Under the pieces are notes generated by a model that saw only the letters and a list, made by a program, of their open reading frames with translations, had not been told where the DNA came from and made no database searches. Below, piece after piece: positions 1 through 46,116 of a DNA stretch of 46,116 bases; positions within the stretch are counted from its first letter, which is position 1; every line of letters begins with the position of its first letter. Location: the NCBI GenBank assembly GCA_029982875.1, contig JARRCD010000002.1, positions 1-46,116 of the forward strand. The letters are read 5' to 3'. This DNA comes from Candidatus Cloacimonadota bacterium. GTDB lineage: Bacteria > Cloacimonadota > Cloacimonadia > Cloacimonadales > Cloacimonadaceae. The translations under genes and the position numbers were made by a program.

Positions 1-866
1 CTGATTAAATCTTTGATTTCGGCACTGCTAAAAGCATAACTCTTATTGCAATAATGGCAAACCGGCGCAATTCCCTCTTGCATGCTGAGAAGCTCTGCTT
101 TTCCCAAAAGCAAGAGTCCACGGGCAAAACGTTCTTTACTGCAATCGCAGCGATAATACAGCTGACTTTGCTGATTGATCTGCCATTTGAGGTTTTTAAG
201 GACGAATTTATTGAGAATATCTTCCAAAGCTAATCCCATATCCATGAGATCGGATACATTCGGGGTATGGCGCAGATTTGTCTCGATCAAACGGGAGCTA
301 TTTATATCTGCCTGAGGAAGCTCCTGAATCAGGATGCCACCAGCAGACCTGACCTTTGCTGCAGCATCTATCAGAACTCCCAGGTTGACGGCGGAGGCTA
401 TCTGCTCACTTTGCCGGTAGTATTCTGCCAGATCAGTTGCAATTTCTGCATCAGTGAGCTCAATACTGCCCCGATAGGGAGCTTTTAGCCCACTTTGTTT
501 GATCACACTAAAGGTCCCTTTCCCGATATGTTTCCCGACCAGGAAATTGTCTTTTGATTGCTCAAACCAAAGCTGTGGTTTAAAAGCAAAGGCCTTGATA
601 TCTCCCTCTTTTTTGGCTATGGCGATACCACCCTTCAAGGGTCCATCACCATCGATGCGGATCGAGACTTCGCTTCGTGGCGCTTTCAATTCGCCGCTCA
701 TCAATGCTACTGCGGTGATTAATCTCCCCATCATTATGGTAGGGAGGGGATAAAGATCATGGATGTCTCGGGCAGCTTGCACGATTTCAGTGGTATCAAC
801 GGCAAATAGCCGGAATTGATTGTCCAGGATGCTGCCTCTCAGCAATCTTCCTTCAGGGATTTTCAT
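1..866 (-). CDS. hslO: Hsp33 redox-regulated chaperone, C-terminus cut by the window edge
   Basis: This gene is missing from the ORF track because its stop lies beyond base 1; 288 codons are open from the ATG at 866. Hsp33 is a cytosolic holdase that is switched on when oxidation releases zinc from four C-terminal cysteines. Those cysteines are visible as C240-x-C242, then 27 residues, then C270-x2-C273, which matches the family pattern CxC-x(27-32)-CxxC exactly. The N-terminal part (MKIPEGRLLRGSI, then a GELKAPRSEVSIRIDGDGPL-like core) fits the substrate-binding domain. Family members are about 290-300 residues, so only a few C-terminal residues should be missing. The start overlaps the end of the SpoIID-like gene by 14 bases, so the two are probably translated from one message. 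Confidence 0.93.
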   Translation of the reverse strand, partial: MKIPEGRLLRGSILDNQFRLFAVDTTEIVQAARDIHDLYPLPTIMMGRLITAVALMSGELKAPRSEVSIRIDGDGPLKGGIAIAKKEGDIKAFAFKPQLWFEQSKDNFLVGKHIGKGTFSVIKQSGLKAPYRGSIELTDAEIATDLAEYYRQSEQIASAVNLGVLIDAAAKVRSAGGILIQELPQADINSSRLIETNLRHTPNVSDLMDMGLALEDILNKFVLKNLKWQINQQSQLYYRCDCSKERFARGLLLLGKAELLSMQEGIAPVCHYCNKSYAFSSAEIKDLI

Positions 867-2307
867 GATGAATCCAAACAGTGGTTATTTTGGTTTGAGG
901 ATAGTAGGTCTGTAAAATCTCCCGGTAATCACTCCCTGCGCGGGCTTTTCTGAGCGCTCCGACTTGACACATTCCCACGCCATGGCCGGAGCCGCGACCT
1001 TTGATAGTAATCCTTTTGCCGGGATGGACCAGGGTCTTGCCGGGGTTATTGGCAAAATAAAAGAAGGAAGAAGGCAGCATATTAAAGGCTTGCCGGATCT
1101 TGTATTCGCCCTGTAATCGGTGCGTATCGTTGATCAAAAGCTCAAGGATGCGCCCGCTTTCACCGCGTTTCACAATGCGGATGCTTGTGATGCTGGAGAG
1201 TCCCAGATTTTGCGCCAGCTCTTTGCGGTCGATGCTGCACTGCCAATTTAGTGCGCTCCTCTCCCAAGAGCTCATGTTTTCAGTATCAACCTGAGTATTT
1301 ATCCAGTTAGCAGCACCTGCTTCGGTGGAAAGGTCATATTTACTGGCTTCAGGGATACAAAGAGAGCCACTGAGCTGAGGGAGATAAGCTCCATTCCAGA
1401 TGGCTTGGGAGGAATCAGTCTTGCCTCCACAACTGCTGTGATAGGTGGAATCCACTACCCGATCCCCGGTAACCATGATCTCCGCAGCAGTTTCGCTTAC
1501 TGCCTCTGCGATGGCACTATTGCGCAGGTGCTTACCCTTGTAAACCTGGCAATGAGTTGAGTTGCAGAGATCATAACCATCTTTGGCATGACGGTTGTAG
1601 AGCAAAAGATTCACGGCGTGAGTTCGGGCCGCAACCGCCTGAGCCTTGAGGGCTTGCATAGGGCTGTTGTTTCCTATCTCATTAGGGATTACTCCGGCGA
1701 TATATTCTTCCAGGGGCAGAATCTGATTGATTACCAATTGATGATCCACTTCCTTGAGGATAAATTCTCCTTCATAGCATAAGTCTCCAATCCAAAGCTG
1801 GTCTGCTGCGATCTTTACCGGGCTCTCAAAATAGCGGGCTTCACCGGCGGCATCTGTTATGACGATGCTGGAATTTACTATAGGAATCTCTTCAATTCTA
1901 CGCTCCGGTAAGCCCAATGCCAGGGCATATGCTTTGGCTTGTTCGATGGTGCCAAAACTCTGGGGGAAAAAGTATCTGTTCTCTTGCTTGATTACCAGGT
2001 AAGCTCCTTCCCAGTCAAAATAGACCTTGTTTTGTGCATCCTCGCATTCGCTTAATTCGGTCTCTTCTATGCGCTCTACAATGCCGAATCTGCTCTCGTG
2101 GCTATCTTTAAGTATAGAAATGCTAAGCTTGCCTTGCAAATCCTGACAAAAGAGCCCGCTGGCATCGCAAAAGGAGTATTCCCCTTCCGGCAAATCCATG
2201 CTCGAGGCAGTGTGGAGATTGACTTCCAGATACAAACTGCCATCTCTGATCTCTGCAGCACTTAACCAAGTGCAAATTATCAGCATGATCAGCAAAGCTT
2301 TTCGCAT
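853..2307 (-). CDS. SpoIID/LytB-domain secreted protein, probable peptidoglycan-acting enzyme
   Basis: This 484-residue protein starts with a signal peptide (MRKALLIMLIICTWLSAAE), so it should be exported. The SpoIID domain fills the C-terminal half: PNEIGNNSPMQALKAQAVAA with the usual ARTHA helix, then a STYHSSCGGKT segment, and GRGSGHGVGMCQVGA near the end. SpoIID proteins are lytic transglycosylases that act on denuded glycan strands in spore formers. Homologues in non-sporulating bacteria are often annotated as amidase enhancers, so the exact activity here is inferred. The N-terminal ~190 residues are less conserved and contain a repeat-like region that may bind cell wall. Its ATG overlaps the metG stop by one base (TAATG), which implies coupled translation. 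No spore genes are nearby. Confidence 0.85.
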   Translation of the reverse strand: MRKALLIMLIICTWLSAAEIRDGSLYLEVNLHTASSMDLPEGEYSFCDASGLFCQDLQGKLSISILKDSHESRFGIVERIEETELSECEDAQNKVYFDWEGAYLVIKQENRYFFPQSFGTIEQAKAYALALGLPERRIEEIPIVNSSIVITDAAGEARYFESPVKIAADQLWIGDLCYEGEFILKEVDHQLVINQILPLEEYIAGVIPNEIGNNSPMQALKAQAVAARTHAVNLLLYNRHAKDGYDLCNSTHCQVYKGKHLRNSAIAEAVSETAAEIMVTGDRVVDSTYHSSCGGKTDSSQAIWNGAYLPQLSGSLCIPEASKYDLSTEAGAANWINTQVDTENMSSWERSALNWQCSIDRKELAQNLGLSSITSIRIVKRGESGRILELLINDTHRLQGEYKIRQAFNMLPSSFFYFANNPGKTLVHPGKRITIKGRGSGHGVGMCQVGALRKARAGSDYREILQTYYPQTKITTVWIHHENP

Positions 2308-4316
2308 TATTGGACCACAGCGCCAGGTTGACCACCGTCACTGCTTACCAAATGCAAGCCATCGTCGTCATGGGCAGCCAGGATCATGCCATTGGACATG
2401 GTGTTTCTGATCTTACGAGGCTGCAGGTTTACCAGCATTGTGACGGTCTTGCCAATGATATCCTCCGCTTTGTAACTCTGGGCTATACCAGCTACCAATT
2501 CCCTGGTTTCAAAGCCCAGATCCACCTTTAATTTAAGCAGCTTATCAGTTTTGGGGATGGCACTGGCTTCAAGCACCTTTGCCAATCTCAAATCCAGAGC
2601 AGCGAATTGCTCATAACTAATCTGAGCTTTTATCGGCTCATAGTCTTTCTTTGCACTGTTATCGGCTTTGGAGTGAAGCTTCTGAATCTGAGCTGCGATA
2701 GCTTCATCCGGAATCTTTTTCATCAGGGGCTTGAATTCATGCAAGAGGAAATCCTGCTTTATAAAGGCATCCTGCCAGCAAGTAAGGCTGGGCAAAGACA
2801 TCATTTTCCTTAGCGCCAACATGTGTTTGGGCATAATAGGGGAGAGGGCTACGGATATTCTCTGCAAAAGAGAAGCGCAGACCCAAAGGGTTTGTTTCAC
2901 TTTCTCCTTGTCTGTCTTGATTACCAGCCAGGGTTTTTGTTCGTCAAAGAAGCGATTTCCTCGTCTGGCCAGATCAATGATAGCGCGGGTATTGCGTTTG
3001 ACCTGATAATTCTCATAGGAAGCAGCTATTTCGGTCATGATCTGATCTGCTTCGGTCAATAGTGACGCAGGGGTCTCATCCAGGCTTACGCAGGGTATTT
3101 GGGAATCAAAGTGCTTTGCCGCAAAACTAAATACACGGTGAGCAAGATTGCCTAAAACGTTGTTCAATTCCCCATTTATCTTCAGCTGGAAGTCCTTGAA
3201 GCTAAAATCTGCATCTTGCTTCTCGGGTGCATTTGCCGCAAGATAGTAACGCAGATACTCGCCATCAAAGTCTTGCACAAATTCATCTACCCAGATAGCC
3301 CAGTTTCTGCTGGTGGAAATCTTATCCCCTTCCAGATTCATAAATTCATTGGCGGGGATATCATGCGGCAGACAGTATTTGGTATTTTGTCCCATCAGCA
3401 TAGCAGGCCAGATCAGGGCATGGAAGATAATATTATCTTTGCCGATAAAGTGAATCAAATGCGTATCTGGATCCAGCCAATAGTCTTTCCAGAGTTCCGG
3501 CTTACCAATCTTGGCTGCCCATTCAATGGTAGATGAGATATAGCCGATTGGGGCATCAAACCATACATACAGCACTTTGCCTTCCGCTTCTTTCAAGGGC
3601 ACGGGCACTCCCCAGCTCAGGTCCCGAGTGATGGAACGTTCAATCAAACCTTGATCCAGCAGATTTAGCATAAAATTCCGCACATTCTCTTTCCAATAAT
3701 CCTTGTGTGATATCCACTGCTTGAGCTGCTCGGTAAAGTGATCCAAGAGGATAAACCAATGCTTTGTTTCTTTGATTACCGGTCGCTTGCCGCAAATCTT
3801 GCAGACTGGGTCTTTCAGAGCCGTGGTTTCATAGGTCTGGCCGCAGGCATCACACTGATCGCCGCGCGCACCAGCTTTGTCACATTGGGGGCAAGTGCCT
3901 TCCACATACCGGTCGGGCAAATATCTTTGGCAGTTTTCACAATAAAACTGTCGGGTAGTCTTGGCTTTAATGTGCCCATTTTCATACAGTTCGCTAAAAA
4001 ATCTCTGGGACAATTCATAATGCTGCGCCCGGGCAGTTCCGGAGAAATTATCAAATTCTATGCCGATACCATCAAATGCAGCTTTGATGCTTTGATGGTA
4101 GCGCTTTACTATCTCAATGGGCTGAATTCCTTCCTTATCTGCAGAGATCGATATTGGGGTGCCGTGTTCATCGGTGCCGCAAACAAAGACTACATCTTTA
4201 CCCTGAAGCCGCAGATAGCGGACAAAGATATCCGCCGGAAGGTAGGCCCCGGCTACATGTCCCACGTGCAATTTACCATTGGCATAGGGTAAGGCGCTGG
4301 TTACGATATATTTCAT
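2307..4316 (-). CDS. metG: Methionine--tRNA ligase with C-terminal tRNA-binding domain
   Basis: The enzyme charges tRNA-Met, including the initiator, in the cytosol. The class I signatures are present: HVGH at residues 17-20 (HIGH box) and KISTS near residue 330 (KMSKS box). A zinc insert lies at about residues 125-180 with four CxxC pairs (CENC, CPQC, CDAC, CKIC), the two-zinc-knuckle form. The last ~110 residues form a Trbp111/EMAP-like OB fold (DLRLAKVLEASAIPKTDKLL ... VNLQPRKIRNTMSNGM) that binds tRNA and helps dimerisation. The length of 669 residues is normal for the long bacterial form. It sits directly after lysC with no gap and runs into the spoIID-like gene. All the key residues I could place look intact. 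Confidence 0.97.
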   Translation of the reverse strand: MKYIVTSALPYANGKLHVGHVAGAYLPADIFVRYLRLQGKDVVFVCGTDEHGTPISISADKEGIQPIEIVKRYHQSIKAAFDGIGIEFDNFSGTARAQHYELSQRFFSELYENGHIKAKTTRQFYCENCQRYLPDRYVEGTCPQCDKAGARGDQCDACGQTYETTALKDPVCKICGKRPVIKETKHWFILLDHFTEQLKQWISHKDYWKENVRNFMLNLLDQGLIERSITRDLSWGVPVPLKEAEGKVLYVWFDAPIGYISSTIEWAAKIGKPELWKDYWLDPDTHLIHFIGKDNIIFHALIWPAMLMGQNTKYCLPHDIPANEFMNLEGDKISTSRNWAIWVDEFVQDFDGEYLRYYLAANAPEKQDADFSFKDFQLKINGELNNVLGNLAHRVFSFAAKHFDSQIPCVSLDETPASLLTEADQIMTEIAASYENYQVKRNTRAIIDLARRGNRFFDEQKPWLVIKTDKEKVKQTLWVCASLLQRISVALSPIMPKHMLALRKMMSLPSLTCWQDAFIKQDFLLHEFKPLMKKIPDEAIAAQIQKLHSKADNSAKKDYEPIKAQISYEQFAALDLRLAKVLEASAIPKTDKLLKLKVDLGFETRELVAGIAQSYKAEDIIGKTVTMLVNLQPRKIRNTMSNGMILAAHDDDGLHLVSSDGGQPGAVVQ

Positions 4317-5486
4317 TTATTCTCCAAAAAACTCATGATGTAAAAGTGAGACGGTGGTTGCTACTTTTTCAGAAGGCAACATCAATTCCAGACTCCGTTC
4401 ACTATGTGAAATGCGTTCGATCTGGCAATGCTCTGTAAGCTTGAGCACGCGTGCTATGAAGGCCGGGTCTGCGGCTAAACCGAGACCAACCAGGATCACA
4501 AAGCCCCAATCCTTGTCTTTGGTGAATTGATCATAACCTGATTCTAAGAGCAAATAATCAATCTCACTCTCATATTTTGCTTCGATAAAGAGCTCCAGGG
4601 CTTGATCTTGCAGATTGATCTTAAATATCTCATGATGCCATTTATTAAGCAACAAGAGTGCTTTGGCATCAGGTTTGATCCGATAGCGCATAAGATCTTC
4701 TTTATGGGCAATGGCATTTACTTGACGTTCTTCCATAGCTTTATCCTTAGGACTTTCTTCCCGGGTAATTGTTGTTCCTGCAGCATAATTGAGGGACGAT
4801 CTCACTTCTACGGGAACTTTGTATTTATAGGCATATTCGACCGCTCTTGGGTGAAGCACTTTTGAACCGTTATAGGCCAGAGCCAGCATATCCAGATAGC
4901 CGATTTCACGGATAAAGCGCGCCTGCGGCACAAGGCGCGGATCAGCGGTATACACGCCATTTACATCGGTGTAGATCTCACACTTTGCCGCTCCCAGATA
5001 GCAGGCCAAAGCCACGGCAGAAGTATCCGACCCTCCCCGTCCCAGCGTCGTGATTTCTTTGGCTGTGCTTACGCCCTGAAATCCTGCCACGATTACGACC
5101 TTACCTTTAGCTAATTCCTCTTGGATCCTGAAGGCATTTACCTTAATAATCCTGGCATTTCCATGATGATCATCTGTGATAATCCCGCTTTGAGATCCGG
5201 TGAATGAGATAGAGGAAATATTTTCTTCCATCAAAGATAATGATAAAAGGGACATAGAGATTCTTTCTCCGGCGGTAAGCAGCATATCCAGCTCTCTGCG
5301 GGAGGGATGTGGCGTGATCTCATAAGCGAGTTTGAATAGCTCATCGGTAGTTTTAGCCATTGCCGATACCACCAATACTAATTGATCTCCACCGCGGATA
5401 TCTCTGGCCAATCTATGGGCTATAGCACGGATCTGTCCCACACTGCCTACAGAGCTGCCCCCAAATTTCTTTACAATGATTGCCAT
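4317..5486 (-). CDS. lysC: Aspartokinase
   Basis: This enzyme phosphorylates aspartate, the first step toward lysine, threonine, methionine and diaminopimelate for the cell wall. The kinase domain (about residues 1-235) has KFGGSSVGSVGQI, GRGGSDTSAVALA and DVNGVYTADPR, all standard substrate and nucleotide motifs. The remaining ~150 residues fit two ACT domains. The first is poorly conserved and lacks the usual PGxAA-type segment. The second keeps the QIERISHSE...LPSEKV...LH pattern. Feedback control by lysine or threonine may therefore be altered; this is inference from motif loss only. At 389 residues it is slightly short for a monofunctional aspartokinase (about 400). It abuts both pyrG and metG, so it is part of the long minus-strand operon. 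Confidence 0.95.
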   Translation of the reverse strand: MAIIVKKFGGSSVGSVGQIRAIAHRLARDIRGGDQLVLVVSAMAKTTDELFKLAYEITPHPSRRELDMLLTAGERISMSLLSLSLMEENISSISFTGSQSGIITDDHHGNARIIKVNAFRIQEELAKGKVVIVAGFQGVSTAKEITTLGRGGSDTSAVALACYLGAAKCEIYTDVNGVYTADPRLVPQARFIREIGYLDMLALAYNGSKVLHPRAVEYAYKYKVPVEVRSSLNYAAGTTITREESPKDKAMEERQVNAIAHKEDLMRYRIKPDAKALLLLNKWHHEIFKINLQDQALELFIEAKYESEIDYLLLESGYDQFTKDKDWGFVILVGLGLAADPAFIARVLKLTEHCQIERISHSERSLELMLPSEKVATTVSLLHHEFFGE

Positions 5487-7079
5487 CTATACCTTGGCTG
5501 CTGCTTTGAGAAAGGCCACAAAAAGCGGATGTGCCCGGTTGGGACGGGATTTGAATTCAGGGTGAAATTGCACCCCGAGATGAAAGTCATTGGCCGGGTA
5601 TTCTACTATTTCTACCAGGAGTCCTTGCTCGGACACTCCACTCAAGCAAAGCCCGGCATCACTTAGTATCTTGCGGTAATCGTTATTAAATTCATAGCGA
5701 TGACGGTGTCTTTCCTTGATCTCAAGCTCGTTGTAGGAGCGATGAGCCAGACTCCCGGGTTGCAAGATGCATTTATAAGCACCAAGCCGCATAGAGCCCC
5801 CCACCATTTCGATATAGCGTTGATCTTCCATGAGATGGATCACGGGATGCGGGCTGATTTCGTCAAATTCTGTGCTATGAGCTTGTTGCAGTTTACAGAC
5901 ATTGCGGGCAAATTCTATCACCATTACCTGCATGCCCAGACAAATCCCAAACAGAGGGATATTCTTGTTACGGGCGTATTGGGAAATCAGGATTTTTCCA
6001 TCAATCCCGCGAACTCCAAAGCCTCCAGGAACCAGAATCCCGTCTATTTCTGCAAACTCCTTATCCAGGTCTCTATTTTTGAATTTTCGCTCAGAATCTA
6101 CCCATTTGATAGTGAGTTTTCTACGGATATGAGCGGCGGCATGGGTAAGGGCTTCCACGACGCTTTTATAGGCATCCTGATGTTGCACATATTTACCACA
6201 AATAGCGATCCGCACTTCGGTTTCGCTATTTGCCTGATTATCCAAAAACCTTTGCCAAGCATCCAAATTCATGGAGCCGTTCTTCACGTTGAAATGGCGA
6301 CAGATAAGATCCGGCAGCTTTGCTTTCTGGTAGATCAAGGGTATTTCATACACACATTTCACATCTATGGCATTGATAACGCATTCCTTGGGCACATTGG
6401 TGAATAGCGCTATTTTGGCATAAATATCGTCACCAAATTGCTTTTCACTGCGGCAGAGGAGAATATCGGGTTGAATACCAATTTCCCGCAGTTTGTAGGC
6501 ACTATGTTGAGAGGGCTTGGTCTTGAGCTCTCCCGCAGTTTTGATATAGGGAACATAGGTGAGCAAGATATTCAAAGTGTCGTGTACACCGAGATCCAGC
6601 CGCAATTGACGCACCGCTTCCAAAAAGGGCAGACTTTCGATATCACCGACCGTGCCCCCGATCTCGGTGATCACAAAGTCATTACCATCTGCCAGGCGCT
6701 TTATCCGGCGTTTGATCTCATCCGTCACATGGGGTATCACCTGAACTGTCTTTCCCAGATACAGCCCTTTGCGTTCATTCGAGAGCACAGTTTCATAAAC
6801 TTGGCCGGCACTACAGCTACTTTGAGAGGTTAGCGCCTCATCTACAAAGCGCTCATAATGTCCCAGATCCAGATCAGTTTCGGCGCCGTCATCGGTCACA
6901 AATACCTCTCCATGTTGAAAGGGACTCATTGTTCCGGGGTCTACATTCAGATATGGATCAAATTTTTGCAGCACCACCTTGTAGCCCATTGATTTTAGTA
7001 GTAAACCTATAGAAGCGGTTGCTATCCCCTTGCCCAAAGAGGATAGCACTCCGCCCATTACGAAGATGTATTTTGCCAT
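5487..7079 (-). CDS. pyrG: CTP synthase
   Basis: CTP synthase converts UTP, ATP and glutamine to CTP in the cytosol. The N-terminal amidoligase domain opens with FVMGGVLSSLGKGI, the ATP-binding P-loop region of the family, followed by QKFDPYLNVDPGTM. The C-terminal class I glutamine amidotransferase domain has the nucleophile in FGICLGMQ, the oxyanion segment PGGFGVRG, and the His/Glu pair in VQFHPEF. The 530-residue length is typical. The TAG stop abuts the lysC ATG, and the aminotransferase gene lies downstream of the operon start 11 bases away. I see no truncation or missing active-site residue. Confidence 0.98.
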   Translation of the reverse strand: MAKYIFVMGGVLSSLGKGIATASIGLLLKSMGYKVVLQKFDPYLNVDPGTMSPFQHGEVFVTDDGAETDLDLGHYERFVDEALTSQSSCSAGQVYETVLSNERKGLYLGKTVQVIPHVTDEIKRRIKRLADGNDFVITEIGGTVGDIESLPFLEAVRQLRLDLGVHDTLNILLTYVPYIKTAGELKTKPSQHSAYKLREIGIQPDILLCRSEKQFGDDIYAKIALFTNVPKECVINAIDVKCVYEIPLIYQKAKLPDLICRHFNVKNGSMNLDAWQRFLDNQANSETEVRIAICGKYVQHQDAYKSVVEALTHAAAHIRRKLTIKWVDSERKFKNRDLDKEFAEIDGILVPGGFGVRGIDGKILISQYARNKNIPLFGICLGMQVMVIEFARNVCKLQQAHSTEFDEISPHPVIHLMEDQRYIEMVGGSMRLGAYKCILQPGSLAHRSYNELEIKERHRHRYEFNNDYRKILSDAGLCLSGVSEQGLLVEIVEYPANDFHLGVQFHPEFKSRPNRAHPLFVAFLKAAAKV

Positions 7080-7090
7080 TATTTGCTTCC

Positions 7091-8335
7091 TTAGACCATT
7101 TTCTTGATTTCGTCTAAGGATTCTTTGATGGCATTTACCGTATAAGCCAAATCTTCATCTGTATGTCGGTAACAGATATAGCCATGATGGTAAGGTTGCA
7201 GGAAGACCTTGCGGCGGATAAGCTCGGTATAGAATTGTACTCTAAGCTTCTTATACAAGCCCGTGTCATCTTTTTTGAAGGTAACAAAAGGCATCCAGGG
7301 AGCACCACTGAATTCTACGGGTAAATTGGAATCATCGATTATTTTTTGGACGTCCCGGCCAAATTTTTCACCTTTTTGGGCTACTGTTTCCAGCACTTTA
7401 TCTCGTTGCAAGATCTCAATAGTCTTCAGGGCTGCCACAATGCTATCACTATTCGGGAAGAAGGTAGAGGAGAGAAATACCTGATCTGCCAGGACTTTCA
7501 TATACTCTTCTTTCCCAACTAAAGTCGCAATGGCATAACCATTGGCCATAGCTTTACCAAAAGTGGAAAGATCCGGAGTGACGCCAAAGTATTCCTGAGC
7601 GCCGCCGAGCGCAACTCTGAATCCGCTGCGAATCTCATCAAAGATCAGCAGGCAGTGATATTTATCCGCCAGCTCACGTACAGCTTCCAGATAACCCGGC
7701 TTGGGCATCTCCACGGCTGCTCCCAGCGGGTGCCCCACCGGGGTGATGATAATCGCAGCCATATCGTCTTGATGCTGCTTGAGCAAGCTCTCCAATGCAT
7801 CTATATCATTATAGTGAAATTCCAGGGTATCCTCATAGAGCTTTTCCGGAATTCCGCCTTTCACTTCGACGCACCAATCGTGCCATCCATGATAACCGCA
7901 GCGTGCTATCTTGGTCTTGCCGGTGCAAGCGCGAGCTACTCTGATGGCAATTGTCGTAGCATCAGAGCCGGTTTTTACCAAAGCTGCCATTTCGCAGGAA
8001 GGAATGAGCTCCTTGAGTTTATGTACCAGCTGGTTTTGCTGGGGCTGGGTCAATGAGAAGCAAAAGCCTTTGTTATTGACCTGTTCTTGCACGGCATGGT
8101 CGATCTCAGCTTCGCGATAGCCGATGATGATGGGACCATAAGCACAGAGAAAATCTATATATTCATTTCCATCTACATCAGTGACTCGGCCGCCTTTACC
8201 ATGATCAAAGAAAATTGGATATTCTCCCTCTACAAAATTGTAGGGTCTGCGGATACCGGCAACTGCACCGGGGACAAGTTTGAGGGCTTCTTCATACATT
8301 GCCATACTTTTATCGAGTTTGAGTTTTTCTGCCAT
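7091..8335 (-). CDS. Class III PLP-dependent aminotransferase (glutamate-1-semialdehyde aminomutase-like)
   Basis: The ORF track starts 51 bases upstream, but ATG at 8335 (MAEKLKLDKSM) is preferred. It follows a GGAGAGG ribosome site in the end of the thiolase gene and lies two bases after that gene's stop. The 414-residue protein has the fold-type I signatures: KTGSDATTIAIRVAR (cofactor phosphate), RCGYHGWHDW, DEIRSGFR (the Asp that holds the pyridine nitrogen) and FGKAMANGY with the likely PLP lysine. It resembles GSA aminomutase (HemL), but no other haem genes are near and DEIRSGFR differs from the usual HemL DEVMTGFR. Its neighbour is a thiolase, so an amino-acid degradation role (transaminating an omega-amino or keto acid) is equally likely. 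The substrate cannot be read from the sequence. Confidence 0.82.
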   Translation of the reverse strand: MAEKLKLDKSMAMYEEALKLVPGAVAGIRRPYNFVEGEYPIFFDHGKGGRVTDVDGNEYIDFLCAYGPIIIGYREAEIDHAVQEQVNNKGFCFSLTQPQQNQLVHKLKELIPSCEMAALVKTGSDATTIAIRVARACTGKTKIARCGYHGWHDWCVEVKGGIPEKLYEDTLEFHYNDIDALESLLKQHQDDMAAIIITPVGHPLGAAVEMPKPGYLEAVRELADKYHCLLIFDEIRSGFRVALGGAQEYFGVTPDLSTFGKAMANGYAIATLVGKEEYMKVLADQVFLSSTFFPNSDSIVAALKTIEILQRDKVLETVAQKGEKFGRDVQKIIDDSNLPVEFSGAPWMPFVTFKKDDTGLYKKLRVQFYTELIRRKVFLQPYHHGYICYRHTDEDLAYTVNAIKESLDEIKKMV

Positions 8336-8337
8336 GA

Positions 8338-9537
8338 TTATTTCCTCTCCCAAAGGGTAGCAATACCCATTCCGCCACCGATACAAAGAGAGGCCAAGCC
8401 TTTCTTGTTCTGGCGGCGTTTCATTTCGTGTAACAAAGTAACGATAATCCGGGCACCACTCGCTCCGATAGGATGTCCTAAGGCGATGGCACCACCATTT
8501 ACATTGACTATGTCCGGATTCAAGTTGCCCAAGCCTGCCTCAAGCAAGCCCTTGAATACAGATAAGGATTGAGCTGCAAAGGCTTCATTGAGTTCAACTA
8601 ATTCGATATCGTTCAAAGTCCATCCGCTTTTATGCAGCACCTTTTTTATGGCTGGCACGGGACCAATGCCCATGATGGCAGGATCAACTCCGGCGGAAGC
8701 ACTTTCCACAAAATATGCCAGAGGACTAAGCCCAAGTTCCTTGGCCTTATCTTCACTCATGATCAATAAGAGAGCAGCTCCGTCATTGATCCCACTACTG
8801 CTCGCGGCTGTTACGCTGCCGTCCTTTTTGAAGGCAGGACGCAATTTTGCCAAAGCTTCCTTGGTCACTCCGGCTCGAGGCATTTCGTCTTTATCGACTA
8901 CAAGCGGATCACCCTTACGCTGAGGGATACTGATAGGCACAATCTCGTCTGAGAATTTACCACTTTTTTGAGCAGCTTCGGTTTTGTTTTGTGAATTGGT
9001 GGCAAAAGCATCCTGTTCTTCCCTGCTCAGAGCATATTTTTCCGCCAGGTTTTCGGCGGTCATACCCATGTGATAGTCATTGAAGATATCGGAAAGACCA
9101 TCCCGGATCATCATATCCATCATAGTCTTATCTCCCATGCGCGCACCCCAACGGGCATCCTTGAGCAAATATGGAATCTGGCTCATGTTTTCTGAGCCTC
9201 CGGCTACGATAACATCGGCTTCTCCACTGGATATCATCAGAGCTGCAAGAGAAACAGCTTTCATGCCGCTGCCACATACTTTATTAACGGTATAAGCCGG
9301 CACATAATCTGGTATTCCAGAGTAGATACTGATCTGACGGGCAACGTTTTGTCCCAATCCCGCACCGCAGACATTACCAACTATGACTTCATCAACGACC
9401 TCAGGTTTGATTCCGGTTTCTTTGAAAATAGCTTGCAAAGTGTGAACTCCAAGCTGAACTGCGGAGACGTCTTTGAATACTCCACCAAAGCTTCCGATTG
9501 CACTGCGCTTTGCGCATACTACAACGGCTTGTTTCAT
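8338..9537 (-). CDS. Acetyl-CoA C-acetyltransferase (thiolase)
   Basis: Thiolases join or cleave acetyl-CoA units: two acetyl-CoA to acetoacetyl-CoA, or the reverse in fermentation. The acyl-accepting cysteine is in [12 protein letters not shown]. The His of [11 protein letters not shown] and the second Cys of CIGGGMGIA complete the active site. The length of 399 residues fits the tetrameric biosynthetic/degradative acetoacetyl-CoA type better than long-chain FadA, but chain-length preference is inferred. A strong GGAGGAAAG sits just before the ATG. It is the first gene of the long minus-strand run, with a 385-base gap upstream. Being followed by an aminotransferase suggests a shared role in amino-acid or butyrate-type carbon flow, then housekeeping genes follow in the same message. 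Confidence 0.95.
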
Positions 9538-9922
9538 CTTTCCTCCAGATTTTCAATATTTTTCTAATGTATTCCACTCAAACAAAAGCGGGATTTTAGT
9601 CAATGCCAATTTCATTTTGCTGTGCGCATAACGGATAACGGATAACCCAAAATCCCATATAAAATCTATGTAATCTGTGTGAGACCCACGCTGTGTATTT
9701 AACGGCGATAACTCATGGGAAACAGATCAGAACAGTCTCCTGCCGTTTGCTCTGCTTCGTCTAAAGGATCTGAGCCAGCATAACAAACTATTACCCTGTC
9801 CTGTGAACTTACTTTCAACTCGAGATTAAGTCCAGATTAAGTCCTGAGCAGGACTTAATCTGGACTTGAAGCCAAGAGGAAACGAAATTGAGGAGACGAG
9901 CAAATTTGCGGGAAGATCTGTC
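9538..9922. other. 385-base intergenic region between the C39-like gene and the thiolase gene
   Basis: No credible gene is seen here. It holds repeat family A copy 1 with its perfect 18-bp hairpin near the C39-like stop codon, a short run of ATAACGG (about 2.7 units, 9628-9646), and presumably the thiolase promoter near 9540-9600. On the minus strand the best-spaced pair I could find is TTGAGT, 17 bases, TATTGA, which is weak. The rest looks like unconstrained sequence. Confidence 0.6.
9816..9890. repeat. Dispersed intergenic repeat A, copy 1, with perfect hairpin
   Basis: This aligns without gaps to 22046-22120 at 56 of 75 positions by my count. Inside it, AAGTCCAGATTAAGTCCT (9828-9845) pairs perfectly with its reverse complement (9850-9867) across a GAGC loop. 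The left arm also holds a tandem AGATTAAGTCC doublet, which copy 2 shares as GATCAAGTCCT twice. It ends 33 bases beyond the stop of the minus-strand C39-like gene. There is no U-run, so it is not a textbook terminator, although it could stabilise or end the message. Confidence 0.75.
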
Positions 9923-10888
9923 TTAGCGGGGATCTATATCAGTGCTGAGATTGATGTGGAAGCTACTTTGCAGATGGAGAGTATCGTAACGCGATGGCAT
10001 AGCCGAAAAGTATTTACTGTAAATAATCTGGAGTGTGTATCTCTCATCCTCCAAAGGTGTATAATCCTGCATCTCAAAGAGCAGATCGATTTCTTCATTA
10101 GCCCCGATAGTGGCATATTTGTAATCTATGGTATACATCAGCTCTCCGGTGGAATCGAACAACCCCAGAATAAAGAATCCGGAGATATCTACATCGAGGA
10201 CATTTTGTAGGCTTACAAAGACATCTGCGGGTAGGGGCAGACCGTAAATATCATATAAAAAGGATTCATCTTCGGGGATGGGCACCACATTGATCTCGCT
10301 GCTCAGCTTAAAAGTCTGTTCATCCAGCCAAATTCCGCTGTAGCTTCTGGCCGAGCGAAACCCACCCCAATATGCCAAAGTGCGGGCTTCATAATCTGTC
10401 ATGCCAGGATCATTTACATAGTATGAAGAAGCTCGGTTTGCCGGGCCGTCGCGTTTTACCACCAAGACCCAGTGTGAACGGCGGCCGTTTACTTTGACGA
10501 TTACCTTGTGTCCCTTCTCCAATTCTGAGGCGAGAAAATGCCAGTCGTTATAACGAAAGCTCTGGGCTTCCAGCTCCAATCCCAGACCTTCGCCATCAAT
10601 CAATCCGGGGATTTGCCAGCGCAGGTCGTTGCCGTAATAGCCCCCGTTTTTTCGCAACCAGGAGTTCAGCTTATCCGGCGTCATATAGGGATTTGAGGCT
10701 TCTGCATTGAGCAGCATCGATAAACAGGATAATACACATCCACTGCGCCCAATGGATGTGCTCCGCCCCAGTCTGTCATATTGCCAACGCGAATCACTCT
10801 GGGAAAACCAATTAAATTCCGTTGCGAAGCACTGGACAACTAACAGCATAAAACAGAGACTAAAAAAGAATCTTTTGGTGTGTGACAT
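9923..10888 (-). CDS. Secreted C39-like (papain-fold) cysteine peptidase
   Basis: ATG at 10888 is chosen over the GTG at 10906 because it gives a clean signal peptide (MSHTKRFFFSLCFMLLVVQCFAT); neither has a clear ribosome site. The mature N-terminal half resembles the peptidase_C39_2 group: Cys51 in SIGRSGCVLSCLSMLL, His139 in GRRSHWVLVV, and Asn159/Asp160 in YYVNDPG, in the order expected for a Cys-His-Asn/Asp site. The last ~130 residues look like a beta-sandwich with no family I recognise (VFVSLQNVLDVDISGFFILG and later strands). Unlike bacteriocin-processing C39 domains it is not fused to an ABC transporter, so a periplasmic or surface peptidase or amidase role is inferred. It stands alone, divergent from the hydrogenase-maturation genes. 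Confidence 0.75.
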   Translation of the reverse strand: MSHTKRFFFSLCFMLLVVQCFATEFNWFSQSDSRWQYDRLGRSTSIGRSGCVLSCLSMLLNAEASNPYMTPDKLNSWLRKNGGYYGNDLRWQIPGLIDGEGLGLELEAQSFRYNDWHFLASELEKGHKVIVKVNGRRSHWVLVVKRDGPANRASSYYVNDPGMTDYEARTLAYWGGFRSARSYSGIWLDEQTFKLSSEINVVPIPEDESFLYDIYGLPLPADVFVSLQNVLDVDISGFFILGLFDSTGELMYTIDYKYATIGANEEIDLLFEMQDYTPLEDERYTLQIIYSKYFSAMPSRYDTLHLQSSFHINLSTDIDPR

Positions 10889-11110
10889 ATTTTCTAAGCT
10901 TAACACGATAAATTAGTTACGCATTTTTTGCTAAAATGAAGGGCAGAAACAATCTGTCAATAACAATTTTTCTCTTGCCAGAAATCTACTTGGTAAAAGA
11001 ATGGAAAAAATAACCTGCGATGAGAGATACGTTCTGGCATCAAGGGTGGAATAATCCTCCCCCTTATGCCTCCATTTTATCAATTTTCGCTTGTACGTCA
11101 GGAAGTATTT

Positions 11111-11383
11111 ATGTCGGTAAAAAGACACATTGTAACCATCATCATCGATGATATCGAACAGGCCTTTCAGCCCGTAAGTGAATTGCTGCATGCCCATGCT
11201 TCGTATATCCACCTCAGAGTAGGCTATCCGATGCGCGATTGGGGTGTTTTCGTGATCTTTCTGATCATGGAAATGACCACTGCCGAGATGGGTGCTTTTT
11301 CTGGTAAATTAGGTATGACCCCAGGTCTCAAAGTAAAGACTCAGACTCTGAAAATTGAAAAAGGAGAAATAAATGAAGATTAA
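11111..11383 (+). CDS. TM1266-type iron-only hydrogenase system regulator
   Basis: The track ORF starts at 11066, but ATG at 11111 has AGGAAG six bases ahead and gives the usual ~90-residue length. The protein (MSVKRHIVTIIIDDIEQAFQ ... HLRVGYPMRDWGVFVIFLIMEM) has the ferredoxin-like ACT fold pattern of the small family found beside [FeFe] hydrogenase maturation genes, named after Thermotoga TM1266. The family is called a regulator from its fold and context; its ligand is not established to my knowledge. The stop lies 11 bases inside hydG, so the two are almost certainly co-translated. The antisense ORF at 10931-11212 is a shadow of this gene. Confidence 0.85.
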   Translation: MSVKRHIVTIIIDDIEQAFQPVSELLHAHASYIHLRVGYPMRDWGVFVIFLIMEMTTAEMGAFSGKLGMTPGLKVKTQTLKIEKGEINED

Positions 11384-12782
11384 CACAGAAGGACTCCAAT
11401 CCTTTATTCCGGATGATACTATCCAGGCTCTGCTGCAAAGCGAGAGTAAGGCACCCGCCAGTAGAATCCGGGATATCATCCAAAAGTCTTTGGACAAACA
11501 CAGGCTGGACCCAGCCGAAACAGCAGCTTTGCTGAGTGTCAAAGATCCTGAACTAAAGTCGATGATCTTTGAAGGTGCTCATGAACTCAAAGAACGCATT
11601 TATGGCAATCGCATTGTCCTATTTGCTCCGCTTTATGTGGGCAATGAATGCATCAACGATTGCGTGTATTGTGGGTTTAGAATCTCAAACCAGGAATGCG
11701 CCCGACATACCTTAAGCCATGACGAGCTCGTCAACGAAACTAAGGCTCTTGTCAATAACGGACACAAACGCTTGATAATGGTCTATGGAGAACACCCCAT
11801 GTATGACCCCAGGTTTATTGCCGATACCGTTCAGACCGTGTATGAAACAAAATTCAACAAAGGAGAGATCAGGAGGGTCAATATCAATGCTGCGCCTATG
11901 GATATCGAGGGCTACCGGATAGTGAAATCCGTAGGAATCGGTACCTACCAGATCTTTCAGGAGACCTATCATCAAAAAACCTATGAAAAACTGCATCCTA
12001 CCGGTCCCAAAAGCAATTTCCTCTGGCGGTTGGATGGTCTCGACCGCGCCATGAAGGCTGGCATTGATGATCTGGGGATAGGGGCTTTGATGGGTCTTTA
12101 TGACTGGCGTTTTGAAGTGATGGGACTGCTCTATCACGCCATCCATTTGGAGGATACTTTTGGAGTGGGACCTCATACTATATCCTTCCCCCGGATAGAA
12201 CCGGCCATTGGGACCGAATTTACTCAACATCCTCCTTTCAAGGTGTCTGACGAAGATTTCAAGCTCTTGGTGGCGGTGATTCGCCTCAGTGTCCCCTATA
12301 CCGGACTGATCCTCACCGCACGTGAGCCGATTGCAGTTCGTAACGAAGTGTTGCCTTTGGGGATATCTCAAATAGATGCCGGAAGCTCAATCGGGGTGGG
12401 AGACTATGCGCACAAGGACGATGAATCCCGTAAGAAGTCACAATTTGTTTTGGGCGATACCCGCCCCTTGGATGATGTAATCTATGAATTGGCAAAAGAT
12501 GGCTATATCCCTTCGTTTTGCACTTCATGCTATCGGGCCGGACGCACCGGCGAACATTTCATGGAATTTGCCATTCCCGGATTTGTAAAACGCTTCTGTA
12601 CACCCAATGCGCTCCTGACTTTTGCCGAATATCTCGATGATTATTCCAGTGAACGCACCAAAGCGCAAGGTCAGAAGCTCATTGATTTTGAGCTTTCCCG
12701 CCTGGAAGATACCGAGATGAAAGCTTCTTTAACGGAGAAACTCGCAAAACTTAAGGCAGGGCAGAGAGATCTCTATTACTAA
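11373..12782 (+). CDS. hydG: HydG, [FeFe] hydrogenase maturation radical SAM enzyme
   Basis: HydG cleaves tyrosine and builds the Fe(CO)2(CN)-cysteine synthon that supplies CO and cyanide ligands to the hydrogenase H-cluster. Both iron-sulfur sites are visible. Cys93-x3-Cys97-x2-Cys100 (CINDCVYC) binds the SAM cluster. Cys383-x2-Cys386-x22-Cys409 is the C-terminal motif that marks HydG and separates it from ThiH and HydE. The 469-residue length is normal. It overlaps the TM1266-type regulator upstream. HydE, HydF and the hydrogenase itself are not in this window, so they must lie elsewhere for this gene to matter. The gap to the thioredoxin gene is 115 bases. Confidence 0.97.
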   Translation: MKINTEGLQSFIPDDTIQALLQSESKAPASRIRDIIQKSLDKHRLDPAETAALLSVKDPELKSMIFEGAHELKERIYGNRIVLFAPLYVGNECINDCVYCGFRISNQECARHTLSHDELVNETKALVNNGHKRLIMVYGEHPMYDPRFIADTVQTVYETKFNKGEIRRVNINAAPMDIEGYRIVKSVGIGTYQIFQETYHQKTYEKLHPTGPKSNFLWRLDGLDRAMKAGIDDLGIGALMGLYDWRFEVMGLLYHAIHLEDTFGVGPHTISFPRIEPAIGTEFTQHPPFKVSDEDFKLLVAVIRLSVPYTGLILTAREPIAVRNEVLPLGISQIDAGSSIGVGDYAHKDDESRKKSQFVLGDTRPLDDVIYELAKDGYIPSFCTSCYRAGRTGEHFMEFAIPGFVKRFCTPNALLTFAEYLDDYSSERTKAQGQKLIDFELSRLEDTEMKASLTEKLAKLKAGQRDLYY

Positions 12783-12843
12783 GGAGAAGATCGGGATTTT
12801 GCCCCATTAGCATGAGTTCCGCCCCGAACATGCAACTATAGAT

Positions 12844-12872
12844 TTGCTTAGGGTGTCCATTAGCTTTATCTT
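12844..12872 (+). promoter_or_regulatory. Possible sigma-70-type promoter for the thioredoxin gene
   Basis: TTGCTT and TATCTT are separated by 17 bases, placing a start about 20 bases before the AAGGAG ribosome site. Only 3 of 6 and 4 of 6 bases match consensus, so this is tentative. Confidence 0.28.
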
Positions 12873-12897
12873 GTCTAATAAAAACAAGGAGTACGAC

Positions 12898-13230
12898 ATG
12901 CTTATCCAGATAACTGACCAAAACTTTCAGGAAGTTACTTCAAGTGGCTTGGTATTAATAGACTTTTGGGCACCTTGGTGCGGACCCTGTAAAATGATCA
13001 CTCCTACCATAGAAGAAATCAGTAAGGAAAATGAAAATATTAAAGTGGGCAAACTCAATGTGGACGACTATCCGGATCTTGCGGGGAAATATGGGGTTAT
13101 GAGCATCCCAACTTTGCTCTTTTTCAAAGATGGCGAGGTGCAGGATAGCTCTATTGGCGTAGTACCCAAAACCGTGATCCAAAATAAACTTGCTGCTCTG
13201 AATGATGGGGCAGGGAATCTTGCACCGTAA
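12898..13230 (+). CDS. trxA: Thioredoxin
   Basis: This is a small cytosolic disulfide reductant. ATG at 12898 is preferred over the track start (a TTG at 12844) because AAGGAG lies six bases upstream and the protein then begins MLIQITDQNFQEV, giving the typical 110 residues. The active site is FWAPWCGPCK, and the cis-proline loop is MSIPTLLFF. The C-terminus carries a short extra tail (DGAGNLAP) that overlaps the next gene by 29 bases. It may be read together with the acyltransferase downstream. There is no thioredoxin reductase nearby. Confidence 0.95.
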   Translation: MLIQITDQNFQEVTSSGLVLIDFWAPWCGPCKMITPTIEEISKENENIKVGKLNVDDYPDLAGKYGVMSIPTLLFFKDGEVQDSSIGVVPKTVIQNKLAALNDGAGNLAP

Positions 13231-14110
13231 AGATCTGATAAATATCCTTGAATATTATCCCTTCAGAGCTCTGATTGCACTGCTGAAACTGCTGCCATAT
13301 AGTTGTAGCAAAGCCTTGATATTGGCGTTATTCAGACTATTTGGTTATGGTATCGGAATTAGGCGCAATGTTGCTGCTGCACAGCTGAAAAAAGTCTATC
13401 CAAGGTGGGATGATGCGCACCTGCACAAAGTCTTAAAAGCTATCTACCGGCAGCTGGCTCTGAATATTGCCGAAGAATATTTGCTGGATGATGATAGGCT
13501 GAATAAGAATTCCACCGTTAAAGGGAAAGAACATATAGAAAAAGCACTGTCCCTGGGGAGGGGAGCCATCCTGGCTACGGCGCATTTTGGGAATTGGGAA
13601 GCAGCCCGCATCCTCCCCCTCAAAGGCATCCCCCTGGACGTTATCACCAAAAAACAGCGTAATACCCTCTTTGACAACTATACCAATGCCATCAGACAGC
13701 GCAGCGGTATGCATGTCATTGATATGAAGCGCGGATTGAGGGATGTCATTACCAATCTCAAAGAAAACCGCCTGGTAGCAATCCTGGCAGATCAGAATGC
13801 AGGATCACGGGGGATAGTATTGGATTTTCTGGGCTATCCGGCTTCACACTGGAAAGGAGTAGCCAAGCTTTCGCTAAGATATCATATCCCCATCGTGCCG
13901 AGCTTTGTGGTTCGTCAAAAAGATGATAGCCTTTGCTTTGAATTTTCTGAGATGATCTACTATCCGGATTTGGAGGATAAAGAAGAAAACTATCCCCAGC
14001 TGCTATCCCCAATCATCCGGATCACAGAGGATTATATCAACCGCTATCCAGAGCAATGGTTCTGGGTGCATAAGCGCTGGAAACACGCCTGCGATATGTT
14101 CCAAAGATAA
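13202..14110 (+). CDS. LpxL/HtrB-family acyltransferase (lipid A-type late acylation)
   Basis: The family transfers fatty acyl chains from acyl-ACP onto lipid A precursors at the inner membrane. The catalytic motif is His128-FGNW-Glu133 in ATAHFGNWEAA, matching HX4D/E. Later family features are ILADQNAGSRG, the FLGYPASHWKGVAKLS segment and the C-terminal PEQWFWVHKRWK. One hydrophobic N-terminal stretch (about residues 22-48) should anchor it. The start is uncertain. ATG 13202 has no clear ribosome site and overlaps the thioredoxin gene by 29 bases, while TTG 13220 follows GGGGCAGGG. If lipid A is absent in this lineage, another lipid acceptor is possible. The length (302) fits the family. Confidence 0.85.
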   Translation: MMGQGILHRKDLINILEYYPFRALIALLKLLPYSCSKALILALFRLFGYGIGIRRNVAAAQLKKVYPRWDDAHLHKVLKAIYRQLALNIAEEYLLDDDRLNKNSTVKGKEHIEKALSLGRGAILATAHFGNWEAARILPLKGIPLDVITKKQRNTLFDNYTNAIRQRSGMHVIDMKRGLRDVITNLKENRLVAILADQNAGSRGIVLDFLGYPASHWKGVAKLSLRYHIPIVPSFVVRQKDDSLCFEFSEMIYYPDLEDKEENYPQLLSPIIRITEDYINRYPEQWFWVHKRWKHACDMFQR

Positions 14111-14170
14111 AGATTGACAGCTATTCAATGCATACAAAGTTGGTAGTACTATAGTAGATTGGAGTAATCA

Positions 14171-17100
14171 ATGTATATAGATCATCGCTATGAAGTTTTG
14201 GAGAGCTTGGGCTCCGGAAGTTGGGCAAATGTATATAAAGTACGGGATCTTCGCTCAGACAAGATATATACTCTGAAACTCTTTCAATACCTTTCTTCAG
14301 AGGAGCTTTATCGCTATTTTAGCGCTGAAGATATGCATCATATTACCCAGATTGAGCATCCCAATCTCTCCCATGTGGTGGATTTCGGACATGTGGGTGA
14401 TCATATCTACTTTATCAGTGATTATTTTGAAGGCAAGACTCTGGCATACTTCCGTTTTTCACCCAACAGAATCCATCTTATCTATGATATTGTAGTACAA
14501 ATCTGCTATGCTCTCCATGCTTTGCATCGCCAGCAAATCCTCCATAAAGACCTCAAGCTCGAGAATGTCTTGTACAATCTGGAGAATGGACAAATCACCA
14601 TCAATTTAATCGACTATGGTTTTTCCAAGATCGATCCCAACACGGATAGCCAGCATGTATCAGGCTCCTTGCCCTATTTGGCTCCGGAATTGTATCTGGG
14701 GCACGCACCGACTGAAAGCAGCGATTTCTATGCTTTGGGAGTAATGCTCTACCGCCTGTGTACGGGCTCTTTCCCCTTCAGCATAGATCAGATCAATGCT
14801 CTTATTACCGGCGGTCACCAGTATTTTATACCGAATTTCCCCTCGGAACTAAACAAAAACATCCCTCCGGATCTGGAGAAATTTATCCTCAGGCTCTTGG
14901 AAAGGAATCCTCAAAACCGCTTCCAAAGCGCAGAAGAGATCATCGGCTATATCAATCGCATCTACCATAATGATTACCCCTTTTCAGCCTCCTGGTCCTT
15001 AGTAAATACCATGCGCTTCAATAGCTACCTCGTGCGGGAGAAATATGCACATCAGCTCCTGGATTTTGTGCCCGCCGTTACCAACGCAAATGGCAAGATA
15101 ATATCGGTCATCGGAGGTGACGGTTTAGGCAAAGATAGCATATTATCGCTATTCCGTTACCATCTTTTGGGGGGAGAATTTTACTTGTTTGATTACACTT
15201 GCACGCGTACCGAGCATGAAGCCTTTTTTGCGCTGATCAAGGAGTTTTTGCAATCCTTAAGTGCCGAGGAAATCAAGCAATACAAGTCCCTGTCCCAGAT
15301 ATCTCCGAAGTTTAAACGCTATCTCTTTTCCAGTGAACAGGAAGCCAAGTCTTTAAGTCAAACCGTAGACGACCTTAAGGGAGATTTTGAGAGTGTTAAG
15401 AATCTTTTGATCCAGCTTTCTCACAACAAGCCCATTATCTTTGTGATCAGGAATTTTCAGTATGTAAACCGGCACACGATCGATTTTATTAACTATATGT
15501 CTCCTTATATGGTGCAAAACCGTTTGATGGTAGTTCTCTCCTGCAATGACTTTAACAAGGTTAGCCAGATCGAGCATACCGTCTTAATCAACATCCCTTT
15601 CCTGGATAAAACAGAGAGCTACTCTTATATCAACAAGCTGCTTCCTGCCAAAGCCCCAAACCAATTTTGCGATGATCTCTACCAGCGTTCCAGCGGAAAT
15701 CCTCACTTTATCAAAGAAATACTCATAGACCTGGTGCAAAAGAAAAGCATCGTCCTGGAAGATGAGATCAAGTTCCCGGAGAATCTGGACGGATATCAGT
15801 TACCCTCCAGACTCCTGCACTCAATCTATTCACGGATGAGTCACCTTACTACTGGTAGTTATGCCGCCTTGCAGAAGCTTAGCATAGTTCAGACTCCTAT
15901 GAGCAGGGAATTGATTATCTACATCCTGAAACTCAAGGATATAGAGCTGTATAACCTGCTCAATGATGCTACCTACAACGAGATCATTAGTAAAAAGGGA
16001 AAGTATTATAGCTTTAGCTTTATCGAAGCAAAACAGAGGATGTATTCCGAATGCAACGAAAAGCTGCATGTTTTTGTATCTAAGAGACTACTGCAGTACT
16101 TTAAGCATAAGGAAATTACCGATAGGAAAACCTGCGAGGGGCTGATCTCAAATGCTTTCATAGCAAAAGACCTCCAGGCCGCCCGGTGTTATTATCTGAA
16201 ACTTTCGAGTTTACTGAGTGAGGATTATGAGCAAGCTGAGGCCTATGAGGCTATGCTGAGTGTATTGAAGCTGGATTTTGATCCTCAGACTAATGTGGGA
16301 GCTCGGGAAATAATCCAGGACCTCACTATCTTTCAGGAAAAGACAGAGTTTACCGGCTTTTATGAACGGGCGGGATTTATCCTGGACAATGCTGATCTGA
16401 TCCCGGAGATCTTTGAGAAGCATTACACAATGGGGACTATCCTCTACTTGCGGGAGGATCTGGACAATGCTCTGACGAGTTATCAAATGGCGGAAGAGCT
16501 GATCATGACAGGAAAGCAGCAGCTTCTGATCTGGTTGTCTTACATTCAGGTCTATCTTAGGACGGATTTGGTTCAAGCACGTTACTATCTGGATCTGGCT
16601 TTAGCGCAAGAGCTGCCGCTGGACCTGCATATCGCTTTTACTGACAGGCTGGCGGTTTATTATAATATCAGGAATGAACCTGATCGGGCCATCAAGTTGC
16701 TCGAGGACTTTTTGGAGGAGATTCCTCCAGAACACGATAGCAGGGTAATGACGAGGCTGGCGGCGATGCATAATGATCTGGGTGTCTTTTACAGTAATCA
16801 GAAGGTCATTGACGAAGCGGACGAGCATTTGAATCAGGCTTTGAGCATTGCCAAGCGCTTTAATCTGCGTCGCTATTGGGGTTTGATCTATAACAATCTC
16901 TCAGACTTGTATCTTAAGCAGGGCATCACTGTGGAATCCAGTCAGTATTCTGAATTGGCATACAAGTACTCCAGTGAGTTGAATCTGACATCTTTTAAGG
17001 CATTAGCTCTGCTCAATCAGGGCGAGGCCAAAATCAAGATGGGTGAGTTTCACGAAGCCGAGACTTTACTTTTATCCTGCAAAAAGATGATGCAATCCAT

Positions 17101-19621
17101 TAACAGGGATAGTTACACCGATGCAATAGCTCGTAATCTGGCTCTGGCCAAGAGCAAGATCAAGGGATTTGGATATTATTACGACTACATTATTCAGAAG
17201 GAGCCTGATCTTACCAAATCCAAGCTCAAGACTATCAATCCATTGGTCAAGACATACTTTTACTATTTGCATGAAATGAGAAGCCCGAAAAAGCTCCGGA
17301 AGCTTCTCAGCAGCAACGTTCAGATCAATTTCAAACACTTGCACGAAGAAGAGTTCCTGCACAACGTGCTCAGTCTCATTGCCATGGTGGAATTTGATTA
17401 TGATAAAGCGCTCAAAGAGCTCAAGCTGGCTCTCAAACATGCCGGTGAGATCAATAATAACTATGCAATTACAGTGTTTTACGTTCTGGAAGCGATGTGT
17501 CATTATGGCTTGGGAGAATATGTCCGGGCTCAGGAATTGATAGATAAGACCAGAGAAATCGCTCACCGGAATAAGTATCGCTATTGGTTGTGCAATCTGG
17601 ATATTATGCAGTTGAGGTTGGATCTATTAATCTCGGATATTCCGTTACGTAGCATATTACGCCGAGTAAATAAGTATCTTGCAGATTGGGAAGCCTATGA
17701 GTATTATCAACTCAATGTGGAATTGTATCAGATTCGTTTGCAGATCTTAGTCGAGATGAAGCAAGATGAACTGGCTCAAAGCGCATTTAATGAGTATCAG
17801 AACTATCTGGATGCCATTACCGAGGGTACCCCTGAGGAAGACAAGAAAAACTACCTGAATGTAAATAAGTATAACCTCAAACAAGTGAGAAACTTTGATC
17901 TGATCCCGATCAAATCCAGGGCTAAAAACCTCCGCCGAAAGTGGAACGATCTGCTCTTTAATATCGCAAATATTTATAATGTTAACCGGGTGAAGTTTTT
18001 GATCCAGAAAGGGATCAAGGAAGTGTTATCGCCTTGGAAATTCAGCCTGATGGAGTATTCTGACAGAACCAATAGTTTTATTAACTTCATAAGTTACAAT
18101 TGCGAGAGGGATGGCTTGATGGACTCCACTCTATGGCAAGAGATAGAGAGAGCTTTAAGCAATGATAGTATGCAACAGCTTGTTCATGAAGGGCATCATA
18201 TAGCAATTATCCCGTTTACTACCGGGTCAAAGCGTATCGGCTATCTCGTACTTTCCGATGCAGGTGAATTGCCTTATACAAAACAAGAAATCTCCATCAT
18301 GCGTAATATCAAGCAACATCTGGCAGCTTTGATCGTCCGCATCCAGGACTATTCGGAAATCACGATGCGCATTCAGAAGATGAACCAATTGATGCAGATA
18401 TCCCATGAATTGATGCGCATTGTAGATATTGATGATCTTGAGCATGAGATAGTTTCCAGGGCGATAGATTTCACCAATAGCAGCCGCGGTTTTCTGATCA
18501 AACGGGATGATGACGGCAACAATATCTATCGGGTGCAGATAAACAAAGAAAAGCAGATCTTAAGCAATGTGGCTGGGGTGAGTAAAACTGTGCTTTCTCG
18601 CTCGCAGACGGGGAGTGAGATGGTTAGCACCTTCAATGCTATGGAGGATAATCGCTTCAAAAGTGCCATCAGTGTGCAGGATTACCAATTGCACACCATC
18701 TTTTGTGCTCCGATTGTGGTGGATAGCGATATATTTGGTTTCTTATATTTGGACAATATGGACGAAAATAACCGGGCTATGTATTTGAAACCCGAGATTA
18801 TAGCCCTATTTATCGAGCAGATTGGTATTGCCATTAAAAACGCCATGCTCTACCAGAATCTGCTGCAAAAAAGCAATGAATTGAACGCATTTGAAGTGCT
18901 CAAAGATGAATTTATGGCCATCGTTTCGCATGAGTTCAATACTCCTCTTACTACTCTGCAAAGCTATGTATCGCGTTTGAAGCGTAAGCTTTATGCGGAT
19001 GAGGACGAGCGCAATGAAATTATATCCAAGATCGAAAACTCGGTCAAGAAATTGATCACAACCACCGGTGATATTACCACGATGAATACCTACAATTTGA
19101 TAAAGAGTCTGGATATGGCGCCATTGGATTTGAAAGAGATTTTGGAACTCGTGCAGCAGGAAGTGGATATTCTTTCGCGTAAACGCAAAATGTTCATCCG
19201 GATGGATATAGAAAATGATTTACCTGAGATCAAAGCCAATTGGGAGGCGTTGCATCTGATGATCTATAATCTGGTGCTCAATGCAATTCGCTTTACCAAT
19301 GATTTTGGCACGATCATCATCGGAGCGCGCAAAGCAGCTTTTCAGAAAGAGAAAGTCAAGGGTCAGGATAGCGTGGTGATCTATGTGCAAGACAATGGGA
19401 TCGGAATCCCGGAGTATCAGATCAAAAACGTCTTTCGCAAGTTCTATGAACTCAATGAAATCTATGCGCATAAATCTGGCACGATCGAATACCGTTCCAG
19501 CGGATTAGGTTTGGGATTGGCCACTTCCAAAAGGATAGCAGAATTGCACCACGGGAACATTTGGATCAAAAGCAAGGAAAACGAGGGAACCACCGTATTT
19601 GTCAGCTTGCCCATTAAATGA
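14171..19621 (+). CDS. Giant Ser/Thr kinase - NTPase-like - TPR - GAF - histidine kinase protein
   Basis: The domains run in this order over 1816 residues. Residues ~1-270 are a eukaryotic-type protein kinase with GSGSWANVYK, Lys36, His125-Lys-Asp127 (HRD), DYG near 150 and APELYLGH; all catalytic residues are present. Residues ~300-620 form an AAA/STAND-like module, but its Walker A is G315-x4-GKD and its Walker B site reads IFVIRNFQY, so ATP hydrolysis looks lost. Residues ~620-1230 are a long alpha-helical TPR-like region. Two GAF-like domains follow (~1260-1395, weak; ~1405-1565, clearer). The end is a histidine kinase with His1587 in SHEFNTPL, an N-box (NLVLNAIRF), DNGIGIP and GLGLGL. 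There is no transmembrane segment, so it is cytosolic. GGAG lies before the ATG; TTCAAT-17-TACTAT (14124-14152) is a weak promoter candidate. No response regulator is adjacent. The architecture recalls cyanobacterial HstK and PknK-like proteins. Confidence 0.9.
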   Translation: MYIDHRYEVLESLGSGSWANVYKVRDLRSDKIYTLKLFQYLSSEELYRYFSAEDMHHITQIEHPNLSHVVDFGHVGDHIYFISDYFEGKTLAYFRFSPNRIHLIYDIVVQICYALHALHRQQILHKDLKLENVLYNLENGQITINLIDYGFSKIDPNTDSQHVSGSLPYLAPELYLGHAPTESSDFYALGVMLYRLCTGSFPFSIDQINALITGGHQYFIPNFPSELNKNIPPDLEKFILRLLERNPQNRFQSAEEIIGYINRIYHNDYPFSASWSLVNTMRFNSYLVREKYAHQLLDFVPAVTNANGKIISVIGGDGLGKDSILSLFRYHLLGGEFYLFDYTCTRTEHEAFFALIKEFLQSLSAEEIKQYKSLSQISPKFKRYLFSSEQEAKSLSQTVDDLKGDFESVKNLLIQLSHNKPIIFVIRNFQYVNRHTIDFINYMSPYMVQNRLMVVLSCNDFNKVSQIEHTVLINIPFLDKTESYSYINKLLPAKAPNQFCDDLYQRSSGNPHFIKEILIDLVQKKSIVLEDEIKFPENLDGYQLPSRLLHSIYSRMSHLTTGSYAALQKLSIVQTPMSRELIIYILKLKDIELYNLLNDATYNEIISKKGKYYSFSFIEAKQRMYSECNEKLHVFVSKRLLQYFKHKEITDRKTCEGLISNAFIAKDLQAARCYYLKLSSLLSEDYEQAEAYEAMLSVLKLDFDPQTNVGAREIIQDLTIFQEKTEFTGFYERAGFILDNADLIPEIFEKHYTMGTILYLREDLDNALTSYQMAEELIMTGKQQLLIWLSYIQVYLRTDLVQARYYLDLALAQELPLDLHIAFTDRLAVYYNIRNEPDRAIKLLEDFLEEIPPEHDSRVMTRLAAMHNDLGVFYSNQKVIDEADEHLNQALSIAKRFNLRRYWGLIYNNLSDLYLKQGITVESSQYSELAYKYSSELNLTSFKALALLNQGEAKIKMGEFHEAETLLLSCKKMMQSINRDSYTDAIARNLALAKSKIKGFGYYYDYIIQKEPDLTKSKLKTINPLVKTYFYYLHEMRSPKKLRKLLSSNVQINFKHLHEEEFLHNVLSLIAMVEFDYDKALKELKLALKHAGEINNNYAITVFYVLEAMCHYGLGEYVRAQELIDKTREIAHRNKYRYWLCNLDIMQLRLDLLISDIPLRSILRRVNKYLADWEAYEYYQLNVELYQIRLQILVEMKQDELAQSAFNEYQNYLDAITEGTPEEDKKNYLNVNKYNLKQVRNFDLIPIKSRAKNLRRKWNDLLFNIANIYNVNRVKFLIQKGIKEVLSPWKFSLMEYSDRTNSFINFISYNCERDGLMDSTLWQEIERALSNDSMQQLVHEGHHIAIIPFTTGSKRIGYLVLSDAGELPYTKQEISIMRNIKQHLAALIVRIQDYSEITMRIQKMNQLMQISHELMRIVDIDDLEHEIVSRAIDFTNSSRGFLIKRDDDGNNIYRVQINKEKQILSNVAGVSKTVLSRSQTGSEMVSTFNAMEDNRFKSAISVQDYQLHTIFCAPIVVDSDIFGFLYLDNMDENNRAMYLKPEIIALFIEQIGIAIKNAMLYQNLLQKSNELNAFEVLKDEFMAIVSHEFNTPLTTLQSYVSRLKRKLYADEDERNEIISKIENSVKKLITTTGDITTMNTYNLIKSLDMAPLDLKEILELVQQEVDILSRKRKMFIRMDIENDLPEIKANWEALHLMIYNLVLNAIRFTNDFGTIIIGARKAAFQKEKVKGQDSVVIYVQDNGIGIPEYQIKNVFRKFYELNEIYAHKSGTIEYRSSGLGLGLATSKRIAELHHGNIWIKSKENEGTTVFVSLPIK

Positions 19622-19879
19622 GAATCCAGCCCATTAGCTCGGCAAGATTATAAAGTATCACCCCAAGTTGCCCATGAGTTTACCTGTCAAGGTGCTCGTA
19701 AAGTATATTGAGTCGGGAGATAGATAAGACTGGCCTTAGACAATGTCACAGTGGTCTTTGGACATTTGGGGTAGTTTCAAAGTCCGGGGCACTGATGTAA
19801 AATATGCAGGAGTTTTATCGCATATAAGCAATGAAATAAGAATTCAAGCTTCATAAATATCAAATCTATAGCTTCAAGA

Positions 19880-21637
19880 TTATCCCCAATAATGCAGCAA
19901 TAATGGCACCGCTACGATCAAGACCAGGATTTGCACACCCAAGCCTACCTTGTAGTAGTCACCAAATCTGTATCCTCCAGGTCCTTTGACCAATGCATTA
20001 GATTGATGCCCAATGGGTGTGAGAAAAGCTGAACAGGCCCCGACTGCTACTGTCATCAGATAGATATCGGGTGATTGCTGCAGCCCTTCGGCCAATGCAA
20101 TTGCTATTGGTGCCATCAGGATCGAGGTTGTGGCATTGTTGATCATGTTTGTGAGGATCATAGTGAGTAGCAACAAGAGGCTGATCAAAACCCAAGGTGG
20201 AGATAAGTGTGCAAGGGACAGCAATGCTCTGCCGATCAAATCCGCTCCTCCGGAGATTATCAGCGCCCTGCCAAAAGGAATCATTGCCCCCAGCATCACA
20301 ATCACAGACCAATCAATAGATTTGTACACTTCTTTGGAGGGGATTATTCCACTTACAACCATTGTCAAAGCACCCATAGGAAAGGCAATATGCACCGGCA
20401 GCCATCTCAAGATAACCACCACAATAGTGATCGCATATATAGCAAGGTATCCCCAAACCCGCTTTTCATGTCCGATGTTATAATCTTTTTCAGTTAGAGC
20501 CAAGCAACCTAAGGCTACGACTGTCTCCGGTAGTGTTAACGGGTTACCCTGAAGCAGCAACACATCTCCAGATTGTATTTTTTGCTGATTTATGCGCTGC
20601 TTGGATAGCTTATCGCTTACTGTTTTTGCCAATAGACGAATTCCATACTGATGTGATAGATTCAGGTCTTTGGCTGTTCTTCCAATCAGTAATGAGTCAT
20701 TCATGACCACTACCTCCAAGAGGGATACTTCTTCATTTTCGTTCAGTTCATCATCAGCCTCAGAATCTATCACTATAGTCAGCTTTGATTGCTCTACAAA
20801 AGCTCGTAAATTCTCAAAATTTGCTTTTACCATTAGTATATCGTTTAATTGCAATTGGTCTGTGGGGGACAAGGAGTAAAGATACTGTCCAGCGCGGATG
20901 ATTCCGGCCAGCTCTATGTTAAAATCTTTATGCTCTTGTATCCCAAGAACAGTGCTAACTATCAGATCTGAAGCTTCAGTTATCAAAACTACTGTGCGGT
21001 AGTTTTCTATCTCTATAGATTCGGGTAGGGTCAAGGGACTCTTGCGCTTGGGCAAAAATCGCCATCCAATCAAGCTGATATAGAGAATCCCAACCAATGC
21101 AACCGGAAGTCCTACCCGGGCAAAATCAAATACGCCAAAAGACTCCTGAATTGCCTCTGCCCTGAAAGATGATACAATGATGTTTGGGGCTGACCCCACC
21201 AATGTGATCATACCCCCCAGTAGAGTCGCAAAAGCCAAAGGCATCAAAAACAGTGAGGGTGATCTGTGTCTTTTCTTAGCAAGGCGTATAGATAGAGGCA
21301 TTACAACGCTTACATTGTTCATCAGGGCAGAGGCTGCTGCCGTTAAAAATGATAGCGGCAAGAGAATATTCACAGGGTGATGTCCAACCCAATTGAGGCG
21401 CTTCGTCAAGATATCCAGCAATCCGGAACTCTGCATTCCCTTGCTGATGATCATTACGGCTACTACTGTGACTACCGCGGGATTAGCGAACCCGTTGAAT
21501 GCGGTATCGATTGGGATGATACCTGTAACGACAATAACAAAGAGTGCGGCCAAAGCAACAAAATCATGGCGGACCCGATCCCTAATAAATAATCCAACAA
21601 TCACCACCATACATGCAAAAACAATGGCAAGTTGCAT
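19880..21637 (-). CDS. SLC13/DASS-type permease with two RCK_C (TrkA-C) domains
   Basis: This inner-membrane carrier has 585 residues and about 11 hydrophobic segments split into two halves. Between them, about residues 200-370, are two soluble RCK_C/TrkA-C domains (LGIQEHKDFNIELAGIIRAG; LIGRTAKDLNLSHQYGIRLL), the layout seen in many bacterial anion permeases annotated as sulfate, dicarboxylate or citrate transporters. The second half has MINNATTSILMAPIAIALA and the SAFLTPIGHQSNALVKGPGG motif typical of DASS carriers. The substrate cannot be read from sequence. An AAGGAG lies 12 bases before the ATG, a rather long spacing. It is separated from gltX by 509 bases and probably has its own promoter. 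Confidence 0.88.
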   Translation of the reverse strand: MQLAIVFACMVVIVGLFIRDRVRHDFVALAALFVIVVTGIIPIDTAFNGFANPAVVTVVAVMIISKGMQSSGLLDILTKRLNWVGHHPVNILLPLSFLTAAASALMNNVSVVMPLSIRLAKKRHRSPSLFLMPLAFATLLGGMITLVGSAPNIIVSSFRAEAIQESFGVFDFARVGLPVALVGILYISLIGWRFLPKRKSPLTLPESIEIENYRTVVLITEASDLIVSTVLGIQEHKDFNIELAGIIRAGQYLYSLSPTDQLQLNDILMVKANFENLRAFVEQSKLTIVIDSEADDELNENEEVSLLEVVVMNDSLLIGRTAKDLNLSHQYGIRLLAKTVSDKLSKQRINQQKIQSGDVLLLQGNPLTLPETVVALGCLALTEKDYNIGHEKRVWGYLAIYAITIVVVILRWLPVHIAFPMGALTMVVSGIIPSKEVYKSIDWSVIVMLGAMIPFGRALIISGGADLIGRALLSLAHLSPPWVLISLLLLLTMILTNMINNATTSILMAPIAIALAEGLQQSPDIYLMTVAVGACSAFLTPIGHQSNALVKGPGGYRFGDYYKVGLGVQILVLIVAVPLLLHYWG

Positions 21638-21858
21638 AGTATCAATAATCTCCTTTCACTAAACAGCAGTAAAGTTCCATTTTTCCTAAAAAAACAGCTT
21701 GAGCGATGCAGTCAAGAATAAAAGATTCTGCCCCTCCTCCATATTTTAAACGAGAATGTTCAACCAGCACAACCATCTTAAGCCGCTTTCCTTGTTTTTT
21801 TGAGAAAAGCCGTTGCTTCCGTTATTAACATACTTACGAACCGTAACCAGCCTCACCG

Positions 21859-22059
21859 CTATGCTACTTGCCCTTTCGCGGCGTGATCGCAGGTCCTGAT
21901 TCCAATTCGTCGGGGGGCGTATCTGCAGGTTTCTCTGCCCTTGAAGCCGGGCATTTCATACTTGAACTTCATAGCATTTACTGCTTGATTAAAGCTCTTT
22001 GCCTCACACCCTTTCCGGACCTTGCCTTTTACCCAAAGTTGGTTTAAACTTGAGATCAA
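21859..22059 (-). CDS. Doubtful small ORF, 66 residues, basic and cysteine-containing
   Basis: The ORF starts with TTG inside repeat A copy 2 and would encode a basic protein with KVRKGCEAKSFNQAV and FKGRETCRYAPRRIG-like segments and three cysteines. I do not recognise a family. There is no convincing ribosome site. Its position in a long gap next to a repeat suggests either chance, or a decayed or element-borne reading frame. It is listed because it is the only sizeable open frame in this gap. Confidence 0.2.
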   Translation of the reverse strand: MISSLNQLWVKGKVRKGCEAKSFNQAVNAMKFKYEMPGFKGRETCRYAPRRIGIRTCDHAAKGQVA

Positions 22060-22120
22060 GTCCTGATCAAGTCCTGGACAGGAGAGAATCAGGACTTAAG
22101 CCCAAGTCAAAATCAAATTG
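22046..22120. repeat. Dispersed intergenic repeat A, copy 2
   Basis: This is the partner of 9816-9890 (56 of 75 identical, no gaps by my count). Its hairpin is less perfect. AAGTCCTGAT (22058-22067) pairs with ATCAGGACTT (22088-22097), and an inner TCCTG/CAGGA stem closes a two-base loop. The tandem GATCAAGTCCT doublet corresponds to the doublet in copy 1. It ends 26 bases beyond the gltX stop codon, mirroring the position of copy 1 after the C39-like gene. Confidence 0.72.
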
Positions 22121-22146
22121 CCCCCCAAAGTCAGCAATCAGAGGGA

Positions 22147-23571
22147 TCAGTGCCGGGCTGCTCCCAGTCTTATTAAAGTCTCATCTTTACCCAAAATGCC
22201 AATGATGGTGGGCAGATCAGGCCCATGCGCCTGACCGATCAAGGCCAAACGCAGTGGCATATAATAGTATTTTCCTTTGATTCCCAATTCCTTGATTCCG
22301 GCTTTTGTAATAGTATTGATCGCCTCGGCATCATCCGCATCAATCCCAGTGAGCTGCTGAAGATACCATTGCAAGACCTTTTGGCTTGATTCGGCAAGCA
22401 AAAAGTCCTTGTCTTCGGGATTCAAGGGGGCGGGCTTAAAAAAGATCCTGGCATATTCCGTAAGTTCTGGAAGCAGGGTAGAGCGTTCTCTGGCGGCTGA
22501 GATGATTTTAAGATAACGCTGATAATCCTCAGTCCACTGAGGTGGAAACCACTGTTTTGCTCTATCTGCAATGGTGTGCAAGGGCAATGAACGCATATAT
22601 TGACCATTCATCCAGTCCAGCTTAGTTAGATCAAATACGGCTCCGGCTTTATTCACGCGGTCCAGAGAGAAGGCTTCACAGAGTTCTTCGAGGCTATAAA
22701 GCTCTCGATCATCGGCAGGATGCCAGCCTAAAAGGGCAACGAAATTGATTAATGCCTCTTTTAAGTAACCTTTTTGTATATAGCTTTCTACAGATACATC
22801 ATGCATCCTTTTACTTAGTTTTGAGCGGTCAGTATTAAGGATAAGGGGGAGATGCACCCATTTTGGAGCTTCCCAACCCAAGCATTCATAAAGCCAAATA
22901 TGCTTGGGCGTGGAGGAGAGCCATTCTTCGCCCCGAATAACGTGAGAAATCTGCATATAATGGTCGTCTACGGTGGCGGCAAGATGATAGGTGGGGAAGC
23001 CATCGGATTTGATCAAGACCTGGTCATCGGATTGGGAGCTATCCATCTGCACATGACCCCGCACTTCATCATCAAAAGCAAAGCGATAGTTATCCGGCAT
23101 TTTAAGACGGATTACATGAGGTTCCCCGGCATTTAATCGGGCATTTACTTCTTCTTTACTGAGCTTAAGGCAGCGGCGGTCATATTTTACGAATTCTCCC
23201 TCAGCTTGCTGCTCTTCGCGCATTTGGCTGAGAGTAGCGGTGCTGCAAAAGCAATAATAGGCGTGACCTTTGTTAATTAGCTCCAGGGCGTGTTGTCGAT
23301 ATAAATCCAGCCTTTGAGACTGGATATAGGGGCCATATTCGCCGCCGGTTTCAGGACCTTCATCAAAATCAATCCCCAGGTTGTGCAGAGTGGCAATCAG
23401 GCTTTCAGTTGCTCCTTTTACTTCTCTGTTTTGGTCTGTATCTTCAATGCGCAGGACTGCTTTGCCCGACTGATTGCGGGCAAAAAGAAAATCGTACAGG
23501 GCTGTTCTCAGACCGCCTATGTGCAGATATCCAGTGGGACTTGGGGCAAATCTTACTCTAACTTCTTTCAT
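22147..23571 (-). CDS. gltX: Glutamate--tRNA ligase
   Basis: The enzyme charges tRNA-Glu, and in many bacteria tRNA-Gln as well. The class I signatures are PSPTGYLHIGG (HIGH box, His in LHIGG) and DRSKLSKRMH (KMSKS-type). A partial zinc-site pattern, CFC ... YDRRC, is present around residues 108-133. The 474-residue length is standard. Whether it is discriminating cannot be judged here; no GatCAB or GlnRS gene is in the window. It overlaps the unknown 187-residue gene by four bases (ATGA) and is the last gene of the maf-amidohydrolase-unknown-gltX run. Confidence 0.97.
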   Translation of the reverse strand: MKEVRVRFAPSPTGYLHIGGLRTALYDFLFARNQSGKAVLRIEDTDQNREVKGATESLIATLHNLGIDFDEGPETGGEYGPYIQSQRLDLYRQHALELINKGHAYYCFCSTATLSQMREEQQAEGEFVKYDRRCLKLSKEEVNARLNAGEPHVIRLKMPDNYRFAFDDEVRGHVQMDSSQSDDQVLIKSDGFPTYHLAATVDDHYMQISHVIRGEEWLSSTPKHIWLYECLGWEAPKWVHLPLILNTDRSKLSKRMHDVSVESYIQKGYLKEALINFVALLGWHPADDRELYSLEELCEAFSLDRVNKAGAVFDLTKLDWMNGQYMRSLPLHTIADRAKQWFPPQWTEDYQRYLKIISAARERSTLLPELTEYARIFFKPAPLNPEDKDFLLAESSQKVLQWYLQQLTGIDADDAEAINTITKAGIKELGIKGKYYYMPLRLALIGQAHGPDLPTIIGILGKDETLIRLGAARH

Positions 23572-24131
23572 GCATTTAGCTCCATAAATTTCTGTTTGTA
23601 TTTTGCGAGTTTCGGATTAATCAATCTGTAGTGAGGGTGATAGTTTTGGCGATAAATATCTGAGTGGGAGGGTAAGATGTTTTGCTCGGCCAGTTGGTCG
23701 GCTTTGGCCCAAGATGGCGGATCAGCGGGCAAGTGCTCTTTTAGCATGGGCTCGTAGCTCTTCCATTGCAGGACAAAATCAATGGCGGTGTTTGGGATCA
23801 CACAGCTGGAAGCCATAATCCACTCGGTGAGGGCTTCAATTCTCTTTTGTCTCAACAGGGTATCGCCGTCTTTTTTGATGGCACTCAGGCTGAGTCTGCT
23901 ATAATAGGGGCCGATTTCCTGGAAGAGGGGTTCGTAATTTTCTTGCATTAGTCCCAATTCGGAATTGATGCTCGTATAAAGTTGTTTGAAATCGCGGATG
24001 ATGTGATGAGGTCCATACAAGGCCTGGTAGAGAAGTTTATACAGATCTATAGGCTCGAGCAGTGGATGTAAATGCAATTCCAGCTCGACCATGTTCTTGA
24101 GGTCGAGATTATTCAGTGGGGAAGTTTTCAT
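23568..24131 (-). CDS. Conserved-looking protein of unknown function in the gltX operon
   Basis: This is a 187-residue soluble protein with no signal peptide or membrane segment. I do not recognise a named domain. Two segments look like family motifs: LLYQALYGPHHII near residues 33-45, and a closing YHPHYRLINPKLAKYK near residue 165. Both are rich in His, Tyr and Pro. Short unnamed proteins with a similar 'LYQ..YGP.H' start and 'Y.P.YR.I' end occur in assorted anaerobes as far as I recall, but I cannot confirm this. The gene overlaps the amidohydrolase by 23 bases and gltX by 4, so it is clearly translated with them. The histidines could form a metal or catalytic site; no function is claimed. 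Confidence 0.8.
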   Translation of the reverse strand: MKTSPLNNLDLKNMVELELHLHPLLEPIDLYKLLYQALYGPHHIIRDFKQLYTSINSELGLMQENYEPLFQEIGPYYSRLSLSAIKKDGDTLLRQKRIEALTEWIMASSCVIPNTAIDFVLQWKSYEPMLKEHLPADPPSWAKADQLAEQNILPSHSDIYRQNYHPHYRLINPKLAKYKQKFMELNA

Positions 24132-25596
24132 GTATAACCTCGGCGCGTTTAATTATGGCTGCAATCAGGGGATTGGCTACCGGATGAGCAAGGTCATAGT
24201 TCAAGATGGTAAAATCGGCATACAATCCTTCTTTAATTTGTCCTTTGAGTGCTTCGTCGTGGGAGAGCCAGGCGGCGTTTTTTGTATAAAGATCAATAGC
24301 TTGAGCCGGAGTGAGTCTTTCCGCGGGATTGTGATGGTTCATTGCTGCATCCAATTCTTTGCGGATGTCCAAATCTGTGATATACCAATCCGAAGATCCG
24401 GTTATCGTGATTCCTTTTGTCACCATTGCGCTGAAACGATTCATGATCTGGGAGCGCTCTTTGCCTAAAGCTCTGGCGTAAAAGCCGTTTTCTCCTCCCC
24501 AAAGTTGGTCGAACATGGGTTGCACCACAGGAACCGCCTGAGATGCTTTGATGTGATTGATCAAGGTGTCATCCGTGATCTCACAATGAATCAACTGATG
24601 TCGTAAATCCCTGAAATCCGAATTTGCTAAAGCCATATAGACGGTATTGATCTGATTTATGGCACGATCACCAATGCAATGTACCGCCACTTGCAGGTTG
24701 TTCTGATGCGCACGGGAGATGAAATCATACCAATAAGCATCTGTCTGATAGAGGTTTCCTCTGATAGGCAAGCCTTGATATGGTTCAAACAAAGCTGCAG
24801 TATAGCTGCCAATAGAGCCATCAGCGAGAATGCAACCACCAATCCGCTTCGCCCCTACTTCCAAAGCTGCCTCGATATTGAAAGATTGGGGATATAGTAC
24901 ATAGTCTACAGCAAAATCATTTAAATGATCAAGCAATAAACTGTAGTGTCCGATGGACATATTGGCATCACCCACCATAGTATGAATAGTGGTAAAACCG
25001 CCCTTGATTGCAAGATCTGAAGCTGCGTGGTAAGACCTCAGAATCAGCTCGCTATCAATATTGTTGTGAAACCAGTGTACTATTGTGTCATTTTCCAGAC
25101 CTCTTTGAATATCCGTGTCGCAGCGAATAGTGCGGAATGCGCTTTTGAGATTAAAACAGGCAAAGCTGTTGATTGCGCAGGAGTGTCCATCTACTCGACG
25201 TAATACGAGGTTCTTATCTCTTACCACGGAATTAAGCTCAGCCCGGGTGGGGAAGCGTTTCTCTTCGATACGGTTCTCATCAAAATTCCAGGCGAAAACA
25301 AATTTCCCCTTATTCTGACTGCCTTCGCGGATCATATCCAGAACCTCTTTGATGCTTCGTGCTTCTCTCAGATCGATCATCAGAGAATATAAGCCTCCCT
25401 CAAAACTATGGGTATGAGTATCAATAAAGCCTGGATACACATAGGAATTCTTGAGGTCAACCCTTTGGATATTCTGGGTATCCTCAGGGATATGATTGAG
25501 GAGCTTCTCAATCTTACCCTGTTTGGTAAGAATGGCTTTTACATCGTTTGAGAAGGAACCCTTGTGCCAAAACTTTGCATTATGAAAGAGCTTCAT
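24109..25596 (-). CDS. Amidohydrolase family 3 (YtcJ-like) metal-dependent hydrolase
   Basis: This is a cytosolic 495-residue TIM-barrel hydrolase. Metal-binding motifs are visible: PGFIDTHTHSFEGG (HxH after strand 1), VHCIGDRAINQIN, the HCEI segment, and SDWYITDLDIRKELD with the late Asp. The N- and C-terminal strands (KLFHNAKFWHKGSF; LKGQIKEGLYADFTILNYD) form the usual beta-sandwich. The family acts on amides or cyclic amides, and the substrate is normally not predictable. It overlaps maf upstream (ATGA) and the unknown gene downstream. No sign of a membrane or export signal was seen. Confidence 0.88.
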   Translation of the reverse strand: MKLFHNAKFWHKGSFSNDVKAILTKQGKIEKLLNHIPEDTQNIQRVDLKNSYVYPGFIDTHTHSFEGGLYSLMIDLREARSIKEVLDMIREGSQNKGKFVFAWNFDENRIEEKRFPTRAELNSVVRDKNLVLRRVDGHSCAINSFACFNLKSAFRTIRCDTDIQRGLENDTIVHWFHNNIDSELILRSYHAASDLAIKGGFTTIHTMVGDANMSIGHYSLLLDHLNDFAVDYVLYPQSFNIEAALEVGAKRIGGCILADGSIGSYTAALFEPYQGLPIRGNLYQTDAYWYDFISRAHQNNLQVAVHCIGDRAINQINTVYMALANSDFRDLRHQLIHCEITDDTLINHIKASQAVPVVQPMFDQLWGGENGFYARALGKERSQIMNRFSAMVTKGITITGSSDWYITDLDIRKELDAAMNHHNPAERLTPAQAIDLYTKNAAWLSHDEALKGQIKEGLYADFTILNYDLAHPVANPLIAAIIKRAEVIHENFPTE

Positions 25597-26186
25597 AATT
25601 TTCCTGCCTTATCCAATTCTAATACCATCTCGTAAAACCTCCGAATGGGAAAGCCCATAACATTGAAAAAGCAACCCTCCACTCGTGTAATAAACTGACT
25701 GCCATAGCCCTGGATACCATAAGCACCGGCCTTGTCCATGGGCTCTGAGGTGGATATATATTCTTCAATCTCAGAATCCCGCAACGAAGCAAACCATACT
25801 TGAGTCTGTTCGTAGCAGGTCAGCGAGCCGCCTTTACCTATTAGGGATACTCCTGTGATCACGGTATGCTCTCTATTACTTAGGATGCTTAAGAAATCGG
25901 CAGCCTCTGCCTTTGTCTCTGGTTTACCCAAGATGCGAGCTTCACATACGACCACAGTGTCTGCCGCGACGATCAGGTCTGGATTTAACTCATTGTCAGA
26001 CACAGCCCGGGCTTTGTTTCTTGCATGCCGCATAACTTGCAGCGCGGGATCTTCATCCGTCATAGGTTCCGCGATATCGCTGGATTTGACTTCATAGTCG
26101 AGTTTTAACAGTTCAAAGATCTCTCTCCGGCGGGGAGATTGCGAGGCTAAGATGATCTTATGGGAACTCAATATCTTATGTAACAT
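25593..26186 (-). CDS. maf: Maf-family nucleotide pyrophosphatase
   Basis: Maf proteins hydrolyse dTTP, UTP or modified nucleoside triphosphates, and overproduction blocks septation in some species. ATG at 26186 is preferred to the track start at 26207 because AAGGA lies 9 bases ahead and the protein then opens MLHKILSSHKIILASQSPRRREI. The family signatures are ASQSPRR, VAADTVV, and DKAGAYGIQGYG. The last is the pattern of the dTTP/UTPase (YhdE) branch rather than the YceF branch; that assignment is tentative. The length of 197 residues is normal. It leads the minus-strand run toward gltX, divergent from serC. Confidence 0.92.
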   Translation of the reverse strand: MLHKILSSHKIILASQSPRRREIFELLKLDYEVKSSDIAEPMTDEDPALQVMRHARNKARAVSDNELNPDLIVAADTVVVCEARILGKPETKAEAADFLSILSNREHTVITGVSLIGKGGSLTCYEQTQVWFASLRDSEIEEYISTSEPMDKAGAYGIQGYGSQFITRVEGCFFNVMGFPIRRFYEMVLELDKAGKL

Positions 26187-26327
26187 AGATTTAATCCTTT
26201 GTGCCATAATATGATGATAGCTTTATACGTCAATAATTTTTTCAAAAGCAAAAAAATAGCTTGCCTGAAAGAATGCCCTTGGAAATCCTTGCATCAAAGT
26301 ATAAATAATTACGAACAGGAGGATCCA

Positions 26328-27413
26328 ATGGAACGCGTACACAATTTTAACGCAGGACCCGCCGTGCTTCCGGAAGAAGTTCTTCGTGAAGCTCAAGCGG
26401 ATTTATTCAACTACAAAGGAATGGGACTATCGGTGATGGAAATGAGTCACCGCAGCAAGGAGTATCAGGCGATTATCGATGAAACTCGTGCTGCTGTAAA
26501 GCGAATTTACAATCTGGGTGACGATTATGACGTGCTCTTCCTTCAGGGTGGAGCCAGTATGCAATTCCTGATGGTGCCAATGAGCTTTGTGCCAGAAGGG
26601 AAAACTCCAAATATTGTTCACACCGGAACGTGGTCCAAGAAAGCGATAGCTGAGATCAAGAAACTGGGGCTTCCTGTACATCTTGCCGCCTCCAGTGAAG
26701 AGAAGAGCTTCAGCTATATTCCCAAGACCCATCAGCTCTCGGATAATCCTGCCTATCTGCATATCACAACCAATAACACGATCTATGGCACCGAATGGCA
26801 CCATGATCCCGAGGTGGATCCGGCTGTACCCCTGATTGCAGATATGAGCTCAAACTTCATGAGTAAACCCATTGACGTTAATAAGTATTCCATGATCTAT
26901 GCTGGTGCGCAAAAGAATGTGGGTCCTGCTGGATGTGCAGTTGTAATCATCAAGAAAGACTTCCTTGCTACTGCTAAGGAAGGTTTACCCTCAATGCTTG
27001 ATTACAATGTCCATGCCAAGGCCGGTAGTATGTACAACACGCCTCCTACTTTTACCATTTACATGATCGGTCTGGTTCTTAAATGGATAGAAGACATGGG
27101 CGGATTGGAGAAATTAGCCGTGAATAACCAAGTTAAGGCTAAGTATATCTATGATGCTATCGACAATTCCCATGGTTTTTACAAAGGCACCGTTGTACCT
27201 GAAGACAGGTCTTTGATGAATATCACCTTCCGCATGCCTACCGAGGAGCTGGAAGCTCTATTCATCAGCGAAGCCAAAAAAGCTGGCATGATTGGTTTGA
27301 AAGGTCACCGCTCCGTAGGCGGATGCCGTGCCAGTACTTACAATTCTTTACCATTACCTGCTGCTCATGCTCTGGCTGAGTTTATGCAAGACTTTGTGAA
27401 AAAACACGGATAA
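26328..27413 (+). CDS. serC: Phosphoserine aminotransferase
   Basis: SerC converts 3-phosphohydroxypyruvate and glutamate to phosphoserine, and may also serve pyridoxal phosphate synthesis. The track frame opens at 26199, but ATG 26328 follows a near-perfect CAGGAGG at five bases and gives the usual MERVHNFNAGPAVLP start and 361 residues. PLP lysine: GAQKNVGPAG. Other family parts are the FLQGGASMQF and TNNTIYGTEWH segments, and the closing GHRSVGGCRASTYNSLP. Neither serA nor serB is adjacent. A strong hairpin follows the stop, so transcription may partly end before the exbB group. Confidence 0.97.
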   Translation: MERVHNFNAGPAVLPEEVLREAQADLFNYKGMGLSVMEMSHRSKEYQAIIDETRAAVKRIYNLGDDYDVLFLQGGASMQFLMVPMSFVPEGKTPNIVHTGTWSKKAIAEIKKLGLPVHLAASSEEKSFSYIPKTHQLSDNPAYLHITTNNTIYGTEWHHDPEVDPAVPLIADMSSNFMSKPIDVNKYSMIYAGAQKNVGPAGCAVVIIKKDFLATAKEGLPSMLDYNVHAKAGSMYNTPPTFTIYMIGLVLKWIEDMGGLEKLAVNNQVKAKYIYDAIDNSHGFYKGTVVPEDRSLMNITFRMPTEELEALFISEAKKAGMIGLKGHRSVGGCRASTYNSLPLPAAHALAEFMQDFVKKHG

Positions 27414-27430
27414 ACAAAACAAGATCATCT

Positions 27431-27470
27431 CTGCCCTTCTTTTAGCAGAAATGTGCGAGAAGAAGGGCAG
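27431..27470 (+). terminator. Perfect 11-bp hairpin between serC and exbB
   Basis: CTGCCCTTCTT (27431-27441) pairs exactly with AAGAAGGGCAG (27460-27470). Only CATTTT follows, with no long U-run, so this may be a weak terminator, an attenuating structure or an mRNA-stabilising stem. It sits 24 bases before the exbB start. Confidence 0.5.
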
Positions 27471-27493
27471 CATTTTAAGAAACGAGAGGTAAT

Positions 27494-28108
27494 ATGACTC
27501 TGCTGTCCTTACTTTTACGGGGTGGCATCCTGATGTACGTGCTGCTCTTGATCTCAATTGCAATGATCGGCATCGTGATAGAGAAATACTGGCAGCTATC
27601 CCGCGTAACAAAGGCAAATCAAGCCCTTGCCGCAGCCTTGAAAGGGCAAAACAAGCTGTCCGATATGCGCAACACGCTCAGCCAGCATGAGCGCAGCTGT
27701 CCCTTGGGCATTATGCTGGACAAGCTTTTCAATGCGCAAACAGAGGATGCAGGATTGATCAACCAAAGCATGGAATCAGCCGCCAATCTGGAATTGCACC
27801 GTCTGGAGAAGGGGATGGGCTGGCTGAGCACATTTGCTGCCGTAGCACCATTGATTGGCTTTTTAGGCACGGTGATTGGCATGGTAAGGGTATTTATGCG
27901 TATTCAGGAGTACAGTAGTGTCGGAGTGGATATCAGTATACTTGCCGGAGGAATCTGGGAAGCACTGCTTACTACGGTCGGTGGACTTATCGTGGGTATT
28001 ATCGCCATTATCTTTTACAACGATCTGATCCAGAAGCTGGAAAACATTGTGAAAAATATGCAGGAAAGTGGAATTGAATATACCATCCGGATGCGTAATC
28101 TAGCATGA
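27494..28108 (+). CDS. exbB: ExbB/TolQ/MotA-family proton channel subunit
   Basis: This inner-membrane protein has 204 residues and probably three membrane segments: residues ~9-28 (GILMYVLLLISIAMIGIVIE), ~110-130 (FAAVAPLIGFLGTVIGMV) and ~150-175 (GGIWEALLTTVGGLIVGIIA). The second and third carry the conserved small-residue pattern and Thr/Pro region of the proton channel. It works with ExbD to turn proton flow into motion of a TonB-like protein. GAGAGGT lies just before the ATG. The four-base overlap with exbD and then with the TonB-like gene shows a single unit. The sequence alone cannot say whether this is a TonB or a Tol-type motor, but no tolB or pal is nearby. Confidence 0.93.
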   Translation: MTLLSLLLRGGILMYVLLLISIAMIGIVIEKYWQLSRVTKANQALAAALKGQNKLSDMRNTLSQHERSCPLGIMLDKLFNAQTEDAGLINQSMESAANLELHRLEKGMGWLSTFAAVAPLIGFLGTVIGMVRVFMRIQEYSSVGVDISILAGGIWEALLTTVGGLIVGIIAIIFYNDLIQKLENIVKNMQESGIEYTIRMRNLA

Positions 28109-28521
28109 AGCTCAGGCTTTCCAAACAAAAGATAACTACCACAATGCTGATCTCGATGACAGATGTTATCTTCATCTTGGTCATCTTTTTGCTGATTGTA
28201 TCAAATTTCAGCACGCAGACGGGATTGCCTGTCCGCTTGCCGGGTTCACAATCTGCCAGCAGGCATTCGATACATACTATCAACATCACCTACTATGCAG
28301 ATGATCAGCTTTTTTACAATGAAGAAGCGGTCGATTTTGAAGGTTTACGGGAGCTTTTAGCCCAAGATTTTAAAGATACCGAACAAGTAGTAAGACTCTC
28401 CGCAGAAGAGAATACTCCGCTGCAAAAAGTGATCAGTATCATGGATATCATCCGTGCTGCGGGCTTTGAAAAGATCTTTGTAGCCACTGAAGTGCTAAGG
28501 TCGGAGGAGCTTTCCGAATGA
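28105..28521 (+). CDS. exbD: ExbD/TolR-family proton channel subunit
   Basis: This is a 138-residue inner-membrane protein with a single N-terminal membrane segment (residues ~12-32). The segment carries the expected aspartate in MTDVIFILVIFLLIVSNF, which takes up protons in the ExbB-ExbD channel. The rest is periplasmic (VVRLSAEENTPLQKVISIMDIIRAAGFEKIF), the usual fold of ExbD/TolR that contacts peptidoglycan and TonB. It overlaps its neighbours by four bases on each side. Confidence 0.93.
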   Translation: MKLRLSKQKITTTMLISMTDVIFILVIFLLIVSNFSTQTGLPVRLPGSQSASRHSIHTINITYYADDQLFYNEEAVDFEGLRELLAQDFKDTEQVVRLSAEENTPLQKVISIMDIIRAAGFEKIFVATEVLRSEELSE

Positions 28522-29189
28522 ATCACTCTCCGCTGGTAAAAAGATATCCCTATCTGCTATCGCTGGGAATACATGCGCTGCTGCTACTGATCCTTGCTTT
28601 TTTGAGTATCAATGTAAAGCAGCAAACTCAGTGGCATCAGATTGATTGGTATATGGATACAGAGGAAGAAGTAATTTCAGCAGGGACCAAAGCGGCAAGT
28701 GAGAATATCCCGGATGATACTGCCGCTAAAGATGAACCCCGCACAGCCAGCTCAACCGAGCAAAACCAGCAAGTTATAGCTATAGAAAGCCCGCTGTTGG
28801 AGACTCCCAAGATCAGTGATCAAGTGATAGAACCTGAAGTATCCCGCGATCCGGTTTTGACGGAAGCTCTCAGCGCTACTCTGAGAAATCCGGATAGCGG
28901 GCAGGCTAATTCCGGAATCTTCACTGTGATAGAAGGTGGTTCTGATGCGTTTTTTATTCGCGAAAGCAAGCCCAAGATCCAGCCTTTAGAGGATGATCAG
29001 GTGATTGTGGAATTTGCCCTAAAGAGGGATGGAACAATAGATATGAATAGTGTAAATGTGATTAGTTATCGTCGTGCCGCACACTGGGAAGCTCTCAGAG
29101 CGGAGATGCACAACTGGCGTTTTGGTTTTACCGGAGCTTATGATGCCTCCAAGCGTTATCGGATCCGTTGCAATTTCACCTTGCAATAG
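28518..29189 (+). CDS. TonB-like energy transducer
   Basis: The 223-residue protein has a short basic N-terminus, one membrane helix (LLSLGIHALLLLILAFLSI, about residues 14-32), and a long low-complexity linker of Asp, Glu, Ser and Pro rather than the classical Pro-Lys repeats. The C-terminal ~75 residues form a small alpha/beta domain (VIVEFALKRDGTIDMNSVNV ... RAEMHNWRFG) of the TonB_C type. It would span the periplasm and open outer-membrane receptors using the ExbB-ExbD motor. Position right after exbD is the main argument; the C-terminal domain match is moderate. Confidence 0.8.
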   Translation: MNHSPLVKRYPYLLSLGIHALLLLILAFLSINVKQQTQWHQIDWYMDTEEEVISAGTKAASENIPDDTAAKDEPRTASSTEQNQQVIAIESPLLETPKISDQVIEPEVSRDPVLTEALSATLRNPDSGQANSGIFTVIEGGSDAFFIRESKPKIQPLEDDQVIVEFALKRDGTIDMNSVNVISYRRAAHWEALRAEMHNWRFGFTGAYDASKRYRIRCNFTLQ

Positions 29190-29191
29190 TT

Positions 29192-30028
29192 ATGAGTATC
29201 AGCGCAAGTCTTAGCAATTTCCAGATTCCCAAGATAATGGGGATTCTCAATCTTACCGAGGATTCGTTCTCGGATGGCGGTTACTTTCTGGCTCCTTCGG
29301 CGGCAATAGCGCATGCCGAAAAGTTGATCAAAGAAGGAGCAGACCTCCTCGATATCGGTGCCGAATCCACTCGTCCGGGCTCAAAACCTGTGCCGGTTGA
29401 ATTGGAATGGCAGCGGATAGAACCCGTGCTGGAAGCGCTCAAAGAGAAACATCCAGCCGTAATTATTTCTATAGACACCCAGAAGGCAGAGGTGGCCGAA
29501 AAAGCTATTGCCAGGGGAGCTGATCTGATCAACGATATCTCAGCTTTACGATATGATCCGAAGATGGTGCAGCTCTTGGCCTCGCATCCGCAGATAAAAG
29601 TGATTCTGATGCACATGCAGGGGCGACCGGAAACCATGCAGATTGAACCGCATTATGCCGATGTGCTGGCGGAAGTTAAAGCTTTCTTACAGGAACGTGC
29701 GGATTACGCGATCTCTCAAGGTATAGCCCAAGAACGGATTGTGATCGATCCCGGAATTGGGTTCGGCAAGAATTTGGATCATAATCTGACTTTATTGGCT
29801 GAATTGGAATCACTGCGGGATTTAGGATTTCCGGTATTATTGGGAGCTTCACGCAAACGCTTTATTGATCAGCTATCTCCTTCTCCCGTAGAACAAAGAA
29901 TGGGTGGCAGTTTGGCTATCACCATGCTTGCTTGCTTGAGCAGGATAGAATTCATCAGAGTACATGACGTCCAGCTTCATCGTCAATTTCTGGATGTATT
30001 AAGCGCAATCTACAGAGCAGGAGCATAA
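29192..30028 (+). CDS. folP: Dihydropteroate synthase
   Basis: This enzyme joins p-aminobenzoate to dihydropterin pyrophosphate in folate synthesis and is the sulfonamide target. ATG at 29192 gives MSISASLSNFQIPKIMG and is preferred over the track's TTG at 29168, which lies within the previous gene. The motifs are GILNLTEDSFSDGG, DIGAESTRPGSKPV, DPGIGFGKN and LLGASRKRF, all standard pterin and phosphate contacts. The length is 278 residues. It begins two bases after the TonB-like stop and ends two bases before cdaA. The folP-cdaA pairing is known from Chlamydiae and Bacteroidetes. Confidence 0.96.
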   Translation: MSISASLSNFQIPKIMGILNLTEDSFSDGGYFLAPSAAIAHAEKLIKEGADLLDIGAESTRPGSKPVPVELEWQRIEPVLEALKEKHPAVIISIDTQKAEVAEKAIARGADLINDISALRYDPKMVQLLASHPQIKVILMHMQGRPETMQIEPHYADVLAEVKAFLQERADYAISQGIAQERIVIDPGIGFGKNLDHNLTLLAELESLRDLGFPVLLGASRKRFIDQLSPSPVEQRMGGSLAITMLACLSRIEFIRVHDVQLHRQFLDVLSAIYRAGA

Positions 30029-30030
30029 GC

Positions 30031-30777
30031 ATGGAATTTCTGATCCCCAAATTCAAAGATATCGTAGATATTTTCATCATCGCCTTTTTGATCTACCAAT
30101 CTTTATTGATCATTCGCAAATCTGGTGGATATCAAGTTCTTTGGGGATTACTCTTTTTGCTGATGCTCTATTTTTTGGCGAGTATTTTTGAGCTGCAAAT
30201 TCTATCATCGCTACTGAGCGGGATCCGGACTTACTGGATTTTGGCTATCGTAATCCTTTTTCAACCTGAATTGCGCACGATACTTACCCGACTCAATCTG
30301 GCAAAAGAGCTGCAATCAGTCTTTAGTAAAGGCAAAAAGACCTCCATCTATACCCCATTGATCGATGCGGTATCCTCAATGTGCTTCCGTAAGACCGGCG
30401 CGTTGATCATTTTGGAAAACAAAACGAAACTAACCGATTATATCCAAAAAAGCGAACAAATCGACGCCAAAATCTCCATGCGCTTGATTCTCACTATATT
30501 CAATACCAAGAGTGTCTTGCATGATGGAGCGATTATCATCAGAGGCGATCGCATCATGGCGGCTAAGGTTGTTTTACCTCTATCCCAAAAATCGGAATAC
30601 ACTCGTAAGTTTGGCACCAGACACTTAGCCGGAATTGGCATTACTGAAATTTCCGACGCCATTGCGATCATAGTCTCGGAGCAGACTGGTCAGGTTTCGG
30701 TGGCGCAAGGCGGGCAGATAACCAGCAACGTAGCTTTTGAAGAGCTGATGCAGATCATAACCGATGCCACCAAATGA
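30031..30777 (+). CDS. cdaA: Membrane diadenylate cyclase (CdaA/DacA type)
   Basis: CdaA makes the second messenger c-di-AMP from two ATP, which usually controls potassium and osmotic balance and wall growth. Three N-terminal membrane segments (residues ~10-80) precede the DAC domain. The first catalytic motif is intact, Asp165-Gly166-Ala167 in SVLHDGAIIIRGDRI. The second, normally RHR, reads Arg197-His198-Leu199 in GTRHLAGIG, a substitution that may affect activity. VSEQTGQVSVAQGG closes the domain. The 248-residue length is normal. The gene overlaps coaE by 14 bases. There is no phosphodiesterase or CdaR regulator nearby. Confidence 0.93.
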   Translation: MEFLIPKFKDIVDIFIIAFLIYQSLLIIRKSGGYQVLWGLLFLLMLYFLASIFELQILSSLLSGIRTYWILAIVILFQPELRTILTRLNLAKELQSVFSKGKKTSIYTPLIDAVSSMCFRKTGALIILENKTKLTDYIQKSEQIDAKISMRLILTIFNTKSVLHDGAIIIRGDRIMAAKVVLPLSQKSEYTRKFGTRHLAGIGITEISDAIAIIVSEQTGQVSVAQGGQITSNVAFEELMQIITDATK

Positions 30778-31381
30778 ACCCTTAAAAATAGGGATAACGG
30801 GTAATATCGGCAGTGGAAAGAGCAGTTTTTGCCACTACCTGGAAAAACATGGGCAAAGGGTCTTGTATGCCGATAAAATAGCGCATGAAGTTCTGATCGA
30901 GAAAACTCCGCTTTTAATCCAAAGGTGGGGCAGAAAGATTCTCCAAAATGGCAATATTGACAGAGCCAAGATCGCCGAGATTGTCTTTGCAGATTCTCAG
31001 GAATTGGATTTCTTGAATTCGCAAATTCATCCGGGGGTTCTGCAACGCTTTGCTCTTGAGACCAAGCAATCTGACCTTGCTGCCCTTTGCTTCGAAATTC
31101 CCCTGCTTTTTGAAGCCGGATTGGAAGACTGTTTTGATTACCTTGTCTTGGTTACTGCACCCCGAAGCAAGGTGATTGAAAGACTCAAGGTCAGAGATCC
31201 GGGGAAGACGCAAGATCATATCCAGCGCTTGGCTGTCCAGATGCCGGATGCAGTAAAAGCGGAAAAAGTGGATCTCGTGATTCACAATGATCAAAGCCTG
31301 CAACAGCTTGAGAAAGAGGCACAAAAACTAATCGAGAGCTTCCCCAAAATCAGGAAAAAGCAAAGCCAAGACTTTGTCTGA
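30764..31381 (+). CDS. coaE: Dephospho-CoA kinase
   Basis: CoaE adds the 3'-phosphate in the last step of coenzyme A synthesis. The P-loop is at residues 13-20 (GNIGSGKSS). The family segment YADKIAHEVL follows, and FEIPLLFEAGLEDCFDYLVLV carries the CoA-binding region. The 205-residue length is typical. It overlaps cdaA by 14 bases, closes the exbB-coaE unit, and runs toward the convergent dgt gene with repeat B copy 1 in between. Confidence 0.95.
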   Translation: MPPNEPLKIGITGNIGSGKSSFCHYLEKHGQRVLYADKIAHEVLIEKTPLLIQRWGRKILQNGNIDRAKIAEIVFADSQELDFLNSQIHPGVLQRFALETKQSDLAALCFEIPLLFEAGLEDCFDYLVLVTAPRSKVIERLKVRDPGKTQDHIQRLAVQMPDAVKAEKVDLVIHNDQSLQQLEKEAQKLIESFPKIRKKQSQDFV

Positions 31382-31459
31382 AACCCAATTTTTATGGCAA
31401 GCTGGAGAAAAAGCGCAAGTGCACTTTTACTAAATACCCAATTTCCTATTTCCCTATAT

Positions 31460-31559
31460 CATAGCTTGAGCATTGCGCCTCGCAGGCGTAATGGTGGCGC
31501 AGTGGTGCCGTAATGCCAGGCAGCTAAACATGGCCTTTTGCCGAGAGCTCGTTAACAAG
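31460..31559. repeat. Dispersed intergenic repeat B, copy 1
   Basis: This 100-base unit (CATAGCTTGAGCATTGCGCC...AACAAG) matches 40639-40738 at 81 of 100 positions without gaps; the first 50 bases are the best conserved. It contains the stem CATTGCGCCT-CGC-AGGCGTAATG (one G-T pair), 31471-31493. It lies between the convergent coaE and dgt genes. No reading frame or transposase is associated. Confidence 0.82.
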
Positions 31560-31625
31560 ATTCACCATCTTGACGTGTTTTTGTCCCCGTGCCATCCTGA
31601 GATTGGGAAAACTACGCCAGCAAGC

Positions 31626-32777
31626 TCACCCTCGCCAGGGCAGCATGTATGCCTTAACCTCTTCGTTGTAGTAGCGGTCGGTCATGGTAGCAATGAAATC
31701 CCTAACTTGCTCGGCTGGGCTGAATTGCTCCAAATAATCTGGGTTTTTGTGATTCAGGAAATGCTTAAAGATTTTGGAATCTTTATTTTGCTTTCTGATG
31801 TCATTCAGATATTTCTCAAACATAATCCGCATTGTCCTGTATATGATGGCATTTGATTGTTTGACGTTTTCATCGGTATAGATGCGTTTGTAATTAAAAT
31901 GTTTGAGAGCCAGCAATTGCTCCGAAGTTTCATCGTCAAAAGCGATAAAATCCTGATCGTAGCTATTTGTGATCACGCTTTTGACCAAAGTATCGATTAT
32001 CTGGCTATTTTTATTGCCCAGATATGCTACCTGTTCTTTGGGAAGCTCTTCGCGTTTGAGTATATTGTAGCGAATGGCATCTTCGATATCCTGTCCGATA
32101 TAGGCGATGGTATCTGTAATACGAACCACGCATCCTTCGAGCGTTGCGGGCATCCAAGTTACGTTTTCCCCGTTTTTCTTGGCATCAATATAAGCCTGAA
32201 TCTGTTCCTGCGTTTTATCTAATTGTGGCCGGAGCTGGGTGTTGTGCACCTCTCCATCATGAGAAATAATCCCGTCACGTACTTGAAAAGTTAGGTTTAG
32301 CCCTTTTCCTTTACGAGAAATATGATCCACGATATGCAGGGATTCTATGTTGTGGTGGAAATGTCCGATTCCGGCTTCCTGACAGCTCTCACTGAGTGCT
32401 TGCTCGCCATCATGACCAAAGGGGCAGTGTCCCAGATCGTGTCCCAGGGCAATGGCCTCAATCAGCTCGGTATTCAAGCCCAAATACTTACCTATCGTGC
32501 GAGAAATCTGCGATACATAGGCAATATGAAGATTGCGATTGGTCATTTCTTCATCGATAAGATTGGTAAAAGAGAATACTTGAGTCTTGCCATGATAACG
32601 GCGATAAGCGCCACTATAAAGGATTCGATCCCGATCCACGGCAAATCTGGAGCGCATCAGATCAGGAGTTTCCGGTTTCATGCGCCAAGCATTGGTATCA
32701 CGAAAAGCTTTGGGGCCTAATAGACTATCATGCTTGGCCTTGATTTCGGTAAATATAGTATTCATTCTCTCATTCAT
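31626..32777 (-). CDS. dgt: Deoxyguanosinetriphosphate triphosphohydrolase-like HD protein
   Basis: dGTPases split dNTPs to nucleoside and tripolyphosphate and limit the dNTP pool or phage replication. The HD metal site is clear: His in RNLHIAYVSQISRTIG, HD in ALGHDLGHCPFGHDGEQAL, and the downstream Asp in RITDTIAYIGQDIEDAI. SRFAVDRDRILYSGAYRRYHGKTQVF is the family N-terminal signature. AAGGAG before 32777 supports this start. The 383-residue length fits the short bacterial dGTPase group. The exact nucleotide preference is unknown. It is a lone minus-strand gene between plus-strand blocks. Confidence 0.93.
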   Translation of the reverse strand: MNERMNTIFTEIKAKHDSLLGPKAFRDTNAWRMKPETPDLMRSRFAVDRDRILYSGAYRRYHGKTQVFSFTNLIDEEMTNRNLHIAYVSQISRTIGKYLGLNTELIEAIALGHDLGHCPFGHDGEQALSESCQEAGIGHFHHNIESLHIVDHISRKGKGLNLTFQVRDGIISHDGEVHNTQLRPQLDKTQEQIQAYIDAKKNGENVTWMPATLEGCVVRITDTIAYIGQDIEDAIRYNILKREELPKEQVAYLGNKNSQIIDTLVKSVITNSYDQDFIAFDDETSEQLLALKHFNYKRIYTDENVKQSNAIIYRTMRIMFEKYLNDIRKQNKDSKIFKHFLNHKNPDYLEQFSPAEQVRDFIATMTDRYYNEEVKAYMLPWRG

Positions 32778-32867
32778 AAGTTCTCCTTATAAGGATTTGG
32801 TAGTTACATATAAGTTATTGTGTTTTTGTATTACAGCAAAGAAATTTCAATGTGGGTAGATAAAAGT

Positions 32868-32896
32868 TTGCAAGCGGTATGAAATTTGCTTATAAT
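32868..32896 (+). promoter_or_regulatory. Strong sigma-70-like promoter for the Omp28-like gene
   Basis: TTGCAA (32868-32873), 17 bases, then a perfect TATAAT (32891-32896). The inferred start is about 32903, roughly 34 bases before the ATG. This is the best promoter-like sequence I found in the window. Confidence 0.7.
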
Positions 32897-32936
32897 ATTA
32901 TAGAAGATATCAAACCGAATATAAAGGATGTATGAG

Positions 32937-34832
32937 ATGAAGAAATTAAGCTTATTCCTAATGCTATTTTTAGCGATTACCATGGTGATGGCCGTGCCTC
33001 GTGATATGGTCGTCATCGAAGTAGGTACTGGTACTTGGTGTCCCTATTGCCCGGGCGCATCAATGGGTACCGACGATTTGCTGGAAAATGGCTACGCGGT
33101 GGCTGTGATTAAAAATCAAAACGGCGATGCCTATGCAAATGTTTATTCCAATGCACGCAACGCCTATTATGACATCACCAGCTTCCCAACTGCCATGTTT
33201 GACGGTGTGCTTGACTACCCCGGCGGGAGCAATACCCAATCACTTTATTCCGTCTATCAGCCTTTGGTTAATCAACGTCTGGCAATTCCCTCGGCATATA
33301 CAATCACTGCCGAAGGCGAATTGAATGGTCAAGTTTTTACGGTCGATGTCACTGTTACCAAAGTAGAAGATGATTTAAATACCAACGTTCTTTTGCATTC
33401 TTCGATCACAGAATCCAATATTCAACAGAATTGGCAAGGCCAGACTCATCTGAACCATGTAAATCGCCTGATGTCACCCAGCCAAAATGGGACTCCTATC
33501 GATCTGGATACGGGAGAATCCACTACGATAACTTTGACTTTTAACCTCAATCCCGCTTGGAGCCTGCCCAATCTGGAAATGGTGCTGTGGTTGCAAAACT
33601 ATACTTCCAAAGAGATTTTGCAAGGCAAGAAATATAGTGTTCCCGGAATAGCCGGAGCTTTTCCTGCTTCTGCTGAAACCATAAACTTCCGGGATACTTA
33701 TGTGGGCGGGTTTGATACCAAATCGATCTTGTTTTACAATTTTGGAGATGATCCGGTTACTGCCAATATATCCAGTGATAACTTTTCTTTCATACCCGAA
33801 ATAATGAATATCTCTATCCCCCCACGGCAAAGCGCTACACTCAATGTTCATTTTATTCCTTCCGCGGCTGGCAACTTTGAAGCTGATCTTACTGTGACGG
33901 GCAACTTCCTCAATCATCCTGAATTTACGGTCGCTATGTCTGGTTATGCTTTCATAAATACCCCTCCTGTGGCAGAAGGCGTTTTGCTCTATGGTCCACC
34001 GGTATATCGGCAGAGTTTGATTGGAACCTATAGCTTTAGCGATGAGGATGACGATGAAGAAGGATCGAGTATAATGCAGTGGTATAGAATTATCAATGAT
34101 ACTCCACAGGAAATCCCCGACGCAAATAGTATTAGCTATATCATCCAGGATGCTGATTTGGGCTTACAGATTGCCTTTGGGGTAACGCCGGTAGATGAAC
34201 ACGGGATGCCTGGAGAATTGGTAATGAGCGACCCTTCAGAAACCATTATTCCCTTACCAGCTCCGCAAAACTTTGCCGGAGTATATCTCCCTCCTGATAC
34301 TGTGCAGCTTACTTGGGACCGTCCTCTATATTTCGAAGGTCGTGGTTTTGTAGGCTACAGGCTGTTCCGGGATGGACTCCTGATATCTACAATCACCGCT
34401 CCGGATAACATGACCTTCACAGATACCTATGTGGCGGATGGAACTCATGAATATTGGATATGTAGCTTGTTTAACAATCCCATGATGCTCTCTGAACCCA
34501 GTCCTTCTGTCTTTATCACTGTAGATAGCACGGATAACGAGGATCTGGTAAGCGCTGCTGATTTTGGCCTTAAAGCTATACCCAATCCCTTCCAGACTAT
34601 GACTAATCTTGAGATCAAGTCTGAGCCCAATACGGCATTTACGGTTACGGTATACAATCTCAAGGGACAAGCCGTGAAAAAATGGGAAGCGGTTAGCAAC
34701 GCAGATGGTCAAAGCAATCTGACCTGGGTTGGCAAAGACCAGAGAGGGCAAAATACAGACAGCGGAATATATCTATATCGCATAGAAACTCCAAGCAAAT
34801 CCAGCTCAGGGAAACTTATCAAGCTTAAATAA
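32937..34832 (+). CDS. Secreted Omp28-like thioredoxin-fold protein with C-terminal T9SS-type sorting domain
   Basis: ATG at 32937 is preferred to 32928, because the latter overlaps the AAAGGA ribosome site. A signal peptide (MKKLSLFLMLFLAITMVMA) leads into an N-terminal Omp28/thioredoxin-like domain with the redox-looking CPYC in TGTWCPYCPGA and the NxxS...SFPTAMFDG pattern. Residues ~240-345 look like an HYDIN/DUF1573-type Ig fold (IPPRQSATLNVHFIPSAAG). Residues ~445-540 fit a fibronectin III module. The last ~85 residues (AIPNPF...GIYLYRIET...GKLIKL) are a type A sorting/FlgD-like domain that would direct export through a type IX pathway and surface attachment. Length 631. It has its own strong promoter and terminator. 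Substrate or partner unknown. Confidence 0.85.
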   Translation: MKKLSLFLMLFLAITMVMAVPRDMVVIEVGTGTWCPYCPGASMGTDDLLENGYAVAVIKNQNGDAYANVYSNARNAYYDITSFPTAMFDGVLDYPGGSNTQSLYSVYQPLVNQRLAIPSAYTITAEGELNGQVFTVDVTVTKVEDDLNTNVLLHSSITESNIQQNWQGQTHLNHVNRLMSPSQNGTPIDLDTGESTTITLTFNLNPAWSLPNLEMVLWLQNYTSKEILQGKKYSVPGIAGAFPASAETINFRDTYVGGFDTKSILFYNFGDDPVTANISSDNFSFIPEIMNISIPPRQSATLNVHFIPSAAGNFEADLTVTGNFLNHPEFTVAMSGYAFINTPPVAEGVLLYGPPVYRQSLIGTYSFSDEDDDEEGSSIMQWYRIINDTPQEIPDANSISYIIQDADLGLQIAFGVTPVDEHGMPGELVMSDPSETIIPLPAPQNFAGVYLPPDTVQLTWDRPLYFEGRGFVGYRLFRDGLLISTITAPDNMTFTDTYVADGTHEYWICSLFNNPMMLSEPSPSVFITVDSTDNEDLVSAADFGLKAIPNPFQTMTNLEIKSEPNTAFTVTVYNLKGQAVKKWEAVSNADGQSNLTWVGKDQRGQNTDSGIYLYRIETPSKSSSGKLIKLK

Positions 34833-34854
34833 AATATACCAAAGCGAACTTCCC

Positions 34855-34889
34855 GAAAAAGCCCCCAGGCAATAGCTCGGGGCTTTTTC
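34855..34889 (+). terminator. Rho-independent terminator after the Omp28-like gene
   Basis: GAAAAAGCCCC (34855-34865) pairs perfectly with GGGGCTTTTTC (34879-34889) around a 13-base loop, with the T-run on the descending arm. It lies 22 bases after the stop and isolates the secreted-protein gene from EF-G. Confidence 0.85.
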
Positions 34890-34990
34890 CTTATCGGTGC
34901 CTTTTCCTGCCTCTATGGCAATTATTTCTGCTGGCTTCAAAGCAAATTCAGAGCGGGGGAAGCAAGTTTTTTGTGGACAATAATGCTATT

Positions 34991-35019
34991 CTGACAAAAA
35001 TGACATTTCTACTAATAAT
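34991..35019 (+). promoter_or_regulatory. Probable sigma-70-like promoter for EF-G
   Basis: CTGACA and AATAAT are 17 bases apart, each matching consensus at 5 of 6 positions, with the inferred start near 35026 and ATG at 35055. Confidence 0.5.
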
Positions 35020-35054
35020 TAAAAGGTAATCTACAGATTATAAAGGACTTTATT

Positions 35055-37166
35055 ATGTTAAGCGATGCGGACAATCCGCTTTCAAAGATTAGAAACATCG
35101 GCATCATGGCTCATATCGATGCCGGGAAAACTACTACAACTGAGCGGATACTCTTTTACACGGGATTCTTACACAAAATGGGGGAAGTACACGATGGAAA
35201 TGCTTTCACAGATTGGATGGAGCAAGAGCGCGAACGGGGGATAACTATCACTTCCGCTACCGTAAACTGTCCCTGGAGAGATCACCAGATCAATATCATC
35301 GACACTCCCGGACATGTGGATTTTACCGCTGAAGTAGAGCGATCACTCCGGGTTTTAGACGGAGCAGTGGGTGTGTTTTGCGCAGTTGCGGGAGTGGAGC
35401 CACAATCCGAAACAGTATGGCATCAGGCCGATCATTACAAGGTTCCCCGCTTGGCATACGTGAATAAGATGGATCGCATTGGGGCGGATTATTATCATGC
35501 TATTCAGATGATCCATGAGCGCCTTACCAGCAACGCTTGTGCAATCAATATCCCGATCGGCAAGGAAGATTCCTTTGAAGGTGTGATTGATCTCATTACT
35601 ATGCAAGCCTGGTATTTTGATCCGCTTACACAGGGATCAGAGGTAAGGCACAGCGGCATCCCGGAGGAATTCTGGGCAGAAGCGCAGGAAGCAAGAGAAC
35701 ATCTCTTAGAAACCATCTCAGAGTATGATGATGAACTCATGATGCTATTTTTGGAGGGTGAGGAGATCCCCTTGCAATTGATCATTAAGACGATTCGGGA
35801 AGCGACCCTCAGACATGGATTCATTCCCGTTTTATGTGGCTCTTCATTAAAGAATAAGGGCTTGCAATTGCTTCTGGATGCGATCGTGGATTTCCTGCCT
35901 TCGCCTTTGGACGTGGGAGACACGCACGCTATTGATCCTGAGACCAATGAAGCTGTAAGCCTGGCCCCCGATCCTGATGCGCCATTGGTAGCTATGGCTT
36001 TCAAGGTGCAAATTGATAAGTATGTAGGTCGCCTTATCTATGTCCGGGTTTACTCCGGAACCCTCAAAAAGGGGAGCAGCTTTCTCAATATGAGTAATGG
36101 AAAACGGGAACGTGTGGCACGCATCTTACAGATGATGTCGAATCGGAAGAACGATAAAGACAAACTTCAGGCTGGGGATATAGGGGCTATCGTGGGTCCC
36201 AGGTATCTGGTTACCGGTGATACCATCACTGATGGCAACATCAATGTAGTGCTGAATAAGATGCACTTTCCCGATTCGGTGATTGCCATAGCAATTGAGC
36301 CCAAGACAAAGGCAGATCAGGATAATCTGAATAATGCGCTATCCCGGTTGGAGGAAGAAGATCCCACTTTTAAAGTCCATGTCGATAAAGATACAGGGCA
36401 GACCCTTATTTCCGGGATGGGTGAACTTCACCTGGATATTATCGTGGATCGGATAAAGCGGGAATTTGGCGTCCATGCCAACGTCGGCAATCCCCAGGTT
36501 TCCTACAAAGAGAGCATCACCCAAAGCGTTGTAGTATCTGAAACCTTTCAACGTGAGATGAATGGGAAGGGGAATTATGCTGCCGTCAGCTTCCGCTTGA
36601 GTCCCATTCCGCTTAAGTCTCTTCCTGAGGATGCAAAGAATACTTTCCAATGCTCGGTAAGTTCCGAAAAGATCCCAACCGAATACTGGAAAGCGATAGA
36701 AGAAGCAGCATTGGGTGCCTTGGCGGATGGTCCTTTGATTAGCGCAAATGTAGAACGAGTGGCCATTGAGCTCATAGACGGGGATTACAACCCGGTAGAT
36801 TCAAATGAATTAGCCTTTAGAATAGTTACATCGATGGCAATCGGGAAGGGACTGCGTGAGGCTAAACCTGTGATTATGGAGCCGATCATGTTACTAACCG
36901 TTCTTGCTCCAGATGACTTTGTGGGAGATATCATCTCGGATATCAACGCCAAGCGGGGCAAGATAGAAGTAATGCGCAGGCACAACGATTATCTTCAGGA
37001 AGTGGTGGCAGATGTTCCTCTTTCCGAGTTATTTGGCTATTCCACCCGGATCCGGTCTCTCTCTCAAGGTCGAGCTATCTACACGCTGGAATTCAAGAAA
37101 TTTGAGATCGCCCCAGTACAAGTTCAGAATGAAGTACTCAGAAGGATACGTGGTTTTGCAGAATAA
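35055..37166 (+). CDS. fusA: Translation elongation factor G
   Basis: EF-G is the GTPase that moves tRNAs and mRNA through the ribosome. GTP-binding motifs are AHIDAGKT at residues 19-26, DTPGHVDF and NKMD. The switch I segment [12 protein letters not shown] is intact. Domain IV and V ([28 protein letters not shown]) are complete, and the length of 703 residues is normal. It lies outside the usual rpsL-rpsG-fusA-tuf operon, so it could be a relocated main copy or a second EF-G; only the rest of the genome can tell. It has its own probable promoter and an AAGGAC before the ATG. The STAS gene follows 64 bases later. Confidence 0.93.
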
Positions 37167-37230
37167 ACTTGACAAAGACGATGTAAAAACTAATAATGGA
37201 ACTAAAGAAAGAATAGAGGGAGATAGCGTT

Positions 37231-37539
37231 ATGAATATCGATCTTACTTTTAGCGGCAACATTGCTTCCATGAAGATTGATGGCATACTCAATAGTGAGA
37301 ATGCCCACATCTTGCAGGAGAAACTTAATGAAGTGATGAAGAGTGAAGCCACACTCTTGGAACTTGATCTATTTGATTGCAGAAACATCTCATCTACCGG
37401 AATCGGTAAAATCCTCTTATTTTACAAAGACTTCATCTCAAAAGGTGGTGATATCGAAGTTGTACGCAGCTCAAACAGTGTCTACGAACTCTTTTCTATG
37501 CTAAAGCTGAACCAACTTTTTACCGTCAATTTGGGATAA
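37231..37539 (+). CDS. STAS-domain protein, probable anti-sigma factor antagonist
   Basis: The track frame begins inside EF-G, but ATG 37231 follows GAGGGAG and gives a single-domain 102-residue STAS protein (MNIDLTFSGNIASMKID). SpoIIAA/RsbV relatives are phosphorylated on a Ser or Thr in DSSG; the matching site here is Ser54-Ser55-Thr56 in CRNISSTGIG, so it could be switched by phosphorylation. Its stop lies one base before the REC-HATPase gene, whose C-terminal domain is the expected kinase partner. I infer a partner-switching pair. No sigma factor or PP2C phosphatase gene is in the window. A cytosolic protein. Confidence 0.88.
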   Translation: MNIDLTFSGNIASMKIDGILNSENAHILQEKLNEVMKSEATLLELDLFDCRNISSTGIGKILLFYKDFISKGGDIEVVRSSNSVYELFSMLKLNQLFTVNLG

Positions 37540-37540
37540 G

Positions 37541-38470
37541 ATGCCAGACCCTCACAAAATCCTGGTGGTGGATGATAGCATTGCAATCGTCAATTCGCTG
37601 CAAGCCATCTTGGGTGTCAGCGGTTACAAGGTGGATACCGCCTACAACGGCAGTGATGCGCTAAGGAAGCTTCATCAGCAGCATTATGACTTGGTAGTCT
37701 GTGATATCGAGATGCCGGGGATCTCTGGCTTTGAATTCTTGAGCAGAGTACGTGAGGATTTTGAGCGCGATCTTGATGTGATTTTGATGACTGGATATTT
37801 GGAGCATGATTATTTTATCGAAGCAATCAGACTCGGGGCCAGCGATTTTATCCGCAAACCAATCGACAACAAGCAATTAATCAATTCCATCCGGGAATTA
37901 ATATTCCGCAAACAGAGTCGTGATGATCTCTCCGAGTTTTACTGCCATCTGGAGAAAGCCAAGTTTAGCTTTGACATGTCCGCAAAAAACTTTTCCAAGT
38001 TTGCTATCTCCAAGATCTTCAGTTCCTACCTCAGGCAATATTTCAGAGTGGATCCCAAAGTCTTGAATGAGCTTTTAGTCTGTGTGGATGAGATGGTGTA
38101 TAATGCTTATATTCATGGCATTTTGCAATTGACCATAGAGCAAAGAGCATTAGCTCAGGAGCAATTGCAGGAAGTTATAAATAGCAAACTTCAGGATCCA
38201 GCTTTTGCGGACAAAAGAATGCATCTGGCCTTTGAAGTGGATAATGCGACTCAGATGATAGAGATTTGGGTTTCCGATGATGGAGAAGGCTTTGATTATG
38301 TGCATTGGCTTGAAACTGTAAAAACAAAGCAGTTGTTTGATATCAAAGAATATGGACGCGGAATAGCCATGCTTTATCACCTCAGCAATGAATTGAGTTT
38401 TGCAGATCAAGGCAGAACTGTGAAAATCCGTAAAAGCTTGGTCAATCCGGAAATAGATGAAAATCCATGA
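37541..38470 (+). CDS. Response regulator fused to an RsbW-like serine kinase/anti-sigma ATPase domain
   Basis: The 309-residue cytosolic protein has an N-terminal receiver domain (residues 1-~120) with Asp11-Asp12, phospho-acceptor Asp55, Thr84 and Lys106, all intact. After a linker comes a GHKL ATPase domain of the RsbW/SpoIIAB type: CVDEMVYNAYIHG (N-box), VSDDGEGFD (G1) and YGRGIAML (G2). It lacks a histidine-kinase dimerisation box, so it is more likely a Ser kinase or sigma/anti-anti-sigma binder than a histidine kinase. The paired STAS gene one base upstream is its probable substrate. Phosphorylation of Asp55 by an unknown histidine kinase would gate the switch. It overlaps prmC by 14 bases. 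Confidence 0.88.
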   Translation: MPDPHKILVVDDSIAIVNSLQAILGVSGYKVDTAYNGSDALRKLHQQHYDLVVCDIEMPGISGFEFLSRVREDFERDLDVILMTGYLEHDYFIEAIRLGASDFIRKPIDNKQLINSIRELIFRKQSRDDLSEFYCHLEKAKFSFDMSAKNFSKFAISKIFSSYLRQYFRVDPKVLNELLVCVDEMVYNAYIHGILQLTIEQRALAQEQLQEVINSKLQDPAFADKRMHLAFEVDNATQMIEIWVSDDGEGFDYVHWLETVKTKQLFDIKEYGRGIAMLYHLSNELSFADQGRTVKIRKSLVNPEIDENP

Positions 38471-39257
38471 TTTACGTAAGGTCTTCTGCGATGTTTCCCG
38501 AGCTGACTTAAACTTCCTTTTATGCAATCTTTTTCACTGTAATCCCGCCCAATTAGCTCAATTCAAAGAGCTGAGTGAGAGCCAGATTTCTATCCTGTAT
38601 CCCTGGTTGGAGCGGCTGAGAAAGGGAGAACCGCCTCAATATATCGTACAAAGAGCTTGGTTTTTTGGAATGGTATTCTATGTTGACAACAGAGTCCTGA
38701 TCCCCAGATACGATACGGAAGTGCTGGTACAAGCACTTCTGCAGCGCTTACGGGGAAACGAAAAGGTTCTGGAAATTGGGACTGGTTCGGCGGCAATCTC
38801 GATCTGCTTAAAAAAGTATTTTCCGGACCTGGTGATCCATGCCACGGATATAGATCCGAAAGCTTTGCAAGTTGCTGCCATCAATTGTCAACGCAAAGGC
38901 GTGGATATCCAATTAATCGAGGCAGACCTCTTTCCCGATAATGAGATGCAGTATAATGTGATAGTCTCGAATCCTCCCTATATCTCAGCAGCGGAATACA
39001 TCAAGCTGGAACCGCAAGTGCGGGATTACGAGCCCCGGAAAGCGCTTTTGGCGGATGACGAGGGCTTGTCCTACTACAAGAAGATCCTGTTGCGGGCACA
39101 GCCATATTTGGCGGATAGGGCTATTTTGGCTTTCGAACACGGTGCCACACAACAGCAGCAGATCCTGGCCTTGACAGAAAGCAAGGGATTCAAAACCCTG
39201 CAAAAAGGGAAAGACCTTGCTATGCGGGATCGCTTCCTGATCCTACAAAAGAAATGA
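38457..39257 (+). CDS. prmC: Release factor glutamine methyltransferase (PrmC/HemK)
   Basis: PrmC methylates the glutamine of the GGQ loop in release factors RF1 and RF2. The catalytic NPPY motif is in VIVSNPPYISAAEY. The SAM-binding loop is LEIGTGSAAISICL, and the N-terminal helical domain (residues 1-~80, with PPQYIVQRAWFFGM) is the release-factor binding part. Length 266 is normal. It overlaps the preceding REC-RsbW gene by 14 bases, and its substrate gene prfB lies 1.6 kb downstream, past murA. Confidence 0.94.
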   Translation: MKIHDLRKVFCDVSRADLNFLLCNLFHCNPAQLAQFKELSESQISILYPWLERLRKGEPPQYIVQRAWFFGMVFYVDNRVLIPRYDTEVLVQALLQRLRGNEKVLEIGTGSAAISICLKKYFPDLVIHATDIDPKALQVAAINCQRKGVDIQLIEADLFPDNEMQYNVIVSNPPYISAAEYIKLEPQVRDYEPRKALLADDEGLSYYKKILLRAQPYLADRAILAFEHGATQQQQILALTESKGFKTLQKGKDLAMRDRFLILQKK

Positions 39258-39269
39258 GATGAGGATACT

Positions 39270-40523
39270 ATGGACAAATTTATCATCGAACCGAACCGCA
39301 ATCTGAGTGGAGATATCCACGTCAGCGGGGCCAAGAATGCCATTTTACCAGCTATGGCGGCTTGCCTTTTGGCGCCCGGAAAATCCATCTTACATAATGT
39401 ACCAGATCTCATAGATTTGAAGACTATGGCTCACCTCTTGCGGGTGATAGGGGCCAGAATTGAATATGAAAACGGGATAATGAGCATCGATAGCAAAGAC
39501 GTATGCTATCCGGAAGCTCCCTACGAGCTGGTTAGTAAAATGCGTGCTTCGATCTATGTTTTGGGGCCTCTTTTAGCCAGACTGGGCAAAGCCAGAGTTT
39601 CTTTCCCAGGCGGATGTGCTATCGGCACCCGACCGGTTGATCTGCATCTGAAAGCCATGGAGGCTTTGGGAGCAAAGATCAACATCGACCACGGGTATAT
39701 CAACGCTCAGACCGAAGGCTTGACCGGAGCCGATATTCATTTTGAAAAGTCTTCCGTAGGCGCAACGATCAATGCTCTGATGGCAGCTGTCTTGGCCCAT
39801 GGAACCACTAATCTATATAATGCGGCCATGGAACCAGAAGTGGATTCTACCATCGATATCCTCAATAAGATGGGAGCAAAAATCTCCGGTAAATCTACTA
39901 CCACACTCTGCATTAAAGGAGTGGATGATCTCTTTCCCGTCCAAATGGATATGATTCCAGACCGCATCGAAGCCGGAACCTTCTTAATCGCCGCTGCTCT
40001 CTCAACCCAACCGGTGCGCGTGTGCAATTGCACAGCAGATCATCTTACTGCTTTACTTGACAAGCTGCGAGAAAGTGGTTGTGAACTTGAAATAGAAAGT
40101 AACAAGATAAGGCTCTATCCGGCAAAACGGATCAAAACGACCAATATCCTCACCCTGCCTTATCCAGGATTTCCCACCGATCTTCAAGCCCAATTCACTG
40201 TATTGATGAGTCTGGCAGATGGCATCAGTTATGTGGAAGACACCATATTCCCGGATCGCTTTATGCATGTGGCAGAACTCAACCGTTTGCAGGCAGATAT
40301 AACTATGCAACGCAATATTGCCTGCATCAAAGGCGTGAAAAAGCTCAATGGGGCAGAGGTGATGGCCACCGATCTCAGAGCCAGTGCAGCCCTGGTTTTG
40401 GCTGGGATGGTGGCAGAGGGCTCCACCACAGTATCGCGCATCTACCACATTGATCGTGGATACGACAAGATCGAGCAGAAACTCAATAGCATCGGTGCCA
40501 AAATTCGTCGCGAAAAAGGTTAG
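39270..40523 (+). CDS. murA: UDP-N-acetylglucosamine 1-carboxyvinyltransferase
   Basis: MurA performs the first committed step of peptidoglycan synthesis by adding enolpyruvate to UDP-GlcNAc. It opens with the family's SGAKNAILPAMAA. The active-site loop FPGGCAIGTRP carries Cys116 (Cys115 in E. coli), the fosfomycin-reactive residue, so it is of the fosfomycin-sensitive type by that criterion. PDRIEAGTFL and GYPGFPTD-like (PYPGFPTDLQAQ) segments follow. The length of 417 residues is normal. It starts 12 bases after prmC. A 363-base gap with repeat B copy 2 follows. Confidence 0.97.
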   Translation: MDKFIIEPNRNLSGDIHVSGAKNAILPAMAACLLAPGKSILHNVPDLIDLKTMAHLLRVIGARIEYENGIMSIDSKDVCYPEAPYELVSKMRASIYVLGPLLARLGKARVSFPGGCAIGTRPVDLHLKAMEALGAKINIDHGYINAQTEGLTGADIHFEKSSVGATINALMAAVLAHGTTNLYNAAMEPEVDSTIDILNKMGAKISGKSTTTLCIKGVDDLFPVQMDMIPDRIEAGTFLIAAALSTQPVRVCNCTADHLTALLDKLRESGCELEIESNKIRLYPAKRIKTTNILTLPYPGFPTDLQAQFTVLMSLADGISYVEDTIFPDRFMHVAELNRLQADITMQRNIACIKGVKKLNGAEVMATDLRASAALVLAGMVAEGSTTVSRIYHIDRGYDKIEQKLNSIGAKIRREKG

Positions 40524-40886
40524 GGAAACCGCAGCTTCTATTTAATCCCAAGTTCGGCCTTATTTTAGCTGAAAATTGCTATAACATAAACCCAGAGTGT
40601 GCGCTATACATATTTCGTAATGCTCTGCTTCCGAATAGCATAGCTTGAGCAATGCGCCTCACAGGCGTAATGGTGGCGTAGTGGTGGAGCAATGCCAGGG
40701 AGGAAACCATGACATCTTGCCGTGAACTGGGGGACAAGTATGAGGCGATCTCGGTTTTTCTTTTCCTCCTCATTATGATAGGAGAGCTGGCAGTATTTTG
40801 GTGCAGCTGTTCAAAAGATATTTGATCTTGACACAATCAGCTTTGCATATGAAATTGGACTGAATTGCACTTTATAAGGAAACATC
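40524..40886. other. 363-base intergenic region between murA and prfB
   Basis: This holds repeat B copy 2 in its middle third. No gene, tRNA or hairpin-plus-U-run terminator was seen. A perfect TTGACA near 40829 lacks a well-placed -10 partner. An AAGGA ribosome site precedes prfB. Confidence 0.6.
40639..40738. repeat. Dispersed intergenic repeat B, copy 2
   Basis: Same length and orientation on the + strand as 31460-31559, with 81 of 100 positions identical by hand alignment. The AGGCGTAATGGTGGCG core is unchanged. The stem is slightly weaker here (CAATGCGCCT pairs with AGGCGTAATG with a mismatch). It sits between two co-directional genes, unlike copy 1. Confidence 0.82.
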
Positions 40887-42002
40887 ATGGAATATATTGA
40901 TTTTAAGAAAGAAGCGAGTGACCTCATAGAAAAGATTTCTGAGGTGCGCAAGCTCCTGGCTCTGGAACAAAAAGCTGAGGAGATGCGGGAGCTGGAAGCG
41001 CAAATGAATGTGCCGAATTTTTGGAATAACCAGAATAGAGCAAAGAAGATTAGCAAAAAAGTATCGCAGCTTAGAGAAGAAATTGAGCATATTCACAAAT
41101 TGGATTCCGCAAAAGACGAATTGGAAACCTATCTGACTTTTTTGGATGATGAATTTGCCCAAGAGCTCTTTGAAGAGGCTATAGAGGTCTTGCCTAAAAT
41201 AAAGCAATTTGCCGAAAAAGCGGAGATTGAAGCTCTGCTGAATGGTGAATATGATCATAATGATGCCCTCTTTACCATCCACGCCGGAGCCGGTGGCACA
41301 GAAGCACAGGATTGGGCGCAGATGTTGCAGCGTATGTATATGCATTGGGCTGAGAATAATGGCTTTACTTTCAATGTGATCGATAGTTTGCCGGGTGAAG
41401 AAGCCGGGATCAAGAGTGCCAGCATCGAGATTGGCGGCACTTTCGCTTATGGTATGTTAAAAAGTGAGATTGGCATTCATCGTCTGGTTCGCATAAGTCC
41501 CTTCAACGCTCAAGGCAAGAGGCAGACCTCTTTTGCTTCCGTCTTTGTCTATCCGGAATTTGATGACGATATCGAGGTCGAGATTGATCCCAAAGACTTA
41601 AAAATAGATACATATCACGCCAGTGGAGCAGGGGGGCAGCATGTGAATACTACAGATTCTGCAGTGCGCATCACACACTTGCCCACCAATATTGTAGTTA
41701 GTTGTCAAAATGAGCGATCTCAGATCCAAAACCGTGAAAAGGCTATGGCGATTCTGAAAAGCCGATTGTATCAGTATTATGAAGAATTGCGGAAAGAGGA
41801 AAAGAAGAACATGGAAGCCTCCAAGGCGGAAATTGGTTGGGGAAATCAGATTCGCTCCTATGTGTTTCAACCCTATCAGATGGTGAAGGATCACCGCACA
41901 AATTTTGAAGTGGGGCAAGTGGATAAGGTGATGAATGGCGATCTGGATCCCTTTATCTATGCCTGGCTCAAGATGACGGCGAGGTCGAGGATGAATGGCT
42001 AA
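40887..42002 (+). CDS. prfB: Peptide chain release factor 2
   Basis: RF2 ends translation at UGA and UAA. The decoding tripeptide SPF is in RISPFNAQG, and the peptidyl-hydrolysis GGQ is at residues 249-251 (SGAGGQHVN), the site PrmC methylates. The whole 371-residue frame is open from the start, so the programmed +1 frameshift seen near codon 26 in many bacteria is absent here. An AAGGA before the ATG and long N-terminal coiled coil (residues ~10-100) fit RF2. The stop overlaps uppS by eight bases. Confidence 0.96.
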   Translation: MEYIDFKKEASDLIEKISEVRKLLALEQKAEEMRELEAQMNVPNFWNNQNRAKKISKKVSQLREEIEHIHKLDSAKDELETYLTFLDDEFAQELFEEAIEVLPKIKQFAEKAEIEALLNGEYDHNDALFTIHAGAGGTEAQDWAQMLQRMYMHWAENNGFTFNVIDSLPGEEAGIKSASIEIGGTFAYGMLKSEIGIHRLVRISPFNAQGKRQTSFASVFVYPEFDDDIEVEIDPKDLKIDTYHASGAGGQHVNTTDSAVRITHLPTNIVVSCQNERSQIQNREKAMAILKSRLYQYYEELRKEEKKNMEASKAEIGWGNQIRSYVFQPYQMVKDHRTNFEVGQVDKVMNGDLDPFIYAWLKMTARSRMNG

Positions 42003-42720
42003 GGATTACAAAAAGCTGCTGCCTGAGCTGGATCAAAGCAAATTACCCCGGCACATTGGCATTATCATGGATGGTAATGGAAGGTGGGCAAAGCGGCATA
42101 ATCGCCCCAGATTATATGGACACAGAGCTGGCTCAAAATCAGTGCGCCAGGTAATGGAATTAGGAGTAGAATTAAAGCTGGAATATCTCACCTTTTATGC
42201 CTTTTCCACCGAGAATTGGAACAGACCCAAGGATGAGGTGAGAGGTCTTTTGAAGCTGCTCAAAGATCACTTGAAGCAAGAAATCTCAGAACTCAACAGG
42301 CAAAATATTTATCTGCAGATTATCGGGTCTGAAACGGGGGTAAAGCCAGACTATCTCCAAGCAATCCGAGCCCTGGCCGCCAAGACTCATGAAAACACTG
42401 GCATGATTGTGAATATAGCCTTCAATTATGGTGGAAGATTGGAGATCATAGAAGCGATCAAAAAGCTCGAACCCAGCGCCATCTCCGAGCTTACTTCGGA
42501 AAAGTTCAGGCAATACCTTTGGACCAAGGATCAGCCGGATCCCGATCTCATCATCCGAACCAGCGGAGAACACCGTCTTTCCAATTTTCTGCTCTGGCAG
42601 GCGGCTTATGCGGAGATCTACATCACAGATGTTTTGTGGCCGGATTTTGACAAGCTTGAGATGATCAAAGCACTCAGGGATTATCAAAGCCGGAACCGGC
42701 GTTTTGGAGGTTTAGGCTGA
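41995..42720 (+). CDS. uppS: Isoprenyl transferase (undecaprenyl diphosphate synthase)
   Basis: UppS builds the C55 lipid carrier for cell-wall and surface polysaccharide export. The catalytic Asp26 is in IGIIMDGNGRWAK. Other family motifs are YGHRAGSKSVR, LTFYAFSTENW, FNYGGR, and DPDLIIRTSGE...SNFLLWQ. The 241-residue length is typical. It overlaps prfB by eight bases, and its stop shares one base with the cdsA ATG (TGATG). The chain length of the product is inferred from the family only. Confidence 0.97.
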   Translation: MAKDYKKLLPELDQSKLPRHIGIIMDGNGRWAKRHNRPRLYGHRAGSKSVRQVMELGVELKLEYLTFYAFSTENWNRPKDEVRGLLKLLKDHLKQEISELNRQNIYLQIIGSETGVKPDYLQAIRALAAKTHENTGMIVNIAFNYGGRLEIIEAIKKLEPSAISELTSEKFRQYLWTKDQPDPDLIIRTSGEHRLSNFLLWQAAYAEIYITDVLWPDFDKLEMIKALRDYQSRNRRFGGLG

Positions 42721-43508
42721 TGCCGGAACTTACCAAACGCGTCTTAATCTCGATCATTTTTATCCCCATTATCATTTTTGTGCTCTACGTTGAGGGAATT
42801 CCGCTGTACATAATGTTTCTGCTGGTAAGCATATTGGGGACACAAGAATACATATATATGATGAAAAAAGCAGCCATCCCAATTTCGAAACTTTGGCTCC
42901 TGTTCAATCCGCTCCTGTATAGTTTGTGGGTGTTTTTCCCCGCTCAGGAGCTGAGTATATTTTGGATAGCTCTTTTAGTCGCTCTGCTGCATCCTCTGGT
43001 TGCCTGGGACGCGCAAAAGAGTATTCCGGCCCTGTTTGCCATTGTCTTTGGCTTTATATATACGGCATTAATGCCAGCGCTGATAGTGAAAATTGGATGG
43101 TATTATCCGGTTAAGAATATTTTACTTGCCTTAATTCTGATGATCTGGATAGTGGATACATCTGCCTATTTCATTGTTGTGAAATTTGGGAAAAAGCGTG
43201 ATATTACGCCCATTAGCCCGCACAAGAGCAGGGAAGGATTTATTGCTGGATTGCTTGCTCCGCTGGTGATTTCCCTTATTTTGTATTATAGTGGGTTTGA
43301 GTATTTTTCTGCTCTGCAGCTCGGCTTAATCGTGATTGCAGCCGGGGTGATGGGGCAATTAGGAGACCTATTGGAATCCATGCTCAAACGGTATTGTGAC
43401 GTGAAAGATAGTTCAGGATTAATCCCTGGTCATGGTGGGATATTGGATAGGACAGACAGCATATTGCTGGCCGGTTCTTTTCTCTATGCTGCCTTGCAGG
43501 TGTTATAA
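42720..43508 (+). CDS. cdsA: Phosphatidate cytidylyltransferase
   Basis: CdsA makes CDP-diacylglycerol from phosphatidate and CTP in the inner membrane, the branch point of phospholipid synthesis. The family signature is present near the C-terminus: MLKRYCDVKDSSGLIPGHGG, then ILDRTD. There are around seven membrane segments through the protein. 262 residues is normal. The uppS-cdsA order is very common in bacteria. A near-palindrome follows the stop and could end transcription. Confidence 0.95.
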   Translation: MPELTKRVLISIIFIPIIIFVLYVEGIPLYIMFLLVSILGTQEYIYMMKKAAIPISKLWLLFNPLLYSLWVFFPAQELSIFWIALLVALLHPLVAWDAQKSIPALFAIVFGFIYTALMPALIVKIGWYYPVKNILLALILMIWIVDTSAYFIVVKFGKKRDITPISPHKSREGFIAGLLAPLVISLILYYSGFEYFSALQLGLIVIAAGVMGQLGDLLESMLKRYCDVKDSSGLIPGHGGILDRTDSILLAGSFLYAALQVL

Positions 43509-43510
43509 AC

Positions 43511-43553
43511 TTAGTTTTCTGGATTCCTAACATAACGGGATTTCAGAAACTAA
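43511..43553 (+). terminator. Imperfect hairpin after cdsA
   Basis: TTAGTTTTCTGGATTCC can pair with GGGATTTCAGAAACTAA with one bulge and a few mismatches. No U-run follows, so terminator activity is uncertain. Confidence 0.3.
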
Positions 43554-43599
43554 CCAAGTGGATACGGATATAAACATAGCGTAATTTCATGGAGGAATT

Positions 43600-45333
43600 A
43601 TGAAACAAGTACTTATTACCTTGATGATGCTTGCGGCTTTGACTATGGCCTTTGCCCAGGCAAACACCCTCTTCTTCAGCGAATACATTGAAGGTTCTTC
43701 AAATAATAAAGCTATTGAGATCTTCAATGGTACAGGTAATGCAGTAGACCTATCTGAATACAGTGTGCGTCTTGGCTCCAATGGCAATTCCTGGGGCAAT
43801 ACACTGAATATGGAAGGTACTCTGGCAAACAACAATGTATATGTAATCGCTAATTCCGGTGCAGATCCTGCCATTCTCAACGTTGCAGATATTACTCATA
43901 CCGTGACCTACTTCAATGGTAACGACGCTCTGGGTCTCTTCCACGGAGACACAATGATTGATGCTATCGGTGTTTATCAGGAAGATCCAGGCAGCACCTG
44001 GTCAGTAGCTGGTGTGGATGGTGCCACTGCTGAACATACCTTGATCCGCAAACCTAATGTCGTACAGGGAAACCCCAACTGGGCGGCTGCGGCTGGGACC
44101 AATATTGACGATTCTGAATGGCTGGTGCATCCGCAAAATTACTTTGATAATATCGGCATGCACGAATTCTCTCCCGGCGGGGGAGATATTACCGCTTCTC
44201 CTACCTTTGATCCTCCGGCTGGAGTTTATACTCAAGCGATAAACGTTACCATGGCTTCAGAAACCCCGGATGCCATTATCCGTTATACCCTGAACGGGAA
44301 CGAGCCTACCGAGAGTTCTACCGAGTATACTGCTCCGATTGCAATCAACTCCACTACTACCATCAAAGCTAAAGCTTGGGCTGTTGGCTTGGACCCTTCC
44401 TATACCGCAACTGCCGTCTATACCTTCCCCGCGGTTGTACAAAACCTGGCAGAACTCAGACAGCAAAATGCCGATAACTCTACCGTATATATTGTGGTAA
44501 ATCCTGTTATCCTGACCTTCAAGCAGAACATGCGCAATCAGAAATTCTTCCAGGATGGCAGTGCCGCTATCCTGATCGATGACAATTCTGGTGTGATTTC
44601 TTCGAATTATGAGATTGGCGATGCCGTTGAGAATCTTACTGGCAGACTCAATTTGTACTACGAAACCCTACAGTTTGTACCTACCGAAGATCCAGGCGCT
44701 CCAGTCTCAAGTGGCAACCATATCCAAGTGCCTATTGTAACCATCTCCGAACTCAACGGTGATGTTGGCGTGGGCGAATATCAAAGCCGCTTAGTCTTTA
44801 TTGAAGATGTCGGCTTTGATAACCCCAGTGGCAACTACGCCACCAATCCTGCTCAGAACTATACCATTTCTGATGCTACCGGAGCAATGACTTTCCGTAC
44901 TTCCTTCTATGATGTGGATTATATCGATACTCCCATGCATACTGGAGTATTTAGCTTGATGGGGATCATTGCCCACTTCCAGGAAACTGCTCAAATCACT
45001 CCCAGAATGCTGTCAGACTTCAATCCCGTAGCTAATGATGATCCTACTTTAGCGCCTGCTCAGGCAAAGCTCATCGGCAACTATCCTAATCCCTTCAATC
45101 CGGATACTACTATCCAGTTTGAAATGGACAAAGCCGCAGCAGCCCAGATTGAAATCTATAACCAAAGAGGTCAGAGGGTAAAGAGCTTTACTGTCGATGC
45201 TACACAGGGAATCAACAACTTGCATTGGAATGGGATAGATGACAGCGGTAAAGCTGTGCCCAGTGGAGTATATTTCTTCCGCCTTAAATCCGGAAGTTAC
45301 AGCTCTACCAAAAAAATGATCTTGATGAAGTAG
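43600..45333 (+). CDS. Surface protein: lamin-tail, chitobiase-type and OB-like domains with T9SS-type sorting domain
   Basis: GGAGGA precedes the ATG, and a signal peptide (MKQVLITLMMLAALTMAFA) follows. Residues ~22-195 are a lamin-tail-like domain (LFFSEYIEGSSNNKAIEIFN; VDLSEYSVRLGSNG). Residues ~200-270 fit a chitobiase C-terminal-like module (ASPTFDPPAGVY...IRYTLNGNEPT). Residues ~280-480 resemble an OB-like/DUF5689 region (QNLAELRQQNADNSTVYIV...). The C-terminus has NYPNPFNPDTTI...GVYFFRLKSG...KKMILMK, a clear type A sorting/FlgD-like tail. Length 577. Lamin-tail domains in bacteria often accompany secreted nucleases, but no nuclease motif is seen. Function: an outer-surface binding or scaffold protein is inferred. 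No clear promoter was found. Confidence 0.85.
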   Translation: MKQVLITLMMLAALTMAFAQANTLFFSEYIEGSSNNKAIEIFNGTGNAVDLSEYSVRLGSNGNSWGNTLNMEGTLANNNVYVIANSGADPAILNVADITHTVTYFNGNDALGLFHGDTMIDAIGVYQEDPGSTWSVAGVDGATAEHTLIRKPNVVQGNPNWAAAAGTNIDDSEWLVHPQNYFDNIGMHEFSPGGGDITASPTFDPPAGVYTQAINVTMASETPDAIIRYTLNGNEPTESSTEYTAPIAINSTTTIKAKAWAVGLDPSYTATAVYTFPAVVQNLAELRQQNADNSTVYIVVNPVILTFKQNMRNQKFFQDGSAAILIDDNSGVISSNYEIGDAVENLTGRLNLYYETLQFVPTEDPGAPVSSGNHIQVPIVTISELNGDVGVGEYQSRLVFIEDVGFDNPSGNYATNPAQNYTISDATGAMTFRTSFYDVDYIDTPMHTGVFSLMGIIAHFQETAQITPRMLSDFNPVANDDPTLAPAQAKLIGNYPNPFNPDTTIQFEMDKAAAAQIEIYNQRGQRVKSFTVDATQGINNLHWNGIDDSGKAVPSGVYFFRLKSGSYSSTKKMILMK

Positions 45334-45334
45334 T

Positions 45335-46116
45335 TTGAAACTGAAGAGTCACCTATTCTGTCTGATCACGATAGCATTATGGTCTTCTCTGGAACTTGCC
45401 GGAAAACTTTTGGGAGAAGGGATTTCCCCTTTTGCCATCACTGCCTGGCGATTTCTGATCGGAGGAACATGTATCCTGCCTTTTGCGATCAGCAGGATGA
45501 CTCTCAGCAAACATAAATTAGATCTCAGCAGCATACTGAAGCTCGGTGTTTTGGGCATCCTTAACGTCGTTATCAGTATGCTGCTTTTACAATTGGCTAT
45601 ATATTACGGGAAAGCTTCACTCACCGCTATGATTGTGAGTATGAATCCGCTTTTTGTTAGCCTCTTTGCCATCTTCATCCTCAAAGAGCGCTTAAACAGG
45701 ATTCAGCTTTACAGTCTGCTTGTGGGCTTGGTGGGCTTACTCATCATAATCTTTGGAGAAAGGGAATTACTGCAGCATCATTACCTCAATCTGCCTTTAG
45801 GCATCATCTTAGCCATCTTAGCCGGAATCACCTTTGCGCTTTATACGGTATTAACCAAATGGGCCGTAGCCCAATATGGGAATTTGGTTACCAATTCTGT
45901 TGCCTTTCTTCTGGGTGGGATCATCCTCAGCATAATTAACCTGATTAGCGGTGAAAGCATGGCTTTTGCTCCATCAATAAAGAATATCTCGCTAATCCTG
46001 TATCTGGGCGTGATGGTCTCCGGGCTTGCCTATGTACTTTATTTTGAAGCGATGAAGCAACTCACCGCTTCCCGTGCTTCCTTCTATTTCTTTTTGAAAC
46101 CAGCACTTGCTTCAAT
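45335..46116 (+). CDS. EamA/DMT-family transporter, C-terminus cut by the window edge
   Basis: This gene is absent from the ORF track because it runs off the end. From a TTG at 45335, one base after the sorted protein's stop, 260 codons stay open (LKLKSHLFCLITIALWSSLE...). The TTG start is a guess, since no ATG lies near. It has about nine hydrophobic segments in two repeats, with the typical end-of-first-half SMNPLFVSLFAIFILKERLNRIQ and second-half GLAYVLYFEAMKQLTASRASF...PALAS, both EamA signatures. The family exports amino acids, nucleotides or other metabolites; the substrate is unknown. Only the last helix or so should be missing. Confidence 0.85.
   Translation, partial: MKLKSHLFCLITIALWSSLELAGKLLGEGISPFAITAWRFLIGGTCILPFAISRMTLSKHKLDLSSILKLGVLGILNVVISMLLLQLAIYYGKASLTAMIVSMNPLFVSLFAIFILKERLNRIQLYSLLVGLVGLLIIIFGERELLQHHYLNLPLGIILAILAGITFALYTVLTKWAVAQYGNLVTNSVAFLLGGIILSIINLISGESMAFAPSIKNISLILYLGVMVSGLAYVLYFEAMKQLTASRASFYFFLKPALAS

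Follow-up and report, generated by a model that had tools for sequence, protein, structure and literature searches.

A single-copy dual Ser/Thr-histidine kinase of Cloacimonadota combines a strictly conserved histidine kinase end with a degenerate NTPase-like module

What use is made of a soluble protein carrying a Ser/Thr kinase at one end and a histidine kinase at the other, and are both ends employed as enzymes? The question is raised by one gene in a stretch of 46,116 nucleotides (hereafter, the window) belonging to a Cloacimonadota MAG that is 92% complete. Proteins of this dual type have been known since 2001. The gene (14171-19621, + strand) is intact, with an uninterrupted open reading frame of 1816 codons. 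A ribosome-binding site, GGAG, lies 6 nt 5' of the ATG (14161-14164, + strand), and the start methionine is common to the orthologs, which begin with MYIDHRYEV, MFIDHRYEV or MIIDSRYEV. A scan for promoters and terminators returned matches at about the level expected by chance.

Domain searches recovered, within the 1816 residues, the order that a preliminary description of the locus had proposed, namely a Ser/Thr kinase, a P-loop module, TPRs, two GAF domains and a histidine kinase. The Ser/Thr protein kinase domain (aa 7-256; 14189-14938, this and all following features of the gene being on the + strand) matches Pfam PF00069 with an E value of 6e-41, as well as PDB chains of PknB/StkP type down to 8e-33. 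At the other end, the HisKA dimerisation/phosphoacceptor domain (aa 1578-1635; 18902-19075; 3e-10) carries His1587 (18929-18931) and is followed by the HATPase_c catalytic domain with its N, G1, F and G2 boxes (aa 1692-1815; 19244-19615; 3e-22). Kinase folds are thus found at both ends, as proposed. Between them, a TPR/MalT-like repeat region (about aa 641-1230; 16091-17860) matches Pfam TPR_12 and TPR_MalT at residues 863-928 and 1076-1196, and GAF2 (aa 1419-1554; 18425-18832) matches GAF_2 at residues 1419-1533 (1e-7) and GAF (2.6e-5). Pkinase and TPR_12 were each detected by Pfam in 26 of 26 orthologs, GAF_2 in 20 and AAA_16, at E≤0.001, in 8.

Two assignments need more than Pfam. GAF1 (about aa 1252-1370; 17924-18280) gives a weak GAF_3 match (residues 1282-1385; 0.011), but the call is supported by an AF2 model of the C-terminal part (mean pLDDT 61; about 60-85 in the GAF1 region), whose best Foldseek matches include GAF-containing phytochrome-type kinases. 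Similarly, the STAND/AAA_16-like P-loop module (about aa 285-640; 15023-16090) scores weakly against AAA_16 (residues 289-442; 0.027); it is supported by a colinear alignment with canonical AAA_16 relatives, 13 external proteins, that extends to a downstream GNP motif. The AF2 model of residues 1-660 is poor (mean pLDDT 46.7), and the Lys36-αC contact and similar geometry were not judged from it.

As stated in the preliminary description, the protein has no membrane segment, hydropathy being at most 1.6 over every stretch of 19 residues. In this respect it differs from PorY, the T9SS sensor kinase, which is a membrane-bound histidine kinase. A search with Pfam found no Response_reg match at the C-terminus, the HATPase domain being the end of the protein.

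The same domain order recurs phylum-wide among related genomes, where it had been suggested to look: matches were found in 111 of 125 Cloacimonadota genomes and in 69 of the 71 good ones. Orthologs are mostly full length, essentially one per genome, and roughly 25-79% identical; some genomes have only a fragment, at contig edges. A scan of the GTDB contig collection, which reaches close relatives only, returned five relatives, all Cloacimonadota. In 77 orthologs, the pairwise distances of five domain blocks correlate at 0.85-0.96 (shared ancestry uncorrected), and therefore the parts appear to have travelled together. By these sequence comparisons, the dual kinase is a single-copy core gene of Cloacimonadota, all of whose predicted domains were inherited together.

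A few genomes contain a second, shorter Ser/Thr kinase-NTPase paralog of 1122-1158 aa (G098:C198:55771-57675, G069:C307, G074:C231), in which the match stops before the GAF/histidine kinase region. At one locus (L093, G070:C73:18045-23479), the dual kinase is represented by two adjoining ORFs of 806 and 1003 aa and part of the TPR region is absent, reflecting either a real fission or an assembly error.

The two kinase ends have not been conserved alike. In all 77 orthologs, His1587, Glu1588, Pro1592, Asn1704 and Asp1741 are invariant, as are the G1 and G2 glycines G1743, G1745, G1778, G1780 and G1782. The histidine kinase end is therefore strictly conserved, and its predicted catalytic residues were never lost. 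The Ser/Thr kinase end of the window protein displays K36, H125-K-D127, N132 and D148-Y-G150, its DFG motif being DYG. The preliminary description had held that every catalytic residue is kept at both ends. This is correct for the window copy, where Lys36, Asp127, Asp148, His1587 and the N-, G1- and G2-boxes are present; across the family, it does not extend to the HRD Asp nor to the NTPase motifs. Indeed, Lys36 (75/77), His125 (77/77), Asn132 (76/77) and the DFG Asp148 (76/77) are nearly constant, whereas Asp127 (codon 14549-14551) is kept in 64 of the 77 orthologs. Its replacement in the other 13 requires at least 10 independent changes on the tree, and the same result is obtained when the tree is made without the kinase domain. 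The position of the αC-Glu (aa 54) is occupied by Asp54 in the window protein and by D, N, E, V and others in orthologs.

Loss of the HRD Asp did not entail decay of the remaining domain. Lys36 and the DFG Asp148 are both kept in 12 of the 13 orthologs concerned, and in four comparisons between a loser and its sister (L054, L057, L060 and L072) conservation of the rest of the kinase domain is about equal, which argues that the kinase fold is maintained without the catalytic base. By sequence, the Ser/Thr kinase end thus retains its ATP-binding residues, and the catalytic Asp is dispensable in several lineages. We infer that the fold and ATP binding are selected for and that phosphotransfer is dispensable, at least in the lineages that lost the HRD Asp. 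Some kinases without this residue keep low activity. The protein of the window's species has Asp127, and its Ser/Thr kinase may therefore still have catalytic activity. The orthologs that lost it offer a natural experiment on the role of the Ser/Thr half, in which active-kinase and pseudokinase versions of one protein can be compared directly.

A more advanced decay is seen in the orthologs of G020 and G021 (L050, L048), where HRD is replaced by HGA, the Walker-A Lys by Ala, and the kinase domain shows about 36% identity, with an intact histidine kinase. Judged by its motifs, this version is a far-decayed natural pseudokinase.

These data bear on the two-currency hub usually assumed for HstK, in which both kinases would be active in series, the Ser/Thr kinase acting on the protein itself or on other proteins and the histidine kinase on a response regulator. 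The window copy and 64 of the 77 orthologs keep K36, HKD127, N132 and DYG, and the kinase domain is second in conservation, behind the HATPase. Nevertheless, we consider it unlikely that both ends work in this way, given that the catalytic Asp disappeared independently at least 10 times while the domain persisted, that the αC-Glu is not conserved, and that the histidine kinase residues were never lost.

The NTPase-like module has lost more. In the window protein, the Walker A motif reads GGDGLGKDS (15113-15139), GK-D replacing GK-S/T, and the strand at the Walker B position, IIFVIR (15434-15451), has Arg427 where relatives carry Asp, giving VIRNFQ. For comparison we used 13 dual-kinase-type proteins from outside the phylum, a small sample that is plasmid-borne throughout and whose Gloeothece and Legionella members have another C-terminus in place of the histidine kinase. 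All 13 have a P-loop ending in GK-S/T and a Walker-B strand of the form hhhDD. The first Walker-B Asp, an assignment based on the alignment, occurs in none of the 77 Cloacimonadota orthologs (Arg in 63) and in all 13 external proteins (Fisher p 6e-16, a value that overstates independence, the 77 orthologs being related). The Walker-A Ser/Thr is kept in 17 of 77 and in 13 of 13, respectively. Conversely, the kinase Lys is missing in 5 and the DFG Asp in 6 of the 13 external proteins. As read from these alignments, the STAND-like NTPase of Cloacimonadota dual kinases has lost its hydrolysis motifs, and decay has struck opposite modules in the two groups, the NTPase here and the Ser/Thr kinase in the external lineages.

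The reading that we favour, to which we give a slightly better than even chance, is that of a cytosolic histidine kinase with orphan targets whose N-terminal half is mainly an ATP-loaded regulatory input gating the kinase, with a role in the envelope or outer membrane. Gating is suggested by the contrast between histidine kinase residues that are invariant in 77 orthologs and an HRD Asp that was lost at least 10 times with retention of the ATP-binding residues, and by the hydrolysis motifs missing from the NTPase module in comparison with the external proteins. A nucleotide-bound kinase-fold switch, an NTPase-fold scaffold and the TPR superhelix would pick up a cytosolic signal and pass it to the HisKA dimer by way of the GAF pair and a helical linker. 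The N-terminal half would thus gate the histidine kinase by its conformation, rather than being chiefly a second phosphotransfer enzyme. As output, His1587 would pass its phosphoryl group, by His-Asp phosphotransfer, to an orphan response regulator encoded by a separate gene, and the system would serve envelope or outer-membrane homeostasis. On the other hand, catalysis may matter in most lineages, since 64 of the 77 orthologs, including that of the window, keep the full HRD/DFG set; this counts against gating as the main function. We also consider, as a rather doubtful extension, that both the Ser/Thr kinase fold and the STAND NTPase fold have become non-hydrolysing nucleotide-binding switches gating one active histidine kinase that controls an outer-membrane operon. 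If true, the protein would be a natural mirror image of known dual kinases, in which the NTPase is intact and the kinase domain is decaying.

The envelope part of the favoured reading comes from gene order. The upstream genes of the window were correctly named in the preliminary description as hydG, trxA and an acyltransferase gene, the latter being of the lipid A type: it encodes a lipid A biosynthesis acyltransferase (HtrB/LpxL type; 13202-14110, + strand; Pfam PF03279, 2e-49) and lies directly upstream of the dual kinase gene, which begins 60 nt further. In 16 loci of the window's taxonomic family, the neighbour upstream on the same strand is this acyltransferase gene. Downstream in the window stands an opposing gene. 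A hydrogenase link through hydG was considered and rejected, as hydG lies upstream in the window's genus only (the window, L113 and L011) and is not conserved. On the strand opposite the hydrogenase-maturation genes, the window also encodes a 327-aa, possibly exported protein (9923-10906) that has no Pfam match.

The neighbours had been described as silent on the role of the protein. This holds in the window's genus, but the gene order of related genera gives a lead. A same-strand gene follows within 30 nt 3' of the dual kinase in 53 of 71 loci; it encodes an exported TPR protein of about 970 aa in 25 of these 53, a protein of family c4 in 17 and one of family c25 in 7. The exported TPR protein has a signal-like N-terminus in 48 of 50 cases and is normally followed by an exported protein of about 490 aa (c2/c9; c2 and c9 are homologous at 5e-29), whose C-terminus is TonB-receptor-like and weakly resembles a TonB-dependent receptor barrel (E 0.0017). 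In several genera, genes for an unnamed protein, a divergent polysaccharide deacetylase, UppP and HolA come next. In most genera other than the window's, the dual kinase gene therefore heads a tight operon, in which it most often leads to the genes for the exported TPR protein and a predicted outer-membrane barrel. Within the window's genus, this envelope operon and the dual kinase gene are not linked; the window's genome has the block at G000:C95:11604-19972 (L124). Taken together, the linkage to the exported TPR protein and predicted barrel and the lipid A acyltransferase upstream in 16 loci point to the envelope; this is guilt by association, and operon linkage is no proof of function.

Block L124 itself encodes the exported TPR protein, the OM-barrel-like protein, an unnamed 284-aa protein, the divergent polysaccharide deacetylase, UppP and HolA; in other genera, the block stands immediately 3' of the dual kinase gene. 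Families c4 and c25 (L053:9425-10321; L085:12460-13503) are mutually homologous (hhalign E 1e-9) and form a cytosolic family of about 300 aa, encoded directly 3' of the dual kinase in families f10 and f13. Searches of Pfam and NCBIfam gave no match for c4/c25, c2/c9 or the 284-aa family.

Which response regulator would receive the phosphoryl group? No response regulator gene adjoins the dual kinase in the window or at the other loci examined, in agreement with the orphan output initially proposed. The nearest in the window (37541-38470, + strand) encodes a receiver joined to HATPase_c_2, next to a STAS gene; it is found in only 54 of 125 genomes and was therefore rejected as a universal partner. 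The STAS and receiver-HATPase_c_2 genes (37012-38470) lie between fusA and prmC/murA, in the same order in G001, and encode a putative partner-switching pair under response-regulator control.

Orphan response regulators co-occurring with the kinase, which had been suggested as a place to search, do exist phylum-wide. PorX (NF052313, 697 bits) is a single-copy receiver protein present in 106 of 125 genomes, and a CheY-like single-domain regulator (G001:872257-872634) occurs in 111 of 125 genomes and 69 of the 71 good ones. Elimination, however, assigns neither. In G001, a complete genome of 2.25 Mb, three histidine kinases and six response regulators are encoded, and no regulator gene adjoins that of a kinase. 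In the minimal 1.4 Mb genome G117, which has two histidine kinases and whose response regulators are CheY-like, PorX and an RR-PAS-GGDEF protein, pairing by elimination fails: the membrane histidine kinase (mazG-HK-nnrD synteny) is near porX in one family and near the CheY-like regulator in two others. Because the dual kinase is one of three histidine kinases in G001 and one of two in G117, it is probably a main regulator in this poorly known, uncultured phylum.

One possibility is that the dual kinase is mainly an input to PorX and thus controls the T9SS in Cloacimonadota, which would be compatible with the gating reading. PorX is a phylum-wide, single-copy receiver protein, the SprA translocon was found in 5 of 5 genomes tested, and the exported TPR protein linked to the dual kinase bears a weak resemblance to PorW/SprE (53 bits, for a cut-off of 250). 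However, this resemblance is that of a generic TPR, and the membrane histidine kinase, which in four genomes of a single genus lies 4-7 kb away from porX, is a more natural equivalent of PorY, making a PorX-directed role distinctly improbable. Although the T9SS is often called Bacteroidetes-specific, SprA and PorX are present in Cloacimonadota, and T9SS type A sorting domains occur in two secreted proteins of the window (32928-34832 and 43600-45333).

Alternatively, and equally compatible with gating, the dual kinase could phosphorylate the CheY-like regulator, and the latter would then influence the synthesis of envelope or lipid A through protein contact. The regulator matches the kinase in universality, and in family f1 its gene is coupled to lpxK. 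Furthermore, single-domain response regulator genes lie beside the dual kinases of Cronobacter, Pantoea and Nostoc MS1, which therefore provide a precedent. Yet the window's own MAG, 92% complete, gave no match to this regulator, and in the families of G056 and G092 its gene is close to that of the membrane histidine kinase, which suggests that the two pair there. Rate covariation does not single it out either: with PorX as baseline, the dual kinase and the CheY-like regulator gave a rho of 0.29 (0.43 on the shared set), and a control response regulator gave 0.65, so that this measure is uninformative. We therefore hold the CheY-like partner as tentative and somewhat doubtful. The gene orders concerned are purC, CheY-like regulator, x, mazG and membrane histidine kinase at L188 (G056), and CheY-like regulator, x, mazG, membrane histidine kinase and nnrD at L175 (G092).

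Comparison with known systems shows where the novelty lies. The preliminary description had called the domain order rare, which proved mistaken: the architecture is already known (PMC1262709, PMC2176072, PMC9069115) and what is new is its setting, as a single-copy core gene of an uncultured phylum. The same order occurs in 38 cyanobacterial cbSTKIII proteins (PMC2176072) and in Candida CHK1 and fission yeast (S. pombe) Mak2 and Mak3 (PMC9069115, PMC5383687); it also appears in the annotation of plasmids from Bacillus, Nostoc, Calothrix, Bradyrhizobium, Microvirga and Cronobacter. The suggested resemblance to HstK is supported. The window protein has the features that define dual protein kinases (PMC2176072), an N-terminal Ser/Thr kinase, a C-terminal histidine kinase and at least one GAF domain between them, and by these features is a dual protein kinase of HstK/cbSTKIII type. 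Like Alr2258, Pkn40 and Pkn41, it unites a Ser/Thr kinase, GAF and HisKA/HATPase in one soluble protein (PMC1262709, PMC2176072; L140, L141). In contrast, cyanobacterial dual kinases are multi-paralogous with shuffled domains (PMC2176072), whereas Cloacimonadota have one vertically inherited copy per genome; and the plasmid-borne cyanobacterial examples compared have a canonical AAA_16 NTPase, which is degenerate here.

The proteins annotated by NCBI as 'trifunctional serine/threonine-protein kinase/ATP-binding protein/sensor histidine kinase' (L142 from Bradyrhizobium, L192 from Microvirga), to which those of Bacillus badius (L139) and Cronobacter (L144) are similar, share the order and length, about 20-23% identity with the window protein and the GNP motif after the NTPase. 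Their degeneracy is inverse: with the other external proteins, they keep the NTPase intact and have lost the kinase Lys in 5 and the DFG Asp in 6 of 13, while in Cloacimonadota the NTPase is broken and K36 (75/77) and D148 (76/77) are kept. The window protein has an AAA_16-homologous P-loop, and neither an intact Walker A Ser/Thr nor a Walker B Asp; to judge from its sequence, it does not belong with the 'trifunctional' proteins whose ATPase works. Finally, fungal CHK1, Mak2 and Mak3 share the S_TKc, AAA_16, GAF and histidine kinase order, and their N-terminal domains are required for function (PMC9069115, PMC5383687), the input signal of CHK1 being called unclear (PMC9069115). They are, however, hybrid kinases with a C-terminal receiver, and the window protein, whose sequence ends with the HATPase domain, is not a hybrid of CHK1 type.
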